DNA of 64,000 bases from positions 20,148 through 84,147 of the forward strand of contig JAAVDX010000021.1 in assembly GCA_014801585.1 (NCBI GenBank). The letters are read 5' to 3'. The stretch is from Bacteroides sp. Lineage in GTDB: Bacteria > Bacteroidota > Bacteroidia > Bacteroidales > Muribaculaceae. The translations under genes were made by a program, and so were the position numbers. This document shows positions 1 through 64,000 of the stretch, piece after piece. The notes under the pieces were generated by a model, which made no database searches, was not told where the DNA came from, and saw nothing but the letters and a program-made list of their open reading frames with translations. How positions within the stretch are numbered: position 1 is the stretch's first letter; the number at the start of each line of letters is the position of its first letter.

Positions 1-1
1 A

Positions 2-253
2 ATGGAGGAACTGATAGTCGTGCTTGAAGGTATCGACGACATGACCTCGGCCAACGCTGAAAAGATCGTGCTCGACTGGATCGCATCTAAGGAATATCAT
101 CTCGGCAACGTGATGAATGCCTTCCGTCTGGCCGTAGTCGGTCAGTGTAAGGGTCCGCACATGTTTGATATTACCGAACTTATGCCCAAGTCGGAAGTAA
201 TCGCACGCATCCGTCGCGCTGTCGAGAATATTCCGGCTCCGGCGGCTGAGTGA
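2..253 (+). CDS. gltX: Glutamyl-tRNA synthetase, C-terminal fragment (5' end outside window)
   Basis: Only the last 83 residues are present; the frame is open at the window edge, so the Met at base 2 is probably internal. The piece resembles the end of the class I GluRS anticodon-binding domain, with the segment around [20 protein letters not shown] and a late FRLAVVG stretch typical of Bacteroidetes GltX. The enzyme charges tRNA-Glu in the cytoplasm. It lies 69 bp upstream of waaA on the same strand. The call rests on a short tail, so the family is likely but the catalytic part cannot be checked. Confidence 0.75.
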
Positions 254-322
254 ATCCGGCCCTGTCAGCCGCTCGATGGCAGTACCCCCCGTTTCACGTC
301 CGTATACCCCCTTCTTTAGGAT

Positions 323-1591
323 ATGCTACTTTACGATCTCGGAATCTATCTCTATCGTCAGGGAATCCGAATTGCAGCCCATACATCCCGCCACGCCAAG
401 CCCCGACTTCTCAACGAGGGGCTCGGCGAGGTATGGGATCGTCTGCTCCCGCTGAAAAGCGGTGAAGGTCGCAATGTATGGATTCACGTCGCTTCATTGG
501 GAGAGTTTGAGCAGGGCCGACCCCTGATCGAACGTCTGAAGCGCGAACATCCCGAACTGCGCATCATTCTTACCTTCTTCTCCCCTTCCGGCTATGAGGT
601 AAGAAAGAATTACAAGGAGGCCGATATCGTGGCTTACCTCCCGATAGATACTCCGCGCAATGTCAGCAGATTTCTGGATATCGTCAGGCCTGAGATGGCA
701 ATCTTCGTGAAATATGAGTTCTGGCTCAATTATCTGAAGGAGTTACGCCGACGCGAGATTCCGACCTATCTCATCAGCGGCATTTTCCGCCCGGATCAAC
801 TCTTCTTCAAGTCGTATGGCGGTTTCTACCGCAATGCGCTCCGTACATTCCGCCGACTCTACGTGCAGGATGAACGCAGCCGCCGACTGCTTGACGGAAT
901 CGGCATTACTGACGTGACGGTCGCCGGCGACACTCGTTTCGACCGTGTGACCGATATTATGCGCGGAGTCAAACCCCATCGCATACTCGACCTCTTCTGT
1001 AAAGCTCCCGGCGATGAGCGTCTGACATTTCTCGCCGGCAGCTCCTGGCCGGAGGATGAGGCAGTCTACGCGGAATGGCTGAGGGAGTCAGGGGATTCAG
1101 TCAAAGGTGTGATTGCGCCGCATGAATTCGATGCCGAGCGTCTGAAGCGATTGCTCGGACTATTCGGAGATAAGGCTGTGCTGATGAGCGAGGCAGAAGG
1201 AAATCCTGAACTGTTGGAGGGGAAACAGGTTCTTATAATCGATTGTTTCGGGTTGCTTGCTTCGGCCTATTCCTATGCCGACATAGCCTATGTAGGAGGT
1301 GGATTCGGAGCCGGACTCCACAACATCAACGAAGCCGCCGTCTATGGCATACCGGTCTTTTACGGCCCGAACCATTCGAAATTCATCGAAGCGGAGGAGA
1401 TGAAAACGCAAGGGGGTGGCATTGCGATCAATTCCAAAGAGGAATTCCGCGAGAAAGCCGACCGACTCCTTGCCGACCCCTCCGAACGCAAGGCGCTCGG
1501 CCAACGCTCCGCAACCTACATCCGCTCCAAACTCGGAGCGACCGACATAATCTACTCCGACCTATTTGCGACCACTGCGAATATGAGATAG
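323..1591 (+). CDS. waaA: 3-deoxy-D-manno-octulosonic acid (Kdo) transferase, GT30
   Basis: This enzyme adds Kdo from CMP-Kdo to the lipid A precursor at the inner face of the inner membrane, the first step of LPS core assembly. The 422-residue length fits the family. A short hydrophobic N-terminus (LLYDLGIYLY) precedes the acceptor domain, where ASLGEFEQG carries the conserved Glu (E61) that acts as base in WaaA. The C-terminal donor-binding half has YVGGGFGAGLHNINEAA followed by PVFYGPNHSKF, the usual GT30 CMP-Kdo site. A single Kdo or two cannot be decided from sequence. The ATG at 323 is the first in frame after the gltX stop. Confidence 0.93.
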   Translation: MLLYDLGIYLYRQGIRIAAHTSRHAKPRLLNEGLGEVWDRLLPLKSGEGRNVWIHVASLGEFEQGRPLIERLKREHPELRIILTFFSPSGYEVRKNYKEADIVAYLPIDTPRNVSRFLDIVRPEMAIFVKYEFWLNYLKELRRREIPTYLISGIFRPDQLFFKSYGGFYRNALRTFRRLYVQDERSRRLLDGIGITDVTVAGDTRFDRVTDIMRGVKPHRILDLFCKAPGDERLTFLAGSSWPEDEAVYAEWLRESGDSVKGVIAPHEFDAERLKRLLGLFGDKAVLMSEAEGNPELLEGKQVLIIDCFGLLASAYSYADIAYVGGGFGAGLHNINEAAVYGIPVFYGPNHSKFIEAEEMKTQGGGIAINSKEEFREKADRLLADPSERKALGQRSATYIRSKLGATDIIYSDLFATTANMR

Positions 1592-1637
1592 AATCTACCG
1601 CCTCTATTCTAAAACATAAGGATACAGGCGGTAGATT
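1592..1637 (+). repeat. Hairpin repeat, copy A (downstream of waaA)
   Basis: Begins directly after the waaA stop. Arms AATCTACCGCCT and AGGCGGTAGATT are exact complements separated by an AT-rich loop containing TATTCTAAAAC. A close copy with the same loop motif lies at 5645-5690. It could end waaA transcription, but no T-run follows. Confidence 0.7.
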
Positions 1638-1638
1638 A

Positions 1639-1721
1639 ATTATACACAAGGGTCAGAAAGTATTGAAACGTTAGACTCACATAATCCGTAAAAACTCAGA
1701 GAAATAATCGATTAATGGTAT
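1639..1721 (+). repeat. 83-bp direct repeat, copy 1: tail of a lost BspA-like gene
   Basis: Identical over 83 bp to 6844-6926, which is the 3' end and downstream flank of the BspA-like gene at 5704. In frame it reads IIHKGQKVLKR and a stop, the exact C-terminus of that gene. It is joined directly to the right arm of the hairpin at 1592-1637, whereas in the full copy hairpin and tail are separated by an entire ORF. The simplest reading is deletion of one paralogue that left its leader hairpin and tail. No promoter or start belongs to this fragment. Confidence 0.8.
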
Positions 1722-1985
1722 GACGGATCTGATTTATTACCTTTTAATTTGCTTTTACAGATATTTTAAATTACATTTGCACTCGAAAAGTAGTGTCACT
1801 TATTCTTCACAATTCTGCACTCTTTTTTCATTATAATTTCTAACACCTCAACACCTCTGTATATTCGTAATGATTCCCATCTTATACAGTCTATTATACG
1901 GAGATTAATATTCCGTATTCTATTATACAGGATGGAGAAGTTGTATATAACAAGAAAATTATAAAACATTAATATTGCATCAATT
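1722..1985 (+). other. Non-coding leader with a possible second decayed tail
   Basis: Carries the promoter of the next gene and then about 200 nt of AT-rich leader. The last part (about 1874-1972) reads in one frame as VYYTEINIPYSIIQDGEVV, ending KKIIKH and a stop. This loosely resembles the C-terminal tail style of the local BspA proteins, so a second decayed tail is possible. The match is too weak to call a pseudogene. Confidence 0.35.
1748..1780 (+). promoter_or_regulatory. Bacteroidetes-type promoter for BspA-like gene 1
   Basis: TTTG at 1748-1751, 20-nt spacer, TACATTTGC at 1772-1780. This gives a leader of about 200 nt. The promoter of the paralogue at 14753 has the same layout and a shared ATTTGCACT core. 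Confidence 0.75.
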
Positions 1986-3062
1986 ATGAGAACTCTAAAT
2001 TATGGCAGATGGATTCAATATGTTTCCGTTCTCATACTCCTATTTCTCGTGGAAATGCCTGTCGTTGCTGAGACTGTAGTCATTGAACATGAGGCGAGGG
2101 TGTTCCAACACGAAGGACTGACTTATAAAGTAATAGATCCTTATGCCAAACCTCTCAAGCTCGCCCTTATTGACGTAAGAGAGGATTTACGGGGTAATAT
2201 AGTAATTCCTGAAGAGTTATATATTACAACTACATTACGGCTTGACAAAGAACCCGTAAGAGCAATAGTTGTTAGAATCGCTGATAATTTCTTAGCCAAT
2301 TGGAATGAGAAAAATAAAAATGCTGAAGCAACTTTTCTTATCAAATTTGATTTACCCTCCACTGTGAGAAGTATTGGTGACAACGCATTCGCAAGTTGGG
2401 ATCGAGTGAATAGAATTATACTCAAAGAAGGATTAGAAAATATAGGAGCTTTCGCATTTAAGAATTCAGAGTTATGGGATATAACGATTCCGGAGTCTGT
2501 AATATACCTCGGATACGGATGCTTCCAGGACTCAAGAAATCTAAGAAAAATCATTCTCCCTTCAACTTTAAAAGCATTAGGCGGAAACGTTTTCTCATAT
2601 ACTATACTTGAGGATATTTATTGCTATGCTGCAACACCACCTATTGCCGACGAATCCGATTTCGGATTGGATGAATCTTTAAGTCTATATCTTCCCTTAG
2701 AAACCAAGCGGGTTGACTTCGCAAGGTGTAGAATTCACGTACCTGCGGAGTCGGTCGAACTCTACAAAAATGCTCCGGGATGGGAAATATTCTTCAATAT
2801 CGTTCCGCTTACTGATGAGGATATTCTTTCCTCAACGGAGAGAATTGAGGAGTCATTAGCTACCGCCGGCAATATTGACTATACGGTAAATGACGGGAAC
2901 CTAACCGTAGCAACTCATGCAGGAGATAAATTGACCGTATATGACACCAACGGAATTTGCTTGCAACAGGCATCTTTCGCTTCCGATGATACTTTCTCCT
3001 ACAAAGGCTCAGGCATAGTAATACTTTACGTCAACAATAACAGCGTAACAGTTGCCCTGTAA
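1986..3062 (+). CDS. BspA-like leucine-rich repeat surface protein, paralogue 1
   Basis: A 358-residue secreted protein. Residues 1-29 form a signal peptide with a hydrophobic core (YVSVLILLFLVEM). The middle contains LRR_5/BspA-type repeats such as LPSTVRSIGDNAFASW, LKEGLENIGAFAF and IPESVIYLGYGCF. The last 70 residues (LTVYDTNGICLQQASF, then GIVILYVNNNSVTVAL) resemble a short type IX secretion C-terminal sorting domain. BspA-like proteins are known adhesins or binding proteins; the ligand here is unknown. The gene at 14753 is a clear paralogue with the same architecture. It sits inside the repeat-bounded surface-protein island beside a C25 peptidase. Confidence 0.82.
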   Translation: MRTLNYGRWIQYVSVLILLFLVEMPVVAETVVIEHEARVFQHEGLTYKVIDPYAKPLKLALIDVREDLRGNIVIPEELYITTTLRLDKEPVRAIVVRIADNFLANWNEKNKNAEATFLIKFDLPSTVRSIGDNAFASWDRVNRIILKEGLENIGAFAFKNSELWDITIPESVIYLGYGCFQDSRNLRKIILPSTLKALGGNVFSYTILEDIYCYAATPPIADESDFGLDESLSLYLPLETKRVDFARCRIHVPAESVELYKNAPGWEIFFNIVPLTDEDILSSTERIEESLATAGNIDYTVNDGNLTVATHAGDKLTVYDTNGICLQQASFASDDTFSYKGSGIVILYVNNNSVTVAL

Positions 3063-3179
3063 GATCATCTCAACAAGAAATGTAAAACCTTTCTAATTGA
3101 AGATATACTTCAAAGTTCACCATTTATATTAGATCATTCTCTATTTCTTCTATTTTTTTGGGATATTGTTTAAATTTTG

Positions 3180-3211
3180 TTTGGATAATCATATAATTTG
3201 ATTATCTTTGC
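3180..3211 (+). promoter_or_regulatory. Promoter for the C25 peptidase gene
   Basis: TTTG at 3180-3183, 19-nt spacer, TATCTTTGC at 3203-3211; transcription would start near 3215, about 30 nt before the ATG. Confidence 0.8.
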
Positions 3212-3245
3212 ATTCGATATCATTTTTTAACTAAACCTCATTTAT

Positions 3246-5636
3246 ATGAAACGCTTATTGTTCATCCTATTAATTTTGCCTTTCGTTGCGCTATGCTACG
3301 GGAAGGTAAAACACATGGGTTACAGTGAATCCGGAATTGTGATTGAATACGACTTTTCTGATTTCACTTCAACTCCGGATCCTGCAGATCCCAGTCTTTC
3401 ACACTTCATAGTTCAAGGATGCTCGATCATGAAAGGTGAGGGGCTACCTGCACTCCCATTCAAAGGGGAAAGTTTCGAAATTCCTAAGGGGATTACTCTT
3501 GGCGAAATCCAGATTGAGGAAATTACCGACACCATAATAGGCAAATGTGCGCCGGCTAGATTATTTTATTCAGACAGCGAACCTATTCCTACAACAAATG
3601 AAAATAATATTATTCCCTATGACGGAATATGGCCATCGACTTCGGCTTGTCTTGGAGAAACTGGGACATATAGAGACCGGCAGATAGGTAAAGTAATTAT
3701 CTATCCGGTTCGTTATGATTATAATAACGAAATGGCAGTAGTTAGTAAACGTCTTAAAATAACAATCCCTTTTATTAACTCTCCAGTCACATATAATTTA
3801 TCGGAAGATGAATCTGAACATTCTTTACCCAAAGATATGTTTTCCGCGTATTGTCCTCTAAATCTTCAAGTATCTAATGAAGTCACTCCAGTGGGTTCTG
3901 CTTATCAACCTCCGGTATTACTTCCAACTTTGATGATGGTTACACCTAAAAGATTTGAAGAACCTATAAGAACATTTGCTAAATGGAAACAGCGAATGGG
4001 GTACTCCGTATATATTGAAGTAGTATCTGACGAATCTAAACTTTTAGATCCTAATTATACCAAATCTCTTATTACAAACAGATACAAAACTGACAAGAAT
4101 CTCGAGTATGTACTTCTCGTGGGAGGTGGAGATATTATCCGGCCTTGTGAGGGGAAATATACCGTAAAGTTTGACAATGTTACAAATCCAAGAAAAGTTT
4201 ATACAGATTTTTATTTTTGTTGTATGGATGGAGATAATGACTTTACTCCAGATTTGGTAATTGGCAGATTCCCCGCTCATAATGTTGAGGATTTAAATGC
4301 TATGATTTCTAAAACCATGCACTATGAAAAGAATCCTCCCGTTTCATATCCCAATTTTTATCAAACAGGCATTCATATTGGCGAATGGGAGGACCAAGCA
4401 AAATCAACTGGTAAAGCTGGCTTCGAAAGACGTAATTTTATATGGACATCCGAATGGTTCCGTAACCAATTAATTACAAATTTTGGATTAGACGTAAAAA
4501 GACTATATTACAAATATTCCACGGCGACTCCTACTCATTACGCTAATGGAATCGGCCTTACACAAGATTTAAAGGATTACTTCTTAACTAATAATCTTAC
4601 CACCTCACAAATCAATGGCGCCATAAATACAGGGGCTCTTTATATCCTTGCAAGGTGCCACGGAGGTGTAAGCGTTTGGACTAACCTCGGATATAACGAG
4701 AATTACGTTCGAAATCTTATAAACTTAAACAGACTTTCATTTGTATATGCCGTCAATTGCAACTCTGGAATAATCTACAATCCTGAAATTAAAGCGGAAC
4801 AAAGTAGATACATAGATTATTCACTTTGTGAAGAATTCTTACGTAATAATCATGGTGGTGCGGTATGCGCGCTGGGTGCCAATGGGGAATCAGATAGTGA
4901 TTACAACGATTTCTTAGCAGCTGCAATCTTCAATGCCACCTATGTCAATAGTGCCTTAGGATTTGAAATACCCAATGCATTAGATTTTATGAATCAATTT
5001 GGCTTATTTTCTGAGTTCGGCAAAATATGTCAGGCGGCTATAGAAAATATGGTAGTTCAAGCGGACGGATATTCCGTAATTGGAAAGCGATTTGACCAAG
5101 CAAGGTATAATCGAGAATGCTATAATTGCTTGGGAGATCCCACTGTAAGATTCAATATATCTGCCCCAATTATAAAAGATGCGGAACATTTAAGAACAGA
5201 AAATAATGAGGCAAGATTAGATCCGCGCATGATAGTGGATGCAAGATTAGATCAATTAACCTTTGGTTATTCTAATCTTGCTTTATGGGGTCCTGAATTT
5301 CTTGGGAAGGATGCTGATGGCAATGAACGAGACTTGACCGGGTATTCTCTGATTGGTGATGGTTATGTTCCCATACTATTAGAAGAATATCAAGAATCTC
5401 ATTCATTATCAAAACCTATCATATCCTCAATTAAAGGAGATGATTCAAATATTTTTATTAACCTCACTGGACCAACAACAAATACCTACGTATGCTTATA
5501 TGACATATACGGGAATAGGGTTAATATAACTGAGGTTTCGAATGAATCTATGATAGTTCCCAAACCAAATGGGATGAGCATTATTACCCTTGAAAAGGAT
5601 GGAGTCATTTTAGACTCTGCTAAACTTCATAAATAA
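3246..5636 (+). CDS. Gingipain-like cysteine peptidase, family C25, secreted
   Basis: A 796-residue protein with a 19-residue signal peptide. An N-terminal propeptide-like region (to about residue 210) contains KGEGLPALPFKGESFEIPKG, typical of gingipain-type prodomains. The peptidase domain starts near LLPTLMMVTPKRFEEPIRTF. The catalytic pair is visible: His472 in ARCHGGVSVW and Cys505 in AVNCNSGII, 33 residues apart, the same spacing as His211/Cys244 of RgpB. The C-terminus (VCLYDIYGNRVNITEV, then GMSIITLEKDGVIL) looks like a type IX sorting domain. It has its own promoter, and the neighbouring BspA-like genes suggest a surface or secreted role. Substrate specificity is not predictable. Confidence 0.85.
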   Translation: MKRLLFILLILPFVALCYGKVKHMGYSESGIVIEYDFSDFTSTPDPADPSLSHFIVQGCSIMKGEGLPALPFKGESFEIPKGITLGEIQIEEITDTIIGKCAPARLFYSDSEPIPTTNENNIIPYDGIWPSTSACLGETGTYRDRQIGKVIIYPVRYDYNNEMAVVSKRLKITIPFINSPVTYNLSEDESEHSLPKDMFSAYCPLNLQVSNEVTPVGSAYQPPVLLPTLMMVTPKRFEEPIRTFAKWKQRMGYSVYIEVVSDESKLLDPNYTKSLITNRYKTDKNLEYVLLVGGGDIIRPCEGKYTVKFDNVTNPRKVYTDFYFCCMDGDNDFTPDLVIGRFPAHNVEDLNAMISKTMHYEKNPPVSYPNFYQTGIHIGEWEDQAKSTGKAGFERRNFIWTSEWFRNQLITNFGLDVKRLYYKYSTATPTHYANGIGLTQDLKDYFLTNNLTTSQINGAINTGALYILARCHGGVSVWTNLGYNENYVRNLINLNRLSFVYAVNCNSGIIYNPEIKAEQSRYIDYSLCEEFLRNNHGGAVCALGANGESDSDYNDFLAAAIFNATYVNSALGFEIPNALDFMNQFGLFSEFGKICQAAIENMVVQADGYSVIGKRFDQARYNRECYNCLGDPTVRFNISAPIIKDAEHLRTENNEARLDPRMIVDARLDQLTFGYSNLALWGPEFLGKDADGNERDLTGYSLIGDGYVPILLEEYQESHSLSKPIISSIKGDDSNIFINLTGPTTNTYVCLYDIYGNRVNITEVSNESMIVPKPNGMSIITLEKDGVILDSAKLHK

Positions 5637-5644
5637 AACTAATA

Positions 5645-5690
5645 AATCTATCGCCTTTATTCTAAAACGCTTAGATAAAGGCGGTAGATT
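5645..5690 (+). repeat. Hairpin repeat, copy B (between C25 peptidase and BspA-like 2)
   Basis: Arms 5645-5660 and 5675-5690 pair over 16 bp with one G-U. Loop and arms match the hairpin after waaA (1592-1637). It starts 8 bp after the peptidase stop and ends 13 bp before the next ATG, so it may end the peptidase message or structure the leader of the next gene. There is no T-run. Confidence 0.7.
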
Positions 5691-5703
5691 AAAATCAACA
5701 TAC

Positions 5704-6879
5704 ATGAAACAAAAATTATTTATAACACTTAGCATCCTTTGTTCCGCTATGGCTATTTATGCAGAGGAGAATAATAGCGACCGTACATGGTGGGATAAAG
5801 ACAATTGTCTGTTAGACGGGGAATGCTATTATATAGAAGAGGATGTAGTGTATGATCCTTGGACAAAAACGGAATATCGCCTCGATGACTGGATTGAATT
5901 TTATGGCGAGTACGGTGCAGGCATTAAGTATGGATTTCATATAGAGAACAAGGACAGATTGGAAGTCTCCATAACTGCACCTTTCGTAGCTCATGCCACT
6001 GAACCGGACAACTTTGTAGAGAAACATATTATTCTCCCGGATAGAGTTGAACATAATGGGAAAACCTATTCGGTAACAGCTATTCAGAATAGTCCTGCCT
6101 TTAGAGCAAACCGGATAGAACTGCCTTCTTCCATCAGATATATCAGTTCGAATAATTATTCCACTAATGAGGAAGATTCAGAATATTCCATATATGATAG
6201 ATGTAAGGCAGAGTTCATCTTTAACGAGGGTCTTGAGACAATTATGGATAACGTATTCTTCCGTGCGGATATTTCCTCGCTTAAATTACCGGGGTCATTG
6301 CGGTCGATTGGTAGCGATTTCGCGGGGAAATGTCGAAATCTTGAGTCTGTGGATTTTAACGAAGGCCTGATTTCTATCGGAGAAAATGCACTCTCAGACT
6401 GTCCGAGAATTACAGAAATAGATCTCCCTTCCACTCTGCTCACCTTAGGGCGCAACTCGTTCAATTCATGCGAAAACCTCGAAAAGCTCCATATCTCACG
6501 CTGGATTCGCAACCGCAACGGTTTTGAAGGAATTGCCAACAACTGTCCTAACATCAAAGAGATTGTCTACGACAGCAATACTCCCTATCCCGCCGTCAAC
6601 TCCTTCAATAAGGTCAATAAGGAGGAATGTACCCTCTACGTTCCCTATCGTCGCGGATATGTATATGCACAGACAGAAGGATGGAAGGAATTCAGAAATA
6701 TCGTAGAGATGGACGAACTTACCACTGCTCTACATCCTGCTGACGTAGCCCAAAATGCAAACTCAACTACAGATGAGGATGTCTATACGACCCTTGAAGG
6801 TATCCGCTATGAGGAATGGAACGAGATTCCTTCTAACACCATCATTATACACAAGGGTCAGAAAGTATTGAAACGTTAG
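5704..6879 (+). CDS. BspA-like leucine-rich repeat surface protein, paralogue 2
   Basis: A 391-residue secreted protein. The signal peptide is about residues 1-20 (KLFITLSILCSAMAIYA). LRR_5/BspA-type repeats run from about residue 110 to 270, for example FNEGLETIMDNVFF, LPGSLRSIGSDFA and LPSTLLTLGRNSF. A cap segment with YVPYRRGYVYAQTEGWKEFRNIV follows, a motif common after BspA repeats. The C-terminus ends IIIHKGQKVLKR, a basic tail like that of short type IX sorting signals and different from the tail of paralogues 1 and 3. Only 67 bp separate it from the peptidase, and no good promoter is visible there, so co-transcription is possible. Confidence 0.8.
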   Translation: MKQKLFITLSILCSAMAIYAEENNSDRTWWDKDNCLLDGECYYIEEDVVYDPWTKTEYRLDDWIEFYGEYGAGIKYGFHIENKDRLEVSITAPFVAHATEPDNFVEKHIILPDRVEHNGKTYSVTAIQNSPAFRANRIELPSSIRYISSNNYSTNEEDSEYSIYDRCKAEFIFNEGLETIMDNVFFRADISSLKLPGSLRSIGSDFAGKCRNLESVDFNEGLISIGENALSDCPRITEIDLPSTLLTLGRNSFNSCENLEKLHISRWIRNRNGFEGIANNCPNIKEIVYDSNTPYPAVNSFNKVNKEECTLYVPYRRGYVYAQTEGWKEFRNIVEMDELTTALHPADVAQNANSTTDEDVYTTLEGIRYEEWNEIPSNTIIIHKGQKVLKR

Positions 6880-6926
6880 ACTCACATAATCCGTAAAAAC
6901 TCAGAGAAATAATCGATTAATGGTAT
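6844..6926 (+). repeat. 83-bp direct repeat, copy 2 (end of BspA-like 2)
   Basis: Identical to 1639-1721. It covers the last 36 nt of the coding region and 47 nt of downstream flank. With copy 1 it bounds a segment of about 5.2 kb holding three surface-protein genes. Confidence 0.85.
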
Positions 6927-6962
6927 AACGGCTATAGGGAGCCTACCGATTATGATCGGAAT

Positions 6963-6996
6963 ATTTGGAAACGCGGAGAAATTTTTGTAACTTTGC
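6963..6996 (+). promoter_or_regulatory. Promoter of greA with a long leader
   Basis: TTTG at 6963-6966, 21-nt spacer, TAACTTTGC at 6988-6996. The expected start near 7000 gives a leader of about 145 nt that contains a terminator-like hairpin. Confidence 0.8.
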
Positions 6997-7040
6997 ATTG
7001 TAGTTCTTAAGTAGACTATTAAAAGGTTTGAGATATGAAA

Positions 7041-7092
7041 GGGTCTCTTCCCGGATGCTCGCTGCATATGGGAAGGGGTTCCTTCTTTTTTA
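7041..7092 (+). terminator. Intrinsic terminator inside the greA leader
   Basis: Lower stem GGGTCTCTTCCC pairs with GGGAAGGGG-TTCC using some G-U pairs; an inner stem ATGC/GCAT closes the loop; CTTCTTTTTT follows. It lies about 40 nt after the predicted start and about 55 nt before the greA ATG, so it would release a short RNA or attenuate greA. Confidence 0.7.
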
Positions 7093-7146
7093 ACCTCTTA
7101 TTAATTCTAACCGGTATTAATCCGATAATCAACAAAAATCATAACC

Positions 7147-7608
7147 ATGGCATACCTCACACAAGAAGGATACGACAAGAAAATGCAGGAACTCGCCGAA
7201 CTCGAGGCACAGCGTCCCGCCATCAAGGCTGCTATCGCTGAGGCACGCGACAAAGGCGACCTTTCCGAAAATGCTGAATACGATGCGGCCAAGGAAGCTC
7301 AGGGTCTTCTCGAAATGAAGATTGCCAAACTGAAGGAACTCGTAGCCAACGCACGCATCATCGACGACTCTCAGCTCAACACCGACGAAGTGCAGCTTCT
7401 CAATAAAGTGACTATCAAGAATCTCGCTAACGGAATGGTAGTGACCTACACTATCGTCACTGAGAGCGAGGCAAACTTCCGCGAGAACAAACTCGCATCG
7501 ACCACACCCATCGCAGCCGCTCTGATCGGTCATAAGGTGGGCGACGTAGTCACCTGTCAGGTGCCGGTCGGCGAGATGAAGTTTGAAATCATCAAGATCG
7601 AAATCTAA
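7147..7608 (+). CDS. greA: Transcription elongation factor GreA
   Basis: A 153-residue protein, close to the usual 155-160. The N-terminal coiled coil (residues 1-75) carries the tip motif GDLSENAEYDAAKE, whose acidic residues bring Mg2+ to the RNA polymerase active site for cleavage of backtracked RNA. The C-terminal FKBP-like domain ends with GEMKFEIIKIEI. It acts in the RNA polymerase secondary channel. The next gene, a HIT-family protein, starts 13 bp downstream and is probably co-transcribed. Expression may be limited by the leader terminator at 7041-7092. Confidence 0.96.
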   Translation: MAYLTQEGYDKKMQELAELEAQRPAIKAAIAEARDKGDLSENAEYDAAKEAQGLLEMKIAKLKELVANARIIDDSQLNTDEVQLLNKVTIKNLANGMVVTYTIVTESEANFRENKLASTTPIAAALIGHKVGDVVTCQVPVGEMKFEIIKIEI

Positions 7609-7621
7609 GGAGGCCGCAGAA

Positions 7622-8014
7622 ATGACTATTTTCTCAAAAATCATAGCCGGAGAGATCCCCTGCTATAAGATTGCTGAAAATGATAAATTCTTCGCATTTC
7701 TCGATATCAACCCGGTCAACTGGGGTCACACCCTGGTAGTGCCCAAGCAGGAGACCGATTATATCTTCGACCTCTCCGACGACGAAATCGGCGAGATGAT
7801 GAAGTTTGCGAAGAAAGTGGCCGTAGCGATTAAAGAAGCTATGCCCTGCCGCAAGGTCGGAATGGCCGTAATCGGCCTGGAAGTGCCCCACGCCCATATC
7901 CACCTCATCCCCCTCAAGCAGGAAGGCGACATGGACTTCTCCAAAAAGATCTCCGACCCCGACCCGGAAAAGATGAAGCAGATCGCCAAAGCAATCTCCG
8001 GTGCCGTAAAATGA
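7622..8014 (+). CDS. HIT-family nucleotide-binding protein (Hint-like)
   Basis: A 130-residue protein starting MTIFSKIIAGEIPCYKI; the track start at 7583 lies inside greA, so the ATG at 7622 is chosen. The histidine triad VPHAHIHLIPL is intact, as is NWGHTLVVPK of the first half. HIT hydrolases of the Hint branch cleave nucleoside phosphoramidates; the physiological substrate in bacteria is not settled. It follows greA by 13 bp, an arrangement I recall from other Bacteroidales. A long-loop terminator-like hairpin follows. Confidence 0.92.
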   Translation: MTIFSKIIAGEIPCYKIAENDKFFAFLDINPVNWGHTLVVPKQETDYIFDLSDDEIGEMMKFAKKVAVAIKEAMPCRKVGMAVIGLEVPHAHIHLIPLKQEGDMDFSKKISDPDPEKMKQIAKAISGAVK

Positions 8015-8036
8015 CGTCGTAAAATTATTCTTGCAT

Positions 8037-8097
8037 AATAAGTCAAGGACTTGCTCTTACCCTCCCTAAGGGACTCTGAGCGGGTCCTTAACTTATT
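8037..8097 (+). terminator. Long-loop hairpin after the greA-HIT unit
   Basis: AATAAGTCAAGGAC pairs with GTCCTTAACTTATT (14 bp, one G-U) around a 33-nt loop that can fold a small inner stem; TTTTA follows. Confidence 0.55.
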
Positions 8098-8132
8098 TTA
8101 GGAAGGATGATAAGGATTTTGGAGGGCGGAAT

Positions 8133-8163
8133 TTTGGGAAGTTGAATTTTTTCGCTATTTTTG
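8133..8163 (+). promoter_or_regulatory. Promoter of sufE
   Basis: TTTG near 8133-8136, about 19-nt spacer, TATTTTTG at 8156-8163. It lies after the first ATG of the track ORF (8142), which excludes that start. Confidence 0.7.
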
Positions 8164-8189
8164 TAGCTCAATCACTAAACGACTGCAAA

Positions 8190-8621
8190 ATGACAGTAAA
8201 TGAAGTTCAAGACGAGATCGTAGAGGAATTCTCCGAGCTCACCGATTGGATGGACCGATATGCCTACATCATCGATTTAGGCAATACGCTGCCGGAATTT
8301 CCGGAAACCGAAAAAACTCCTGCCAACCTCATCGAGGGTTGCCAGAGCCGAGTGTGGATCACGGCCAAAAAGGCCGACGACGGCCATATCGATTTCCACG
8401 CCGACTCCGACGCCATGATCGTGAAGGGTATCGTATCGCTGCTCCTCAAGGTGCTCGACCATCGCACTCCCGATGAGATCCTCGACGCCGACCTCTATTT
8501 CATCGACAAGATCGGACTCAGCAGCCATCTCTCCCCTACTCGCTCCAACGGGCTTGTAGCGATGGTAAAACAGATCCGCAACTACGCCCGGGCCTTCAAA
8601 GCCCTCGAAGCGGCAGGCTAA
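8190..8621 (+). CDS. sufE: Cysteine desulfuration protein SufE
   Basis: SufE takes persulfide sulfur from the SufS cysteine desulfurase and passes it to the SufBCD scaffold during Fe-S cluster assembly in the cytoplasm. With the start at 8190 (MTVNEVQDEIVEEF) the protein has 143 residues. The acceptor cysteine falls at position 51 in LIEGCQSRVW, the same number as in E. coli SufE. The track start at 8142 lies inside the promoter and is rejected. No suf genes are adjacent, so it is a stand-alone copy. Confidence 0.93.
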   Translation: MTVNEVQDEIVEEFSELTDWMDRYAYIIDLGNTLPEFPETEKTPANLIEGCQSRVWITAKKADDGHIDFHADSDAMIVKGIVSLLLKVLDHRTPDEILDADLYFIDKIGLSSHLSPTRSNGLVAMVKQIRNYARAFKALEAAG

Positions 8622-8757
8622 GACAGCTTACGAAAAAAATCAGTGGACTGTTTCCATACACCCCCCACTTCCGGAGCTCCGCGTATTATCGGAGTTTCCC
8701 CGTGAATCGACCTTAACTCAATACCAACTAATTCTTTATCTCTAACACATCTAACGA

Positions 8758-10308
8758 ATGTTCAAAAATCAACCCAAAGGCCTTATTCCGGCCGCGTTGA
8801 GCAACATGGGTGAGCGCTTCGGCTACTACATCATGAACGCCGTGCTCGTGCTTTTCCTTTGCTCAAAATTCGGATTGAAAGAGGAGACTGCTACTATCGT
8901 CTACTCCTGTTTCTATGCCGGCATCTACGTGTTGTCACTTGTCGGCGGTCTGATCGCCGACCGTACTCAGAACTATAAGGGCACTATCATCTCAGGCCTC
9001 TTAGTGATGACTTTAGGCTATGTAGTGCTGGCAATTCCAATATTTGCCGACGGCAACAACACTGCGTGGCTCCTTACCCTCACTTGCTGCGCACTCTTCA
9101 TGATCGCATTCGGCAACGGTCTGTTCAAGGGAAATCTGCAAGCTCTTGTAGGTCAGCTCTACGACAATCCCAAATATGCTTCGCAGCGCGACTCCGGATT
9201 CCAGATCTTCTACGTCTTCATCAACATCGGCGGACTGATTGCCCCGTTCGTGGCTCCGATGCTCCGTTCATGGTGGCTTGAGGCTCACAACCTCCTCTAT
9301 AACGCTGATCTTCCGGCTCTCTGCCATCAGTATCTCAGCGTGACCGACAGCATGGTCGGCATGGAAAATATCAACAACCTCTATGCACTGGCAACTCAGG
9401 TAGGCCACTCAATGGACGCTACCACCAACGCTGCTGAAATCAGCGCATTCTGCTCGGAATATCTCAAGATCTTCAATGAAGGTATCCATTATTCCTTCAT
9501 TGCTTCCGTAGCGGCTATGCTGATCTCTCTCTGCATCTTTATCGCCACTAAGAAAGGTCTTCCCTCTCCCGCTAAAAAAGAAGCCGCAGAGACTGTCAAA
9601 TACACTGCCGAAGAAAAGCAGGCAATGGCAAAGGAAATCAAGCAACGCATGTACGCTCTCTTCGCAGTGCTGGGCATCGCTATCTTCTTCTGGTTCTCTT
9701 TCCATCAGAACGGCACTTCTCTCTCCCTTTTCGCCCGCGACTTCGTAAAGACCGATTCCATCGCGCCTGAAATCTGGCAGGCTCTCAACCCACTCTTCGT
9801 GATTCTGCTGACTCCGGTCATCATGTGGTTCTTTGCCTCTCTCGCACGTCGCGGTAAGGTCATTTCCACTCCCCGTAAGATCGCTATCGGTATGGGATTG
9901 GCGGCTATGGCCTACATATTCCTGACTGTAGTCTGCGCGATCGATATGTTCCCCTCCGGCGAAGAGTTCCGCAATATGCCTATTGAGGCCCGCGAGGCCG
10001 CGAAGACAGGACCGTGGGTACTGATCCTGCTCTACTTCTTCCTGACTGTAGCCGAACTGTTCATCTCTCCTCTCGGTCTCTCTTTCGTATCGAAAGTGGC
10101 TCCGAAACATCTTCAGGGTCTCTGTCAGGGTCTGTGGCTCGGCGCTACAGCCGTCGGCAACCTTCTCCTCTGGATCGGCCCGCTGATCTATAACGCTTGT
10201 CCCATCTGGGAGGCATGGGTGGTATTCGCCGCCGTATGTTTCATCTCTATGGGCGCAATGCTCGGAATGGTGAAATGGCTTGAACGCGTCACTGACGAAC
10301 CGCAATAA
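8758..10308 (+). CDS. Proton-dependent oligopeptide transporter (POT/PTR2 family)
   Basis: A 516-residue, highly hydrophobic MFS-fold protein with about 14 membrane segments. Family marks: NMGERFGYYIMNAVLVLF in helix 1, GGLIADRTQNYKGTI after helix 2, and FYVFINIGGLIAPFVAP in helix 5. It should import di- and tripeptides with protons across the inner membrane. The helix 1 ExxER motif of classical POTs reads NMGER here, with Asn at the first Glu; I believe this is common in Bacteroidetes members, and it may alter proton coupling. The gene stands alone, closed by a strong terminator. Confidence 0.9.
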   Translation: MFKNQPKGLIPAALSNMGERFGYYIMNAVLVLFLCSKFGLKEETATIVYSCFYAGIYVLSLVGGLIADRTQNYKGTIISGLLVMTLGYVVLAIPIFADGNNTAWLLTLTCCALFMIAFGNGLFKGNLQALVGQLYDNPKYASQRDSGFQIFYVFINIGGLIAPFVAPMLRSWWLEAHNLLYNADLPALCHQYLSVTDSMVGMENINNLYALATQVGHSMDATTNAAEISAFCSEYLKIFNEGIHYSFIASVAAMLISLCIFIATKKGLPSPAKKEAAETVKYTAEEKQAMAKEIKQRMYALFAVLGIAIFFWFSFHQNGTSLSLFARDFVKTDSIAPEIWQALNPLFVILLTPVIMWFFASLARRGKVISTPRKIAIGMGLAAMAYIFLTVVCAIDMFPSGEEFRNMPIEAREAAKTGPWVLILLYFFLTVAELFISPLGLSFVSKVAPKHLQGLCQGLWLGATAVGNLLLWIGPLIYNACPIWEAWVVFAAVCFISMGAMLGMVKWLERVTDEPQ

Positions 10309-10336
10309 ATCCGCCTTAAACGCAAACACATTATAG

Positions 10337-10383
10337 ATTGTCGGCTATCGGAAGATGTTATTTTTTTACCGATAGCCGACAAT
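10337..10383 (+). terminator. Hairpin terminator after the POT gene
   Basis: Perfect 15-bp stem ATTGTCGGCTATCGG / CCGATAGCCGACAAT with a 17-nt loop that is itself T-rich. Confidence 0.75.
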
Positions 10384-10437
10384 TTCAACATTCTCTCATT
10401 GTGAAAAGTCTATAACTTCTTTCTCTTCTTGATAGAA

Positions 10438-11034
10438 ATGAACTGTAACGCTTTCCGATCCTACACCGGCGCGTCATTCGGCGTTGTGGTCGTATTGGCT
10501 ATGCTTGCATCCTGCACATCCGGACAATCCGAACATCATGACTCGGATTCCGCTACTGTCATCACGGAATTTCACGCCGATAATGATATCGCGATGAATG
10601 TACGCTCGATTATCGACGCTATCAATGTCGGCCAACCGCTTGACAGTGCTGACTATAACTATACCGGTATCCTGACCGATGGCAACGGCACTCCTCTATA
10701 CACCGACGTACAGGGGGCTCCCGGAATATGGGAAATCAAGGTGCTGACCGATAAATCGGCCGTTATCCGCAATATCTATCTCGGCGATCTGCTCCCCGAC
10801 GAACTCGTGCAATACGTTCTTGAAACTCTCGCGATAGAGGATATACCCCTCCTGCAGGCAGAAGACGGCAAAAAGGGTCTTGACAACATAGCGGTCTACA
10901 AATCAGGCGCTACCGACATCTTCATCGAACGCCAGACCGCAAAGGCCGCCAACGGAAGTGAAGGTCCTCTTCTCAAAATCATACTCCGCCGCACTGAGAT
11001 AGTTCCCCCCGATTCAATCAGCTCCTCCGAATAA
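10438..11034 (+). CDS. Putative lipoprotein of unknown function
   Basis: A 198-residue protein from the ATG at 10438 (MNCNAFRSYTGASFG); the track start at 10429 is a TTG 9 nt upstream. The N-terminus is hydrophobic (VVVVLAMLASC) with a lipobox ending at Cys26, so it should be lipid-anchored. The rest is mixed alpha/beta with VQYVLETLAIEDIPLLQAEDG and ends in a charged tail. I do not recognise the family and assign no function. It is isolated between two terminators and is probably a single-gene unit; no clear promoter box was found. Confidence 0.75.
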   Translation: MNCNAFRSYTGASFGVVVVLAMLASCTSGQSEHHDSDSATVITEFHADNDIAMNVRSIIDAINVGQPLDSADYNYTGILTDGNGTPLYTDVQGAPGIWEIKVLTDKSAVIRNIYLGDLLPDELVQYVLETLAIEDIPLLQAEDGKKGLDNIAVYKSGATDIFIERQTAKAANGSEGPLLKIILRRTEIVPPDSISSSE

Positions 11035-11060
11035 CCGGAATCAGTGCCTGATCCAAAATA

Positions 11061-11104
11061 AACATCACCGCGAAAGATGACCATCTTTCGCGGTGATGTT
11101 TTCA
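11061..11104. terminator. Strong bidirectional terminator hairpin
   Basis: AACATCACCGCGAAAGATG pairs perfectly with CATCTTTCGCGGTGATGTT. It lies between two convergent genes; the flanking A- and T-rich bases suit termination from both sides. Confidence 0.85.
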
Positions 11105-11161
11105 TACATGCAATTAATTTAGCAAAAATTATCAGATAACTCTTCAGGAGTGGTTATTGAC

Positions 11162-12169
11162 TCAAGGGCGGAAGACGTACCAGCGGGTTGGTTCGAAACG
11201 TGGCAGGGGGAGTAGCTGCACGTCGGCCTCGCGGTCGGAAAGAGTCTCCTGACCTCCTCCTATCTTTATTCCTCGCTCAAGCAATGCCTCGGAGATCGTA
11301 GACATCGCTTTCTCGGGGGTATTGTTATCCTTCGAAAGATGGCAAAGGAATATGTATTTCAGCGACGGATTCCATATCTCGCGCAGAAAAGCAGCCGTAG
11401 CCGTGTTGTCAAGATGACCATGCTCCGTCCGGATTCTTGCCTTCAGATATTCGGGATACGGACCGTTGAGCAACATCGACAGATCATAATTGGCCTCTAT
11501 CACAAGGTAGTTGGCGCGACTCATATAATAGTGCGCCCGCTCGGTTACGGCTCCCAGGTCGGTGGCAATTACAAAATTACGGTTGTCGTAATTGATCGAA
11601 AATCCCATATTGTCAGTGCCGTCGTGAGGCACGTCAAACGCCGTAATCTCAGCTCCCGCAAGCTTGAAAGGGATCTCCTTAAAGATCGGGATATGATAGT
11701 CTTTTATACGCTTCGATATGCCATGACGTCGCAGCAGACCGTTGAGGACGCGATTCGTGCAGAAAAGGCGCATGTGCTTGTGATTGCGCAGAAGGGTATA
11801 GGTATACTTCACATGGTCGGCATGATCATGCGTTAGCAATATACCCTTCACTTTTTCCCATCTGACTCCATTTGCCTGCAACTGCGTCTCGACGAAATCA
11901 GCCTTCACACCGGCATCCACCAGCAATCCGCCATGCTTCGTGCCGATATAGCAGCAGTTGCCGCTCGATCCGGAACCGAACGATATATAGTTGAACACTC
12001 TTGAGGCCGGATTATCAGTAGGATCGGTATCGGCCGGCCGACGGGAGGGCACGACACTGCCGGGCGACGCAACTCCCCTCACGGGCGGTTGCGCTGCAAC
12101 ATTGCTTGATTTAAATTCTTCAAACGGGATCTCCATCTGTCCCGAAAATTTTATTATAGGTCGACTCAT
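11162..12169 (-). CDS. MBL-fold metallohydrolase, YycJ/WalJ-like
   Basis: A 335-residue protein with the start taken at 12169 (MSRPIIKFSG), 2 nt after the stop of the upstream methyltransferase; the longer track start would run far into that gene. A flexible N-terminus of about 70 residues precedes the metallo-beta-lactamase fold: FGSGSSGNCCYIG, then THDHADH with the metal-binding His and Asp residues, and later FDVPHDGTDNMGFSI. Related YycJ proteins are nuclease-like phosphodiesterases; the substrate here is unknown. Tight spacing indicates one operon with the RsmI-like gene. Confidence 0.85.
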   Translation of the reverse strand: MSRPIIKFSGQMEIPFEEFKSSNVAAQPPVRGVASPGSVVPSRRPADTDPTDNPASRVFNYISFGSGSSGNCCYIGTKHGGLLVDAGVKADFVETQLQANGVRWEKVKGILLTHDHADHVKYTYTLLRNHKHMRLFCTNRVLNGLLRRHGISKRIKDYHIPIFKEIPFKLAGAEITAFDVPHDGTDNMGFSINYDNRNFVIATDLGAVTERAHYYMSRANYLVIEANYDLSMLLNGPYPEYLKARIRTEHGHLDNTATAAFLREIWNPSLKYIFLCHLSKDNNTPEKAMSTISEALLERGIKIGGGQETLSDREADVQLLPLPRFEPTRWYVFRP

Positions 12170-12170
12170 G

Positions 12171-12989
12171 TCAGTTGTTTCTTCTGTATTTTTTTGAATG
12201 TCGGGAGATGGCGGAGGTATGCCGCTTCGACTTCGTCTGCTGCACATCCTCTTTCCCTCCGGCATAAATCAGGAAGACCGCGGGACGCTTGTCAAGATTC
12301 AGTCCGTGGTCGGAAGCTCCTAACAAGCGGCGCCACTGCTGCGCGGTCAAAGTGCGGATATATTCTTTATCGGGGTCAGTAAGATCGCAAGCCACGCAGA
12401 TTCGCGTGGCATCCCCGAGGCGCTCCGCCATGAAGCGCAGCAGCGACATATTGCGGTAGGGGGTCTCGATAAAGATCTGAGTCATGGAATTGCGACGCGA
12501 TTCATTCTCCAGACGCTTCAGAGCGTCGGCTTTCTCAGAGTCCTCAATCGGCAGATAACCATGGAAGGCAAACCCCTGGCCATTGAAACCGGAGCCCATC
12601 ACAGCCATCAGTATGCTCGACGGACCCACCAACGGTCGGACTCTGAACCCCTCCTCCTGAGCAAGGGCTACGGGCAACGCACCCGGATCAGCCACAGCCG
12701 GACATCCGGCATCGCTCATCACTCCCATGCTTTCGCCGCGACGAAGCGGAGCAAGAAATTCCCCTACCGCAGCGAGATCCGTATGGCGGTTGAGTTCGAA
12801 AAAAGTAAGGGAATCGATATCAATCGACGAGTCGCAACGCTTAAGAAAGCGCCGTGCCTCCCGCAGATTCTCCACGATAAAATAGCGGAGTGAGGTTATA
12901 ATATCGATATTGCCGGCCGGGAGCACGGCAGAGTAAGGTGCGTCAGACATTCCTACCGGAATGAGATAAAGGGTCGCATTTTTGTCCAT
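12171..12989 (-). CDS. SAM-dependent methyltransferase, RsmI/tetrapyrrole-methylase family
   Basis: A 272-residue protein. The N-terminal LYLIPVGMSDAP, MGVMSDAGCPAVADPGA and VGPSSILMAVMGSGF segments match the RsmI branch of tetrapyrrole (uroporphyrin-III type) methylases. RsmI makes the 2'-O-methyl group at 16S rRNA C1402. This protein is a divergent member: GTPIGN is replaced by PVGMSDAP, so the exact target is uncertain. Its predicted promoter ends only 6 nt before the ATG, which implies a nearly leaderless message. The MBL gene follows after 1 nt. Confidence 0.85.
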   Translation of the reverse strand: MDKNATLYLIPVGMSDAPYSAVLPAGNIDIITSLRYFIVENLREARRFLKRCDSSIDIDSLTFFELNRHTDLAAVGEFLAPLRRGESMGVMSDAGCPAVADPGALPVALAQEEGFRVRPLVGPSSILMAVMGSGFNGQGFAFHGYLPIEDSEKADALKRLENESRRNSMTQIFIETPYRNMSLLRFMAERLGDATRICVACDLTDPDKEYIRTLTAQQWRRLLGASDHGLNLDKRPAVFLIYAGGKEDVQQTKSKRHTSAISRHSKKYRRNN

Positions 12990-12995
12990 ATCTTA

Positions 12996-13003
12996 CAAAT
13001 ATA
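12996..13003 (-). promoter_or_regulatory. Promoter of the RsmI-like operon (near-leaderless)
   Basis: TATATTTG on the minus strand, with CTTG about 20 nt upstream. The box ends 6 nt before the start codon, so transcription would begin about 3 nt before the ATG. Confidence 0.7.
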
Positions 13004-13057
13004 CGGCTTTTTTAACGCAATTTCAAGAGCATACTCCATTTTTATCCTAAAATTTCG

Positions 13058-13066
13058 TAAATTTGC
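13058..13066 (+). promoter_or_regulatory. Promoter of the RNA m5C methyltransferase gene
   Basis: TAAATTTGC, 27 nt before the ATG at 13094. Divergent from the RsmI-like promoter 55 bp away. Confidence 0.7.
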
Positions 13067-13093
13067 ATTGTCTTATTAGCAATACCCTATGAA

Positions 13094-14539
13094 ATGATCC
13101 CCCTATCTGAAGATTTCATTGATTCTCTAAAGAATATTCCGTCGGTAGATCGGGCGGCTCTCGCGGCAGCCCTCGACACTCCTCCATCCGTAAGTATTCG
13201 ACGCAACCGCCGCAAGTCGGCAGTCTGCCCCGATGTGGCCACGACCGATGGGCTTACTACCGCTCCGGTCCCCTGGTGTGAAGAGGGGATCTATCTGAAT
13301 CCCCGGCCGGTCTTTACGCTCGATCCGATGCTGCACGGGGGAGCCTATTACGTGCAGGACGCCTCTTCCATGATCTATCAGCAGGTAGCCGACCGACTTT
13401 GCAGCGTCCTTGCCGAGGAGGGAATTTCCGAACATCCGCTCACTCTCGACTTCTGCGCTGCACCGGGCGGTAAGACTACTTCTCTTATCAATGCCCTCCC
13501 CGACGGATCTACGATCGTAGCCAACGAATTTGTGGCCGCGCGCGGAAAGATTTTGCGGGAGAATCTTGAGAAATGGGGCTATCCCAACGTCATCACTACC
13601 GGCTGCGACTCTTCCCGCTATGCGGCACTGCCCGAGATGTTCGACATCATAGCTATTGACGCACCCTGCTCCGGAGAAGGGATGATGAGAAAGGATGAAG
13701 ACGCACGCCGCCAATGGAGCAAGTCGCTCGTAGCCAACTGTGCCTCTCTCCAGCGCGAAATACTGTCGGATCTTGTCGGCACGCTCCGCCCCGGCGGTTT
13801 TCTCATCTACTCCACCTGTACTTTCAACACCTCCGAAGATGAGGAGAACTCTCTCTTTATCAGTGAGCAGCTCGGTCTGGAGCCGGTAGCCATAGATTCC
13901 CTGAATCTCTCGGGAATCGAAAAGGCCGGACGTGCAGTGCTGCCCGGTGTAGAGGGTCTGCGGTTTATGCCTCATCTTACTCAGGGAGAGGGATTATATA
14001 TCAGTGTGTTCCGACGTCCGATCGGATGTCATACCGAGCCCGAACCTCGGACACCCGGGAAGAAGAGTCGCAACAAAAACCGTTCTCAGAATCCCGAACT
14101 TACGGAGGCCATGAGGATGGAACTCAAGGGGTGGTTTGATCCAAAGATCTCACCTCGCTTCGAACTCTCCGACACCATGATTACGATGCTTCCCGAATCA
14201 GCAGCGGAAGTTGCTGATATGCTGCGTCGCTACGGAGTGAAGGTTACCGGCGCCGGATTGCCGGTGGCCGAGATTAAGGGTCGTATGCCGAAAGCGGAGG
14301 TAGTGCCCGATTCACGCCTTGCGCTCAATCAAGCCATGAATCCTACAGCCTTCCCCACAGCTCCCCTGAGCAAGGAGGACGCATTGCGCTTTCTCCGACG
14401 CGAATCATTTCCGCTCGATGGAAATATTCCAAAGGGTTATGTAATTGTAACTTATCAAGGCCTCCCGCTTGGGATAATGAAAAATCTGGGCAATCGTGCC
14501 AACAATCTTTTCCCTACCGCATGGAAAATCCGGCTTTAA
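13094..14539 (+). CDS. rRNA cytosine-C5 methyltransferase, NOL1/NOP2/Sun family (RsmF-like)
   Basis: A 481-residue protein. The catalytic core (about residues 80-310) has the SAM site LDFCAAPGGKTTSLI, motif IV DAPCSGEGMMRKDE with the first catalytic Cys, and motif VI STCTFNTSEDEEN with the second Cys. The C-terminal third (from about 340) has the layout of the RsmF-type PUA-like RNA-binding region, ending PLGIMKNLGNRANNLFP. It should make m5C in rRNA or tRNA; the exact base is not readable. Divergently transcribed from the RsmI-like methyltransferase. Confidence 0.9.
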   Translation: MIPLSEDFIDSLKNIPSVDRAALAAALDTPPSVSIRRNRRKSAVCPDVATTDGLTTAPVPWCEEGIYLNPRPVFTLDPMLHGGAYYVQDASSMIYQQVADRLCSVLAEEGISEHPLTLDFCAAPGGKTTSLINALPDGSTIVANEFVAARGKILRENLEKWGYPNVITTGCDSSRYAALPEMFDIIAIDAPCSGEGMMRKDEDARRQWSKSLVANCASLQREILSDLVGTLRPGGFLIYSTCTFNTSEDEENSLFISEQLGLEPVAIDSLNLSGIEKAGRAVLPGVEGLRFMPHLTQGEGLYISVFRRPIGCHTEPEPRTPGKKSRNKNRSQNPELTEAMRMELKGWFDPKISPRFELSDTMITMLPESAAEVADMLRRYGVKVTGAGLPVAEIKGRMPKAEVVPDSRLALNQAMNPTAFPTAPLSKEDALRFLRRESFPLDGNIPKGYVIVTYQGLPLGIMKNLGNRANNLFPTAWKIRL

Positions 14540-14639
14540 GAGCCTCCCCCAAAGCATCGCTTCGCTCGCTATTGCGGATTACGCCCCCGGAACTGCAGAC
14601 AGCTATTTTTCTAAGAACGTGACAATTATTAAACATTTA

Positions 14640-14672
14640 TTTGGAATTAAAACTTTTTTAACCTATATTTGC
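14640..14672 (+). promoter_or_regulatory. Promoter of BspA-like gene 3
   Basis: TTTG at 14640-14643, 20-nt spacer, TATATTTGC at 14664-14672, giving a leader of about 75 nt. Confidence 0.75.
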
Positions 14673-14752
14673 ACTTGAAACAGATATTCTTATTGTCACA
14701 ACACTTTAATACACGTTTCAAATTTATTATCAACACTTTTAATGACTAACTC

Positions 14753-15808
14753 ATGAAAGTAACTACATTATCAAAAAATTGGTTATTCCGAGCAGTGGCT
14801 CTAATGTTTGGAATAATCTGCTGCGGTTTCACTTATGCGGCCTCGGTTGAGATAGAGAATCCAAAAGTAAGTTATTACGTTGACTATGAGGGAATGACTT
14901 TCCAAGTGCTTAATGAAGCTACTGAACCTTTGCATCTTGAGCTCATAGAAGTAAGCGAAGATGTCAAGGGTGACGTTATTCTCCCTGACGAATTCATAAT
15001 GACATGGTGGGAAGGGAGTATATTCAAACCGATAAAAGCAGTTATTAAGAGAATTGCCGACAACGCATTTGAAAAAGGGTCCCCAAAACAAATCTCTATA
15101 CCTTCCTCAGTTAAGAGTATAGGTGCATATGCACTTGCTCACGCTCCGAATAAAGTCACTCTTAATAAAGGTTTGCAATATTTGGGATGCCGTGCATTTA
15201 TCGGATCATATATATCCTCAATTGATCTTCCCGAATCCCTAATGTATATAGACTATGGCTGTTTTATGCACTGCTCATATTTACGCCGTATCTATCTTCC
15301 ATCTACATTAAAGGCTTTTGCCGGGGCGACATTCAAATGGTGTATACATTTGGAAGATATCTATTGTGCTGCCTCGGTTCCTCCGGAAGCTGATGATTCA
15401 GATTTCGGCTTTGAACCTTTTGTGGGAACTCCGTACTGCCAACTGGAGACTAATCCAAATGTAAATAAATATTGCGTGATCCACGTACCGGAGGAATCTA
15501 TCGAACTATACAAGAACGCTCCGGGTTGGAAAAATTTTGTAACTTTTGTTCCTCTGACGGAAGCTGATATCATCGCATCCACTCAGCAGATAGAAGAGTC
15601 TGCTGCGACGCCGTCTCAAATAGACTATACGACCGACAATGGCCAACTACTCGTGACGGTCAAGCCCGGTGATAACGTAAGCGTATATGATACAAATGGC
15701 TTATGCCTGCAGAAAGCTTCTTACTCCGCACCTGATACTTTCTCTTTCAAAGGCTCGGGTATCGTGGTCTTACACGTCAACGGAAACAGCGTAAAAGTAG
15801 TTTTGTAA
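14753..15808 (+). CDS. BspA-like leucine-rich repeat surface protein, paralogue 3
   Basis: A 351-residue secreted protein with a signal peptide (about residues 1-29, ALMFGIICCGFTYA). It parallels the gene at 1986 along its full length: MTFQVLNEATEPLHLELIEV near the N-terminus, LRR units such as IPSSVKSIGAYALA and LPESLMYIDYGCF, a HVPEESIELYKNAPGWKNF cap, and the same sorting-type end (VSVYDTNGLCLQKASY, GIVVLHVNGNSVKVVL). It lies 8 kb from the island, alone between a methyltransferase and a small unknown gene, with its own promoter and terminator. Duplication with dispersal is likely; the ligand is unknown. Confidence 0.82.
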   Translation: MKVTTLSKNWLFRAVALMFGIICCGFTYAASVEIENPKVSYYVDYEGMTFQVLNEATEPLHLELIEVSEDVKGDVILPDEFIMTWWEGSIFKPIKAVIKRIADNAFEKGSPKQISIPSSVKSIGAYALAHAPNKVTLNKGLQYLGCRAFIGSYISSIDLPESLMYIDYGCFMHCSYLRRIYLPSTLKAFAGATFKWCIHLEDIYCAASVPPEADDSDFGFEPFVGTPYCQLETNPNVNKYCVIHVPEESIELYKNAPGWKNFVTFVPLTEADIIASTQQIEESAATPSQIDYTTDNGQLLVTVKPGDNVSVYDTNGLCLQKASYSAPDTFSFKGSGIVVLHVNGNSVKVVL

Positions 15809-15868
15809 ACGAAACTGAGAGATTCATTCTACCCTTATCATCTAAAGAATGCGGTTGAAGAATCATCG

Positions 15869-15919
15869 ATAAATACAGGGATATGTCTTCAAATGGTGAA
15901 GACATATCCCCGTATTTAT
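15869..15919. terminator. Long hairpin terminator after BspA-like 3
   Basis: 22-bp stem with one mismatch: ATAAATACAGGGATATGTCTTC with GAAGACATATCCCCGTATTTAT, 7-nt loop. Confidence 0.75.
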
Positions 15920-15959
15920 GATATTCTGATTTTGAGAACTTTTCCAAAAATCAGCGCGT

Positions 15960-15967
15960 TATATTTG
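15960..15967 (+). promoter_or_regulatory. Promoter of the small unknown gene
   Basis: TATATTTG 24 nt before the ATG at 15992. It lies inside the longer track ORF (15893), which rules out that upstream start. Confidence 0.7.
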
Positions 15968-15991
15968 TGTAATTATAATTGTTATATCATT

Positions 15992-16210
15992 ATGTTGTTC
16001 ACGGTTAACGCTCAGGATGAGGCTTCTCGCGACGCTCTCCTGAATCATGTACAGTCTCAGTTTCCCAACGCTATGTGGAATCATGACCTTCAGACGGCCG
16101 ACGGCTGGCTGGAAGTCCACGGTATTCCGGAGAATGCCGAATCTGCCGCACAAGTTATCAAATCTATCGAAGAGACCGGCTTTAAGGGTGCCTGGGTAGA
16201 AAATTCCTGA
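15992..16210 (+). CDS. Small conserved-looking protein of unknown function
   Basis: A 72-residue acidic protein starting MLFTVNAQDEASRDALLNHV. It has an alternating strand/helix pattern (FTVNAQ, a helix to about 22, then DGWLEVHGI and a second helix with AAQVIKSIEETGF), compatible with a small ferredoxin-like or ACT-like fold, but this is only a guess. No signal peptide and no metal-binding cysteines. The start is fixed by the promoter at 15960. It converges on the glycosyltransferase at 16229 with an 18-bp gap. Function unknown. Confidence 0.65.
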   Translation: MLFTVNAQDEASRDALLNHVQSQFPNAMWNHDLQTADGWLEVHGIPENAESAAQVIKSIEETGFKGAWVENS

Positions 16211-16228
16211 CCATTCCGACCCAAAGGT

Positions 16229-17287
16229 CTATTTCGATCGACCTTTGAGGTAGTGGTCGGCCACGATATAGCGGTCGGCTCCGGGGAGTGTGCTCATATA
16301 GTCTTCTTTCGGAAGGTCGGTGTATTTACGGCGCATTTTCCGGAAATCGGAGTGCGCCCTCAGAATAGCCTTCGCATCGCCCCATTGCCCTTTCAGAAGA
16401 AACATTCCGAATGCAAGCGTATCGGCAAGCCGCCGGAGAAAGAGCACTTTCCGCCCGCGCTTCCTCGGGAGATTCTTATGGAGCAGCAGGAGATTATTCC
16501 GGAAGTTCAGATAGGTTTTCTTCGGATTTCCCTTAGGCAGCGAGGCTCCTCCGACATGATACACCGTAGACGACATATCGGCCATCACCTTATATCCGGC
16601 CCCAATCATCCGGCAACACAAATCAATCTCTTCCATGTGGGCGAAAAAGTCGGCATCAAGTCCGCCAAGACGCAGATACACCTCTGTACGCACACACATA
16701 GCGGCTCCCGTAGCCCAAGCCACCTCTATGGGAGCCCCGTCATACTGCCCTCTATCTTCCTCTACCGAATCGAATACGCGCCCGCGACAATACGGATAGC
16801 CGAGCCTGTCGATATACCCTCCGGCCGCCCCGGCATATTCAAACATGTTTTTCTGCCGGTAGGAAAGTATCTTGGGCATTACCGCCCCTACCTCCGGGCG
16901 CTCTTCGAGCAGCTTGACAAGCGGGCGCGTCCACCCCTCCGTCACCTCCACATCACTATTGAGCAGAAGAGTGAAGGGATAGTCAGTCGTGCGGATAGCG
17001 ATGTTGTAACCCTCGGCAAAACCGTAATTTTGGCCGAGCTCCAGAATCTTCACCGCAGGGAAATGCGTCCTGACAAATTCCACGGAATCATCCGTCGAAC
17101 CGTTGTCGGCAACCCAAAGATCAGCATCCGGCGAGATAGTGTGTTTCACAGCCGCCGGCAGAAATTGTTCAAGCAGACTCCGGCCGTTCCAGTTAAGGAT
17201 GATTACGGCCAATTTCTTACGGTCGCTATTCAAATCGCTATTCAAATCGCTATTCTTGCCAACATTCATATCATCCGCTTTTTTCAT
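16229..17287 (-). CDS. Glycosyltransferase family 2
   Basis: A 352-residue GT2 enzyme. After a short N-terminus the GT-A fold begins KLAVIILNWNGRSLLEQFLP. VADNGSTDDSVEFV and LLLNSDVEV (DxD-type metal site) follow, then ATGAAMCVRTEVYLRLGGLD and HMEEIDLCCRMIGAGYK, the usual acceptor-side ED motif. The pattern fits rhamnosyltransferase-like GT2 proteins that work on cell-surface glycans; the sugar is unknown. It overlaps the end of mtaB by 4 nt (ATGA) and is translated from the same message. A 12-bp unit repeated three times near the 5' end gives NSDLNSDLNSD. Confidence 0.88.
   Translation of the reverse strand: MKKADDMNVGKNSDLNSDLNSDRKKLAVIILNWNGRSLLEQFLPAAVKHTISPDADLWVADNGSTDDSVEFVRTHFPAVKILELGQNYGFAEGYNIAIRTTDYPFTLLLNSDVEVTEGWTRPLVKLLEERPEVGAVMPKILSYRQKNMFEYAGAAGGYIDRLGYPYCRGRVFDSVEEDRGQYDGAPIEVAWATGAAMCVRTEVYLRLGGLDADFFAHMEEIDLCCRMIGAGYKVMADMSSTVYHVGGASLPKGNPKKTYLNFRNNLLLLHKNLPRKRGRKVLFLRRLADTLAFGMFLLKGQWGDAKAILRAHSDFRKMRRKYTDLPKEDYMSTLPGADRYIVADHYLKGRSK
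17224..17256 (-). repeat. 12-bp tandem repeat in the GT2 gene
   Basis: TCGCTATTCAAA repeated nearly three times on the plus strand. The unit is a multiple of three, so copy-number change keeps the frame. Confidence 0.8.
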
Positions 17288-18609
17288 ATTCTTTCCCCTA
17301 TCATAGTCTCTTCACGATCGGTATCGACAGCGGTTATCTTCACTTCTGTCACGCTGTTGAGCAATTCCTCATCAGCCGGAGCTACTACCCGAATGTAGTT
17401 ATCGGTCAGTCCCGACATAAGCGAGGGATCATCATGCAGAGTGTGTTCCCAAAGCACCCTTCTCTGCTGACCGATCATACCCTCCATATATTCACTGAGT
17501 TTCTTATCCGAAATATTCTGCAGCTCGCTGCCGCGACGATGGCGTTCTCCCGCCTCGACGCTTTCCGCCTGAAGTTTCAGAGCGGCCGTCCCGGGGCGCT
17601 CCGAGTAGGGGAAGACGTGAAGCCGCGTTATGGGCAACGACTCTACAAACTCTACCGATTTCCGCCACTCCTCCTGCGTCTCCCCCCTCGCACCGGCGAT
17701 GATATCCACTCCGATGAAAGCATCCGGAATCAGACTGCGTATAAGATCAATGCGCGACCGAAAAAGATCGGTGTCGTAGCGGCGGTTCATCAGCCTAAGC
17801 ACGGTATCCGACCCCGACTGCAACGGAATATGAAAAGAAGGCATGAAGGCGCGTGCCTCTGAAGCTATCCACCGGATTATCTCCGGAGTCAGCAGATTCG
17901 GTTCGATACTCGAAATGCGATAACGCTCAATCCCCTCTACTGCATCCAGAGCCTTGAGCAGGTCGAAGAAACTTTCACCCGTATCAAGACCGAAGCAACC
18001 GACGTTGACCCCCGTCAGCACAATCTCCTTGCCTCCCTGCTCCGCAACGTCCCGGGCCTGCGCTACAAGATCTGCGATACGCCCTGAGCGCGAACGCCCG
18101 CGAGCAAAGGGGATTGTGCAATATGTGCAGTAATAGTCGCATCCGTCCTGCACTTTCAGCCAGAATCGGGTACGGTCGCCACGCTCACACGAAGGCATAA
18201 AGGTAAGGATCTCGCGCGAACCTACAGTCTCCGTGATTTTCGTCCGTGAGGCTTCCCATTCATCAATGTATTGGGCTATACGCAGTTTCTCGTTGCTGCC
18301 GAGCACGATATCTACCCCTTCTATCGAAGCAGCCTCATCGGGCTTAAGCTGGGCGTAGCAACCGGTCACGACTATCGTAGCCTCCGGCCATTTCCTCACC
18401 AGGCGGCGTATCAGCGACCTGTCTTTCTTATCGGCCATTTCAGTCACTGAGCAGGTATTGACGACACAGATATCGGGCCTTTCATCGGGGCGCGCACGAC
18501 GAAAACCCTTATCGGCAAGAATCTTGCCGATTGTCGAAGTCTCGGCGAAATTCAGTTTGCAGCCGAGAGTGAAATAAGCCGCTTTGCGCGGAGTAAGATC
18601 TGGAGTCAT
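17284..18609 (-). CDS. mtaB: tRNA t6A37 methylthiotransferase MtaB
   Basis: A 441-residue radical-SAM enzyme that converts t6A37 to ms2t6A37 in ANN-decoding tRNAs. The N-terminal UPF0004 domain has FTLGCKLNFAET, VVNTCSVTEMADKK and VVTGCYAQLKP, whose three cysteines bind one 4Fe-4S cluster. The radical-SAM domain has CDYYCTYCTIPFARGRSRS, the CxxxCxxC motif for the second cluster. A C-terminal TRAM-like segment follows. The IRVVAPADEELLNSV ending and the length match the MtaB branch rather than MiaB or RimO. The promoter is at 18727, with about 115 nt of leader. Confidence 0.92.
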   Translation of the reverse strand: MTPDLTPRKAAYFTLGCKLNFAETSTIGKILADKGFRRARPDERPDICVVNTCSVTEMADKKDRSLIRRLVRKWPEATIVVTGCYAQLKPDEAASIEGVDIVLGSNEKLRIAQYIDEWEASRTKITETVGSREILTFMPSCERGDRTRFWLKVQDGCDYYCTYCTIPFARGRSRSGRIADLVAQARDVAEQGGKEIVLTGVNVGCFGLDTGESFFDLLKALDAVEGIERYRISSIEPNLLTPEIIRWIASEARAFMPSFHIPLQSGSDTVLRLMNRRYDTDLFRSRIDLIRSLIPDAFIGVDIIAGARGETQEEWRKSVEFVESLPITRLHVFPYSERPGTAALKLQAESVEAGERHRRGSELQNISDKKLSEYMEGMIGQQRRVLWEHTLHDDPSLMSGLTDNYIRVVAPADEELLNSVTEVKITAVDTDREETMIGERI

Positions 18610-18726
18610 TAACTTTATGAATTGACGGGCCGTAAGCCCGCAGCATTTATGATGAAATCGACCCTTATTCGAGGGTCAGAGAAGGAGATATCCCCCTGCA
18701 AGGGGGAATTTTCACCTAATTCTAAT

Positions 18727-18735
18727 GCAAATTTA
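18727..18735 (-). promoter_or_regulatory. Promoter of the mtaB-GT2 operon
   Basis: TAAATTTGC on the minus strand. The leader of about 115 nt contains a small GC hairpin (CCCCCTTGCAGGGGG on the minus strand). Confidence 0.65.
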
Positions 18736-18777
18736 CAAAAAAATCGCGAAAATATTGACAACGCCTTTTTTAAGTGT

Positions 18778-18786
18778 TATCTTTGC
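18778..18786 (+). promoter_or_regulatory. Promoter of the ftsX operon
   Basis: TATCTTTGC, giving a leader of about 135 nt; divergent from the mtaB promoter 42 bp away. Confidence 0.7.
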
Positions 18787-18925
18787 AGTCGAAGCTGTCG
18801 GCGACTTTTTCTCGTGAAAGCAATAGTCTTTCCGCAACTTCATCGCGAGGATATCCCATATCCTCCGCTCCGCGCGACTATCTCCGCAACTCAGAACCCC
18901 GGAATTCTTCCGCAATCTCTGACTG

Positions 18926-19804
18926 ATGAAAAAAGGTAAAGAAGTACAGATATCATATTGGGCCGCTCACGCCACGACGATCGTTTCCGTGACGTTAGTG
19001 CTCCTTATTCTCGGCATTATAGCCCTCATCACTTTAGGTGCCCGCAAAGAGACGGCGCGAATCCGCGAGAGTCTTGAAGTGAGCGTCATTATGGCCGACT
19101 CCGTAAGCAACGACGCCGCCCTCCGGCAGATGGCAGAGATGAAATCCCTCCCTTACTGCCGCAATCTCGCTCTGATATCCAAGGAGAAGGCTCTCGCTGA
19201 ATGGAAGGCCGAGACCGGCGAAGACCTTGAGGAACTCTTCGGAGTCAATCCCCTCTCGCCGGAAATCACATTCACAATGCCGGAGAAATATTCTTGTCAG
19301 GACTCGATCGCGATGATCGAGAAGCAATTGAGCGCTCTTCCGGGAGTGGAGGCCGTGGCCTCTCCGCAAGGGAGCATGATCGAATCCATGAATTCCAATA
19401 TCGCCCGCCTCGGAGCGATCCTCGGGGCAATCGCAATAGTGCTCCTGATCATCTCTTTCGTATTGATCAACAACACCGTACATCTCACTGTATATGCGCG
19501 GCGATTCACTATACACACAATGCAACTCGTCGGAGCCACCGACGGCTTTATCCGGCGCCCGGTAGTAGCCCGTAATTTCCTTGCAGGAGTCCTCGCCGGA
19601 CTCTTCGCTTCCGGCCTGCTCTGGATAGCAATCGGATTCGCTCCGAAAGCCGGATATGCCGAACTCGAACCGGCTTCGATGTGGCCCGTACTATCGCTGA
19701 TTTGCGGCGGACTGATTGTATTGGGCGGACTCCTGTGTGCTATCGCAGCCGCTATCGCCACTCAGCATTATCTCCGGAAAGATTACGACAAATTATTCCG
19801 CTGA
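18926..19804 (+). CDS. ftsX: Cell-division ABC transporter permease FtsX
   Basis: A 292-residue protein of the FtsX type: cytoplasmic N-terminus, membrane helix at about residues 18-40 (VTLVLLILGIIALITL), a large periplasmic loop (40-165, with the ALAEWKAETGEDLEELFG segment), then three more helices from about 170 on (AILGAIAIVLLIISFVLI and later pairs). FtsX works with the ATPase FtsE to activate peptidoglycan hydrolases at the division site. FtsE is not adjacent here; the LolD-type ATPase at 53.2 kb is not an obvious partner. First gene of the ftsX-DUF3098-uppP-truB-queA run, an order I recall from Bacteroidetes genomes. Confidence 0.9.
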   Translation: MKKGKEVQISYWAAHATTIVSVTLVLLILGIIALITLGARKETARIRESLEVSVIMADSVSNDAALRQMAEMKSLPYCRNLALISKEKALAEWKAETGEDLEELFGVNPLSPEITFTMPEKYSCQDSIAMIEKQLSALPGVEAVASPQGSMIESMNSNIARLGAILGAIAIVLLIISFVLINNTVHLTVYARRFTIHTMQLVGATDGFIRRPVVARNFLAGVLAGLFASGLLWIAIGFAPKAGYAELEPASMWPVLSLICGGLIVLGGLLCAIAAAIATQHYLRKDYDKLFR

Positions 19805-19855
19805 TTATTCCGTCCCCGCTCACCCGGATTCAACCTCTTTATCTCAACGACTCAA

Positions 19856-20158
19856 ATGGAAAACAATACCCAACCAACTCATTCTGCTCCCCTCTCGAAG
19901 GAGCAGATTACTTCAAAAGATTCCAACCCTAACCCCAATCGTCTCTTCCCGAAAGCCAATCTGCTGATGATGCTCGGATGTCTCGCGCTTATCATCGTCG
20001 GGTTTCTGCTGATGACGGGAGGGTCGAGCAGCGTGGAAGAGGGTTTCAATCCCGATATATTCTCTACCCGGCGTATAGTCGTAGGGCCGACAATAGCCTT
20101 CCTCGGATTTCTCCTGATGGCCTTCGCGATAATTATCAATCCCAAGCGTAAAAAATAA
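19856..20158 (+). CDS. DUF3098 membrane protein
   Basis: A 100-residue protein. A polar N-terminus (about 35 residues) precedes two membrane helices (LLMMLGCLALIIVGFLLM and VGPTIAFLGFLLMAFAIII) joined by a short loop with FNPDIFSTRR, and a basic end NPKRKK. This is the pattern of DUF3098, a Bacteroidetes family of unknown function usually beside ftsX and uppP, as here. A link to cell-envelope or division work is inferred from position only. Gaps of 51 bp upstream and 13 bp downstream support one operon. Confidence 0.85.
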   Translation: MENNTQPTHSAPLSKEQITSKDSNPNPNRLFPKANLLMMLGCLALIIVGFLLMTGGSSSVEEGFNPDIFSTRRIVVGPTIAFLGFLLMAFAIIINPKRKK

Positions 20159-20171
20159 CTGACATTATAAT

Positions 20172-21017
20172 ATGGAATGGCTTGACGCTTTCATTCTCGG
20201 ACTCGTACAGGGCCTCGCTGAATATCTTCCGATATCCTCAAGCGGCCACCTCGAGATTTTCCGTGAAATACTCGGAATCAATATTCCCAAAGACGAGATT
20301 CTGCAATTCGATATAATGGTGCATGCCGCTACGGTCTGCTCTACAATCGTAATCCTTTGGCCGATGTTCCGCCGATTGTGTGCCAGTTTCTTCACATTCA
20401 AGCGCGATGCGGATTTTTGGTATGTCTGCAAGATTCTGCTTTCGTGTATCCCTGTCGGAATCGTCGGGGTCTTCTTCAAGGAGTATGTGGAATCTTTCTT
20501 CGGCGACGGACTTAAAGTAGTAGGCGTCTGCCTGCTCGTAACTGCCGCCCTGCTCGCTTTCGCTCACTACAGCGACCGACTTGCTTCGGGCCGCATGGCC
20601 AAGGCCTCGGCGGGCCATCCCATAACGTGGCTCGACGCTTTCATAATTGGGTGTGCTCAGGCAGTAGCCGTACTTCCGGGCCTCAGCCGCTCAGGCACTA
20701 CGATTGCTACCGGCATCCTGCTTGGCGACCGACGTGACGACGTCGCTCAGTTCTCTTTCCTCATGGTCATCATTCCGATTCTCGGCGAAGCACTCCTCGA
20801 CGTAAAGGATATGCTGGGAGAGACGGTCGCTCAGACCGCTCAGGCCGCAGAAGTCACCTGGATTACTCTTCTGATAGGCTTCGTGACGGCTTTCGTCGTG
20901 GGCTGCGCGGCTTGCAAATGGATGCTCGCCCTCGTCAAGAAAGGGAAGCTCGTATGGTTCTCAATATATTGTGTGGTAATGGCTATCATCTGCCTCCTCT
21001 GGCAGACTCCCGCGTGA
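20172..21017 (+). CDS. uppP: Undecaprenyl-diphosphatase (bacitracin resistance family)
   Basis: A 281-residue integral membrane enzyme that dephosphorylates undecaprenyl diphosphate so the lipid carrier can be reused in peptidoglycan and surface-glycan synthesis. Both signature motifs are present: LGLVQGLAEYLPISSSGHLE near the N-terminus and LPGLSRSGTTIATGILLG in the second half, providing the acidic, Ser and Arg residues of the BacA/UppP active site. About eight hydrophobic segments. It is relevant to the capsule locus later in the window, which uses the same carrier. Confidence 0.95.
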   Translation: MEWLDAFILGLVQGLAEYLPISSSGHLEIFREILGINIPKDEILQFDIMVHAATVCSTIVILWPMFRRLCASFFTFKRDADFWYVCKILLSCIPVGIVGVFFKEYVESFFGDGLKVVGVCLLVTAALLAFAHYSDRLASGRMAKASAGHPITWLDAFIIGCAQAVAVLPGLSRSGTTIATGILLGDRRDDVAQFSFLMVIIPILGEALLDVKDMLGETVAQTAQAAEVTWITLLIGFVTAFVVGCAACKWMLALVKKGKLVWFSIYCVVMAIICLLWQTPA

Positions 21018-21055
21018 TAGGCTGATCATAAGGAGCCGACAACCGATATCACATC

Positions 21056-21096
21056 GACTGTCTGATAAAAGCGATCGTCGACAGAATCAGATAGTC
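21056..21096 (+). terminator. Hairpin after uppP
   Basis: GACTGTCTGAT pairs with ATCAGATAGTC (one G-U) around a loop that holds a CGATCG core; TCTATTAT follows. May be partial, since truB continues the unit. Confidence 0.5.
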
Positions 21097-21150
21097 TCTA
21101 TTATAATTATAGATTTCAATTTTAGAAATAATTCTTTAATATCTGATTAC

Positions 21151-21888
21151 ATGGATTTTGTAACCGGAGAAATTATAGGAATAGACAAGCCTCTGGGCTG
21201 GACCTCGTTTGATGCCGTAAAGCGTATTCGCGGTGCTATTCAGCGCCGGCTGGGCGTCAGGAAGTTCAAAGTGGGCCATGCCGGGACTCTCGACCCCTTG
21301 GCCACGGGCGTACTGATCGTATGCACCGGCCGGGCCACCCGCCGCATTGACCTTCTTCAGCAAGGCCGAAAGGAATATATCGCCACTATGCGTCTGGGCG
21401 CCACGACCCCGAGTTTCGACCTCGAAAAGGAAATAGATGCGACTTATCCTTACCAACACGTAAGCCGCGAGATGATTCTCGAGACTCTCCCGCAGTTTAC
21501 GGGCCACATCATGCAGGTGCCCCCGGTATTCTCGGCAGTAAAGGTAGATGGCAAACGCGCCTATCTCCATGCCCGCAAAGGGCATGACGTCGAACTGGTA
21601 GCCAAACCTCTTGAAATTGACGAGTTTGAACTGCTCGATTTCGATGGACGCGACATGACTCTGCGCATCGTATGCAGCAAAGGCACTTACATACGGGCGC
21701 TTGCACGCGACCTCGGGCAGGCTCTCCAATCGGGCGCACATCTCATCGCACTGCGCCGCACTGCCGTCGGACCGATTACGGAAGCCCAATGCCTCACAAT
21801 CGACGAAGCCGTCGCAACTATCGCAGAATGCGAACTGACCGGCGAGGCCGCAGAATTGGTAAAAGCCGACCCCCGGCCTGCAAACTGA
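21151..21888 (+). CDS. truB: tRNA pseudouridine(55) synthase TruB
   Basis: A 245-residue enzyme making pseudouridine 55 in the T-loop of tRNAs. It begins with IIGIDKPLGWTSFDAVKRIR, the family start motif, then has GHAGTLDPLATGVLIVCTG, where the Asp of TLDPLATG is the catalytic nucleophile. KEYIATMRLGATTPSFD and CSKGTYIRALARDLGQAL are also typical. A short C-terminal extension lacks a full PUA domain, as in many Bacteroidetes forms. No promoter box is evident before it; it probably reads on from uppP. Confidence 0.95.
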   Translation: MDFVTGEIIGIDKPLGWTSFDAVKRIRGAIQRRLGVRKFKVGHAGTLDPLATGVLIVCTGRATRRIDLLQQGRKEYIATMRLGATTPSFDLEKEIDATYPYQHVSREMILETLPQFTGHIMQVPPVFSAVKVDGKRAYLHARKGHDVELVAKPLEIDEFELLDFDGRDMTLRIVCSKGTYIRALARDLGQALQSGAHLIALRRTAVGPITEAQCLTIDEAVATIAECELTGEAAELVKADPRPAN

Positions 21889-21986
21889 ATATGAAAAGTT
21901 CCCCCTTAACTGATTCATAATCGCAAATGACAGATTTCAACCCTCAATCATCCCCCTATACACCTCTCACTCCATTTTCTCTGAAT

Positions 21987-23039
21987 ATGAAATTATCCCA
22001 GTTTAAATTCAAGCTTCCTGATTCTCAGATTGCTCAATATCCTTCTGAAAACCGTGATGAATGTCGGCTGATGATCGTCGACGCCAAGACCGGCGACATC
22101 ACCCATCGCATATTCAAGGAGATTATCGATTATTTCGACGATGGCGACGTAATGGTCTTCAACGACACAAAGGTCTTCCCGGCACGTCTCTACGGCAATA
22201 AAGAGAAGACAGGCGCGCGAATCGAGGTGTTCCTGCTTCGCGAACTCAATGAGGAAAATAAATTCTGGGATGTGCTTGTGGAGCCGGCCCGGAAGATCCG
22301 CATCGGCAATAAGCTCTATTTCGGCGAAGATGATTCGATGGTGGCCGAGGTCATCGACAATACGACTTCCCGCGGACGCACACTACGCTTCCTCTATGAT
22401 GGTCCGCATGATGAATTCAAGGAGGCATTGTATGCCTTGGGCGAGACTCCGCTCCCCGAGTATATCACACGCCCGGCCGAACCCGAGGACGCAGTCCGCT
22501 ATCAGAACATTTTCGCTGAGAAGGAGGGGGCCGTAATGGCTCCGGCTGCCGGTCTGCATTTCAGCCGCGAGCTCATGAAACGCCTTGAAATCAAAGGCGT
22601 AGAGCGCGGATTCCTCACTCTCCATTGCGGCAAAGGCAACTTCCGCGATATCGACGTGGAGGATCTGACGAAGCATCGCATGGACAGCGAGGATATGGAG
22701 GTCGACGGCGATCTGGTCGACATCGTCAATGAAGCCAAGGACAACGGCAAGCATGTATGTGCCGTCGGAGCCAGCGTATTGCGCGGCATCGCCTCGTCAG
22801 TCTGCATGAACGGGCATATCATGCCCTATAAGGGATGGACCAACAAGTTTATCTTCCCTCCCTACGACTTCACCGTCTGCGACGCTCTGGTCACCAACTT
22901 CCATCTCCCCCTATCCACGATGCTGATGATGGTATGCGCATTCGGAGGCTACGAGAACATTATGAACGCCTACAGCGTTGCTCTTAAAGAGGGATATCAG
23001 TTTGGAGCCTACGGCGATGCAATGCTCATCCTCCGATAA
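21987..23039 (+). CDS. queA: S-adenosylmethionine:tRNA ribosyltransferase-isomerase QueA
   Basis: A 350-residue enzyme that transfers the ribosyl part of SAM to preQ1 at tRNA position 34, giving epoxyqueuosine. The start at 21987 ([20 protein letters not shown]) matches the standard family N-terminus; the track start 60 nt upstream is unlikely. Family marks: [66 protein letters not shown] and [10 protein letters not shown] at the end. It follows truB, another tRNA-modifying gene, and is closed by a hairpin. Confidence 0.95.
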
Positions 23040-23046
23040 AAACTTT

Positions 23047-23081
23047 CTTCAAAAATGAGAAGGCGGGCTTCATTTTTGAAG
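23047..23081 (+). terminator. Hairpin after queA
   Basis: Perfect 12-bp stem CTTCAAAAATGA / TCATTTTTGAAG with an 11-nt loop; no strong T-run after it. Confidence 0.6.
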
Positions 23082-23111
23082 CCTACACCCTCTAACTTCA
23101 ATTTTTTTTGT

Positions 23112-23120
23112 TAAATTTGC
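23112..23120 (+). promoter_or_regulatory. Promoter of the fructose-bisphosphate aldolase gene
   Basis: TAAATTTGC preceded by a T-run; 29 nt before the chosen ATG. The track start at 23108 lies upstream of it and is excluded. Confidence 0.7.
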
Positions 23121-23149
23121 AATCTAATTCTAATAGAATTTATATAAAC

Positions 23150-24151
23150 ATGGTAGATTACAAAGAACTTGGTCTGGTAAACACCAAAGAAATGTTTGCC
23201 AAAGCCGTACACGGTGGCTATGCCATCCCGGCCTTCAACTTCAACAACATGGAGCAGCTTCAGGCTATCATCAAAGCCGCTGCCGACACAAAGTCTCCCG
23301 TTATTCTTCAGGTGTCGAAGGGTGCCCGCAACTATGCTAACCCCATCCTTCTCCGCTACATGGCACAGGGCGCTGTAGACTATGCCAAGTCTCTCGGCTG
23401 GGAACACCCCCAGATCGTACTTCACCTCGACCACGGTGACTCCTTCGAACTCTGCAAGGACTGCATCGACCACGGTTTCTCTTCCGTTATGATCGACGGT
23501 TCTCACCTCCCCTACGAGGAGAACGTAGAGCTCACTAAGAAGGTAGTTGACTACGCTCACAAGTATGACGTCACTGTAGAAGGCGAACTCGGTGTGCTCG
23601 CAGGTGTGGAAGACGAAGTAAGTTCAGACCATCACACATACACTGATCCCGAGGAGGTTATCGACTTCGTGACTCGCACAGGATGCGACTCTCTCGCTAT
23701 CTCTATCGGCACATCTCACGGTGCTTACAAGTTCACTCCCGAACAGTGCACCCGCGACCCGAAGACCGGTCGTCTCGTTCCCCCGCCTCTCGCATTCGAC
23801 GTGCTTGAGGCAGTTGAGGCTAAGCTCCCCGACTTCCCCATCGTACTCCACGGTTCTTCAAGCGTTCCTCAGGAATACGTTGACATCATCAACGCCAACG
23901 GTGGCAAGCTTCCCGACGCTATCGGTATCCCCGAAGAGGAACTCCGCAAAGCTGCGAAGATGGATGTCTGCAAGATCAACATCGACTCCGACAGCCGTCT
24001 CGCTATGACTGCCGCTGTCCGCAAGGTCTTCAACGATAAGCCCGCTGAGTTCGACCCCCGTAAATACCTCGGCCCGGCTCGCGACGAAATGGAAAAACTC
24101 TACAAGCACAAAATTCTCAACGTGCTCGGTTCTGAAGGTAAGGCTGAGTAA
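23150..24151 (+). CDS. fba: Class II fructose-bisphosphate aldolase
   Basis: A 333-residue zinc enzyme splitting fructose 1,6-bisphosphate into DHAP and glyceraldehyde 3-phosphate (glycolysis and gluconeogenesis). The start at 23150 reads MVDYKELGLVNTKEMFAKA. Metal and substrate motifs: AIPAFNFNNMEQLQAI, LHLDHGDSFELCKDC (with metal His and catalytic Asp), SVMIDGSHLPYEENV, EGELGVLAGVEDEV, and GTSHGAYKF and LHGSSSVPQEYVD with the other zinc histidines. Its strong promoter, terminator and codon-uniform sequence fit a highly expressed single gene. Confidence 0.94.
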   Translation: MVDYKELGLVNTKEMFAKAVHGGYAIPAFNFNNMEQLQAIIKAAADTKSPVILQVSKGARNYANPILLRYMAQGAVDYAKSLGWEHPQIVLHLDHGDSFELCKDCIDHGFSSVMIDGSHLPYEENVELTKKVVDYAHKYDVTVEGELGVLAGVEDEVSSDHHTYTDPEEVIDFVTRTGCDSLAISIGTSHGAYKFTPEQCTRDPKTGRLVPPPLAFDVLEAVEAKLPDFPIVLHGSSSVPQEYVDIINANGGKLPDAIGIPEEELRKAAKMDVCKINIDSDSRLAMTAAVRKVFNDKPAEFDPRKYLGPARDEMEKLYKHKILNVLGSEGKAE

Positions 24152-24212
24152 TCATTGCCTCTACTGAAGTTCTTGTAACATAGAATTTTTTGTTCTCATA
24201 TTATGTAACTGA

Positions 24213-24261
24213 GGGATTGAGCGCCCGGGGTTGTCGCCCCTGCGCCCAATCCTTCTTTTTT
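24213..24261 (+). terminator. Intrinsic terminator after the aldolase gene
   Basis: GGGATTGAGCGC with GCGCCCAATCC (one G-U), inner CGGGG/CCCC pairs, then TTCTTTTTTCCTC. It ends just before the next ATG at 24269. Confidence 0.85.
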
Positions 24262-24268
24262 CCTCATT

Positions 24269-25543
24269 ATGCGACTGCTGATTGTCATACCGCATTTCAT
24301 GATCGGGGGCGCACAGCGTCTCCTGAGCGATCTCGTGCCGCTGATGGCCCGGCGCGACGATCTTGACATCACTATAGCCCTCTATCAGAATCCGGAGGGA
24401 GCAATGATGCTGCATCCCATTCTGCGGAATCCTATGGTAAAAATCAGAGTCCTGAATATCCCTCTGAGCCATAAGGCATTTCTCAATCCCCTCATAAGAA
24501 GAAGAGCAATCAGCGGCCTGAGAGATTTAATGAAGGAAGCCGACGTCTGCCACGTCCATCTTTTCCCTGCCCTCTACGACGCGGCTTTAGCAGCCCGCGG
24601 ATTACCGGTCAGACTCATCTTCACTAATCACAATACGACCAACCGGCGCCGTCGCTATCCTCTCCTGCGCCCCCTGGAGCGACTGATCTATTCACGCTAC
24701 GATGCTCTTGCATGTATCTCTCCCGCTTCTGCCAGGTCGCTATCCGCGTGGCTCTCTCTCCATCCTACCGATGAACGCCTCAGCATAATCCCCAACGGTA
24801 TTAATTCCGACATTTTTAATTTCCACTCCCGAGCCAATGACTCTTTTGATTCCTCAGTCATTCCGCCGGATGACAATACGGATTTTCTGACTTCTTTTGC
24901 CATAGGCCCCGATCTCGACCGCCGACGCCGCATGGAAAGGGCCGGAATAAGAAATGAAGAGGAAGTGTTCGGACGTAAAGGCCATGCTGTGCTTATGATC
25001 TCTCGCTTTGTCGACAATAAAGATCAGGATTCTCTGATTCGCGCACTTTCTATTCTGAAGCACGACCCCGTATATGCCGATCTTATTCCGGCGGATACAT
25101 TCATAGTGTTTGTAGGCTCCGGTCCGCGAATAGAGATATGTCGCCGGTTAGCCCGAGAATATGGCGTCGCTGATGATGTCGCGTTTCTTGGCGACCGCCA
25201 CGACCTCCCGCGTCTCATAGCGGCAGCTTCCGTCGGTTGTCAGATTTCTCATTGGGAAGGGTTCGGATTGACGGCATGCGAGATAATGGCAGGCGAACTC
25301 CCGCTCATAGCAAGCAATGTCAGCGGGATGGGTGACCTCGTGAAGGAGGGTGCCTCACTCGTGGCGCCGGAGAATCCCGAAGAAATAGCCCGGGCTATCG
25401 CCGATATACTCGCTCCCGTATCTCCTGACGCTTTCAACGATCAGCTTCTCCGGCAGGCCGCCGGCCGACGTATTGCCGACCGCCACCATATACGTCACAC
25501 CCTCGAAAGATATATGGACCTCTACCATAAATTGACCAAATAA
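24269..25543 (+). CDS. Glycosyltransferase family 4
   Basis: A 424-residue GT-B enzyme. The N-terminal domain begins RLLIVIPHFMIGGAQRLLSDLV, the glycine-rich opening of GT4 proteins, with FTNHNTTNRRR and IPNGINSDIF in the linker. The C-terminal half has MISRFVDNKDQDSLIRALS for nucleotide-sugar phosphate binding and CQISHWEGFGLTACEIMAGELPLIASN, the E-x7-E motif of retaining GT4 enzymes. Donor and acceptor are unknown. It starts 8 nt after a terminator and has no visible promoter box, so how it is expressed is unclear. Confidence 0.87.
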   Translation: MRLLIVIPHFMIGGAQRLLSDLVPLMARRDDLDITIALYQNPEGAMMLHPILRNPMVKIRVLNIPLSHKAFLNPLIRRRAISGLRDLMKEADVCHVHLFPALYDAALAARGLPVRLIFTNHNTTNRRRRYPLLRPLERLIYSRYDALACISPASARSLSAWLSLHPTDERLSIIPNGINSDIFNFHSRANDSFDSSVIPPDDNTDFLTSFAIGPDLDRRRRMERAGIRNEEEVFGRKGHAVLMISRFVDNKDQDSLIRALSILKHDPVYADLIPADTFIVFVGSGPRIEICRRLAREYGVADDVAFLGDRHDLPRLIAAASVGCQISHWEGFGLTACEIMAGELPLIASNVSGMGDLVKEGASLVAPENPEEIARAIADILAPVSPDAFNDQLLRQAAGRRIADRHHIRHTLERYMDLYHKLTK

Positions 25544-25640
25544 GCTCATCCAAGAATAAATACGGATGCATCTTTATCTGATACTCTAATTGCGAGAACT
25601 TTTAACACCTCTTACGTTTTGTCGGCTCATATTTTTTTCG

Positions 25641-25649
25641 TAAATTCGC
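25641..25649 (+). promoter_or_regulatory. Promoter of the lipocalin-like lipoprotein gene
   Basis: TAAATTCGC, a one-base variant of the consensus, about 42 nt before the ATG. Confidence 0.6.
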
Positions 25650-25690
25650 ATCAATATATAATCGAAACTTGGAGATAAACGGCTCTTAAT

Positions 25691-26140
25691 ATGAAGAAGG
25701 CAATATTCGATAGATTTTTCAGCCTTTTGGCTGTCGTGATGCTGATGGTTATGACCTCTGCAATAGTATCGTCATGCAGTAAGGACAATTCGATGGGACC
25801 GCTACGCGGACAATGGCAGCTTCTCTCCATTACGTATCCCGACGGAAAATCGGTTGAGCCTTCTCAGCCCCGACTCTACATCTCTTTCGATCAGAATCTG
25901 CTCCAACTGACATCGAGCGATGATCTCGAAGGATTCAACTCCCGCTATATAGGTCAGGTCACGGGTGAATCTCCCGACCTTACCTTCTCCTTCCCGGCTT
26001 ATACGGGCCAGGACAAATTGGACATCATCTCCCGCTGGGGAATAGAAAGCGACCCGGCTGTAGTGAAGGTCGAAAACATTTCAGGAAATTCCATGACTCT
26101 GAAAGTAGGGACCAATATCCTGTCGCTCAGAAAATTCTAA
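25691..26140 (+). CDS. Putative lipoprotein, lipocalin-like
   Basis: A 149-residue protein with a hydrophobic N-terminus (LLAVVMLMVMTSAIVSSC) and a lipobox-like SSC near residue 30. The mature part opens GPLRGQWQLLSITYPDG and is rich in short beta strands (LYISFDQNLLQL, LTFSFPAYTG, MTLKVGTNILSLRKF), as in the small lipocalin-like domain proteins of Bacteroidetes. No function can be assigned beyond a likely periplasmic or outer-membrane anchored beta-barrel. Expressed from its own promoter and followed by a weak hairpin. Confidence 0.72.
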   Translation: MKKAIFDRFFSLLAVVMLMVMTSAIVSSCSKDNSMGPLRGQWQLLSITYPDGKSVEPSQPRLYISFDQNLLQLTSSDDLEGFNSRYIGQVTGESPDLTFSFPAYTGQDKLDIISRWGIESDPAVVKVENISGNSMTLKVGTNILSLRKF

Positions 26141-26191
26141 GAATACGTCTCTGAGATTTTACTTCTCATAAATATATCCGGGAATATTGCT

Positions 26192-26220
26192 CTTAGAGTA
26201 TATGACCGACTCTAAGTTTC
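26192..26220 (+). terminator. Weak hairpin after the lipoprotein gene
   Basis: 8-bp stem CTTAGAGT / ACTCTAAG with a 9-nt loop, followed by TTTC. Confidence 0.45.
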
Positions 26221-26262
26221 TAAAGTTTCTACAAAAAATAAGGACTCAACGTACTAAGGAAA

Positions 26263-28824
26263 ATGCAACTTACCATAGGTGAAATTCGTTCGATTCTCGG
26301 CCTTTCCGACCCGGAATCCGCTCACGACGCTACCGGAGTTCCCCTTTCCGGAGAGCGTGACGGCTCACATGAGAATGATATAATCCGGAATCTGCTTACG
26401 GATTCCCGTTCGCTGCTCGAAGCCGACGCCACAATCTTTTTCGCAATCCCTACCTCCACCAACTCCGGCGTAAATTATATCCGCGATCTATATTCCCGCG
26501 GAGTAAGATATTTCGTCATCCCTGCCGGTCTCTCAGAGCAGCAGAAGAATACTCTTCGTTCCGACATGCCGGAAGCGGTAATGCTGGAAGTAGCCGATCC
26601 GGTAGAGGCGCTCCAGAAAATCGCGTCCCGACGTCAGGGCCTTGGAGGAGAGGTTGTCGCAATCACCGGTTCGAAAGGCAAAACCACGGTGAAAGAGTGG
26701 ATCTTCCAGTTGCTCGAACCGATTCGCGAGATTGCCCGTTCACCCCGAAGCTACAATTCGCAGATCGGAGTTCCGCTTTCGATGTGGGGAATCAACTCCG
26801 ATACCGACCTCACTCTGATCGAGGCCGGAGTGTCCCGCCATGGCGAGATGGAAAGCCTCGCGGAATGTATCCGCCCCGACAGCGTCATAATCACCGATAT
26901 CACCCGCGAACACGACGGGGGCTTTTCCTCTCATGAGGAAAAGGTAAAAGAGAAAGTCAGTCTTGCCGACGCTGCGAGTGTCAGCAAAATAGTCTATTGC
27001 GCCGACGACGCGGAGGTAGCTTCAGAAGTGGAGCGTATCAGCGACGGAAAGGAACTCATCAGCTGGAGCGATAAAGGCAATCCCGCCTCCCTGCTGATTA
27101 TATCGGCCGTAGCCGCCGGAAATTCAGCCACTGAGATTACCTATCGATGGACCGACGGAATCGGCGAGACCTCCGAGCATCGTCTGCGTATTCCGCTTAC
27201 CGAGCCGAATGACCTCCGAAATGCCTATCCCGTGCTTGCCTTTTTGCTCACTGAGGGCCTCTCCGACGAAATAATCCAGCGTCGCTTCGCTTGCCTGCAT
27301 CCGATCACGACACGCCTCAGTGTCAGCGACGGCGGACGCGGAGTCAACGTAGTCTACGACTCCTATACGTCGGATTTCACATCTCTGCTCCCCGCTGTCG
27401 ACTTCATCAAGCGCCGTCAGGTGCCGGGTCAGCGCGCAATCGTCATCATGAGCGACCTCCGCCATGAAGCCGGAGAAGAAGCCCGCGACTATCAGAAGAT
27501 TGCCGACCTTATCGAGTCGAGGAATATCGACCTCTTCGTAGGAGTAGGCGAACGCCTGCGCAGTCATGCTCATCTATTCCGTCAATCCGACCTTTTCTTC
27601 TCCGACACCGCCGAACTTCTTAAAGAGATCCGCACCAATCCCACGTCGGATGCCGTAGTGCTCCTGAAAGGTTCTCCCGAGTTCGATTTCGAGAGCGTAA
27701 AGGAGGTGCTCGAGGAACGCACCCATGAGACCCTTCTCGAAGTCAATCTCGACGCTATTATAAAGAATTACAATTATTTCAAGAGTCATCTCCCGGCCTC
27801 CACGGGCATGATTGCCATGGTAAAAGCCTCAGGCTACGGAGCCGGAAGCTATGAAATTGCCAAGACGCTTCAGGATGCCGGAGCAGCCTATCTGGCCGTA
27901 GCAGTGCTCGATGAGGGTATCGCCCTGCGCCATCGGGGCATTACGATGCCTATAATGGTGATGAATCCGCGTGTGGCCGACTATCGGGAGATGTTTGCCA
28001 ATCAGCTTCAGCCGGAGATTTATGCCGTGCAGATGCTTAAGGATGTAATCGCGCAGGCTGCCCGCTACGGTGTCACCGATTATCCGATTCATGTCAAACT
28101 CGACACCGGCATGCATCGCATGGGATTCGTAGAAGAGGAACTCCCCGAGGTGCTGGAGATTCTCTCCGGTCAGAACAATGTCAGAATCTCTTCCGTATTC
28201 TCTCATCTCGCCACTGCAGATTGCCCCGACATGGACGACTACACCGAGATGCAACTCGCCACGTTTGAACGTGCCTCCTCTTTTCTCCTCGATAATTGCG
28301 GCTATCATTTCAAGCGCCACATTCTGAATTCAGCCGGTATTCTGCGTTATCCGCAGTATCATTACGACATGGCACGTCTCGGAATCGGACTCTACGGAGT
28401 CAATACTCTTCCGCCGGATATGGAAGCCCCTCTTGCGGTAGTCTCCTCATTGAAGACCGTCATCATCAACCTTCGCGACTGGCCGGCCGGAGCCTCTATC
28501 GGCTACGCTCGCAAAGGGATGCTGAAACGCGACTCCCGGATAGCGACCATTCCGATAGGATATGCCGACGGCATGAGCCGACATTTCGGCAACGGCCGTA
28601 TCCACGTGCTGGTCAACGGTCGGGAAGCTCCCACAATCGGAAATATATGCATGGATGCCTGCATGATCGACGTGACGGGCATAGATTGCGAAATCGGCGA
28701 CAGCGTAGAGATTTTCGGTGAGACGGCACCCGTCAGTCGTCTGTCGGACGCTCTCGACACTATCCCTTACGAAATTCTGACCTCCGTCTCTCCCCGCGTA
28801 AAGCGCGTCTATTTCCGAGAGTAA
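26263..28824 (+). CDS. Bifunctional MurF ligase / alanine racemase fusion
   Basis: An 853-residue fusion of two peptidoglycan enzymes. Residues 1 to about 480 form the MurF part (UDP-MurNAc-tripeptide:D-Ala-D-Ala ligase), with the ATP loop VAITGSKGKTTVKEW, SYNSQIGVPLSMWGI, and the tail VVLLKGSPEFDFESV. From about residue 490 a fold-type III alanine racemase begins EVNLDAIIKNYNYFKSHL; MVKASGYGAGS holds the PLP lysine (K521), and later HMRLSF-type RLGIGLYGVN and GYADGMSRHFGN segments are typical. The fusion makes D-Ala and uses it as D-Ala-D-Ala in one polypeptide; it is widespread in Bacteroidetes. No truncation seen. Confidence 0.94.
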   Translation: MQLTIGEIRSILGLSDPESAHDATGVPLSGERDGSHENDIIRNLLTDSRSLLEADATIFFAIPTSTNSGVNYIRDLYSRGVRYFVIPAGLSEQQKNTLRSDMPEAVMLEVADPVEALQKIASRRQGLGGEVVAITGSKGKTTVKEWIFQLLEPIREIARSPRSYNSQIGVPLSMWGINSDTDLTLIEAGVSRHGEMESLAECIRPDSVIITDITREHDGGFSSHEEKVKEKVSLADAASVSKIVYCADDAEVASEVERISDGKELISWSDKGNPASLLIISAVAAGNSATEITYRWTDGIGETSEHRLRIPLTEPNDLRNAYPVLAFLLTEGLSDEIIQRRFACLHPITTRLSVSDGGRGVNVVYDSYTSDFTSLLPAVDFIKRRQVPGQRAIVIMSDLRHEAGEEARDYQKIADLIESRNIDLFVGVGERLRSHAHLFRQSDLFFSDTAELLKEIRTNPTSDAVVLLKGSPEFDFESVKEVLEERTHETLLEVNLDAIIKNYNYFKSHLPASTGMIAMVKASGYGAGSYEIAKTLQDAGAAYLAVAVLDEGIALRHRGITMPIMVMNPRVADYREMFANQLQPEIYAVQMLKDVIAQAARYGVTDYPIHVKLDTGMHRMGFVEEELPEVLEILSGQNNVRISSVFSHLATADCPDMDDYTEMQLATFERASSFLLDNCGYHFKRHILNSAGILRYPQYHYDMARLGIGLYGVNTLPPDMEAPLAVVSSLKTVIINLRDWPAGASIGYARKGMLKRDSRIATIPIGYADGMSRHFGNGRIHVLVNGREAPTIGNICMDACMIDVTGIDCEIGDSVEIFGETAPVSRLSDALDTIPYEILTSVSPRVKRVYFRE

Positions 28825-28873
28825 GCCCCGAGATTAATCATCTCCGAGTTCTCTCCGGACAATCTAAACTATA

Positions 28874-28915
28874 AAAAGAGAATTCCCGCGAAGTTTTTCG
28901 CGGGAATTCTCTTTT
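28874..28915. terminator. Bidirectional terminator between murF-alr and rubrerythrin
   Basis: Perfect 19-bp stem AAAAGAGAATTCCCGCGAA / TTCGCGGGAATTCTCTTTT with a GTTT loop; A- and T-tracts on both sides serve both convergent genes. Confidence 0.9.
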
Positions 28916-28936
28916 ATATATATCTGTAGGAAGATA

Positions 28937-29530
28937 TTATACGTTGTCTTCTGCAGGCATGAAGTGCTGATAGGGATGGTAACATGCCGGGCATTTCTCA
29001 GGAGGCGTGGTGCCTTCGTAAATGTAGCCGCATACGAGACACTGCCACTTGATGGGCTGGTCACGCTTCCAGACTGTCCCTGTCGCGATACGCTCCGACA
29101 TCTTATTGAAGCGGGCTTCGTGATGAGCCTCGATCGATGCGATAGCGAGGAAACGCGCTGCGATTTCATCAAAACCTTCGCTCTTTGCCACTTCGGCCGC
29201 CTTCTTATAAAGGTCAACACCTTCGCTCTGCTCCTCAGCCGCTGCGATCTTAAGATTCTCTACAGTGCTGCTGAGATTGCCGCTGTCTACGCCTACAGAT
29301 GCTTCACATACTCCGCCGTCGACGAGATATTTCAGGAAAATCTTGGCGTGATGGAGCTCATTGGCTGCAGTCTCATTGAAGATATTCGCATACTGGAAGT
29401 ACGATTCTTTCTGACACTGCTGTGCATAGTATGTATAGCGGGTTACTGCGGTAGATTCTACTACGTATGCCTGTGCGAGATAGCCTGCTGTCTTTGTGCC
29501 TTTAAGACTCTTTTGCTGTGTGTCTGCCAT
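28937..29530 (-). CDS. rbr: Rubrerythrin
   Basis: A 197-residue non-haem iron peroxidase that reduces hydrogen peroxide in anaerobes. The N-terminal ferritin-like domain has TAANELHHAKIF and IASIEAHHEARF, the ExxH iron ligand pairs of the diiron site. The C-terminal rubredoxin domain has WQCLVCGYIYEGTTPP followed by CPACYHPYQHF, the two CxxC iron knuckles. Cytoplasmic, a usual part of the anaerobe oxidative-stress defence. It converges on murF-alr across a shared terminator; no clear TAnnTTTG box was found on its upstream side. Confidence 0.95.
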   Translation of the reverse strand: MADTQQKSLKGTKTAGYLAQAYVVESTAVTRYTYYAQQCQKESYFQYANIFNETAANELHHAKIFLKYLVDGGVCEASVGVDSGNLSSTVENLKIAAAEEQSEGVDLYKKAAEVAKSEGFDEIAARFLAIASIEAHHEARFNKMSERIATGTVWKRDQPIKWQCLVCGYIYEGTTPPEKCPACYHPYQHFMPAEDNV

Positions 29531-29580
29531 AATATAAAAAGTTTTTATAAGGTTATATTTATTTTTTTCTTTTTTTGTTG

Positions 29581-29589
29581 TAATTTCGC
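29581..29589 (+). promoter_or_regulatory. Promoter of recO
   Basis: TAATTTCGC after a long T-rich stretch; leader of about 120 nt. Confidence 0.55.
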
Positions 29590-29710
29590 ATCTGTAATGG
29601 GCCGCTGTTCTTTCAGCGACCGCAGACCGCCTTCCTGCGAACGGTCAGCCCCCGGAGCTCGCCCGGATTACATTTTATTAACACCCTTAGCGAAATAATT
29701 GTTTTAGGGA

Positions 29711-30436
29711 ATGATAACAAAAATTCACGGAATTGTACTTTCCGTCGTTAAGCATAACGACCGCAACAACATAGTGACTCTATATACTGCCGAGCGCGGA
29801 CGTGTGGCGTTTCTTTCCCCGACCTCTTCGGGTAAGAGCGGACGCATGCGCAATGCCCGTCTCTCCCCTCTGGCTCTGGTAGAATCGGAGGTAAATTTCC
29901 GCGAAAACCGCGACCTGCAGTATCTCGGCGCTATCTCTACCCCGCGTCCCTGGAAGAATCTCTATTTTGATCCTGCCAAAGCGCCGATCGTGATCTTTCT
30001 GTCGGAATTTCTCAGCAAACTCCTGCGCACTTCGGAAGCCGACTCTTCTACATGGAATTATCTGCTGTATGCCCTTACGGCACTTGACTCCAACTCGCAT
30101 ACTTGTGCCAATTTCCATCTCGCATTTCTACTGCGGATGTTGCCTATCGCCGGTATATCTCCCGATGATGCCGACTGGCAACCCGGTGATCTCTTCGACA
30201 TGCGTTCCGCTGAGTTCACTCCCGTCCATTCCGGCCACAGCGATATTCTGTCGCCTGACGAAACCCGTCTCATTCCCCTGCTGATGCGTATGAACTTCCG
30301 CAATATGCACCTCTACAGATTCAACATAGGTCAGCGCAGGCGTCTGCTCCGGCTCCTTATACATTACTATTCGCTCCATCTCCCCATTCCGACAGATCTG
30401 AAATCCCTCGACATCCTCGCCGAACTCTACGACTGA
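29711..30436 (+). CDS. recO: DNA repair protein RecO
   Basis: A 241-residue protein. The N-terminal OB-fold begins MITKIHGIVLSVVKHNDRNNIVTLYTAERGRVAFL, the usual RecO opening, followed by the helical domain with LSEFLSKLLRTSEAD and a C-terminal LRLLIHYYSLHLP segment. RecO works with RecR to load RecA on SSB-coated single-stranded DNA in gap repair. The zinc-finger cysteines of some RecO proteins are absent, as in other Bacteroidetes forms. The 671-bp gap downstream holds the paired small RNAs. Confidence 0.9.
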   Translation: MITKIHGIVLSVVKHNDRNNIVTLYTAERGRVAFLSPTSSGKSGRMRNARLSPLALVESEVNFRENRDLQYLGAISTPRPWKNLYFDPAKAPIVIFLSEFLSKLLRTSEADSSTWNYLLYALTALDSNSHTCANFHLAFLLRMLPIAGISPDDADWQPGDLFDMRSAEFTPVHSGHSDILSPDETRLIPLLMRMNFRNMHLYRFNIGQRRRLLRLLIHYYSLHLPIPTDLKSLDILAELYD

Positions 30437-30546
30437 GCCGAAAAATCCCCCCGGGCAACAAGTAATCGGAAAACTTAAAAGTATAACGTGGCAAAAGGAC
30501 ACGGACAAGCACAGCAAATCAACACATAATATCTTATAAATCAGCT

Positions 30547-30617
30547 ATAAAAAGAAAAAGATTAATTGTCATCACGACAACTAATCCTCTAACCTTAAAT
30601 CTAATACCATGAAAAAC
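30547..30617 (-). ncRNA. Candidate small RNA 1 of a paralogous pair
   Basis: About 70 nt on the minus strand. The promoter is at 30622-30654. The predicted 5' part is TGTGTTTTTCATGGTATTAG, then TTTAAGGTTAG, then a hairpin (30560-30586, GATTAGTTGTC / GACAATTAATC with one G-U) and CTTTTTCTTTTT. All parts of a short intrinsically terminated transcript are present. The 5' part is nearly identical to unit 2, whereas the hairpin differs in sequence but not in form. The 5' end is complementary to AUGAAAAACACA-type start regions, which suggests, without proof, base pairing with mRNAs near start codons. Confidence 0.68.
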
Positions 30618-30621
30618 ACAT

Positions 30622-30654
30622 GCAAAATTAATACTTTTCCCAATAATCACCAAA
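30622..30654 (-). promoter_or_regulatory. Promoter of small RNA 1
   Basis: Minus strand TTTG (30651-30654), exact 20-nt spacer, TAATTTTGC (30622-30630); full match to the Bacteroidetes consensus. Confidence 0.75.
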
Positions 30655-30861
30655 TTTTTCAGCGATAAAATTATCTATCACTTAGCACTTTAACCATTTT
30701 TTAGACTTCCATTTTGAAAGCCTCCGACCCTATTTTCCTACATTATTCCTACCTATACTTTTCACTTGGCAACTTTCATCCCGTATCAACTTGACAAACA
30801 CCCCCTTTTCTCTTACTTTTTGCTAAATTAAAAAAATTTTTATCTTTTTTGAATCCGCTGC

Positions 30862-30938
30862 CCAAAAGAAAAATGGCCGGTCTCTTTTCACAAAGAGGCC
30901 GGCCTAACCTTAATCTTAATTTAATACTATGAAAAACA
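30862..30938 (-). ncRNA. Candidate small RNA 2 of a paralogous pair
   Basis: About 76 nt on the minus strand. The 5' part is TGTGTTTTTCATAGTATTA, then AGATTAAGGTTAG, almost the same as unit 1. It ends in a strong hairpin (30875-30904, GGCCGGCCTCTTT / AAAGAGACCGGCC with one wobble) and ATTTTTCTTTT. The promoter is at 30943-30975. The terminator stem shares no sequence with unit 1 yet occupies the same place, as expected for an RNA gene whose conserved part is the 5' region. Confidence 0.68.
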
Positions 30939-30942
30939 CATT

Positions 30943-30975
30943 GCTAAATTACTGCTATTTTTTCTAATACGCAAA
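30943..30975 (-). promoter_or_regulatory. Promoter of small RNA 2
   Basis: Minus strand TTTG (30972-30975), 20-nt spacer, TAATTTAGC (30943-30951), one base off consensus; same geometry as unit 1. Confidence 0.68.
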
Positions 30976-31107
30976 CTTTCTCCATTTTTTTTACATTTTT
31001 TAGCAGTAGAATCTATTTTTTATTCGGGATTTTTTCCGTCGCTTCATGAATATTCCAATCATTTTCATTAACTTTGGCTCCGGAAATTCTCCTAACCGAA
31101 TTTACTT

Positions 31108-32475
31108 ATGGAACTCCTTTATCATTATCTTTGGCATCATCGTATGCTCGGCCGCTCTTTTTCCGACCTCCGGGGCCACCGGATTGAGGTAATCTATCCC
31201 GGACGGCACAACGAGGATGCCGGTCCGGACTTTGCCAATGCCCGTCTGAGAATCGACGGGCGGGAATGGATCGGCAATGTTGAGATACATGTGAGGGCTT
31301 CCGATTGGTTCCGCCACGGCCATGACTCCGATCCGGCCTATGATAACGTTATCCTACATGTCGTGGCAATCGACGACACTCGCATCCTCCGCAAGAATAA
31401 TGAGGAAATTCCACAAATCACTGCCGCTCTCCCTCCAAACTTTCTTCTGACCTATGCCGCTCTGGCGCCTGATAATGCTAATTCCTCTCTTACCTCTGTC
31501 GACTCCCCCGACCGCAAAGCTATCGCCCGCAATCTGAATTCTGCCCGTTGCGCCTCCCGATTCGCCGACATCCCCCAACTCACCCGGAAGGACTGGCTCG
31601 AAACTCTGTCGGTAGAAAGGATCCACTTTAAGGCTCAGCGGCTTCTTGATTATAGCCGGAAGCTCGGCGGCGATTGGGAACAGGCCGTCTTCGTAATGCT
31701 GGCCCGCGGATTGGGGTTCGGCCTTAACGGCATCCCTTTCGAGATGCTTGCAATGAATCTCCCCCTGCGAATTGTCTATCATCATGCCGATAATCTCTTG
31801 CAGACCGAGGCCCTCATCTTCGGTCAGGCCGGAATGCTCGACGGCTCCAACCATATCTTTGACGAATATTACCGGCGCCTATGCATCGAATATGGGTTTC
31901 TCGCACGCAAATACGGATTGCACCCGATGAACGTTTCGCTATGGAAATATGCCCGTACGCGCCCGCAGAATTTCCCTCACCGACGGCTTGCAATCCTCGC
32001 CCGTGCCCTTTACGAAGGGATTCGCTTCTCTTCCTCTCTGGAGGAAGCGGCCGGAGATTATGAGGCCTTATTGCGACTTTTCTCCTGGAAAGCCGAGGGA
32101 TATTGGAGCAATCATTTTGATTTCGGCAGAGATCCCTCCGGGTCCGACCTTCCGCTCTCCCTCTCGCGTGGTAGCCGGAATCTTCTGATGATCAACGTGG
32201 CCGCACCTTTTTATATGGCCCACGCCCAACTCACGGGCGACCTCGAACGCGGTGAACGGGCTCTGGATCTTCTGCGTTCAATCCCGTCCGAAAAGAATTC
32301 AATAATTAAGTCGTGGGAACAGCTCGGCCTGACGTCTCCCGACGCCTTGCGCTCTCAGGCTCTCATCCATCTCCATGATGAATATTGCGTGAAAGGGCAA
32401 TGTCTGCAATGCCGATTCGGCCATTTTCTACTACGCAAAGAAGCTGCGACTCTCAGTTGTGCCACAGGAATCTGA
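31108..32475 (+). CDS. DUF2851 family protein
   Basis: A 455-residue protein of the Bacteroidetes family DUF2851. Characteristic segments: ELLYHYLWHHRMLGRSFSDL at the start, GRHNEDAGPDFANARLRIDG, and WIGNVEIHVRASDWFRHGHD. The GPDF-x-NA and EIHVRASDW stretches resemble PD-(D/E)xK nuclease cores, but I only infer this. The C-terminus carries three cysteines in EYCVKGQCLQCRFGHFLL, a possible metal knuckle. Function unknown. It lies beside recO without an evident shared promoter; the upstream gap holds the small RNAs. Confidence 0.85.
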   Translation: MELLYHYLWHHRMLGRSFSDLRGHRIEVIYPGRHNEDAGPDFANARLRIDGREWIGNVEIHVRASDWFRHGHDSDPAYDNVILHVVAIDDTRILRKNNEEIPQITAALPPNFLLTYAALAPDNANSSLTSVDSPDRKAIARNLNSARCASRFADIPQLTRKDWLETLSVERIHFKAQRLLDYSRKLGGDWEQAVFVMLARGLGFGLNGIPFEMLAMNLPLRIVYHHADNLLQTEALIFGQAGMLDGSNHIFDEYYRRLCIEYGFLARKYGLHPMNVSLWKYARTRPQNFPHRRLAILARALYEGIRFSSSLEEAAGDYEALLRLFSWKAEGYWSNHFDFGRDPSGSDLPLSLSRGSRNLLMINVAAPFYMAHAQLTGDLERGERALDLLRSIPSEKNSIIKSWEQLGLTSPDALRSQALIHLHDEYCVKGQCLQCRFGHFLLRKEAATLSCATGI

Positions 32476-32573
32476 GTCAGATACCGCCCTCGGATTCCAC
32501 CTCAAAATCAATAAATTCCGATTATTCCGAAAAATTTGTGGAAATTAAACATAACTTTTCGTAAGAAGTTTGT

Positions 32574-32581
32574 TAATTTTG
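32574..32581 (+). promoter_or_regulatory. Promoter of the pseudouridine synthase gene
   Basis: TAATTTTG, leading to a message with about 100 nt before the ATG at 32685. Confidence 0.55.
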
Positions 32582-32684
32582 TATCGAATTTGAAGCAAGT
32601 AGCGTCTACCCCGGCTCAAAGAGTAGCCGCCAACTGCCCGAAATGAATTAATAACCAATTCGATCAGAATATTTTATCTATATT

Positions 32685-33629
32685 ATGCCCTCACAACGCT
32701 CTCGCAAGCAACATAATCACCCTGCAGGTCAGGATCGCATCATTGCTCGCCGCAACGTCACCACCGAACCGATCGGACTGATGCAATTCGTCAGCGACAA
32801 CGTTGACAGCGCTCCGCGCAACGATATTAAGAAATGGTTGAAATTCGGCCATCTTATGATCAATGGCGTCGTCACCAAGCAGTTTGACGCCCCCGTAGAA
32901 CCCGGGCAATGGGTCGAACTCAATCTTACCCGCCCCTTCGTCGTGTTCAAAAACCCTCGGATGCAGTTGATATATGAAGACGACGATGTAATCGTAGTCA
33001 ATAAAGGCTACGGTCTCTTGTCCGTAGGCACAGGAAGCCAGAAAAAGGAAGAGACGGCTTATAATATTCTTAAGGAATACGTAAAGGATGTCGACTCCCG
33101 ACAGAAGATTTTCGTAGTCCATCGCCTTGACCGCGCCACGTCGGGGCTGATGATGTTCGCCAAATCTCCGGAAGCTCAGGAGGCCATGCAGCATAACTGG
33201 AACAATATGGTCCTGGAACGCAAGTATGTGGCCGTATTGGAAGGGAATGTCGAGCAGGACGAGGGGGTCATCAGAAGCTATCTGGGCGAAACCTCACAAT
33301 ATGAAGTATATTCCACTCAGGAGGCTGCCGAGGGACTGAAACTTGCCACCACCCGATATAAAGTCCTGTCCCGAGGATATGGCTATTCTCTCGTGGAGTT
33401 TTCGCTCGACACCGGCAGAAAGAATCAGATCCGTGTGCATGCCAAGGAGATCGGCCATCCTATCGTAGGCGACAGAAAGTATGGCGCAAAGGCAAGTCCC
33501 ATCAATCGGCTCGCTCTTCACGCCCGAACTCTGCGCTTTGCCCATCCCATCACTCGCCGCGATATGCGCTTTGAAACCCCCATACCGACTAAATTCCTCA
33601 AAATGGTCGGTGGCATCCGAAAAGCCTGA
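32685..33629 (+). CDS. RluA-family pseudouridine synthase
   Basis: A 314-residue enzyme. An S4-like RNA-binding domain at about residues 25-90 (QFVSDNVDSAPRNDIKKWLKFGHLMINGVV) precedes the synthase domain, which contains VVNKGYGLLSVGTG and VHRLDRATSGLMMFAKSP; the Asp of HRLDRATSG is the catalytic nucleophile. GRKNQIRVHAKEIGHPIVGDRKYG is the second family motif. The target (23S rRNA or tRNA) is not decided by sequence; RluD- or RluC-type roles are possible. It has its own promoter. Confidence 0.92.
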   Translation: MPSQRSRKQHNHPAGQDRIIARRNVTTEPIGLMQFVSDNVDSAPRNDIKKWLKFGHLMINGVVTKQFDAPVEPGQWVELNLTRPFVVFKNPRMQLIYEDDDVIVVNKGYGLLSVGTGSQKKEETAYNILKEYVKDVDSRQKIFVVHRLDRATSGLMMFAKSPEAQEAMQHNWNNMVLERKYVAVLEGNVEQDEGVIRSYLGETSQYEVYSTQEAAEGLKLATTRYKVLSRGYGYSLVEFSLDTGRKNQIRVHAKEIGHPIVGDRKYGAKASPINRLALHARTLRFAHPITRRDMRFETPIPTKFLKMVGGIRKA

Positions 33630-33710
33630 TATCTTGTTTGCCGGGCAGCTCTTTCGACGACGTGTCTTAAGGACCGCCCGATGAATTCCAACTTATTTTA
33701 ATAGATACTT

Positions 33711-34595
33711 ATGAATATCGACACATCCGATTACTATCCGTGGGGACCCGACCGTAAACGCCCGGCCGAACAGGAGCAGCATCCCGAGCCGACTCTGACA
33801 TCCGCCCCGGTCGACGATGCGACGTCCGAGTCACCCCTATCCATAACCGAAGCGCCCGATGCTGCTCCCGAAGCGAGTCAGCAGGCGCATCCGGATCCGA
33901 CGGCCGCTAATTCGGCCACACCCTTAGGACTAAGCGAGAATGAACTTCCGGAGCAGGAGACTCCGCAGGCTCCCAAAGGATCTCTGACCAATCTGAGTCA
34001 TCTGTTGTCCTGGATTCTCTCCCCGGTCGTCACTCCTACGCTGGGAATCATCGCCGTGTTTCAGCTGTCGATGTATTCCTACGCTCCCGCCGCCACCAAA
34101 TGGCTGATAGTAGGAATCGTATTCTCGCTGACATGCGTGATCCCTTGCGCGGCGATATGGGGACTCACTAAATTCGGCGACGTCTCCGACATGGCTCTCA
34201 CCCGGCGCTCCGACCGCCTTATACCCTACATCATCACCGGAGCTTGCCTTCTCGCCTGCGGATACTATCTGACCCGAACAGGCCTTCCTCTATGGGTCGG
34301 CTACTTCTACATCGGGGCCGCCGCCGCTACACTGATCAATCTGCTCATCAATTTCAGATGGAAGATTTCGGCCCACGGAGCCGGCATCGGCGGCCTGATT
34401 GCCATGCTCATGATTCTCAACCGCTACGGTCTACCCTCCTACAATCTCTGGGGGTGGGTAGTAGCCGCCATAATAGCCGCCGGACTGCTCGGGGCTGCAA
34501 GAGTATGGCTCTGGCGACATACCCCAATGCAGACCATCTGCGGAGAATTAGTAGGATTCCTGGGAGTAATCCTGACCGAATCTTTCGTCAACTGA
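33711..34595 (+). CDS. PAP2-like integral membrane protein
   Basis: A 294-residue protein. The first 95 residues are Pro-, Glu- and Ala-rich and look disordered. The rest has about six membrane helices, with LTRRSDRLIPYIITGACL after the second pair and RWKISAHGAGIGGLIAML; the basic RRSDR and SAHG segments recall the phosphate site of PAP2 phosphatases, but the usual SGH and later His motif are not complete. A phosphatase of a lipid carrier or phospholipid is possible. It starts 81 bp after the pseudouridine synthase and precedes ispG. Confidence 0.6.
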   Translation: MNIDTSDYYPWGPDRKRPAEQEQHPEPTLTSAPVDDATSESPLSITEAPDAAPEASQQAHPDPTAANSATPLGLSENELPEQETPQAPKGSLTNLSHLLSWILSPVVTPTLGIIAVFQLSMYSYAPAATKWLIVGIVFSLTCVIPCAAIWGLTKFGDVSDMALTRRSDRLIPYIITGACLLACGYYLTRTGLPLWVGYFYIGAAAATLINLLINFRWKISAHGAGIGGLIAMLMILNRYGLPSYNLWGWVVAAIIAAGLLGAARVWLWRHTPMQTICGELVGFLGVILTESFVN

Positions 34596-34656
34596 TTCCT
34601 CTCTCATATCAACTTCTCCTCTCTCCAAAGAGTTAGCCCCGTATTCGTCAGGGCAT

Positions 34657-34674
34657 GTTTCGCTTGCGAAACAA
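34657..34674 (+). other. Short palindrome between genes
   Basis: GTTTCGC TT GCGAAAC forms a perfect stem in the gap before ispG. A terminator is possible but no T-run follows. Confidence 0.4.
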
Positions 34675-34706
34675 ACTCCCCCCAACCAACCCAACCATCC
34701 CAAATC

Positions 34707-36362
34707 ATGAAATTCAACTACCATCGCCGCTCGTCTGCCGTCGTAGCAGTAGGCAACACCATCATAGGCGGAGAGTCACCCATCCGCGTGCAGTCGATGA
34801 CCAACACAAATACTCTCGACACCCCCGGCTCTGTAGCACAGATTTTACGAATCGCCGACAAAGGTGCCGATCTCGTACGTCTTACCACTCAGGGCACTCC
34901 CGAAGCTGAAAACATGCGCAACATCGAAGAGGGCATCCACGCCGAAGGTTGCAACGTGCCGCTCGTGGCCGATGTCCATTTCAATCCTAAAGCAGCCTTC
35001 GCCGCAGCCGCGACATGTGAGAAAGTACGCATCAACCCGGGCAACTTCGTCGACGCAGCCCGCACATTCCGTCGCCTTGAGTTCACTGATGCCGAATATG
35101 CCGAAGAGATCGAGAGAATCCGTGGAGCCTTCATTCCTTTCCTGGAGATATGTAAGGCTAATTCAACAGCTGTCCGACTCGGTGTCAATCATGGTTCTCT
35201 GTCGGATCGCATCATGAGCCGCTACGGCGACACTCCCGCCGGAATGGTGGAATCCGTAATGGAATATCTCCGCATTGCCCGCGAGGCCGACTTCAGCAAT
35301 ATCGTCATCTCGATTAAAGCTTCCAACGTTGTGGTGATGGTAGCCACGGTGCGCCTGCTTGTCAGTGAAATGGAACGCGAGGGGATGAATTTCCCCATCC
35401 ATCTGGGGGTCACTGAAGCCGGCGACGGTGAAGACGGCCGCGTCAAAAGTGCCGTCGGCATCGGCACTCTCCTCGCGGAAGGCACGGGCGACACTATTCG
35501 AGTGTCGCTATCGGAGGATCCTGAGAATGAGATTCCGGTAGCAATCGCTCTCAGAGATTACATCACCTCACGTGCCGGACACGCTCCTATTCCCCGGCCC
35601 GCAGAGATCGCGGATTTCCCTGCCCGTAAGTTAGCCTGCGACGTTGCCGGAATCGGGGGCTCTGCCCAATGGCCGCTCGTTATCGGTCATGACCTTCCGA
35701 TCCCTGACGCGGCAATCACTGTTGACGCTTCTTCCGACCCCGGCCAGATGACGGGAAAAGATTCCGTCCCTATTATTCTTACATCCGGCCATCAGAATCC
35801 CGTCGGCGAGATGCAGTCATGGATAGAGCGTTACATAGCGCAGGGAGGCCGGGCTCCTATTATTCTGAAGATGCGATATCCCGATGAGGATAAGGATATT
35901 ATACGCCTTAAGGCCTCCGCTGATTTAGGCGCTATGCTGCTCAACGGCTATGGCAATGCTCTCTTGCTCGACGCTCCGGTTCTGACTGCTGAGGAGCAAT
36001 CTTCTCTCCTGCTCTCTATCCTGCAGGCTGCCCGACTCCGTTTCAGCAAAACGGAATATATAGCCTGTCCGAGTTGTGGCCGCACCCTTTTCGATCTGCA
36101 GTCGGCTCTCGCGAAAGTAAAGGAAGCGACCTCCCACCTTACCGGACTGAAAATCGGAGTAATGGGCTGCATCGTCAACGGACCCGGTGAGATGGCCGAT
36201 GCCGATTACGGCTATGTCGGAGCCGGCCCGGGACGTGTCAGCCTATATAAGGGTAAAGAATTGAAACTCAAAAACCTCCCTACCGACGAAGCCCTTCCTG
36301 CCCTCATCAACCTCATCAAAGAGAATGGTGACTGGCAGGATGCACTAAATACCACAAATTAG
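34707..36362 (+). CDS. ispG: (E)-4-hydroxy-3-methylbut-2-enyl-diphosphate synthase IspG
   Basis: A 551-residue 4Fe-4S enzyme of the MEP isoprenoid pathway, turning MEcPP into HMBPP; its products feed undecaprenyl phosphate synthesis. The N-terminal TIM barrel has ESPIRVQSMTNTNTLD, GADLVRLTTQG and PLVADVHFNPKAA. The C-terminal cluster domain has CPSCGRTLFDLQSAL and GVMGCIVNGPGEMADADYGY with the three cysteine ligands. The family is about 370 residues in proteobacteria; the extra length here is the large middle insertion typical of Bacteroidetes and plants. No signs of damage. Confidence 0.95.
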   Translation: MKFNYHRRSSAVVAVGNTIIGGESPIRVQSMTNTNTLDTPGSVAQILRIADKGADLVRLTTQGTPEAENMRNIEEGIHAEGCNVPLVADVHFNPKAAFAAAATCEKVRINPGNFVDAARTFRRLEFTDAEYAEEIERIRGAFIPFLEICKANSTAVRLGVNHGSLSDRIMSRYGDTPAGMVESVMEYLRIAREADFSNIVISIKASNVVVMVATVRLLVSEMEREGMNFPIHLGVTEAGDGEDGRVKSAVGIGTLLAEGTGDTIRVSLSEDPENEIPVAIALRDYITSRAGHAPIPRPAEIADFPARKLACDVAGIGGSAQWPLVIGHDLPIPDAAITVDASSDPGQMTGKDSVPIILTSGHQNPVGEMQSWIERYIAQGGRAPIILKMRYPDEDKDIIRLKASADLGAMLLNGYGNALLLDAPVLTAEEQSSLLLSILQAARLRFSKTEYIACPSCGRTLFDLQSALAKVKEATSHLTGLKIGVMGCIVNGPGEMADADYGYVGAGPGRVSLYKGKELKLKNLPTDEALPALINLIKENGDWQDALNTTN

Positions 36363-36425
36363 TGGATTTTATAGCGGATTCGACAAATTTTCGCATAAAA
36401 TAGCGGAATAGTGAAAATTTATAGT

Positions 36426-36434
36426 TAACTTTGC
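36426..36434 (+). promoter_or_regulatory. Promoter of the exopolysaccharide locus first gene
   Basis: TAACTTTGC, about 113 nt before the ATG at 36547; the most plausible entry point for transcription of the glycan locus. Confidence 0.7.
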
Positions 36435-36546
36435 GTTTGCGAATTGACTTTCAGAAACCGATAAGCTTCCCTCCGCGGATGCTTGTTCATGGCCCCCGGG
36501 AGTGACTTACCCCACGGTCGCGTTTCGTTCGATTCGTCAATGATAT

Positions 36547-37680
36547 ATGGACAACTGGCTGTTAAATAACATACTGACTTTCATCTTGACGATAATTGTT
36601 GTGGGTGGTCTCATCCCGCAAATCCTCATTATTGCCTATCAGAAGAAGTTGTTTGACAAGCATGACGAACGCAAAATCCATCTCGGATCCGTGCCACGCC
36701 TCGGAGGCGTATCATTCGTGCCGGGCATCATTTTCTCCGTTTTGCTCGTGCTGGGTATCGGCATTAAATGCAATGTTGCCGGAATCCAGGCGGTCATGCA
36801 GCAAGGCATGGTCGGACTCTTTTTTCTTTTCTGCTCCCTGATGCTCCTATTCCTCCTCGGTATCGCCGACGACCTGGTAGAGGTGCGATATCGTGCCAAA
36901 TTCCTCTTCCAGATAATTGCCGGAGCGCTCATCATCGGATCAGGAATATGGATCTCCAATCTCCACGGTTTCCTATGGATCGACCGGCTCCCGGATATTG
37001 TCGGATGGCTTCTCACCATCTTTATGATCGTATATATAATTAACGCTCTCAACCTTATCGATGGCATCGATGGATTGGCAGGCGGAATAGCATTTTTCAC
37101 TTTAGTCTATTTCGGCATGGCCTTCTACGATGCCTCTTATTATATATATTCGATGGTGGCATTCGCCGGCGCAGGAGGTCTGGTCCCCTTCATCTATTAT
37201 AATATCTTCGGAAAGGCAAGCAAGAACCAAAAGATATTTATGGGCGACACCGGTTCGCTCACTCTCGGAATGGTAATCGCCTTTCTTGCTGTCGAATTCA
37301 CGAATGTCTCCGAACGTGGCAATGTCTTTGCCGATGTCAATCCCATAATCGTTGGGCTCTCCCCGCTTATCATACCGCTTTTCGACCAGCTCAGAGTCTT
37401 CACCCATAGGGTATTGATGCGACGCAATCCCTTTATGCCCGATCGTTGCCATATCCACCACAAGCTCCTCTCGATCGGACTGAATGCCCGACAGACGCTT
37501 ATAGTACTCTTAGCTGCCGACCTGGGATTCATCATTCTCAATTGGGGTCTCTCGGAATTGCATGTGGATTCCACTTGGATAATTCTTGCCGATTTCGCAA
37601 TCTGGATTCTCGCAAATAAGTGCCTTACCCGACGCATACGCTCAATTGAAAAAGCCACAGGCAATACCCTCTACAATTAG
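36547..37680 (+). CDS. WecA/TagO-type UDP-sugar:undecaprenyl-phosphate sugar-1-phosphate transferase
   Basis: A 377-residue polyprenyl-phosphate glycosyl-1-phosphate transferase of the MraY/WecA superfamily with about ten membrane helices. Motifs: HLGSVPRLGGVSF, GIADDLVEVRYRAKF (DD for Mg2+), NALNLIDGIDGLAGG, FMGDTGSLTLG, and CHIHHKLL in the cytoplasmic loop. It starts glycan assembly by loading GlcNAc-1-P or a related sugar onto undecaprenyl phosphate at the inner membrane. First gene of the exopolysaccharide locus, which fits a priming role; the promoter is at 36426. Confidence 0.9.
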   Translation: MDNWLLNNILTFILTIIVVGGLIPQILIIAYQKKLFDKHDERKIHLGSVPRLGGVSFVPGIIFSVLLVLGIGIKCNVAGIQAVMQQGMVGLFFLFCSLMLLFLLGIADDLVEVRYRAKFLFQIIAGALIIGSGIWISNLHGFLWIDRLPDIVGWLLTIFMIVYIINALNLIDGIDGLAGGIAFFTLVYFGMAFYDASYYIYSMVAFAGAGGLVPFIYYNIFGKASKNQKIFMGDTGSLTLGMVIAFLAVEFTNVSERGNVFADVNPIIVGLSPLIIPLFDQLRVFTHRVLMRRNPFMPDRCHIHHKLLSIGLNARQTLIVLLAADLGFIILNWGLSELHVDSTWIILADFAIWILANKCLTRRIRSIEKATGNTLYN

Positions 37681-37820
37681 CCTGATCCTAAAAATTAGGC
37701 TCTCTCTCCAATAAAATGCAGTAATAGACGTTACTAAATATGAATAATTACGAAGTTGGTCAAGCCGACCGCTTCATAATCTGATATACAACAATAACAA
37801 CACAAAATAGATATAAAGAG

Positions 37821-37840
37821 AGGAATCTTCCGTAAGATTC
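37821..37840 (+). other. Hairpin in the leader of the wza-like gene
   Basis: GGAATCTT CCGT AAGATTCC, a perfect 8-bp stem extended by flanking AGAG/CTCTT pairs, 26 nt before the wza ATG and followed by CTCTTTCTGACC. A regulatory or attenuating role is only a guess. Confidence 0.45.
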
Positions 37841-37865
37841 CGACTCTTTCTGACCTTTGACAGAT

Positions 37866-38717
37866 ATGAAGACTAAGAAACTTTCATGGATGGGACTCGC
37901 GATGATCGGTTGCGTCACCCTCCTCAGCAGTTGTAAAGTCCCCAAGGACGTAGCTTATTTTCAGGATATGGATCAGCAGATTGCTATCGAGGTGCAGGAG
38001 CGCCAGGCCATCAAGATCCGCCCCGACGATAAACTCCAGATCATCGTCACATCCAAGGATCCTCAGCTTGCAAGTCTGTTCAATCTCCCCGTCGTGACTA
38101 CCCGCATCGGACAGAACGCCAATGCCTATGGCACTACCACCGCTTTCGGCACTACAAATAACTCATCTGAAGGCCTGAGCAGCTATACCGTCACTCCTCA
38201 GGGGACTATCGATTTCCCCGTACTCGGCACTCTCCACGTGGCAGGCATGACCCGATATGAGCTCGCAGGTTTTATCAAGGGCGAAATTATCGGCCGCAAT
38301 CTCATCAAGGATCCCACAGTCACTGTCGAATATCTCAACACCGGCGTCAGCGTCCTCGGTGAAGTCAAGACTCCCGGACGCTTTACGTTTAATCGCGATG
38401 AAATCAGCGTGCTCGATGCTATCGCTATGGCCGGCGACCTTGAATTGAACGGCAAACGTGAGAATGTCCGTGTCATCCGCAAGGAAAATGGCAAGGCTCA
38501 GGTCTACGTAATGGACCTCACCGATGGCAAATCTCTCTACAATAACCCCGGTTTCTATCTTCAGCAGGACGACGTGGTATATGTAGAACCCAACGACACC
38601 CGCAAACGCCAGACTACTATCAACGGTACGACGACCCTTACCGCCGGCTTCTGGGTATCAATGTTCTCCGTATTCACTTCGACCGCCGTTCTCGTCGTGA
38701 ATCTCGTCAAGAAGTAA
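37866..38717 (+). CDS. wza: Wza-like polysaccharide export lipoprotein
   Basis: A 283-residue protein starting MKTKKLSWMGLAMIGC; the track start at 37857 is a TTG. Lipobox LLSSC near residue 22 marks a lipoprotein. The polysaccharide biosynthesis/export domain (Poly_export) has IRPDDKLQIIVTSKDPQLA and TPQGTIDFPVLGTLHVAGM, then a SLBB-type segment GVSVLGEVKTPGRFTF. The C-terminal helix (FWVSMFSVFTSTAVLVVNLV) is like the membrane-spanning ring helix of Wza, which forms the outer-membrane exit channel. It works with the Wzc-like gene next. Confidence 0.92.
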   Translation: MKTKKLSWMGLAMIGCVTLLSSCKVPKDVAYFQDMDQQIAIEVQERQAIKIRPDDKLQIIVTSKDPQLASLFNLPVVTTRIGQNANAYGTTTAFGTTNNSSEGLSSYTVTPQGTIDFPVLGTLHVAGMTRYELAGFIKGEIIGRNLIKDPTVTVEYLNTGVSVLGEVKTPGRFTFNRDEISVLDAIAMAGDLELNGKRENVRVIRKENGKAQVYVMDLTDGKSLYNNPGFYLQQDDVVYVEPNDTRKRQTTINGTTTLTAGFWVSMFSVFTSTAVLVVNLVKK

Positions 38718-38783
38718 TCCGTGCGGATTACACTCCTACATTCCAATCCTATATAAACGTTATCAAAATTCAATCTCTGATTG

Positions 38784-41198
38784 ATGGAAAATCCTGCAAA
38801 TGTGACAACACCACTGACTGACGATAACGCTTTCTCCGTGAAAGCGTTTCTCTTCAGTTGCCTCGGCCATTGGAAGTGGTTTGTCTCTGCTCTAATAATA
38901 TTCATTGCTCTGGGGGTGCTTTTCCTCGTGCGCCAGCAACCGAAATACAGCCGCACGATGCAATTGCTCATTCAGGACTCGCAGTCGGGCGGCATTGCTG
39001 ATGTCAGCAATGCTTTCCGCGATTTCGGTCTCGGCGGCGGTGCCAACACGAATGTCTATAACGAACTCGTAAGCCTGAAATCTCCCGCTGTAATGCAGGA
39101 GGTCGTAAAGCGGCTTAATCTTACTGTCGACGTCTATGAGAAAAAATTGCCCCACAATAGCGTGCTCTATGGCAAGACTTCTCCTTTCGACCTGAAGAAT
39201 GAGACTCCGGGCACATTCGGTGGCATCGTGCTTAAACTCGAACTCCTTCCCGATGATTCTTTCGTCATCACGGAAGCTTCCGCCGTCCCGAAAGGCGACA
39301 CCAAGCGCATAAAGCACCCTAACTTGGCCATCAAAGGCAAGATCGGAGCCTCTCCCGTGAAAACTCCGGTCGGAACTTTCTCTTTCGCGAGCAACGGTCT
39401 CTACACCAATAATCGCGATGAGGCTCAGGAATACATCGTCACAATCGGTTCGGAACATTCCGCAATCGAGAAGTATATGAATAAACTGACGGGCGATCTT
39501 ACGGATTCCGATTCGGAAGTAATCGACCTCACTATGACCGACACGAATATCGAACGCGCTACCGACGTACTAAATACAATCGTGGAGGTCTACAATGAAT
39601 TCTGGGTGCGCGACAAGAACCGTATGGCGGTCGCAACTTCCGAATTTATCAATGATCGTCTGGCTATGCTCGTACGTGAACTCGGCGAAGTCGATTCCGA
39701 CATCGCCGAATATCAGTCGGCAAATCATATCCCTGATCTTGAAGCAAGCGCAAGAATGTATCTCGATCAGTCGGCAAGCGTCAGCAAGGGTATCATCGAA
39801 GCCAATAATCAGTTGGCTATGGTGAAGTATGTGAAGGAATACATCAATAATCCCGCTAATGCAAATAAGGTGGTGCCGGTGCTGACCGGTGTAGGTAATT
39901 CCGGGTTGGAACAGCTTGTTAAGGAATACAATACTCTGCTCCTTACCCGCGACAATCTTATCCAGAACTCCAGCCCGGAAAATCCGCTCGTCGAGTCTTA
40001 TACTCTTCAGGCCAACGGCATGAGGGAATCGCTGATTCGGTCAGTCAATTCCTACATCGGTTCGCTGGAGGCTAACCTCCGCAATCTCCAGTCGGCTCAG
40101 GGACAAAGCATGCAGGAATTGGCCTCAACTCCCAGTCAGGCAAAATATCTCGGCACCGTAAAGCGCGATCAGGCTATCAAGGAGCAACTCTATCTCTTCT
40201 TGCTGCAGAAGCGTGAGGAGAATGATCTCTCCCAAGCCTTTAATGCCTACAACACCCGCATAATCACTCCCCCCTTTGGATCCGATATGCCCGTGTCGCC
40301 TAAAAAGGTTTCAATTCTCGCCGTCGCTTTCATCCTCGGCCTGATGATTCCGGCATTCATTATCTATATCCTCGATAGCCTCGACAATAAGGTGCATAGC
40401 CGTAAGGATCTGGATAATCTCCCGATTCCCTTCACCGGCGAACTTCCTCAGATCGGCTCTAAGAAGCGTTTCCGCAAACTCTTCCAGTCGAAGAAGGCTA
40501 AGCAGAAGGAAATCGACACTCCGAAGCCTATCGTCGCCGAAGGGAAGCGCGACGTGCCCAATGAGGCGTTCCGCGTAGTGCGCTCCAATATCGACTTGAT
40601 GCTTGGGCGCAATGCTACTCATAACGTATTGATGGTCACTTCGTTCAATCCCGGTTCGGGTAAGTCTTTCGTGGCCTACAATCTCGGAGCTTCCTTCGCG
40701 CTTAAGAATAAGAAGGTTCTGCTTATCGACGGCGACCTCCGCCATGGATCGCTCTCCGGCTATATCGGCTCGCCGGGCAGAGGCCTCGCTTCTTATCTGA
40801 CGGGCAACACTGATGATGCCATGCGCATAGTCTATCCCGTGCCGGGCGTCGAAGGCCTGAATATCGTGCCCATCGGTAAGCGTCCGCCCAACCCCGCCGA
40901 ACTCCTTGAAGGCGATCGTTTCGGTGAGTTCCTCGACGCCGTTCGCGATCAGTTTGACATTATTATGGTCGATTGTCCTCCGGTCAATGTCGTTGTCGAC
41001 ACTCAGTTGCTCAATCGATACGCCGATGCCACTCTCTTCGTCGTACGCGCCGGTTTGCTCAACCGCTCTGCCATCAAGGATCTCACTCAGCTCTACCACG
41101 AAAAGAAACTTCGCCGCATGAGCATCATCCTCAACGGCACAGAAGAAGCCCACAGCAGTTATTACACTTATGGCAACTATCAGTCGCTTGAGGAATAA
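38784..41198 (+). CDS. wzc: Wzc-like chain-length determinant and tyrosine autokinase
   Basis: An 804-residue BY-kinase; ATG at 38784 is preferred over the TTG of the track at 38781. The N-terminal Wzz domain has a first membrane helix (about 35-55, WFVSALIIFIALGVLFLV), a long periplasmic part with a coiled coil (about 280-470), and a second helix (about 513-535). The cytoplasmic kinase has Walker A FNPGSGKSFVAYNLG, Walker A' VLLIDGDLRHGS and Walker B IIMVDCPPV. The C-terminus holds the tyrosine cluster YYTYGNY, the autophosphorylation site that governs chain length and export. The PHP phosphatase after it would reverse this. Confidence 0.93.
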   Translation: MENPANVTTPLTDDNAFSVKAFLFSCLGHWKWFVSALIIFIALGVLFLVRQQPKYSRTMQLLIQDSQSGGIADVSNAFRDFGLGGGANTNVYNELVSLKSPAVMQEVVKRLNLTVDVYEKKLPHNSVLYGKTSPFDLKNETPGTFGGIVLKLELLPDDSFVITEASAVPKGDTKRIKHPNLAIKGKIGASPVKTPVGTFSFASNGLYTNNRDEAQEYIVTIGSEHSAIEKYMNKLTGDLTDSDSEVIDLTMTDTNIERATDVLNTIVEVYNEFWVRDKNRMAVATSEFINDRLAMLVRELGEVDSDIAEYQSANHIPDLEASARMYLDQSASVSKGIIEANNQLAMVKYVKEYINNPANANKVVPVLTGVGNSGLEQLVKEYNTLLLTRDNLIQNSSPENPLVESYTLQANGMRESLIRSVNSYIGSLEANLRNLQSAQGQSMQELASTPSQAKYLGTVKRDQAIKEQLYLFLLQKREENDLSQAFNAYNTRIITPPFGSDMPVSPKKVSILAVAFILGLMIPAFIIYILDSLDNKVHSRKDLDNLPIPFTGELPQIGSKKRFRKLFQSKKAKQKEIDTPKPIVAEGKRDVPNEAFRVVRSNIDLMLGRNATHNVLMVTSFNPGSGKSFVAYNLGASFALKNKKVLLIDGDLRHGSLSGYIGSPGRGLASYLTGNTDDAMRIVYPVPGVEGLNIVPIGKRPPNPAELLEGDRFGEFLDAVRDQFDIIMVDCPPVNVVVDTQLLNRYADATLFVVRAGLLNRSAIKDLTQLYHEKKLRRMSIILNGTEEAHSSYYTYGNYQSLEE

Positions 41199-41236
41199 CC
41201 GCCTATTCTTCTGATATTCAATTATAAGATTTAATA

Positions 41237-41265
41237 GGGAATCCGGAGTCCGTCTCCGGATTCCC
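41237..41265 (+). other. Intra-operon hairpin between wzc and the cpsB-like gene
   Basis: Perfect 12-bp stem GGGAATCCGGAG / CTCCGGATTCCC with a TCCGT loop. No T-run, so a role in message processing, stability or partial termination is more likely than full termination. Confidence 0.6.
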
Positions 41266-41295
41266 CTCACCATTTAAAACTCATTACATCTATTT

Positions 41296-42027
41296 ATGGG
41301 ATTCTGGCCATTTAAAAAGAAAGTAGATACCCTGCGGGCTGCCGGCCTGCTCGATGGGTTTACCGATTGGCACTCTCACATTCTTCCGGGGGTCGACGAC
41401 GGAATTCCTGACATGGAAAAGTCGCTCGAAGTGCTGGCCGCCTATGAGGATTTAGGCGTGAAACGCGTATGGCTGACCCCTCATATCATGGAGGATTTCC
41501 CCAATGAAACGTCCTTCCTGCGCGAGCGTTTCAACGAGCTTTTGCTGGAATACAACGGAAATATCGAACTCCGACTCGCTTCCGAAAATATGCTCGATTC
41601 TCTCTTTGAAGACCGCCTCGAAAAGAATGACTTCCTCCCTATCGGCGACGAGGGCAATCACCTCCTTGTCGAGACCTCATATTTCTCTCCTCCTATGAAT
41701 TTCGATGAACTCATCGATGATATCAAGCATCTGGGATATTATCCCGTATTGGCTCATCCCGAGCGCTACCGCTATATGAAGGAGGAAGATTACGAGAAAC
41801 TTAAGCTTCGCGGTGTCTTGTTCCAGACTAATATGATGTCGCTCGTCGGAATGTATGGCGATACGGCCCGAAAGAAAGCGGAATGGATGCTAAAGAAAGG
41901 GATGATCAATCTTACAGGTAGTGATCTCCACCGACTCTCTGCCACGCAGCGAAATCTGGATGAATCTCCGCGCAACCGTGAATCGCTCGACCAGCTGCTC
42001 TCAGTGGCAAAAAATCCTGCCCTATGA
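41296..42027 (+). CDS. CpsB/YwqE-type PHP-domain tyrosine phosphatase
   Basis: A 243-residue PHP-fold metallophosphatase. TDWHSHILPGVDDGIPDMEKSLEVL opens the fold with the HxH metal site; VWLTPHIME, and PVLAHPERYRYM with the later metal His and Glu, follow, then GSDLHRLSATQRN near the end. In Gram-positive capsule loci CpsB dephosphorylates the BY-kinase; position directly after the Wzc-like kinase fits the same role here. Its stop overlaps the start of the next gene by 4 nt (ATGA). Confidence 0.9.
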   Translation: MGFWPFKKKVDTLRAAGLLDGFTDWHSHILPGVDDGIPDMEKSLEVLAAYEDLGVKRVWLTPHIMEDFPNETSFLRERFNELLLEYNGNIELRLASENMLDSLFEDRLEKNDFLPIGDEGNHLLVETSYFSPPMNFDELIDDIKHLGYYPVLAHPERYRYMKEEDYEKLKLRGVLFQTNMMSLVGMYGDTARKKAEWMLKKGMINLTGSDLHRLSATQRNLDESPRNRESLDQLLSVAKNPAL

Positions 42028-43139
42028 CTAAAATTCTTGTGACCGGGTCGGCCGGTTTTATCGGAAGCAGATTGGCAGAGGTCCTTGCCGACGACAATTT
42101 TGAAGTGCTCGGCGTCGATAATCTCAATGACTATTACGATCCGGCTATTAAGTTGGCCAGATTGCAACGTTCGGGATTCGATAAGGCCGAACTTTCCTCC
42201 ATCCTCACCGGCACTCACGACATGCTCGTAAGCCGACGCTACCCCAATCTCGGATTCATCCGAATGGATATTCGAGATCCGGAGATGGAGCTGATCGCCA
42301 ATGAATTTGAGCCGGATATCATAGTGCATTTCGCCGCTCAGCCGGGCGTGAGATATTCTCAGTCGCATCCGGAGGAGTGTATCGACAACAACGTCCTCGG
42401 CTTCATGAAGATGATTGAGATTGCACGAAAGGCCGGTGTTCGACGCATGCTCTATGCTTCCAGCAGTTCAGTATATGGCGATCAGAGTCCGCATGCCTTC
42501 CGGGAGACCGACAGCGTGGATTCGCCGACCTCCGTCTATGCCGTCTCGAAGCGCACTAATGAAATGCTCGCGAAGGTCTATTCCGAGATGTATGGCATCC
42601 GGATGACGGCCATGCGTTTCTTCAGCGTCTACGGCGAATGGGGACGTCCTGATATGGCGCCTTATCTCTTCACCGACGCTCTACTGCATAATCGCCCGAT
42701 CACTCTATTCAACGGCGGACAGCTTAGCCGCGATTTCACTTATATTGATGATGTCGCTGAGTGTATCCACAGAATTATTACCCGTGGCGGAGGCGTATTC
42801 ACAACTATGCCGAGCCACGACACTGTCAACATCGGCCACGGATCGCCCACTCTGATGCTCGATTTCGTTGCCAAGATTGAGGAAATCACCGGTAAGAAGG
42901 CGCGACGCGTACTTCTCCCTATGCAGCACGGCGAAGTCCACGCCACTCTGGCCGACACTTCGAAGTTTCATATTCAGTACGGTTATTATCCTCGCACGAC
43001 TCTCGACACGGGGCTGCGACGTTTCATACGCTGGTTTATGGATTATCAGAATATTTCGGCTGATTCTGTGCGGCAATCCGACCCCTCGGCCGACTCGCTC
43101 CTCTCTTCCGAAGATGAGTCACTGTCATATCCGGCTTAA
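42024..43139 (+). CDS. NAD-dependent UDP-sugar epimerase (UDP-glucuronate epimerase-like)
   Basis: A 371-residue extended short-chain dehydrogenase. The NAD-binding GSAGFIGSRLAEVLADDN is at the N-terminus; VHFAAQPGVRYSQSHPEECIDNNVLG and ASSSSVYG precede the catalytic YAVSKRTNEM (Tyr and Lys). FFSVYGEWGRPDMAPYLF is typical of CapI-type UDP-glucuronate 4-epimerases. It would supply galacturonate for the polymer; 4,6-dehydratase or GlcNAc epimerase activity cannot be excluded. The C-terminal 25 residues are Ser-rich and extra. Start overlaps the phosphatase gene by 4 nt. Confidence 0.85.
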   Translation: MTKILVTGSAGFIGSRLAEVLADDNFEVLGVDNLNDYYDPAIKLARLQRSGFDKAELSSILTGTHDMLVSRRYPNLGFIRMDIRDPEMELIANEFEPDIIVHFAAQPGVRYSQSHPEECIDNNVLGFMKMIEIARKAGVRRMLYASSSSVYGDQSPHAFRETDSVDSPTSVYAVSKRTNEMLAKVYSEMYGIRMTAMRFFSVYGEWGRPDMAPYLFTDALLHNRPITLFNGGQLSRDFTYIDDVAECIHRIITRGGGVFTTMPSHDTVNIGHGSPTLMLDFVAKIEEITGKKARRVLLPMQHGEVHATLADTSKFHIQYGYYPRTTLDTGLRRFIRWFMDYQNISADSVRQSDPSADSLLSSEDESLSYPA

Positions 43140-43276
43140 TCCGGCCGACAGTTCAATTTTTAATCCTCATACCCACGCAATTATAGATAAAATTTACTCC
43201 GATAATATTCTCTCTCTTTAGGAATCCGGCTCTCCCCTGAAGAGAGATATCAAGAAAATATTCCCAACTCGAAAAA

Positions 43277-44365
43277 ATGAAGACAGCTTTAATCACCGGT
43301 GTGACCGGCCAGGATGGTTCCTACCTTGCAGAACTATTGCTTGAAAAGGGTTACGACGTCCATGGAATTATCCGCAGATCGTCGACCGATTTCCGCGAAA
43401 GAATAGCTCATCTTGAGGGTCATAGCAATTTCCATCTACATTATGCCGACATGGCCGATTCGATGAGTCTGGTGAAGGTTGTGGGGAAGGTGCGGCCCGA
43501 TGAAATATATAATCTGGCTGCTCAGAGCCACGTCCAGGTAAGTTTCGACGTGCCGGAATATACTGCGAATACGGATGCAGTCGGAGTGCTCCGCATTCTG
43601 GAAGCTGTCCGCGCCGTCGGACTTGAAAATACATGTCGCATCTATCAGGCCTCTACCTCTGAACTCTACGGTAAGGTGGAGGAAGTCCCCCAGAATGAGG
43701 ATACTCCCTTCCATCCTTACAGTCCTTACGCAGTAGCCAAACTCTATGGCTATTGGATTATCAAGGAGTATCGCGAAGCCTACGGGATGTATTGCTGCTC
43801 CGGAATCCTCTTCAATCATGAGTCGGAGCGTCGCGGAGAGACGTTTGTCACCCGCAAGATTACTCTCGCCGCTGCCCGCATCGCTCAAGGGAAACAGGAC
43901 CGACTCTATCTGGGTAATCTCTCAAGTCTGCGCGACTGGGGATATGCAAAGGATTACGTGGAATGTATGTGGCTGATTCTCCAGCAACCCGAGCCGGAGG
44001 ATTATGTTATAGCCACCGGCGTGCAGCATAGCGTCCGCGAGTTTGCGACCCTCGCTTTCCATTATGCCGGAATAGAATTGCGCTGGGAGGGCGAAGGAGA
44101 GAATGAAAAAGGTATCGACCGCGCTACGGGTAAGGTAGTAGTAGAGGTCTCTCCCGATTTCTATCGACCCACCGACGTAGTCAATCTGCTCGGCGATCCC
44201 TCCAAGGCCCGGCAGAAATTGGGCTGGAATCCGATGAAGACGGATTTCGACAATCTCGTCCGCATCATGGTGGAAGCCGACATGGAAAAGGTGGCTCTCG
44301 AACGCGCCTCCGAACATGTAAAGACTAATCTAGTGGAATATCTCGAGAAGGGCATTGTGAAATAA
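43277..44365 (+). CDS. gmd: GDP-mannose 4,6-dehydratase
   Basis: A 362-residue enzyme converting GDP-D-mannose to GDP-4-keto-6-deoxy-D-mannose, the first step to GDP-L-fucose. Motifs: [30 protein letters not shown] for [25 protein letters not shown], and the catalytic [34 protein letters not shown] and [18 protein letters not shown] are family-specific and clearly separate it from other epimerases. The following gene is the matching synthase, so the pair provides GDP-L-fucose (GDP-rhamnose or GDP-colitose are less likely). Confidence 0.96.
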
Positions 44366-44438
44366 GTATTTTTTTAGAAGTCGTAGGTTTTAAAGTTAGT
44401 AAATAAGCTTAAGCAACGTCTTCAATACGTTCAGTCAA

Positions 44439-45389
44439 ATGGAAAAAGAAGCAAAGATATACGTAGCCGGCCATCGCGGTATGGTAGGCTCGGCCATCGT
44501 CAGAGAACTTGAGCGTCAGGGCTATCACAATATCGTCACCCGCACTCACTCCCAACTGGATCTGACGGATCAGAAGGCAGTTGAGGAGTTCTTCCGGCTG
44601 GAGAAACCGGAATATGTATTTCTGGCTGCCGCCAAAGTAGGTGGAATCGGGGCCAACTCCGCTGCTCCGGCTGATTTCATGTGGCAGAATATGACGCTGG
44701 AGATGAATGTCATTCATTCCGCATGGCAGAATGGCGTGAAGAAGCTGGAGTTCCTCGGCTCTTCCTGCATTTATCCCCGACTCGCTCCTCAGCCTATGCC
44801 GGAATCATGCCTGCTGACCTCTTCTCTTGAACAGACCAACGAGGCATATGCCCTCGCAAAAATCTCGGGTCTGAAATATTGCGAATATCTCAATCGCCAG
44901 TATGCCACTGACTATATATCCGTAATGCCGACCAATCTATATGGTCCCAACGATAATTATCATCCCGAACACAGCCATGTTCTTCCTGCTCTGATTCGCC
45001 GTTTCCATGAGGCTAAGGAGGCGGGAGCGGAGAGCGTCGTATGCTGGGGGGACGGCAGCCCGCTGCGTGAGTTCCTGTATGTGGACGACCTCGCTAATCT
45101 GTGCGTTTTCCTGATGAACAATTATTCGGGAAATGAGACCGTAAATGCCGGCACGGGTAAGGAACTTTCCATCAAGGAACTAACCAAACTCGTAGCTGCC
45201 ACTGTCGGTTTCAACGGCCGAATCGAGTGGGACACGTCACGTCCCAACGGTACCCCCAGAAAGCTCCTTGATGTCAGCAAAGCTACCCGGCTCGGCTGGA
45301 CCTACCGCACCGAACTCCCCGACGGCATCCGACTCGCCTACGAAGATTTCCTTTCCCATATCGACCGCGGCGACGTGCGCCTGCGCTAA
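44439..45389 (+). CDS. fcl: GDP-L-fucose synthase
   Basis: A 316-residue epimerase/reductase that converts the Gmd product to GDP-L-fucose with NADPH. The N-terminus has VAGHRGMVGSAIVRELERQGY; FLAAAKVGGIGANSAAPADFMWQN, FLGSSCIYPRLAPQPMPE and the catalytic YALAKISGLKYCEYLNRQY follow, then PTNLYGPNDNYHPEHSHVLPALIRRF. All are diagnostic for Fcl/WcaG. It sits 73 bp after gmd. Fucose in the surface glycan of a gut Bacteroidales could mimic host glycans, which is an inference from known biology of the group. Confidence 0.96.
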   Translation: MEKEAKIYVAGHRGMVGSAIVRELERQGYHNIVTRTHSQLDLTDQKAVEEFFRLEKPEYVFLAAAKVGGIGANSAAPADFMWQNMTLEMNVIHSAWQNGVKKLEFLGSSCIYPRLAPQPMPESCLLTSSLEQTNEAYALAKISGLKYCEYLNRQYATDYISVMPTNLYGPNDNYHPEHSHVLPALIRRFHEAKEAGAESVVCWGDGSPLREFLYVDDLANLCVFLMNNYSGNETVNAGTGKELSIKELTKLVAATVGFNGRIEWDTSRPNGTPRKLLDVSKATRLGWTYRTELPDGIRLAYEDFLSHIDRGDVRLR

Positions 45390-45411
45390 CCTCTGCCGCT
45401 TCCCTTTCGGG

Positions 45412-47025
45412 ATGGAGATAATGACTCAGACCAACTCAAAAAGAGATTCTCCCGAACGCCGGATCGGCCAGCGCGCCTTTTCGGGCGTCGTGTGGAGTAT
45501 GGTCGATCGGGGTGCCTCTCAGATTGTCGCTTTTTTGGCAACGGTCCTAATGGCCCGTATGCTGACTCCCGGTGATTATGGTCTGATCGGCTTGTTGCTC
45601 ATTTTTGTTGAAGTCGGTGAGGCGCTCGCCGCCGCCGGAGTCACTCAGGCTTTAGTGGCCGGAGGAATGAAGAATCCGGCTGAAGAGAAAATCGCTCTCT
45701 CAATTAATCTTGCAATAGGTTTTGTCATCTACGCATTGCTTTGGATGGTCGCTCCTCTGATTGCTGACTTTTACACCGAACCGCAATTGATTCCTCTCGC
45801 AAGAATGGTAGGATGGTGCGTCCCCCTGAGAGCCTGCTGTTGTCTGAGCGAAGCCCGGTTGATGCATTCGCTGCAATATCGACGTCGTGCCGTAGCAATC
45901 CTCTTCGCTTTGACCGGATCCGGAATTATAGGAGTAAGCGCGGCCGCCGCCGGATCGGGAGTTACGGCAATCGCGCTTTACATGGTGGCTCAGTCCGCCC
46001 TCACTCTCATCTGTCTCTCTATTGCCTCCACCTGTATCTCCACGGCTGATGATTCGGTTCAACCTTCTCCCCGGACGAAGTCGTCATCTGTCGCGCAGGT
46101 TGACGACCATGCAGATCAAGCTTCCCAAGATAGTTGCGCCCGATTCTCAAATACGACCGGAATCATCCGCCGGTTGAGCCATTACGGACTCCGTCTGACC
46201 GCCGCCCGGCTGGCCGACGTAGCCTGCAATAACTCTTTTCTGATATTGATCGGCCGATTGTTTCCGGTAGCCGATGTCGGTCTCTTTACCCGCGCACGCC
46301 AGTTCGCATCAGTCCCTTCGATAAGCATGAGTGAGGTCGTGAAGCGCGTTTCTTATCCTATCCTCTGCCGTTATGCCGATATGCCCCGTCTTCAACTCAG
46401 ATATGCTATGAGAATGTCTACTCTGACAATGGCGGTAGCAATGCCGGCAATGCTTACTTTAGCGTTGCTCTCCTCGCCGATTGTAGATCTTGTGCTCGGT
46501 CAGAAATGGATGGCCGTTGCTCCTCTGATGACGTGGCTCTGTCTGGGAATGATGTGGACCCCCCTCGACGGTATCAACCTCACCCTGATTCTCGCTTCCG
46601 GGCGCGTCGGCGATATCGTAAAAATCGAACTCATACGCAAGATTATTCCCCTTATAGGTCTGCTTGCCACCTTTAGATTCGGACTGACGGCTATCTGCAT
46701 CGGCTTCGCCCTCTCCGGGCTTTTGGCAATGCTGGCGACAGCCCTATATGCTTTCTATCCGGATTGGAAGTCGGGCAGAGTAGCTGAGGATAAGGAGTCG
46801 GCACGGAAACAGAGTCTCCTTACTTCGTCGAAAATATCGGTAGCCGCTCTGGCGGCAGCCTTATTCGCACGATTAGGAATCACCGCTATCCCGCTTTCTC
46901 CGGCATGGCTTCAGCTATTGGTCGGATTATCTCTGGCAATCGGATCTTATCTCCTGCTGATCCGTCTGTTCAGAATCGATGAATTGGCAGAAATCACCCG
47001 CCGACTCAGATTCTTCTTTCGTTAA
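45412..47025 (+). CDS. Wzx-like polysaccharide flippase (MOP superfamily)
   Basis: A 537-residue membrane protein; start at 45412 (MEIMTQTNS), with 45421 an alternative, because the track start lies inside fcl. The opening RAFSGVVWSMVDRGASQIVAFLATVLMARMLTPGDYGLIGL is the classic start of the lipopolysaccharide flippase family with up to 14 helices. It would flip undecaprenyl-linked repeat units to the periplasm. About 40 hydrophilic residues (around 206-245, with QPSPRTKSSSVAQVDDHADQ) are inserted between two helices, unusual in the family and perhaps a cytoplasmic loop extension. Confidence 0.88.
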   Translation: MEIMTQTNSKRDSPERRIGQRAFSGVVWSMVDRGASQIVAFLATVLMARMLTPGDYGLIGLLLIFVEVGEALAAAGVTQALVAGGMKNPAEEKIALSINLAIGFVIYALLWMVAPLIADFYTEPQLIPLARMVGWCVPLRACCCLSEARLMHSLQYRRRAVAILFALTGSGIIGVSAAAAGSGVTAIALYMVAQSALTLICLSIASTCISTADDSVQPSPRTKSSSVAQVDDHADQASQDSCARFSNTTGIIRRLSHYGLRLTAARLADVACNNSFLILIGRLFPVADVGLFTRARQFASVPSISMSEVVKRVSYPILCRYADMPRLQLRYAMRMSTLTMAVAMPAMLTLALLSSPIVDLVLGQKWMAVAPLMTWLCLGMMWTPLDGINLTLILASGRVGDIVKIELIRKIIPLIGLLATFRFGLTAICIGFALSGLLAMLATALYAFYPDWKSGRVAEDKESARKQSLLTSSKISVAALAAALFARLGITAIPLSPAWLQLLVGLSLAIGSYLLLIRLFRIDELAEITRRLRFFFR

Positions 47026-47052
47026 TCTCCCGTTAATCCACGCGATATCATT

Positions 47053-49371
47053 ATGAAGATTCTGCATGTCTATCCCCGACTCCTTCGCGGAGGCGTCGAG
47101 AAGGTGATCGAGAATATCATAAGATTCTCTGATCCGGAGCAGTGTAGCTATGAGATTCTAACTCAGGAGGAGGGGAATAATGAGGCGACTTTCAGGCAGC
47201 TTGGCATAAAAATCCGATGTATCCCCTATTCCGGTGATGACGCCGCTTATCGTCGTGATCTCCACCGTCTGTTTGCGGCTGAAAAGTATGACGCCGTCCA
47301 TTGTCATGGTCATAGGGAGATGTCGCTGGTCAATATTGAAGCCCGGCAGGCCGGAGTGCCGGTAAGAATTGCTCATTGCCATAGTGCGCATCAGGATGTC
47401 AGCGGACCGAAGAAATGGTTCCGGATTTTGAAGTTCCGTCGCCATGCCCGCGGAGCCACGGATCTGATCGGTTGCTCGAAAGATGCTCTCAACTGGATGT
47501 TCCCGTTTGCAGGGGCAAGAGGACAGATTATCACTAATGGGATCGACTGTTCTCGCTTCGCTTTTTCAGCCTCGACCCGCACTGAAGTCAGAAAGGAAGC
47601 AGGTATCCCGGACTCGGCCTCAGTCGTTATTACCGTCGCGCGCGTATCGCCGGAGAAAAACCACCGATTGATCATAGAGATGGCACGCCGAAGCAGCCAC
47701 GTGCCCGATCGGTTGTTTGTTGTAGTAGGCGATGGCCCCCTTCTCCCTTCGCTGAGAAAGGAAGTAGCACGGCTCGGACTGAAAAATATACTCTTCCCGG
47801 GAGCATGTTCGGATCCGGAGCGCTGGCTCTGCGCAGCCGACATTTTTATCTTCCCGTCATCTTTTGAAGGTCATCCTCTCGCTCCCATGGAGGCACAGAT
47901 ATCCGGATTGCCGGTCGTTGTCAGCAGGGCCATCCCTTCTGAGACCGAAATGAAGTCGGGTCTCCTGTTTAGAGTCGGCAGTCTTGACGCTGATGATTGG
48001 CTGGCGGAAATCATGAAGATTGAGGCCTCGTTAAATCATTCCGTAGAGAGTCGCTACCAAAGAAGCCGCGACGCCTTGAATCTTAACACTGACAAGGATG
48101 TGACAGCTACCACCCGACGCTTCTTCGAACTCTATTCACCGCCCCGTATTCTGTTCTGCCACGTCACCTCCCCGAAGGGTGTGACGGGAGGCGAACGTTA
48201 TGATGCTCTGTTTGCCCGGAGCATGAAGCATCATGCAGAAGGACGTATCGGTGAATATATCATTGCTCCGAAGGAGTCATGTCCCCCCTCCGGAAAAAAT
48301 ATCTCGGCAAAGGTGTCACTCCCTTTCGCCACGCTTCTCCGCAATCTGACTAAGGCATTCCGACCTCTGAAAGCGCATAAGGATATCCGCAATCTGCTTC
48401 GACGTTATCGCCGCATAGGTGTCAAGCCTCCAGTAATGATATTCAACACCTCCAAGTGTCTGTATTTTCTCCCGGCTCTTTTGCTTCTCCGACGCAGCGG
48501 TATCATTACGGCCGGAATCACCCATCATCCCCTCTTTATTCAGATGAAGGGATGCCGGCGCATTGGCTATAAAGCAGCCGAACTTTCATTCATCCGAAGA
48601 CTCGACTTCTGTATCGCGCCCTCGCAGTTCACTCGCGACTTGCTCATGAAGAATATCCCCGGAAGGGAGGTGACGCTTATCCCAATCCCGTTCGAAAAGC
48701 GACATTTTGGTGAGGTAAAAAGGCTGAATCCCAACTTTTTTATTGAAAATGATATTAATTCTGCAATAAATCGGGATTTGATTGCAGAAGAATGGAAAAA
48801 AATAGGTAAATTTGCAAAAGAGAAGACGGAGTTGCTCTTCATCGCTACCATCGAACCGCGAAAAGGGCTCGACTACCTCCTCTCGGCCATGACTATACTC
48901 AACCGAAATAATGTCAGGACACGGCTGACAGTGGCCGGAAAGGTCATTGATGAAGCCTATGCCCTGAAGTTACGTTCTGAAGCCCTCAGTGCCGGTCTCG
49001 ACGTAGATTGGCTTGGATATGTAGATGAAGAACGCAAAATGTCGCTTTTCAGGGAAGCCGATATCTTCGTGCTCCCTTCTGAAGCCGAAGGCTTCGGGAT
49101 TGTGCTTGTAGAAGCTATGATGGCTGCTACTCCCGTCGTATCATTCCGCAACAGCGGAATGATCTATGTCATCGGTCCCGATGACGATCGCGGTCTCACT
49201 GCCACCGACGGCAATCCGGAAGATCTCGCCGAAGCAATCACCCGTTTCATCAAAGATCCCGATCTGCGATATGAGAAAGTCAGTGCCGCATTGGATTGGA
49301 CTCAGTCGCTCCCTTCTCCCATAGACTTTGACCGAGATATTAAGATTTTATGTGGCCATATATTGCAATAG
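47053..49371 (+). CDS. Tandem two-domain glycosyltransferase (GT4-GT4 fusion)
   Basis: A 772-residue protein with two GT-B units. Unit 1 (about 1-365) begins KILHVYPRLLRGGVEKVIENI, has TVARVSPEKNHRLIIEMAR and FIFPSSFEGHPLAPMEAQISGLPVV (E-x7-E). Unit 2 (about 370-772) begins RILFCHVTSPKGVTGGERYDAL and has FIATIEPRKGLDYLLSAMT and FVLPSEAEGFGIVLVEAMMAATPVV. Both keep the donor motifs, so two transfers by one protein are possible. A fused pair of transferases may add two neighbouring sugars of the repeat unit; donors are unknown. Its end overlaps the next gene by 22 nt. Confidence 0.87.
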   Translation: MKILHVYPRLLRGGVEKVIENIIRFSDPEQCSYEILTQEEGNNEATFRQLGIKIRCIPYSGDDAAYRRDLHRLFAAEKYDAVHCHGHREMSLVNIEARQAGVPVRIAHCHSAHQDVSGPKKWFRILKFRRHARGATDLIGCSKDALNWMFPFAGARGQIITNGIDCSRFAFSASTRTEVRKEAGIPDSASVVITVARVSPEKNHRLIIEMARRSSHVPDRLFVVVGDGPLLPSLRKEVARLGLKNILFPGACSDPERWLCAADIFIFPSSFEGHPLAPMEAQISGLPVVVSRAIPSETEMKSGLLFRVGSLDADDWLAEIMKIEASLNHSVESRYQRSRDALNLNTDKDVTATTRRFFELYSPPRILFCHVTSPKGVTGGERYDALFARSMKHHAEGRIGEYIIAPKESCPPSGKNISAKVSLPFATLLRNLTKAFRPLKAHKDIRNLLRRYRRIGVKPPVMIFNTSKCLYFLPALLLLRRSGIITAGITHHPLFIQMKGCRRIGYKAAELSFIRRLDFCIAPSQFTRDLLMKNIPGREVTLIPIPFEKRHFGEVKRLNPNFFIENDINSAINRDLIAEEWKKIGKFAKEKTELLFIATIEPRKGLDYLLSAMTILNRNNVRTRLTVAGKVIDEAYALKLRSEALSAGLDVDWLGYVDEERKMSLFREADIFVLPSEAEGFGIVLVEAMMAATPVVSFRNSGMIYVIGPDDDRGLTATDGNPEDLAEAITRFIKDPDLRYEKVSAALDWTQSLPSPIDFDRDIKILCGHILQ

Positions 49372-50906
49372 GTTTAGCTGTGGTCGCCGGGATCATTTTC
49401 CATGATCTCCGGTCGGCTATGTCTGTTGCATCCCATAATTCCAAAGGCTTACAGAATTCTCTCACATCTCTTAATTTCTCCGAATCAGGCAAGCATGGCA
49501 AAGCCTGGGACGTTCTGTTCTATGTTATCATGGTAGCTCTTATCCTGATGGCCGGACTGCGCTATCGGATCGGCATGGATACTATCGTTTTGCAATCCGT
49601 TGCCGATACTGTCCCCGATCTCAAGGATCTCAGCCTTGAGGATCTGTCTCGCGATAATCACGGGCGCTTTATACCCGTCTATTCCCTCCTGAAAGCTATC
49701 GGCGTCGGCTTTTGGCCGTGGTTTCTGCTGTGTGCGCTCCTGCTCAACGGATTGTTCGCAGTCTGCGTAGCCCGCTATACCCCTTATCGCTTTACGGCAA
49801 TCGGTTTTTATCTCGCATATTCCTACCTGACTCTGAATTTCGAGACAATGCTTGCCGGCGTAGCGGCAGGAGCCTTGCTCTGGGCAATCCCGGATCTCTA
49901 TGAACGGAAGGTCGGGAGATTCTATCTGAAACTGGCGAGTGGAGCGATCTTCCATCTCTCCATACTTTTATTATTCTGGCTCCCGGCTCTCGGTAGCCGA
50001 CGAGTGAGAAATATTCTGACTGATTGGAAATGGATCGCTGTCCTTGCTCCGCTCGGAATTATGGCAGGCATCGCAGTACGCCTGACATTCCCATTCCTGA
50101 TCCGCATCTGCGACCATATGCCGCTTCTCCCCTCTCTGGGGTTCTCCGGTTCCTGCGCCCTCCCCTACGCCGACCTGATGCTCGCTCCGGAAAATCTTAA
50201 CTGGAAGGGATATGCGGGGGTGGGCTTCCGCACTGTCATAGTGCCCCTTCTGGCAGCATGGCTCTTGATGCGTGGCAATCGCAGCAGTGCCACTCTGCAA
50301 TCCTCAGAGGCAACTCTGCAATCTCCGGCTACCGTCAATTTCATTCCCGATTACGTCAGCCGCTGCCATGAGCGATATGACTCAGGAAATTTCAACCTCT
50401 TCATGGCTTCCCTACTTGTCGTAATCGCTTTGCTGGAAATAGTGAGATTTGAGGTGACGGGATTCAGCAGAATTACCCTGTTGTTATGGCCGATAGGATG
50501 CATTGCCTTATCGCGGACGCTTGGTTTCGTGAAAGGCTACCGCGAAATCGGAATCTGGTCGATGGCCTCATTGTCCGCCCTTTTTCTTTGCGTCAAGGGG
50601 TTCGCCACCCCTATCGAACTGACCGGCGAGCAAAGTCGGCTCGAACTTTATATCCCCTATGCTGATTGTATATCAAAAGGGGTATGCTATCGGCGCGAAT
50701 GGCTCGCTTACGAACATATCCGTAAAAAACTCAATAATGACTATGAAGTCGATCCGGTCTATGACTTCGGATTCGAACTTCAACCCGGTCAACATGAAAT
50801 TGCATCAGTATTTCATCCTGATTGCTTTCATGAACATATGGAGCGCATCCGCCTGCAGAAGTCTGGGTCGGATTCAATAGCTCCCGTGATACCTATGAAA
50901 TTATGA
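49350..50906 (+). CDS. EpsG-family / Wzy-like polysaccharide polymerase
   Basis: A 518-residue membrane protein with about ten hydrophobic segments. The motif LMAGLRYRIGMDTIVLQS after the second helix is characteristic of EpsG-family polymerases, followed by NHGRFIPVYSLLKAIGVGFWPWF. These proteins join undecaprenyl-linked repeat units in the periplasm. The hydrophilic C-terminus of about 80 residues (from YADCISKGVCYRREW) is unusual. The start overlaps the preceding fused glycosyltransferase by 22 nt; translational coupling is likely. Confidence 0.8.
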   Translation: MWPYIAIGLAVVAGIIFHDLRSAMSVASHNSKGLQNSLTSLNFSESGKHGKAWDVLFYVIMVALILMAGLRYRIGMDTIVLQSVADTVPDLKDLSLEDLSRDNHGRFIPVYSLLKAIGVGFWPWFLLCALLLNGLFAVCVARYTPYRFTAIGFYLAYSYLTLNFETMLAGVAAGALLWAIPDLYERKVGRFYLKLASGAIFHLSILLLFWLPALGSRRVRNILTDWKWIAVLAPLGIMAGIAVRLTFPFLIRICDHMPLLPSLGFSGSCALPYADLMLAPENLNWKGYAGVGFRTVIVPLLAAWLLMRGNRSSATLQSSEATLQSPATVNFIPDYVSRCHERYDSGNFNLFMASLLVVIALLEIVRFEVTGFSRITLLLWPIGCIALSRTLGFVKGYREIGIWSMASLSALFLCVKGFATPIELTGEQSRLELYIPYADCISKGVCYRREWLAYEHIRKKLNNDYEVDPVYDFGFELQPGQHEIASVFHPDCFHEHMERIRLQKSGSDSIAPVIPMKL

Positions 50907-52174
50907 TACCTGCAAATTCTCGATTTATTAACCTTCTGAAGCAGATTCTCCACCCTCGGGAGAATGATTCTTCCCGGCGTGGCAAGACGTTGCTGATCGT
51001 TGTCAGCGACGATCGCTTCTTCATGTCGCATCGGCTCGATATCGGTCGGGCTGCCGTGAAGAGCGGATGGAGAGTTATTGTAGCCGCCGGTGAAAACGGC
51101 TGCCGCGATGCTATCCTTTCGGAAGGAATGGAATATGAAGCTCTCCCTGACCCCACGCAGGGTGCCGGTCCGTTCGCAGCTTTACGCTCTCTGAACATTC
51201 TTTCCGGCCTCTTGCGACGTAATCCTGATTGCATCCTCCATCTCGTCGGAGTGAAGATGATGATGCTGGGCAACATGGCTGCCGGATTCGTCGGCCATAA
51301 GGGTGCAATCGTAAATGCTGTCAGCGGGTTGGGAATATCTTTCCAGAAAACTGACTCTATAAAGGCTCGTACCTTGGCCGGCGTCCTGCGTCTGCTATGG
51401 CCGCGCAAAAAGGTTCATACTACAATCTTTCAGAATCGCGAAGATGAGCAGTTGCTCAGGCATTATGGGGTTCTGACCAATGATGAGGATATTGAATTTA
51501 TCAAGGGGTCGGGGGTCGATCTTTCCAATTTTGGTCATAGGCAGTCTCTCCGCACTCTCTCCGACGGACGCCTGCGAGTGATTTTCAGTGGCAGAATGTT
51601 GCGCAGCAAGGGCGTGACTGATCTGATTGAAGCCGCCGAAATGCTGCGCCGCAAATGGGGCCGGCGGGCTCAGTTCCTCCTCTGTGGCGCCACTCATCAC
51701 AATCCGGATTCTCTGACGGCCGACGAATTATCCCGTTTGTGCGACGGCAAGTATATCCGTTGGGCCGGACATTGCAGCAATATGCCGCAATTACTCGCCT
51801 CTTCACGAATTATGGCTTTCCCGAGTTATTATCGGGAAGGACTCCCGAAATCGCTGATTGAGGCATCTGCAGTCGGACTCCCGATCATAACCTGCGACAG
51901 CGTCGGATGTCGCGACACTATCGACGGCAATGGCGTTCTCGTAGAGCCCCGCAATCCCCGGCAGTTGGCTGATGAAATCGATCGTCTGCTCGGCAATGAG
52001 GAGCTGTGTGAAGAGATGGGACGTCGCTCAAGAGCCTTGGCTGAAAGAGATTATGATCTGAAAGAGGTAGTACGCTGCCATATGGAAATTTATAATAGGC
52101 TTTACGTCGCCCTCGAATCCCATCATTCTGTCATGGCCGATCAATCCCTGCAATGTGCCTCGATGTCTGTATAA
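50903..52174 (+). CDS. Glycosyltransferase family 4 (PglA/TuaC-like)
   Basis: A 423-residue GT-B enzyme. KTLLIVVSDDRFFMSHRLDIGRAAVKSGWRVIVAA is the start motif of GT4 proteins similar to N-acetylgalactosaminyl- or bacillosaminyl-transferases. IILHLVGVK-like and VNAVSGLGISF segments follow; the donor half has VIFSGRMLRSKGVTDLIEAAEML, MAFPSYYREGLPKSLIEASAVGLPIITCD (E-x7-E). It should add a sugar to the lipid-linked unit in the cytoplasm; the specificity is not readable. Start overlaps the polymerase gene by 4 nt; end overlaps the next gene by 22 nt. Confidence 0.87.
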   Translation: MIPANSRFINLLKQILHPRENDSSRRGKTLLIVVSDDRFFMSHRLDIGRAAVKSGWRVIVAAGENGCRDAILSEGMEYEALPDPTQGAGPFAALRSLNILSGLLRRNPDCILHLVGVKMMMLGNMAAGFVGHKGAIVNAVSGLGISFQKTDSIKARTLAGVLRLLWPRKKVHTTIFQNREDEQLLRHYGVLTNDEDIEFIKGSGVDLSNFGHRQSLRTLSDGRLRVIFSGRMLRSKGVTDLIEAAEMLRRKWGRRAQFLLCGATHHNPDSLTADELSRLCDGKYIRWAGHCSNMPQLLASSRIMAFPSYYREGLPKSLIEASAVGLPIITCDSVGCRDTIDGNGVLVEPRNPRQLADEIDRLLGNEELCEEMGRRSRALAERDYDLKEVVRCHMEIYNRLYVALESHHSVMADQSLQCASMSV

Positions 52175-52953
52175 TCGCCTACCGAAAGGCCGGATTGGAG
52201 CGTATTGCGGCCGCTGCCCATCCCCGGATTCCGGGAGTAAGATATGTCGTAGCATGGCAGTATGCCGACGACTCTCCGGAAGATGTGCCCTCTGCCCTTT
52301 CAGGTCGCGATGATGTCGTGATTATACCTAACACTACACGCGGTGGAGGTGCCAATCGTCAGGTCGCTCTTGACAATGCAGTGGCTCCGCTGATCCTTTT
52401 GAGCGACGACGATGTGGAATATCTCGAAGAGGATATATTAAGGCTCCTGCAAACATTCCACGACCATCCGGAATGTGCTTTTCTACTGATGAAATGCCGA
52501 TCTGTCGCTTATCCGCGCGAATATCCCGACTATGAGTTTCGTGCCGATCAAGCGCCGAAAGGCTACTTTGTCGGAGGCCCCGAAATCGCATTCCGCCGCG
52601 AAGCCATTATAGAGAAGAAGATATGCTTCAATCCCCTCTTCGGAAGAGGGGCGAAATTCTGTGCCGGTGAAGATGCACTGTTCGTAGATAGAATGATAAA
52701 GAGCGGACTGTGCGGACGATTCATCCCCCAATTCATCTGCAGCCACGAGGCAGAATCCACAGGTATCAGAGAACTAACCTCACCCGATTTCATACGCGCC
52801 AAAGGCGCAATGTTCTGCCACATCCATCCAAAGTCATGGCCCGCAAGAATGATAACCCATGCCCTCCGACTTAGCAAGTCCCTCCCCGCCTCAATCAAAT
52901 ACATACGCCACTGGCTGAAAGGAGTAAAAGACCTCCACCTCTCCACCCATTAA
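52153..52953 (+). CDS. Glycosyltransferase family 2, last gene of the glycan locus
   Basis: A 266-residue GT-A enzyme. The N-terminus LDVCIIAYRKAGLERIAAAA and NTTRGGGANRQVALDNAVAPLILLSDDDVEYLEED contain the metal-binding DDD. PKGYFVGGPEIAFRREAIIEKK and GEDALFVDRMIKSG match GT2 acceptor-loop motifs. Start overlaps the GT4 gene by 22 nt, so it is translationally coupled and should take part in building the same repeat unit. It is relatively short, which is common for this GT2 group. Confidence 0.83.
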   Translation: MCLDVCIIAYRKAGLERIAAAAHPRIPGVRYVVAWQYADDSPEDVPSALSGRDDVVIIPNTTRGGGANRQVALDNAVAPLILLSDDDVEYLEEDILRLLQTFHDHPECAFLLMKCRSVAYPREYPDYEFRADQAPKGYFVGGPEIAFRREAIIEKKICFNPLFGRGAKFCAGEDALFVDRMIKSGLCGRFIPQFICSHEAESTGIRELTSPDFIRAKGAMFCHIHPKSWPARMITHALRLSKSLPASIKYIRHWLKGVKDLHLSTH

Positions 52954-52986
52954 TTCCCCCGAATTAATCTCCCCCAATAACCCACA

Positions 52987-53104
52987 CCGACGACATCTTC
53001 ATCGAGAACCCCTGACCACGAAGCATAGTTCAGTGAAGCGCCTAACCGACGACATCCTCATCGAGCGCCCCTGACCTCGAAGCATAGTTCAGTGAAGCGC
53101 CTAA
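52987..53104. repeat. 59-bp tandem direct repeat, two units
   Basis: Units 52987-53045 and 53046-53104 differ at only a few bases (for example CATCTTCATCGAGAA against CATCCTCATCGAGCG). The second ends in GCGCCT AAC AGGCGC, a perfect hairpin. No ORF is convincing across it. It lies just after the last gene of the glycan locus. Confidence 0.85.
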
Positions 53105-53194
53105 CAGGCGCGGCCCAAATCCTACCCGTAAATGAAAAGACCCCGGTCCACAAGAAATACTATATTTTAGGAGATACTTATTATATTTTTTTCT

Positions 53195-53202
53195 TACCTT
53201 TG
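53195..53202 (+). promoter_or_regulatory. Promoter of the LolD-like gene
   Basis: TACCTTTG, about 43 nt before the ATG. Confidence 0.65.
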
Positions 53203-53245
53203 TAGCGCAACAGCAGTATTCAGAAATCTGCATGCCCTCTAATAT

Positions 53246-53941
53246 ATGATTGAAATAAGCAATATCTATAAACGTTTTGGCGATCTGGAAGTGCTCCGCG
53301 ACGTTTCGCTTAGCGTCGGGCGCGGCGAGATTGTAGCAATTGTCGGACCCTCCGGTGCCGGCAAGACGACTCTCCTGCAGATCGCAGGCTCACTCGACAC
53401 CCCCGACTCTGGTTCCGTCACTTACGACGGACAAGATATTACCTCAATGAAAGAGAAGGCGCTTGCCGCTTTCCGCAATCGAAATATCGGTTTCATTTTC
53501 CAGTTCCACGAATTGCTCCCCGAATTTTCCGCACGCGAGAATGTAGCTATCCCCGCCATGATTGCCGGCGATTCGCGGAAAGTTGCACTCCGCAAAGCAG
53601 ATGAACTTCTCGAAATGCTCGGCCTCACCGACCGTCTTCATCACCGTCCGGCAGAACTCTCCGGCGGTGAAAATCAACGCGTCGCAATTGCACGTGCCCT
53701 CGTCAATAATCCACGCATCGTGCTCGCCGACGAACCAACCGGTTCGCTCGACTCCCGCAACCGTGAGGAGATTCATGCCATCATCTCCGATCTCTGCGAG
53801 CGACGCGGACACACATTCCTCATCGTTACACATGATTCCTCCCTCGCTTCAATCGCACACCGGGTCGTAGAAATGAGCGACGGACAAATCGTCGGTATAT
53901 CTTCCCCCCGCATATCTTCACCCGACGCAATAAATACTTAA
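53246..53941 (+). CDS. lolD: ABC transporter ATPase, LolD/FtsE-type
   Basis: A 231-residue ATP-binding subunit. Walker A VGPSGAGKTTLLQIAG, the signature LSGGENQRVAIARAL, and Walker B RIVLADEPTGSLDSRN are complete; the Q-loop is FIFQFHELLPEFSA, and this is typical of LolD/MacB-type ATPases that power lipoprotein release or efflux. No permease lies next to it. It may pair with a LolC/E permease elsewhere; pairing with ftsX at 18.9 kb is possible but less likely because the Q-loop region fits LolD better. Confidence 0.8.
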   Translation: MIEISNIYKRFGDLEVLRDVSLSVGRGEIVAIVGPSGAGKTTLLQIAGSLDTPDSGSVTYDGQDITSMKEKALAAFRNRNIGFIFQFHELLPEFSARENVAIPAMIAGDSRKVALRKADELLEMLGLTDRLHHRPAELSGGENQRVAIARALVNNPRIVLADEPTGSLDSRNREEIHAIISDLCERRGHTFLIVTHDSSLASIAHRVVEMSDGQIVGISSPRISSPDAINT

Positions 53942-53975
53942 TTTAACATCTTTCTCCGAAGTTTCCACTACTTCA

Positions 53976-54008
53976 TTTGCATATTGCAATTTTTTTAGTT
54001 AAATTCGC
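53976..54008 (+). promoter_or_regulatory. Promoter of the DUF3467 gene
   Basis: TTTG at 53976-53979, exact 20-nt spacer, TAAATTCGC at 54000-54008. It shows the track start at 53977 is wrong. Confidence 0.75.
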
Positions 54009-54102
54009 AATGCAAACCTCCCCTGCGGCTTTCTTTGCGCTCGCCGCCGCGGAGACGCAACAACATAGTAGAAATAATAAAAATCCAAATAACTACACTA
54101 CA

Positions 54103-54405
54103 ATGGCAAACGAAAACAAGCCCCAGAACGGCAACCAGCTCCAGATTCAGCTCCGTCCCGAAATGGCCGACGGTAAATACTCCAACCTCGCTATGATCGG
54201 CCACGGCCCCAATGAATTCATTATCGACTTCATCTTCGCTGCTCCCGGTATGCCGCAGGCTCCCGTTGTTAGCCGCATGATCATGAGCCCCGAAAATGCA
54301 AAGCAGCTCATGTATGCTCTGACCGACAACATTCAGAAATACGAAGCGCAGTTCGGCGAAATCAAACCCCGCACTCCCCGCAACGGCCAGATCGGCAACA
54401 ACTAA
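54103..54405 (+). CDS. DUF3467 protein
   Basis: A 100-residue protein from MANENKPQNGNQLQIQLRP; the track ORF begins inside the promoter. The core GKYSNLAMIGHGPNEFIIDFIFAAPG and SRMIMSPENAKQLMYALTDNIQKYEAQFG is the DUF3467 pattern: two antiparallel strands and a helix. Small, cytoplasmic, of unknown function and common in Bacteroidetes; no partner is evident here. The message is followed by the long stem at 54431-54483. Confidence 0.88.
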   Translation: MANENKPQNGNQLQIQLRPEMADGKYSNLAMIGHGPNEFIIDFIFAAPGMPQAPVVSRMIMSPENAKQLMYALTDNIQKYEAQFGEIKPRTPRNGQIGNN

Positions 54406-54430
54406 TCTCTAACCGAATTACCTACCATCT

Positions 54431-54483
54431 AACCCCGGCCATTGGGCAAGACGAAATATTATGTCATGCCGGAGGCCGGGGTT
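54431..54483 (+). terminator. Inverted repeat between DUF3467 and cysS
   Basis: AACCCCGGCC and GGCCGGGGTT pair over 10 bp around a 33-nt spacer. It overlaps possible upstream cysS starts, so it supports a start at 54502. Termination or attenuation is possible; the T-rich tail (TTTATTTTA) follows after 6 nt. Confidence 0.55.
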
Positions 54484-54501
54484 GCACATTTATTTTATCC
54501 C

Positions 54502-55974
54502 ATGGGCAATCTATCAATCTATAACACCCTCACCCGCACTAAGCAACCGTTCAAACCGATCCATGAAGGACACGTAGGTATGTACGTCTGCGGTCCGACT
54601 GTCTATGGCGATGCTCACCTCGGACATGCTCGCCCGGCAATCACTTTCGATATCCTTTTCAGATATCTCTCGCAGCAGGGCTACAAAGTGCGTTACGTTC
54701 GCAACATCACTGATGTCGGACATCTCGAACACGACGCCGATGAAGGCGAAGATAAAATCGCGAAAAAAGCGCGCCTTGAGCAGCTCGAACCTATGGAGGT
54801 CGTACAATATTATCTCAACCGCTACCACCACGACATGGAAGCCCTCAACGTGCTCCCCCCAAGCATCGAGCCCCACGCATCCGGACATATCATCGAACAG
54901 ATCGAATATATCAAGAAGATTCTTGATGCAGGCTATGCCTATGAATCCCAAGGAAGCGTCTATTTCGACGTGGAGAAATACAACCGCGACCACAACTACG
55001 GCAAGCTCTCAGGACGAAATATCGATGAACTCTACAACACTACCCGCAACCTCGACGGTCAGTCGGAAAAACGAAATCCTATGGATTTCGCCCTCTGGAA
55101 GAAAGCCGCACCGGAGCATATAATGCACTGGCCCTCCCCCTGGAGTGAAGGTTTCCCGGGCTGGCATCTGGAATGTTCTACTATGGGCACCAAGTATCTT
55201 GGCGAGACGTTCGACATCCACGGTGGAGGCATGGACCTCATGTTCCCCCATCACGAATGTGAAATCGCCCAGAGCGTTGCCGCACAAGGACATGAAGCAG
55301 TGAAATATTGGATGCACAACAATATGATCACTATCAACGGCAAGAAGATGGGTAAGTCTTACAACAACTTCATTACCCTCGAACAGTTCTTCAAGGGCGA
55401 TCATCCTCTACTGACTCAGCCCTACTCCCCGATGGTGATCCGATTCTTCATCCTGCAGGCTCAGTATCGTTCTACTGTCGATTTCTCCAACGAAGCACTC
55501 CAAGCCTCCGAAAAGGCGCTTGAGAAGATGCTCGATATCTATCGTCGGCTCCAGACCCTCAAACCGTCCGAAAAGAGCAGTGTGGAAGTCCCCGACTTCA
55601 TGGAGAAATGCTACGAGGCGATGGATGATGACCTCAACACTCCCATGGTAATTGCCCACCTCTTTGAGGCCGGCAAACTCATCAATCAGGCTACTGACGG
55701 ACTCATCACTCTCAGTCAGGACGATATCGATCGTCTGAAAGAGACTTTCAATATCTTCCTCATCGACATTCTCGGAATCCGGGCCGGCGAATCGGAAGCA
55801 GCGTCCGACGGCAATACCGAAGCCTACGCCGGAGCCGTCGACCTCCTGATGGAGATACGTGCCAACGCCAAAGCCTCCAAAGACTGGACCACCTCCGACC
55901 TCATCCGCGACCGTCTGGCCGCCCTCGGCTTCGACGTCAAAGATACCAAGAACGGCGTAGAGTGGAAACTCTAA
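54502..55974 (+). CDS. cysS: Cysteinyl-tRNA synthetase
   Basis: A 490-residue class I synthetase that charges tRNA-Cys. The start is placed at 54502 ([14 protein letters not shown]) because the upstream 60 nt form an inverted repeat. [24 protein letters not shown] has the zinc Cys and the HIGH-type [12 protein letters not shown] supplies another zinc ligand, and [13 protein letters not shown] is the KMSKS loop. The DALR anticodon-binding helices (about 355-490) end the protein. Complete, without unusual features. Confidence 0.95.
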
Positions 55975-56122
55975 CCCTTCCCCCACCGACCAATAAAGGA
56001 ATCTATCCCCAAAAGTCGGTCCCACTGTCTTAGACAAAAAATCCGATCCTATCCAAACGAAAACCCGATTCTGATTATACAAAAAATCCGAACGAATAAT
56101 TGCACGGATAGAAAAAATTTAG

Positions 56123-56131
56123 TAACTTTGC
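56123..56131 (+). promoter_or_regulatory. Promoter of tRNA-Gly
   Basis: TAACTTTGC. The predicted leader contains CGCATCCGA / TCGGATGCG (56134-56180), a hairpin that would lie just before the mature 5' end. Confidence 0.65.
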
Positions 56132-56193
56132 AATCGCATCCGAGGGTTTATCCCACCATCGGAAAAGCCATTCGGATGCGATTGATTACCAAT

Positions 56194-56266
56194 GCGATAG
56201 TAGCTCAGTTGGTAGAGCATTAGCTTCCCAAGCTAAGGGTCGCGGGTTCGAGCCCCGTTTATCGCT
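56194..56266 (+). tRNA. tRNA-Gly, anticodon CCC
   Basis: A 73-nt cloverleaf. Acceptor arms GCGATAG / TTATCGC pair over 7 bp (one G-U); the D-arm GCTC / GAGC and T-arm GCGGG / CCCGT with TTCGAGC loop are standard. The anticodon stem TTAGC / GCTAA closes a loop TTCCCAA, giving CCC (Gly, codon GGG). Discriminator base is T, as in Gly tRNAs; the CCA end is not encoded. A terminator follows after 11 nt. Confidence 0.95.
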
Positions 56267-56277
56267 CCCCAATACTC

Positions 56278-56310
56278 GCCTGTCAATCAACCGATTGACA
56301 GGCTTTTTTT
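56278..56310 (+). terminator. Intrinsic terminator of tRNA-Gly
   Basis: Perfect 11-bp stem GCCTGTCAATC / GATTGACAGGC, AACC loop, then seven T. Confidence 0.95.
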
Positions 56311-56421
56311 CTAACCCCCACCTTTAACATTGCAGAAGAACCACAATACCACGAAAAAAACTCACCGCCCAACAACCATACCAACGAACTCATTATAGCG
56401 ACGAACAACCACGCTGACGAA

Positions 56422-56499
56422 CACGGTAAAGACCTGCCGGTCTTTACCGTGCACGTAGCTCCCGCTTCGCGGGAGACATCCGGTCGCCTTAGGGCGACC
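56422..56499. repeat. Array of three perfect hairpins
   Basis: CACGGTAAAGACC/GGTCTTTACCGTG (13 bp), CTCCCGC/GCGGGAG, and GGTCGCC/GGCGACC stand one after another in 78 bp, none followed by a T-run. A palindromic-element cluster of the REP kind is likely; the same style of stem recurs at 57339. Confidence 0.7.
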
Positions 56500-56531
56500 T
56501 AACTTTCACTTACAATAAAAGAACTAAAATA

Positions 56532-57041
56532 TCACTCACCATCCGAAAAGACAACCTTTCCCGAATGAGAATTTATAATTTTGACCGATTGATATACCGC
56601 CGGATCTCCTTTAAATGTCATACTGAACTGCCTCAGGATACTATCCGAACCTCTGGCCACACCGTGGATAACCATATCATCTCTACCATCCATCATTCTG
56701 GAATCAAACTCCCCGAAGAGATACGACGGACAGATCTCATAACCGAGGCCCTCGAGAACTCGCCCGGCTAACCTATACGACGGGAGCGCCGCTATCGAAT
56801 CCAAATCATGGTCAATACACGCAACTATTTCATCAGCGCTAACATCGCTGGCCGCAGACCCTGACCCAGCCTCCTCTTTAGAATCATCTATAAATGGATA
56901 AACCAAAAGGGCGATAATTCCGAGTACAAGCACAACTGCCTTCACGGTATCCCTCTTCTCCCAAAGGTAAGAGATAATCAAAATTATCACCAACGCTCCA
57001 GCGCTTATTGGTGTGCCGAACATTATCCACAACATATTCAT
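56532..57041 (-). CDS. Small membrane-anchored protein of unknown function, paralogue 1
   Basis: A 169-residue protein started at 57041 (MNMLWIMFGTPIS). The upstream extension in the track is not kept, since the inverted-repeat copy has a stop there. Two hydrophobic segments (LVIILIISYLW and VKAVVLVLGIIALLVYPFI) precede an extracytoplasmic or cytoplasmic domain with ACIDHDLDSIAALPSYRLAGRVL and ending SVKIINSHSGKVVFSDGE. The gene at 58097 is a paralogue over its whole C-terminal domain, and 62122 is a broken third copy. I do not recognise the family. It is the last gene of the conserved chromosome before the rearranged region. Confidence 0.72.
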   Translation of the reverse strand: MNMLWIMFGTPISAGALVIILIISYLWEKRDTVKAVVLVLGIIALLVYPFIDDSKEEAGSGSAASDVSADEIVACIDHDLDSIAALPSYRLAGRVLEGLGYEICPSYLFGEFDSRMMDGRDDMVIHGVARGSDSILRQFSMTFKGDPAVYQSVKIINSHSGKVVFSDGE

Positions 57042-57186
57042 CTCTCCGATATTAAAAAGGTTGTCCAGTACAAAGTTAAGAAATTCATCCGACCCATGCA
57101 AACTTCCGCCGAATCAACCCTATTACGAACCCCAATCTCAAAAGGGCCCTTCCAATAAGAGCACTCTTCCAACAGTACCATACATC

Positions 57187-57305
57187 CCCCACCGAGTTAA
57201 TCCTTGGATAACCGGCCCGCTAACAGAGATAATCCTTAGACTACCAAACCACCCACCGAGATAATCCTGACCTATCCAATCCCCACCGAGTTAATCCTTG
57301 GACAG
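57187..57305. repeat. Imperfect short tandem repeats, four copies
   Basis: Units like CCCCACCGAGTTAATCCTTGGA occur near 57187, 57226, 57252 and 57281 with spacings of roughly 26-39 bp. The opposite arm carries only one, consistent with unequal loss between repeats. Confidence 0.65.
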
Positions 57306-57338
57306 CCAACTCGCCGCGTAGCGGTGATATACATTAGG

Positions 57339-57375
57339 CCCGTATCGATGGACGCAAAGCGTCCATCGGTGCGGG
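57339..57375. other. Large hairpin in the gene-free stretch
   Basis: CCCGTATCGATGGACGC pairs with GCGTCCATCGGTGCGGG (17 bp with two G-U) around AAA. The rest of 57380-57820 shows no gene. Confidence 0.65.
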
Positions 57376-57824
57376 TATCCCCCACGATCAATAAATATAC
57401 CAGGAGCCCTGCGTCAGCACGGGCTACCCCCTAAAGAACAATAATCGACGAAGGAACATTACGGACCTAAACCGTAGTAACCAATTCACAGACTCTGAAT
57501 ATAATAACAGTATTAACGTGCGGAGCGAAGCAAAGCACAACTCAGCGCCCTCAGCGTCATCGTCAGCATAATCCACGTTCGGCTAACCCTCTGCGAGCCC
57601 TCTGCACCTCTGCGTGAGATCACCATGCACAAGAAAATTAAAGCCCATCTAACCGACTAATTTATACCCAATTCCTCTCCCATCCCAAAACTTAGTCAAA
57701 ATTTAAGCGGTAATTCCCTCACCCCCCATATTAACTTTGCAGAAAAAAACAGCAAGATTATGGGAAAACTTTACTTTTAACTCCAACTCCCCCACACCCA
57801 ATACAATCTCCACATTCGCCGGAT

Positions 57825-58049
57825 CTAAATCTTATCCGCTGCAGAGTGAATGCGATCGGCGATATCATGCAAAGCGTTGCGGAGTGTCTCCTTTTGCGCT
57901 TCCGTCAGTTCGCAGGGCTTTCCATTGCCGTCATATCCTTTCAGACGCTGATATAACCATGATGGACTAAAGCCAAAGTAATCAGTCGAAATCTTGCCCC
58001 ACTTCACAAACATTAATATCTCATCAAAGATTTCATAATATTTTTTCAT
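57825..58049 (-). CDS. Small protein, possibly DUF5053-like
   Basis: A 74-residue protein from the ATG at 58049 (MKKYYEIFDEILMFVKWG); the longer track form adds an unlikely N-terminus overlapping the next gene. KISTDYFGFSPSWLYQRLKGYDGNGKPCELTEAQ looks like a helix-turn-helix-like segment with a GNGKPCELT motif that I associate with the DUF5053 family of Bacteroidetes, from memory only. Function unknown; a DNA-binding role would be a guess. It lies 47 bp downstream of the membrane-protein gene at 58097 on the same strand. Confidence 0.6.
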   Translation of the reverse strand: MKKYYEIFDEILMFVKWGKISTDYFGFSPSWLYQRLKGYDGNGKPCELTEAQKETLRNALHDIADRIHSAADKI

Positions 58050-58096
58050 ATCTAATGGAATTAATCCCCTTCCTTTCGAGAGGAAAACTAAAAATT

Positions 58097-58603
58097 TCAC
58101 TTACTATCTGAGAAGACAACATATCCGGATTGAGTATTTATGATATTGACCGATTGATAAACCGGCGGATCTCCCACGAAGGTCATACTGAATCGTCGCG
58201 CTACGCTGTCGGCATCTCTGGCCACTCCACAGATAACCATATCATCTCTGTCCTCCATCATTCGGAAATCAATCTTCCGGAAGAGATATGACGGATATAT
58301 CTGATAGCCGAGACTATCGAGAATCCTCCCGGCCAACCTATACGACGGGAGCGCCGCTATCGAATCCATGTCACGGTCGATATTCGCAATTATTTCATCC
58401 ACACTCTTATCGCTGACCGGAGGACCTGATACGTCCGCCGACCGGGAATCATCCTCGCATTGCACGGCGATAAGAGCAATGATGAATATCAGAACGAGCA
58501 ATATCACCAATCCGGGTTTCTTCTTCCACAATAAAGCGATCAGAAGCACAAGGAATCCTATTGTGGAGCCCGGGCCGGCGCCGATTATCAGTAGCAGGTT
58601 CAT
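58097..58603 (-). CDS. Small membrane-anchored protein of unknown function, paralogue 2
   Basis: A 168-residue protein, same build as the gene at 56532: two hydrophobic segments at the N-terminus (TIGFLVLLIALLW and LVILLVLIFIIALIAV) and a C-terminal domain with IANIDRDMDSIAALPSYRLAGRILDSLGY and YQSVNIINTQSGYVVFSD. The two C-terminal domains agree at most positions, while the membrane parts have diverged. Family not recognised. The duplication within 1.5 kb suggests local tandem copying. Confidence 0.72.
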   Translation of the reverse strand: MNLLLIIGAGPGSTIGFLVLLIALLWKKKPGLVILLVLIFIIALIAVQCEDDSRSADVSGPPVSDKSVDEIIANIDRDMDSIAALPSYRLAGRILDSLGYQIYPSYLFRKIDFRMMEDRDDMVICGVARDADSVARRFSMTFVGDPPVYQSVNIINTQSGYVVFSDSK

Positions 58604-58900
58604 ATCTCAGAGGTGTAAAGATGGTTGTCTGATACAAATTTAGCAAATCCGGCTGATTCCGACAAATTTTTATTCGTGGTCGGCGGTATCTCTGTCAAAG
58701 ATGTTGTGCTTACCGAAAACGACGGTGAGCGCAACAAAGTACTCATATATTCCCCCGGTGGTTCATTCGAAACCGGTCGATCGTAAGCATACGCTGAAGC
58801 ACGTATTGCACAATATGGCAAATTTCAACTCGATAAACGACCCGGTAATATCTTGTAGACATGATTTCTCAGCTTTAAGATGATGACGGCGCGATTTATA

Positions 58901-58972
58901 AAGAAACTATTCGCCTTCTCCAAAATGGAAATGATGACTGGTTCCGAACTATTAGCCGACAGGTTATTATGA
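58901..58972 (+). pseudogene. C-terminal fragment of a second RhuM-type gene
   Basis: Reads KKLFAFSKMEMMTGSELLADRLL and a stop, nearly the same as the end of the protein at 59230 (KKLFAFSKMEVMTGSELLSGL). No upstream part in the same frame survives, so it is the remnant of a duplicate or of a recombination event. Confidence 0.75.
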
Positions 58973-59217
58973 TACACTTCAATATTTTAAGTAGCACTTG
59001 AAAATAAGAAATACTTTATTTTTAGGAGATTTTGAGATGGATTTAAATTATAGATGAAGGAGTTTAGCGAGCTAAACGACTGATATCTATAATTTAAAGA
59101 CGCTCAAAAGATTCAAAAAGAAAGTGTTTCTTAGAGCACTTGATAATATAAACTTATTTTAAAGAGATACTTAAGATGATTTCAGTGACAAGAATGTAGA
59201 ATCTTGGAAATTTTGAC

Positions 59218-59226
59218 TAATTTTGC
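59218..59226 (+). promoter_or_regulatory. Promoter directly in front of the RhuM-type gene
   Basis: TAATTTTGC, ending 3 nt before the ATG at 59230. Either the message is leaderless or translation starts at 59263. Confidence 0.6.
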
Positions 59227-59229
59227 AGC

Positions 59230-60096
59230 ATGAAGAAGAATCAAGCTAACGAAATAATAATGTATCAGCCGGATGATACCTTGACTCTTGATGTAAGAGT
59301 AGAGGATGAGTCAGTGTGGCTGAACAGGAATCAGATTGCTGAATTGTTTGGACGTGATGTTAAAACTATTGGTAAACATATTAATAATGCCTTAAGAGAG
59401 GAGTTGGAAGGCATCCCAGTTGTCGCAAAATTTGCGACAACTGCAGCCGATGGGAAAACTTATCAGGTGGAACATTATAATTTGGAGATGATTACATCAA
59501 TAGGTTATCGGGTAAAGTCATCACGGGGAATTCAATTCAGAGTATGGGCAAATAAGGTTCTTAAAGATTATCTTCTTCGTGGTTATTCCATTAATCAGCG
59601 TTTGATGCAGCTTGAAGATAGAATAGACAGGCGTTTGTCGGAGCACGACCGTCATCTGCTCCAATTTGATGAAAAGGTGGATTTCTTTGTGCGCACTTCT
59701 CTCCAACCTAAGGAGGGAGTCTTTTTCAACGGACAGATTTTCGATGCCTATGCTTTGATTGCCGATTTGATACGTCAGGCTAATAAGAGGATTGTGGTTA
59801 TCGACAATTATATTGATGATTCGGTACTGGTGCAGCTATCCAAACGTCAGCCCGGTGTGATAGTTGATATCTATGATGGACAGATCTCAAAACAATTGCG
59901 TCAGGATGTTGAGAAACATAATGAGCAGTATCCCGGTGTAACTCTTCATAAATATGCAAAGGCTCACGATCGCTTTCTGATAATCGATGAAGATGTTTAC
60001 CATATCGGAGCATCTCTAAAAGACCTCGGCAAGAAACTGTTCGCCTTCTCAAAGATGGAAGTGATGACCGGTTCGGAACTTTTATCAGGCTTATAA
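59230..60096 (+). CDS. RhuM-family protein with PLD-like C-terminal domain
   Basis: A 288-residue protein. The N-terminal half (about 12-130) has VWLNRNQIAELFGRDVKTIGKHINNAL and EVEHYNLEMITSIGYRVKSSRGIQFRVWAN-type segments, the RhuM (formerly virulence protein) domain often found in mobile and restriction loci. The C-terminal part has NKRIVVIDNYIDDSVLVQLSKR, then AHDRFLIIDEDVYHIGASLKDLGKK, an H-x-R-x4-D motif close to the HKD site of phospholipase D-like enzymes. Function unknown. Translation may start at 59230 or at 59263 (MYQPDDTLTL), because the promoter box abuts the first ATG. The island and duplicated fragments point to horizontal transfer. Confidence 0.75.
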   Translation: MKKNQANEIIMYQPDDTLTLDVRVEDESVWLNRNQIAELFGRDVKTIGKHINNALREELEGIPVVAKFATTAADGKTYQVEHYNLEMITSIGYRVKSSRGIQFRVWANKVLKDYLLRGYSINQRLMQLEDRIDRRLSEHDRHLLQFDEKVDFFVRTSLQPKEGVFFNGQIFDAYALIADLIRQANKRIVVIDNYIDDSVLVQLSKRQPGVIVDIYDGQISKQLRQDVEKHNEQYPGVTLHKYAKAHDRFLIIDEDVYHIGASLKDLGKKLFAFSKMEVMTGSELLSGL

Positions 60097-60133
60097 TAAT
60101 CAAATTGATGTTTTAGCGTCATTTTATCGCTTA

Positions 60134-60172
60134 ATCGTAAGCATACGCTGAAGTACGTATTGCACAATATGG
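60134..60172 (+). repeat. Repeated segment shared with 58785-58822
   Basis: About 39 bp nearly identical at both places (TCGTAAGCATACGCTGAAG, then ACGTATTGCACAATATGGCA). One copy lies before and one after the RhuM-type gene, with RhuM-end fragments in between, so the order differs between copies. Confidence 0.7.
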
Positions 60173-60268
60173 CAAAATAACACGAAGAAGTCCGAACGTT
60201 GGAGATTGGCGCCCGTGGAAAGTAGTTGATCAATATGTTGCGCACGGTGGAGAGGACGGGGATGGGGA

Positions 60269-60784
60269 GCACGGTGATCTCACGCAGAGGTGCAGAGGGC
60301 TCGCTGAGGATTGAGGAACGGAGGGTTATGCTGACGATGACGCTGAGGGTGCTGAGTTGTGCTTTGCTTCGCTCCGCACGTTAATACTGTTATTATATTC
60401 AGATACTGTTATTGTATCCCGGGTTGGAGGATTGGTTACTACGGTGTAGGGTCGGTGATTGTTCTTTCGTGGATTATTGGCTTTTCAGTCGATTATTGTT
60501 CTTTAGGGGGTAGCCCGTGCTGACGCAGGGCTCCTGATATATTTATTGATCGTGGAGGGATACCCGCACCGATGGCCGCTTTGGGTCCATCAATACGGGT
60601 CTAATGTATATCACCGCTACGCGGCGGGTTGGTTGTCAAAGGATTTACTCGGTGGGGGATGTATGGTACTGTTGGAAGAGCGCTCTTATTGGAAGGATCC
60701 TTTTGAGATTGGGGTTTGTAATAGGGTTGATTCGGCGGAAGTTTGCATGGGTCGGATTAATTTCTTATCTTTATACTGGACAAC
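60269..60784 (+). repeat. Inverted-repeat arm 2, part before the IS
   Basis: Matches arm 1 (56961-57627) on the opposite strand; continues after the IS at 62104. The ORFs reported here in the track are not supported, because the same DNA in arm 1 does not preserve them. Confidence 0.85.
60775..60784 (+). other. Target-site duplication, left copy
   Basis: ACTGGACAAC, repeated at 62094-62103 on the other side of the IS. The uninterrupted arm 1 has this 10-mer once. Confidence 0.85.
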
Positions 60785-62093
60785 ACTACTGTCCACTAAA
60801 AATGGACGGGGTTAAAAATTAAATAAATTCGGTTCACAAGAACCATAGAGAACATTGACATTTTTGAAATTCGATTTGTCGAAGAGGTCTCTCAGATGAG
60901 TCTTGTCTGTAAGCGATATCCCAAGAATCTGAAGTACTTCATAGATGCTTCGCTCCAGTTTCATATCGTGCTGAACTATTGCTACAAGACAATAAGTAAT
61001 TATGGCACAATATATTTGAATCCGCACAGCATTTTCGGACGGACCCCAGAATTTCTTGATTCTAAGATGCTGCTTGATCCATTTGAAGAACAATTCCACA
61101 CTCCATCGGTTGCGGTAGAGGTCAGCAATGGTCTCAGCAGAAGCCGACAGGTTATTTGTGAGGATGATGTATCTTGTACCATCTTCCGGGTCTATACAGA
61201 TTACTTTCCGGAGTTTTTCGGGATAATCCTTTGAGCTTTTATAGACCGTAAAGTAACCGATGCAGTCGGAAACAACATTCTCAGGAAGCCTGCGTTTCCA
61301 GGTCTCGGGCTTGAATCTAACATTGGTTTTGGCTCGCACCACAAAGAACGCCTCAATGCGGTTGATGGTGTAGAGATTCTCAAAATCATTGTAGCCACGA
61401 TCAAAAATATAGTGAGCTCCTTTCTCGTATGGAATCTCAGGCATTGCCTTTGAATCGTGGAGTTTAGCAGGGGTAATATGCACGAATGCAGGGACTTGTG
61501 CCTCCACATCGTAAAGAGTGTGCATCTTGATGCCGCCCTTATGCTTACGGAATTTTGCCCATTCAAATACCGAAAGGCAGAGATCGATGGTTGTGGAATC
61601 AAAGGCATAGACGTGGCCGTCCAGCTCGAAGATTTTCTAGATTCTGCGCTTACGTGCCTCCGAAATCATGAAGAACGCAAACTCTTCGAATATGCGGTAG
61701 TCACGTTGTTCGTTGGCTTTGCTAAGATTGCTCCTCGTTACAGATTTTCCAATCCCGAGATGATAGAGTTTCCCGGCATGGGCTTCCATTGCAACGATGA
61801 GGTCACGCAGGCTCTCACGATTGGAGAGTTGGCCAAACATCAGCGTAAGTAGTTGATTCCAACAAGTATAGCTTTTCACATACTTGTCACCATTATACTT
61901 ACGTACCAAATAATTGAAGTGATTACGATCCGAGAACTGGACTAATTGGGCGAAAACGTATTTGTCTTTATTCATAATGGTCTGATTCTGACCGCAAAGA
62001 TAAAATCAAATCCGTTGACTCCAAATTTCTTCACAACAAATTGAATTTCAAAAATTTCAAAGAACTCTTATGATTTTTTAGTGGACACTAATG
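60785..62093 (-). mobile_element. IS4-type insertion sequence, 1309 bp
   Basis: Ends are imperfect inverted repeats sharing TGTCCACTAAAAA (left ACTACTGTCCACTAAAAA; right end reversed ATTAGTGTCCACTAAAAA). Flanked by a 10-bp direct duplication, ACTGGACAAC. One transposase frame on the minus strand carries the DDE motifs. The empty site is visible in arm 1 of the inverted repeat, which fixes the borders. The element interrupts a paralogue of the small membrane-protein gene's upstream region. Confidence 0.9.
60812..61975 (-). pseudogene. IS4-family transposase with an in-frame stop
   Basis: Two track ORFs (61637-61975 and 60812-61525) lie in the same frame, separated by a TAG at 61637-61639 and no missing bases. 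The N-terminal part (KDKYVFAQLVQFSDRNHFNYLVRKYNGD) is the DUF4372 domain of IS4 transposases. The C-terminal part has YAFDSTTIDL (first Asp), HYIFDRGYNDF (second Asp) and YRNRWSVELFFKWIKQHL (the Glu of YREK). With the stop read through it would be 387 residues. A translation restart at 61525 would lack the first Asp, so it is probably dead unless suppressed. Confidence 0.85.
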
Positions 62094-62103
62094 ACTGGAC
62101 AAC
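62094..62103 (+). other. Target-site duplication, right copy
   Basis: ACTGGACAAC, the match of 60775-60784, followed at once by the rest of arm 2. Confidence 0.85.
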
Positions 62104-62121
62104 CTTTTTAATATCGGAGAG

Positions 62122-62205
62122 ATGAATATGTTGTGGATAATAATAATAAGCACACCAATAAGCTTGGGAGCGTTGGTGATAATTTTGATTATCGCATACC
62201 TTTAG
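62122..62205 (+). pseudogene. Broken third paralogue of the small membrane-protein gene
   Basis: Reads MNMLWIIIISTPISLGALVI and ends IILIIAYL at a TAG where the intact copy at 56532 has Trp. The DNA still follows the intact gene for about 25 bp after the stop before the match is lost. It belongs to arm 2 and is separated from its upstream region by the IS. Confidence 0.8.
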
Positions 62206-62323
62206 GGGAAGAGGCATATTGTGACAAAATTAAAATGTGCCTTAGCATTTCACCATTTATAGATGCCAAAGAAAAATTCACAATAAATAAATTAGATTAC
62301 TAACTTATATCAAATATTTTTTG

Positions 62324-62332
62324 TATCTTTGC
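62324..62332 (+). promoter_or_regulatory. Promoter of the candidate structured RNA
   Basis: TATCTTTGC in an AT-rich setting. The usual -33 TTTG is not evident. Confidence 0.6.
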
Positions 62333-62337
62333 AGTCG

Positions 62338-62659
62338 CAGACCGCATCACAGAAGCCCCGGTCTGGGGTTAAGAGAGGTGGGATGCAACGACATAATATA
62401 AAGCGTTTACTAGGCGCTTGATTCTTGACTATCGGGAATTCTCGCAAAATTCACATTGGAGTCAAGGATGAAGCAACGGTAGATGCCCGTGGATATGTAT
62501 ATACCTGTATTTAGCACGAACTCCTGGAGGAGTTATGGCTGAATACTATAATCACATATTCAAGCGTGGGCTTCTGCGTTGCCGTCCAACTCCAATAGGC
62601 AATGCGAGAAGCCTCCGATAGTAGGACGAGCAACGGTAACAGGCACTCACGCTTTTTTT
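62338..62659 (+). ncRNA. Candidate structured RNA, about 320 nt
   Basis: Non-coding stretch with several stems in order: CAGACCG/CGGTCTG (62338-62365), AAGCG/CGCTT (62401-62419), CTTGAC/GTCAAG (62424-62466), AACTCC/GGAGTT (62519-62534), and GGGCTTCTGCGTTGCC with GGCAATGCGAGAAGCCT (62568-62614, one bulge). GCGTG at 62564 closes with CACGC at 62648, directly followed by seven T, like an intrinsic terminator. A promoter box precedes it. I cannot match it to tmRNA, RNase P or 6S RNA from memory. It could also be the leader of the vWA gene that follows. A 34-codon ORF at 62535 after GGAGGAG overlaps the large stem and is probably chance. Confidence 0.5.
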
Positions 62660-62708
62660 GTAACTGCTCGAATTTGGAGAAGCCTATAGAGCAATCTGAC
62701 ACTTGCTT

Positions 62709-63265
62709 ATGTCACGAGGGCTAACGTATAATGTAGACATCGTAATGTGCATTGACTGCACAGGCAGTATGGGCGACCTGCTTGACACCGTCAAAAAAAT
62801 GCGCTCAAATTCTATTCTGACCTCAAAACGCGTTGCGATGCTAAGGGAAAAGAAATTTCAGACCTCCGCATTCGCGTAATTGGATTCCGAGATTTGGGTT
62901 ATGATAAGGAAAATGCCATTGTCGACAGTGGCTTCTTGTCTATACCTGAGCAAGAAGAAGAGTTCAAGTCGCTCGTAAACTCTTTTATTCCTTCGGGAGG
63001 TGGACCAGAACCAGAGTCGGGTCTTGAAGCTCTTGCAATGGCAATAAATTCTGACTGGACAAAGGGAGGCGACAAGCGTCGTCACGTTATCGTTGTGTGG
63101 TCTGACGCGTCTACCCATACCCCTGAAGAATGTGGAAGAGAAAATCCCCTCTACCCAACAGAAGCCCCTGCCAATCTTGACGAATTAACTGATTGGTCGG
63201 ATTCCTGTTGCTTTGAGGGAGTCGATCAGGCGCTAACCCGCCCCATGCCACAGTACCACATTTAG
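62709..63265 (+). pseudogene. TerY-like von Willebrand factor A domain gene, frameshifted
   Basis: The first frame (from 62709) gives MSRGLTYNVDIVMCIDCTGSMGDLLDTVKK with the metal-site DxTGS; after an AAAAAAA run (62793-62799) it goes wrong, and the other frame continues NALKFYSDLKTRC and DLRIRVIGFRDLGYD, then FIPSGGGPEPESGLEALAMAI and RRHVIVVWSDASTH. One extra A would join the two. The C-terminus also ends early (near LTDWSD) compared with related vWA proteins as I recall them. Such vWA proteins are known in TerY-kinase-phosphatase triads; no kinase or phosphatase lies in view. Either a dead gene, or expression by slippage on the A-run. Confidence 0.7.
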
Positions 63266-63402
63266 CCGATTACAATCTCGGGAAATAGCTTATTTTAACT
63301 ATATTTTAATAAATTACACTCCCACAATCCACAATAAGTTATGAAGCGTAAAATTGAACCAAATCGAACCACGCAAGACTCTAAACTTACTTTCCAATTG
63401 AG

Positions 63403-63411
63403 TAAATTTGC
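63403..63411 (+). promoter_or_regulatory. Promoter of the GIY-YIG gene
   Basis: TAAATTTGC, 27 nt before the ATG at 63438; the track start at 63408 lies inside it. Confidence 0.7.
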
Positions 63412-63437
63412 GAACCCTAATAATAAAAACTAACAAC

Positions 63438-63851
63438 ATGAATAAAACTCTTAAAGATGCTCAACTGCTTATTAAAGCTTACAACGATGAGTATCACACA
63501 GAATTTGAACCAATGCAAAAGTATGATCTTTTTCCTGAAAATGATGAAACGTATGGTTTTAAGCAGCAATGGCCCGGAAACGGTAAAGCCGGTGTTTATC
63601 TGATCTTAGACAAAGATCAACAAGTGATTTATGTAGGCCAGACCTCTTCATTTGGCAGCCGCTTCTATCAGTATTTTAAACCGGCGGGAGATCTATGTAT
63701 CATTCGCTCATCCTTTTGGGAAGGCGCTCCTCGCTATATAGTCGCAATCCCCGTACCGAATCAAGACAAAAAATACGAACGGCTCTCCCTCGAGGAATAT
63801 CTTATCGAAAAACTTAATCCGATAGATAATACCAGAGGAAAAACAAATTGA
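63438..63851 (+). CDS. GIY-YIG domain protein, putative nuclease
   Basis: A 137-residue protein from MNKTLKDAQLLIKAYN. The GIY-YIG core starts KAGVYLILDKDQQVIYVGQTSSFGSRFYQYF, with the GVY and YVG pairs and the catalytic Arg in FGSR; the metal Glu is in SLEEYLIEKLNPIDN. Stand-alone GIY-YIG proteins of this size occur in phages, mobile elements and defence regions; targets are unknown. It has its own promoter and sits at the end of the rearranged region. The rest of the window after it shows only AT-rich sequence with a short CGATGC/GCATCG stem and no gene. Confidence 0.8.
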   Translation: MNKTLKDAQLLIKAYNDEYHTEFEPMQKYDLFPENDETYGFKQQWPGNGKAGVYLILDKDQQVIYVGQTSSFGSRFYQYFKPAGDLCIIRSSFWEGAPRYIVAIPVPNQDKKYERLSLEEYLIEKLNPIDNTRGKTN

Positions 63852-64000
63852 GTACATAAGGAAGTTATTTAAACTTATTTTTTTATTAAGATTTTGTCAG
63901 GTTTTTGAGTGGATTTTTCTTCATGAAGAAGGAACGATGCGGGCATCGTGACTGATGAATGAAGGAAAATACGCCAAAAAGATGACGGAAGATTAATAAA

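Follow-up and report, generated by a model that had tools for sequence, protein, structure and literature searches.

Two FopS/GibS-type small RNA genes between recO and a DUF2851 gene in Muribaculaceae, with predicted pairing to start regions of outer-membrane protein mRNAs

The window analyzed here is a 64,000-nucleotide stretch of a Muribaculaceae genome (GCA_014801585.1). Between recO (29711–30436, plus strand; domains RecO_N and RecO_C) and a gene for a DUF2851 protein (31108–32475, plus strand; identified by domain match), it carries two units on the minus strand, designated A and B. In unit A, a −33 type box TTTG (30651–30654) and a −7 type box TAATTTTG (30623–30630), both read from the sequence, precede a predicted RNA start at about 30619 with the 5′ letters GTGTTTTTCATGGTATTAGATTTAAGGTTAGAGG. 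The small RNA gene occupies 30552–30619, with a 5′ seed at approximately nt 1–30, and its terminator hairpin (30560–30586), located by folding, alignment and a terminator scan, runs into a T-rich tail. Unit B is built alike, with boxes TTTG (30972–30975) and TAATTTAG (30944–30951), again read from the sequence, a predicted start at about 30939 with the 5′ letters GTGTTTTTCATAGTATTAAATTAAGATTAAGGTTAG, a small RNA gene at 30864–30939, and a hairpin at 30875–30904, paired and covarying in the alignment of homologues, that also runs into T-rich DNA. The spacer between TTTG and the −7 box is 20 nt in both units. The original prediction, which described two minus-strand units with this promoter form, a near-identical 5′ end and a hairpin that ends in T-rich DNA, holds in its description and coordinates, except that the shared AAGGTTAG lies at different offsets in A and B. 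Folding leaves nt 1–19 unpaired in both units, and fold stability relative to shuffled sequences gives z-scores of −3.3 for A and −2.2 for B. A scan for sigma-70 style promoters did no better than on shuffled sequence, which is the usual outcome in this phylum.

A cmscan search of the whole 64-kb window matched unit A to RF04319 (BTncRNA_FopS) with 67.5 bits (cut-off 56, E 1e-7), so that the covariance search proposed with the original prediction places it in a described family (PMC11697453). In a 701-base search, unit B scored 44.5 bits against the same model (E 3e-5), under the gathering score of 56, and GibS (RF04182, cut-off 115) gave 43.8 bits for unit B and 32.2 bits for unit A. Counterparts of unit B at L012–L014, three relatives chosen via their DUF2851 protein, score 42–49 bits against RF04319. 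Judged by these matches, unit A belongs to the FopS small RNAs and unit B to a divergent class, named FopS/GibS-like and not filed as FopS because its score falls short of 56 bits. Membership of either unit in GibS or BTnc231 was rejected, the scores being far under the cut-offs. A third clear FopS copy, at 79.1 bits, is found on contig C14 of the same genome, an assembly of 2.23 Mb in 39 contigs that is 79.75% complete; its three paralogous copies thus comprise two over the RF04319 cut-off plus unit B. An unpaired 5′ stretch with a conserved seed followed by a terminator hairpin, several paralogous copies per genome (three in this one) and, by consensus, a promoter of the canonical sigma-ABfr type are all traits of FopS membership found here. 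The proposal that the units are sibling small RNAs of a trans-acting type is supported, and the Rfam match of A and the sub-threshold match of B go beyond chance.

Copies from the genus sort into three classes, represented by unit A (class A), unit B (class B) and the C14 copy, which starts with GAGTTTTTCATGG (class C). A FopS match at E ≤ 0.01 was obtained in 47 of 61 genomes searched and, within the genus itself, in 36 of 37, the present genome included. In related genomes, units A and B are again found adjacent to these genes or not far from them, and L012–L014 all carry both close by. Loci L124, L126 and L132, which lie on the same contigs as L014, L012 and L013, were removed before counting; the alignment of class B (A1) leaves out the L137 copy, which sits at the end of a contig, that of class A (A2) leaves out the L144 unit, a class C copy, and counts of upstream identity, antisense frames and promoter boxes exclude units with short upstream sequence. 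Within these limits, nt 1–30 of class A are identical in 26/26 aligned homologues, and the class B 5′ end is constant in 24 aligned homologues except for one inserted T in three, its nt 1–20 being invariant. Pairwise identity is 0.3–0.6 upstream and rises abruptly to 1.0 where the RNA begins (nt 1–30 in A, nt 1–20 in B). In class A, TAnnTT[TC]G falls within the last 16 nt upstream in 26/26 homologues and a TTG or TTTG box lies 17–23 from the −7 box in 18/26; in class B, the strict TAnnTT[TC]G is found in 16/22 (mean 5.7 of 6 matches, versus 3.6 in shuffled sequence), with a TTTG −33 box at suitable spacing in 15/22. The two hairpins were predicted to have changed together while keeping their form. 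This holds for class B, in which 98.7% of cells are paired across 24 homologues, 8 of 13 pairs show two-sided change, and the covariation score is 0.468 versus 0.227 ± 0.021 in shuffles (0/500 as high), dropping to 0.100 or less when the hairpin is slid. It does not hold for class A, whose hairpin (98.9% of cells paired, 26 sequences) is nearly invariant and shows no covariation. A and B persist as distinct classes within one Muribaculaceae genus.

Around these genes, recO, rubrerythrin, DUF2851, queA and rluD are arranged and oriented differently from one species of the genus to another (window 28937–32475; L012–L014, L123–L162), units A and B are often located at the junctions, and the class A and B genes may occupy a rearrangement-prone spot near recO. 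Most class C promoters have directly upstream a dyad like TATGTTNTANAACATA (L001, at C14:64403–64418 of the present genome; L018–L042), which is also seen at FopS loci of other families (L015–L017, L031) and is absent at units A and B. It is enriched genus-wide, and the present genome has 8 sites versus 1 for the reversed pattern. The B. theta study mentions a regulator of FopS (PMC11697453), and the dyad could be its operator. The same dyad, with a half-like second copy, lies at L189:1963 (contig C18 of the present genome), upstream of a gene for a Crp/Fnr-type regulator (2128–2829; PF00027, PF13545), which by autoregulation is a candidate for the dyad-binding protein. In other families of the order, FopS copies form regularly spaced tandem arrays, one of four copies about 289 bases apart (G279:C21:15920–16857) and one of three copies about 250 bases apart (G193:C1:3141137–3141708). 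The 30-nt FopS seed region is also present, at 96.7% identity, in Bacteroides phage BX-TP2 (PQ571285.1:44822–44851), and two unannotated phage records also match.

We examined possible targets at the level of exact and of imperfect pairing. The original prediction had the 5′ end pair exactly with mRNAs that begin with AUGAAAAACAC, as a common class of gene starts. This string (ATGAAAAACAC) occurs at four sites in the genome, two of which are the sRNA genes themselves; the simple target model is therefore wrong. The other two sites open frames of 39 and 20 codons only and were rejected as targets, with no convincing gene at either. Complements of the seed 16-mer with up to 2 mismatches are found at 6 sites in this genome, 3 of them sRNA genes; the remaining 3, versus 2 for the control, are no clear excess. 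One close porin orthologue (L215) does start with the exact ATGAAAAACAC, a single case.

The broader part of the prediction, in which the 5′ end is the pairing region and start codons are the likely target site, is supported by the predicted pairing register. Weak, sub-threshold RF04319 matches in the genome place, by inspection, the CAU of the model across from an ATG that may begin a gene in 4 of 8 cases. The best of them, selected for that reason, is a Porin_O_P gene (PF07396), with predicted duplexes of −27.9 kcal/mol for A and −28.1 kcal/mol for C. Across 30 porin loci, those analyzed among the matches listed, class A gave a z-score of −2.9 relative to shuffled sRNAs (2/200 as good) and class C one of −4.7 (0/200). 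When porins were split into close and distant groups, a division chosen after the energies had been seen, the 13 close orthologues, own gene excluded, gave class A z-scores of −4.0 relative to shuffled sRNAs (1/500 as good) and −3.9 relative to shuffled leaders (0/200); the 40-nt leaders of the close porins, own included, are just 31% identical. No class A signal was obtained with the 16 distant porins (z 0.3; CAU in register in 8/16). Class B also has a porin signal (z −3.8, 0/500 shuffles as good). On 36 SusC starts (7 from the present genome plus 29 best-match loci from a 41-genome sample), class A gave a z-score of −2.7 (1/200) and class C one of −5.9 (0/200), and class B gave no signal, with 103/200 shuffles as good.

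Among close porins, 12 of 14 have the start codon opposite the class A CAU, as do 25 of 36 SusC genes, versus 19/44 window starts, 11/28 other starts and 28/120 internal ATGs. Class C shows some pairing with 116 other gene starts too (z −4.2), and part of the signal is therefore generic start-codon context. Gene starts were assigned by taking the longest ORF, a simple rule that has probably misplaced some of them. Taken as sequence predictions, these comparisons support imperfect start-codon pairing for the Porin_O_P gene, with weaker support for SusC genes. The start region of a small membrane protein (L008, C32:5305–5353 of the present genome) has its best predicted pairing with class B, at −26.5 kcal/mol. 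This protein presumably resembles the CrcB fluoride channel.

In B. theta, the RRM protein RbpB is reported to counteract FopS repression (PMC11697453). This partner trait, a reported B. theta property outside the Rfam definition, was not found here. Our search for RNA chaperones covered the RRM_1 family (PF00076), which had no match in the present genome or in any of a sample of 61 genomes from the genus, of which 22 are 90% complete or more; control Bacteroides matched. With no RRM match in this genus sample, the RNAs would either do without a helper or rely on a different protein. In an order-level sample of 247 genomes, FopS was found at E ≤ 1e-4 in 50 and RRM_1 in 167. By comparison of the two listings, RRM_1 is present in 29 of the 50 FopS genomes and absent from 21, one of which (G299) is just 65% complete; the 21 include all 4 of the present family. 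Since RRM_1 is present in 29/50 genomes with FopS versus 138/197 without, there is no positive link between the two. Among the papers searched, none joined Muribaculaceae, small RNAs, the RNA recognition motif and Bacteroidetes.

Two readings would deprive the units of a role as RNAs. The reverse complement resembles a Bacteroidota gene start, and the conserved element might on that account be on the plus strand, as a short leader peptide or a gene start ATGAAAAACAC.. retained as a short ORF that is translated. Its coding part would then fall in the diverged promoter region, and the antisense ATG frames are not conserved and usually short: 7 codons in 16/26 class A homologues (range 7–70) and, for class B frames ending inside the locus, 5–12 codons in 19/22 and 26–28 in 3. 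Homologues keep the promoter boxes and hairpins instead, as the original prediction required of RNA genes, and we rejected the plus-strand reading as having next to no chance of being right. Scrambled gene order around the units, similar sequences in phage records and tandem copies in other genomes would suit a mobile or recombining repeat whose remnants look conserved through recent copying and not through function. Against this, A and B stay distinct in species whose neighboring RecO and DUF2851 proteins often share no more than ~40–60% identity with their window counterparts, the promoters diverge but the RNA stays constant, and the B hairpin has changed in a compensatory manner; we regard a repeat origin as very improbable. 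Function at the RNA level, which was the original claim, agrees with the two-sided changes in class B and with the poor conservation of the antisense frames.

A different kind of alternative accepts that the units are transcribed and related to the family and holds that, in this genus, they act chiefly by binding protein, as a sponge or decoy, and not by pairing with mRNAs. The seed, and the class A hairpin too, are nearly invariant, beyond the apparent need of loose pairing with diverse leaders, and B. theta FopS is reported to bind RbpB (PMC11697453). The partner family known from that system is nevertheless absent from the genus genomes, and the start-codon register, together with pairing maintained although the porin leaders have diverged, is consistent with mRNAs as partners. 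Protein binding as the chief mode of action is thus unlikely, though we give it more weight than a plus-strand ORF or a repeat.

We consider it likely that units A and B are FopS/GibS-type sRNAs that act by start-region pairing on outer-membrane mRNAs, without an RRM protein. They would be two members of a FopS/GibS superfamily, each with a Bacteroidota promoter of its own to drive transcription and a hairpin of its own to end it. Imperfect pairing is predicted between the 5′ end, which is unpaired, and the translation start region of mRNAs for outer-membrane proteins, UUUUUCAU with AUGAAAAA and the next UAAGGUUA-like stretch with an A/C-rich leader, and such pairing would block translation initiation. 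Class A, together with class C from elsewhere in the genome, probably targets some SusC genes as well as the Porin_O_P gene; class B has the porin signal in common without the SusC signal, parallel to the reported split between GibS and FopS. From sequence, we infer that both units are transcribed and that they probably turn off outer-membrane transporter genes by covering the start codon, and in this genus FopS-type RNAs would do so without an RRM protein.

The kind of RNA is already known, FopS having been published in 2025 from Bacteroides thetaiotaomicron. There it is an RNA of ~65–70 nt, induced by bile salts and encoded by 14 paralogues, whose extended seed R1′ is reported to cover the susC mRNA start codon and block translation, a mechanism backed by in-line probing, EMSA and in-vitro translation (PMC11697453). 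The genes described here share with RF04319 the 5′ seed GUGUUUUUCAU.GUAUUAGAU, a 5′ end left unpaired ahead of a terminator hairpin, the canonical promoter, several copies per genome and, as predicted here, start-codon pairing with mRNAs of outer-membrane transporters. They differ from B. theta FopS in their Muribaculaceae host, in the genus-wide lack of RRM/RbpB matches, in having Porin_O_P as the best predicted target and in copy number, with 3 clear copies in a genome 79.75% complete versus 12–15 reported in Bacteroides; unit B, in addition, is under the family cut-off. Like GibS of Bacteroides, unit B has the consensus pieces CAUAGUAUUA and AAGAUUAA and gives no SusC pairing signal, but it is shorter and, at 43.8 bits, far from the cut-off of 115. 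GibS is reported to have a non-canonical promoter motif (PMC7366714), whereas unit B has ordinary −7 and −33 boxes. OmrA/B, Qrr and LhrC are likewise reported as paralogous sRNAs acting jointly in one cell (PMC11697453); no sequence relation is claimed.

What is new is the persistence and specialization of FopS-type RNAs in a group without the protein partner. The chances seem to us about even that FopS is older and wider than the RbpB circuit, so that in families without RRM (Muribaculaceae and several others) classes A, B and C divide control of porins and SusC, with RbpB antagonism in only part of the group. The findings would extend a newly described control of nutrient uptake from Bacteroides to Muribaculaceae, another gut family, and suggest that, over evolution, this control can do without the protein partner that has been studied most. 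The Porin_O_P gene, with its predicted pairing site at the start codon, offers a testable target, and classes A, B and C may serve as a natural experiment in seed specialization.
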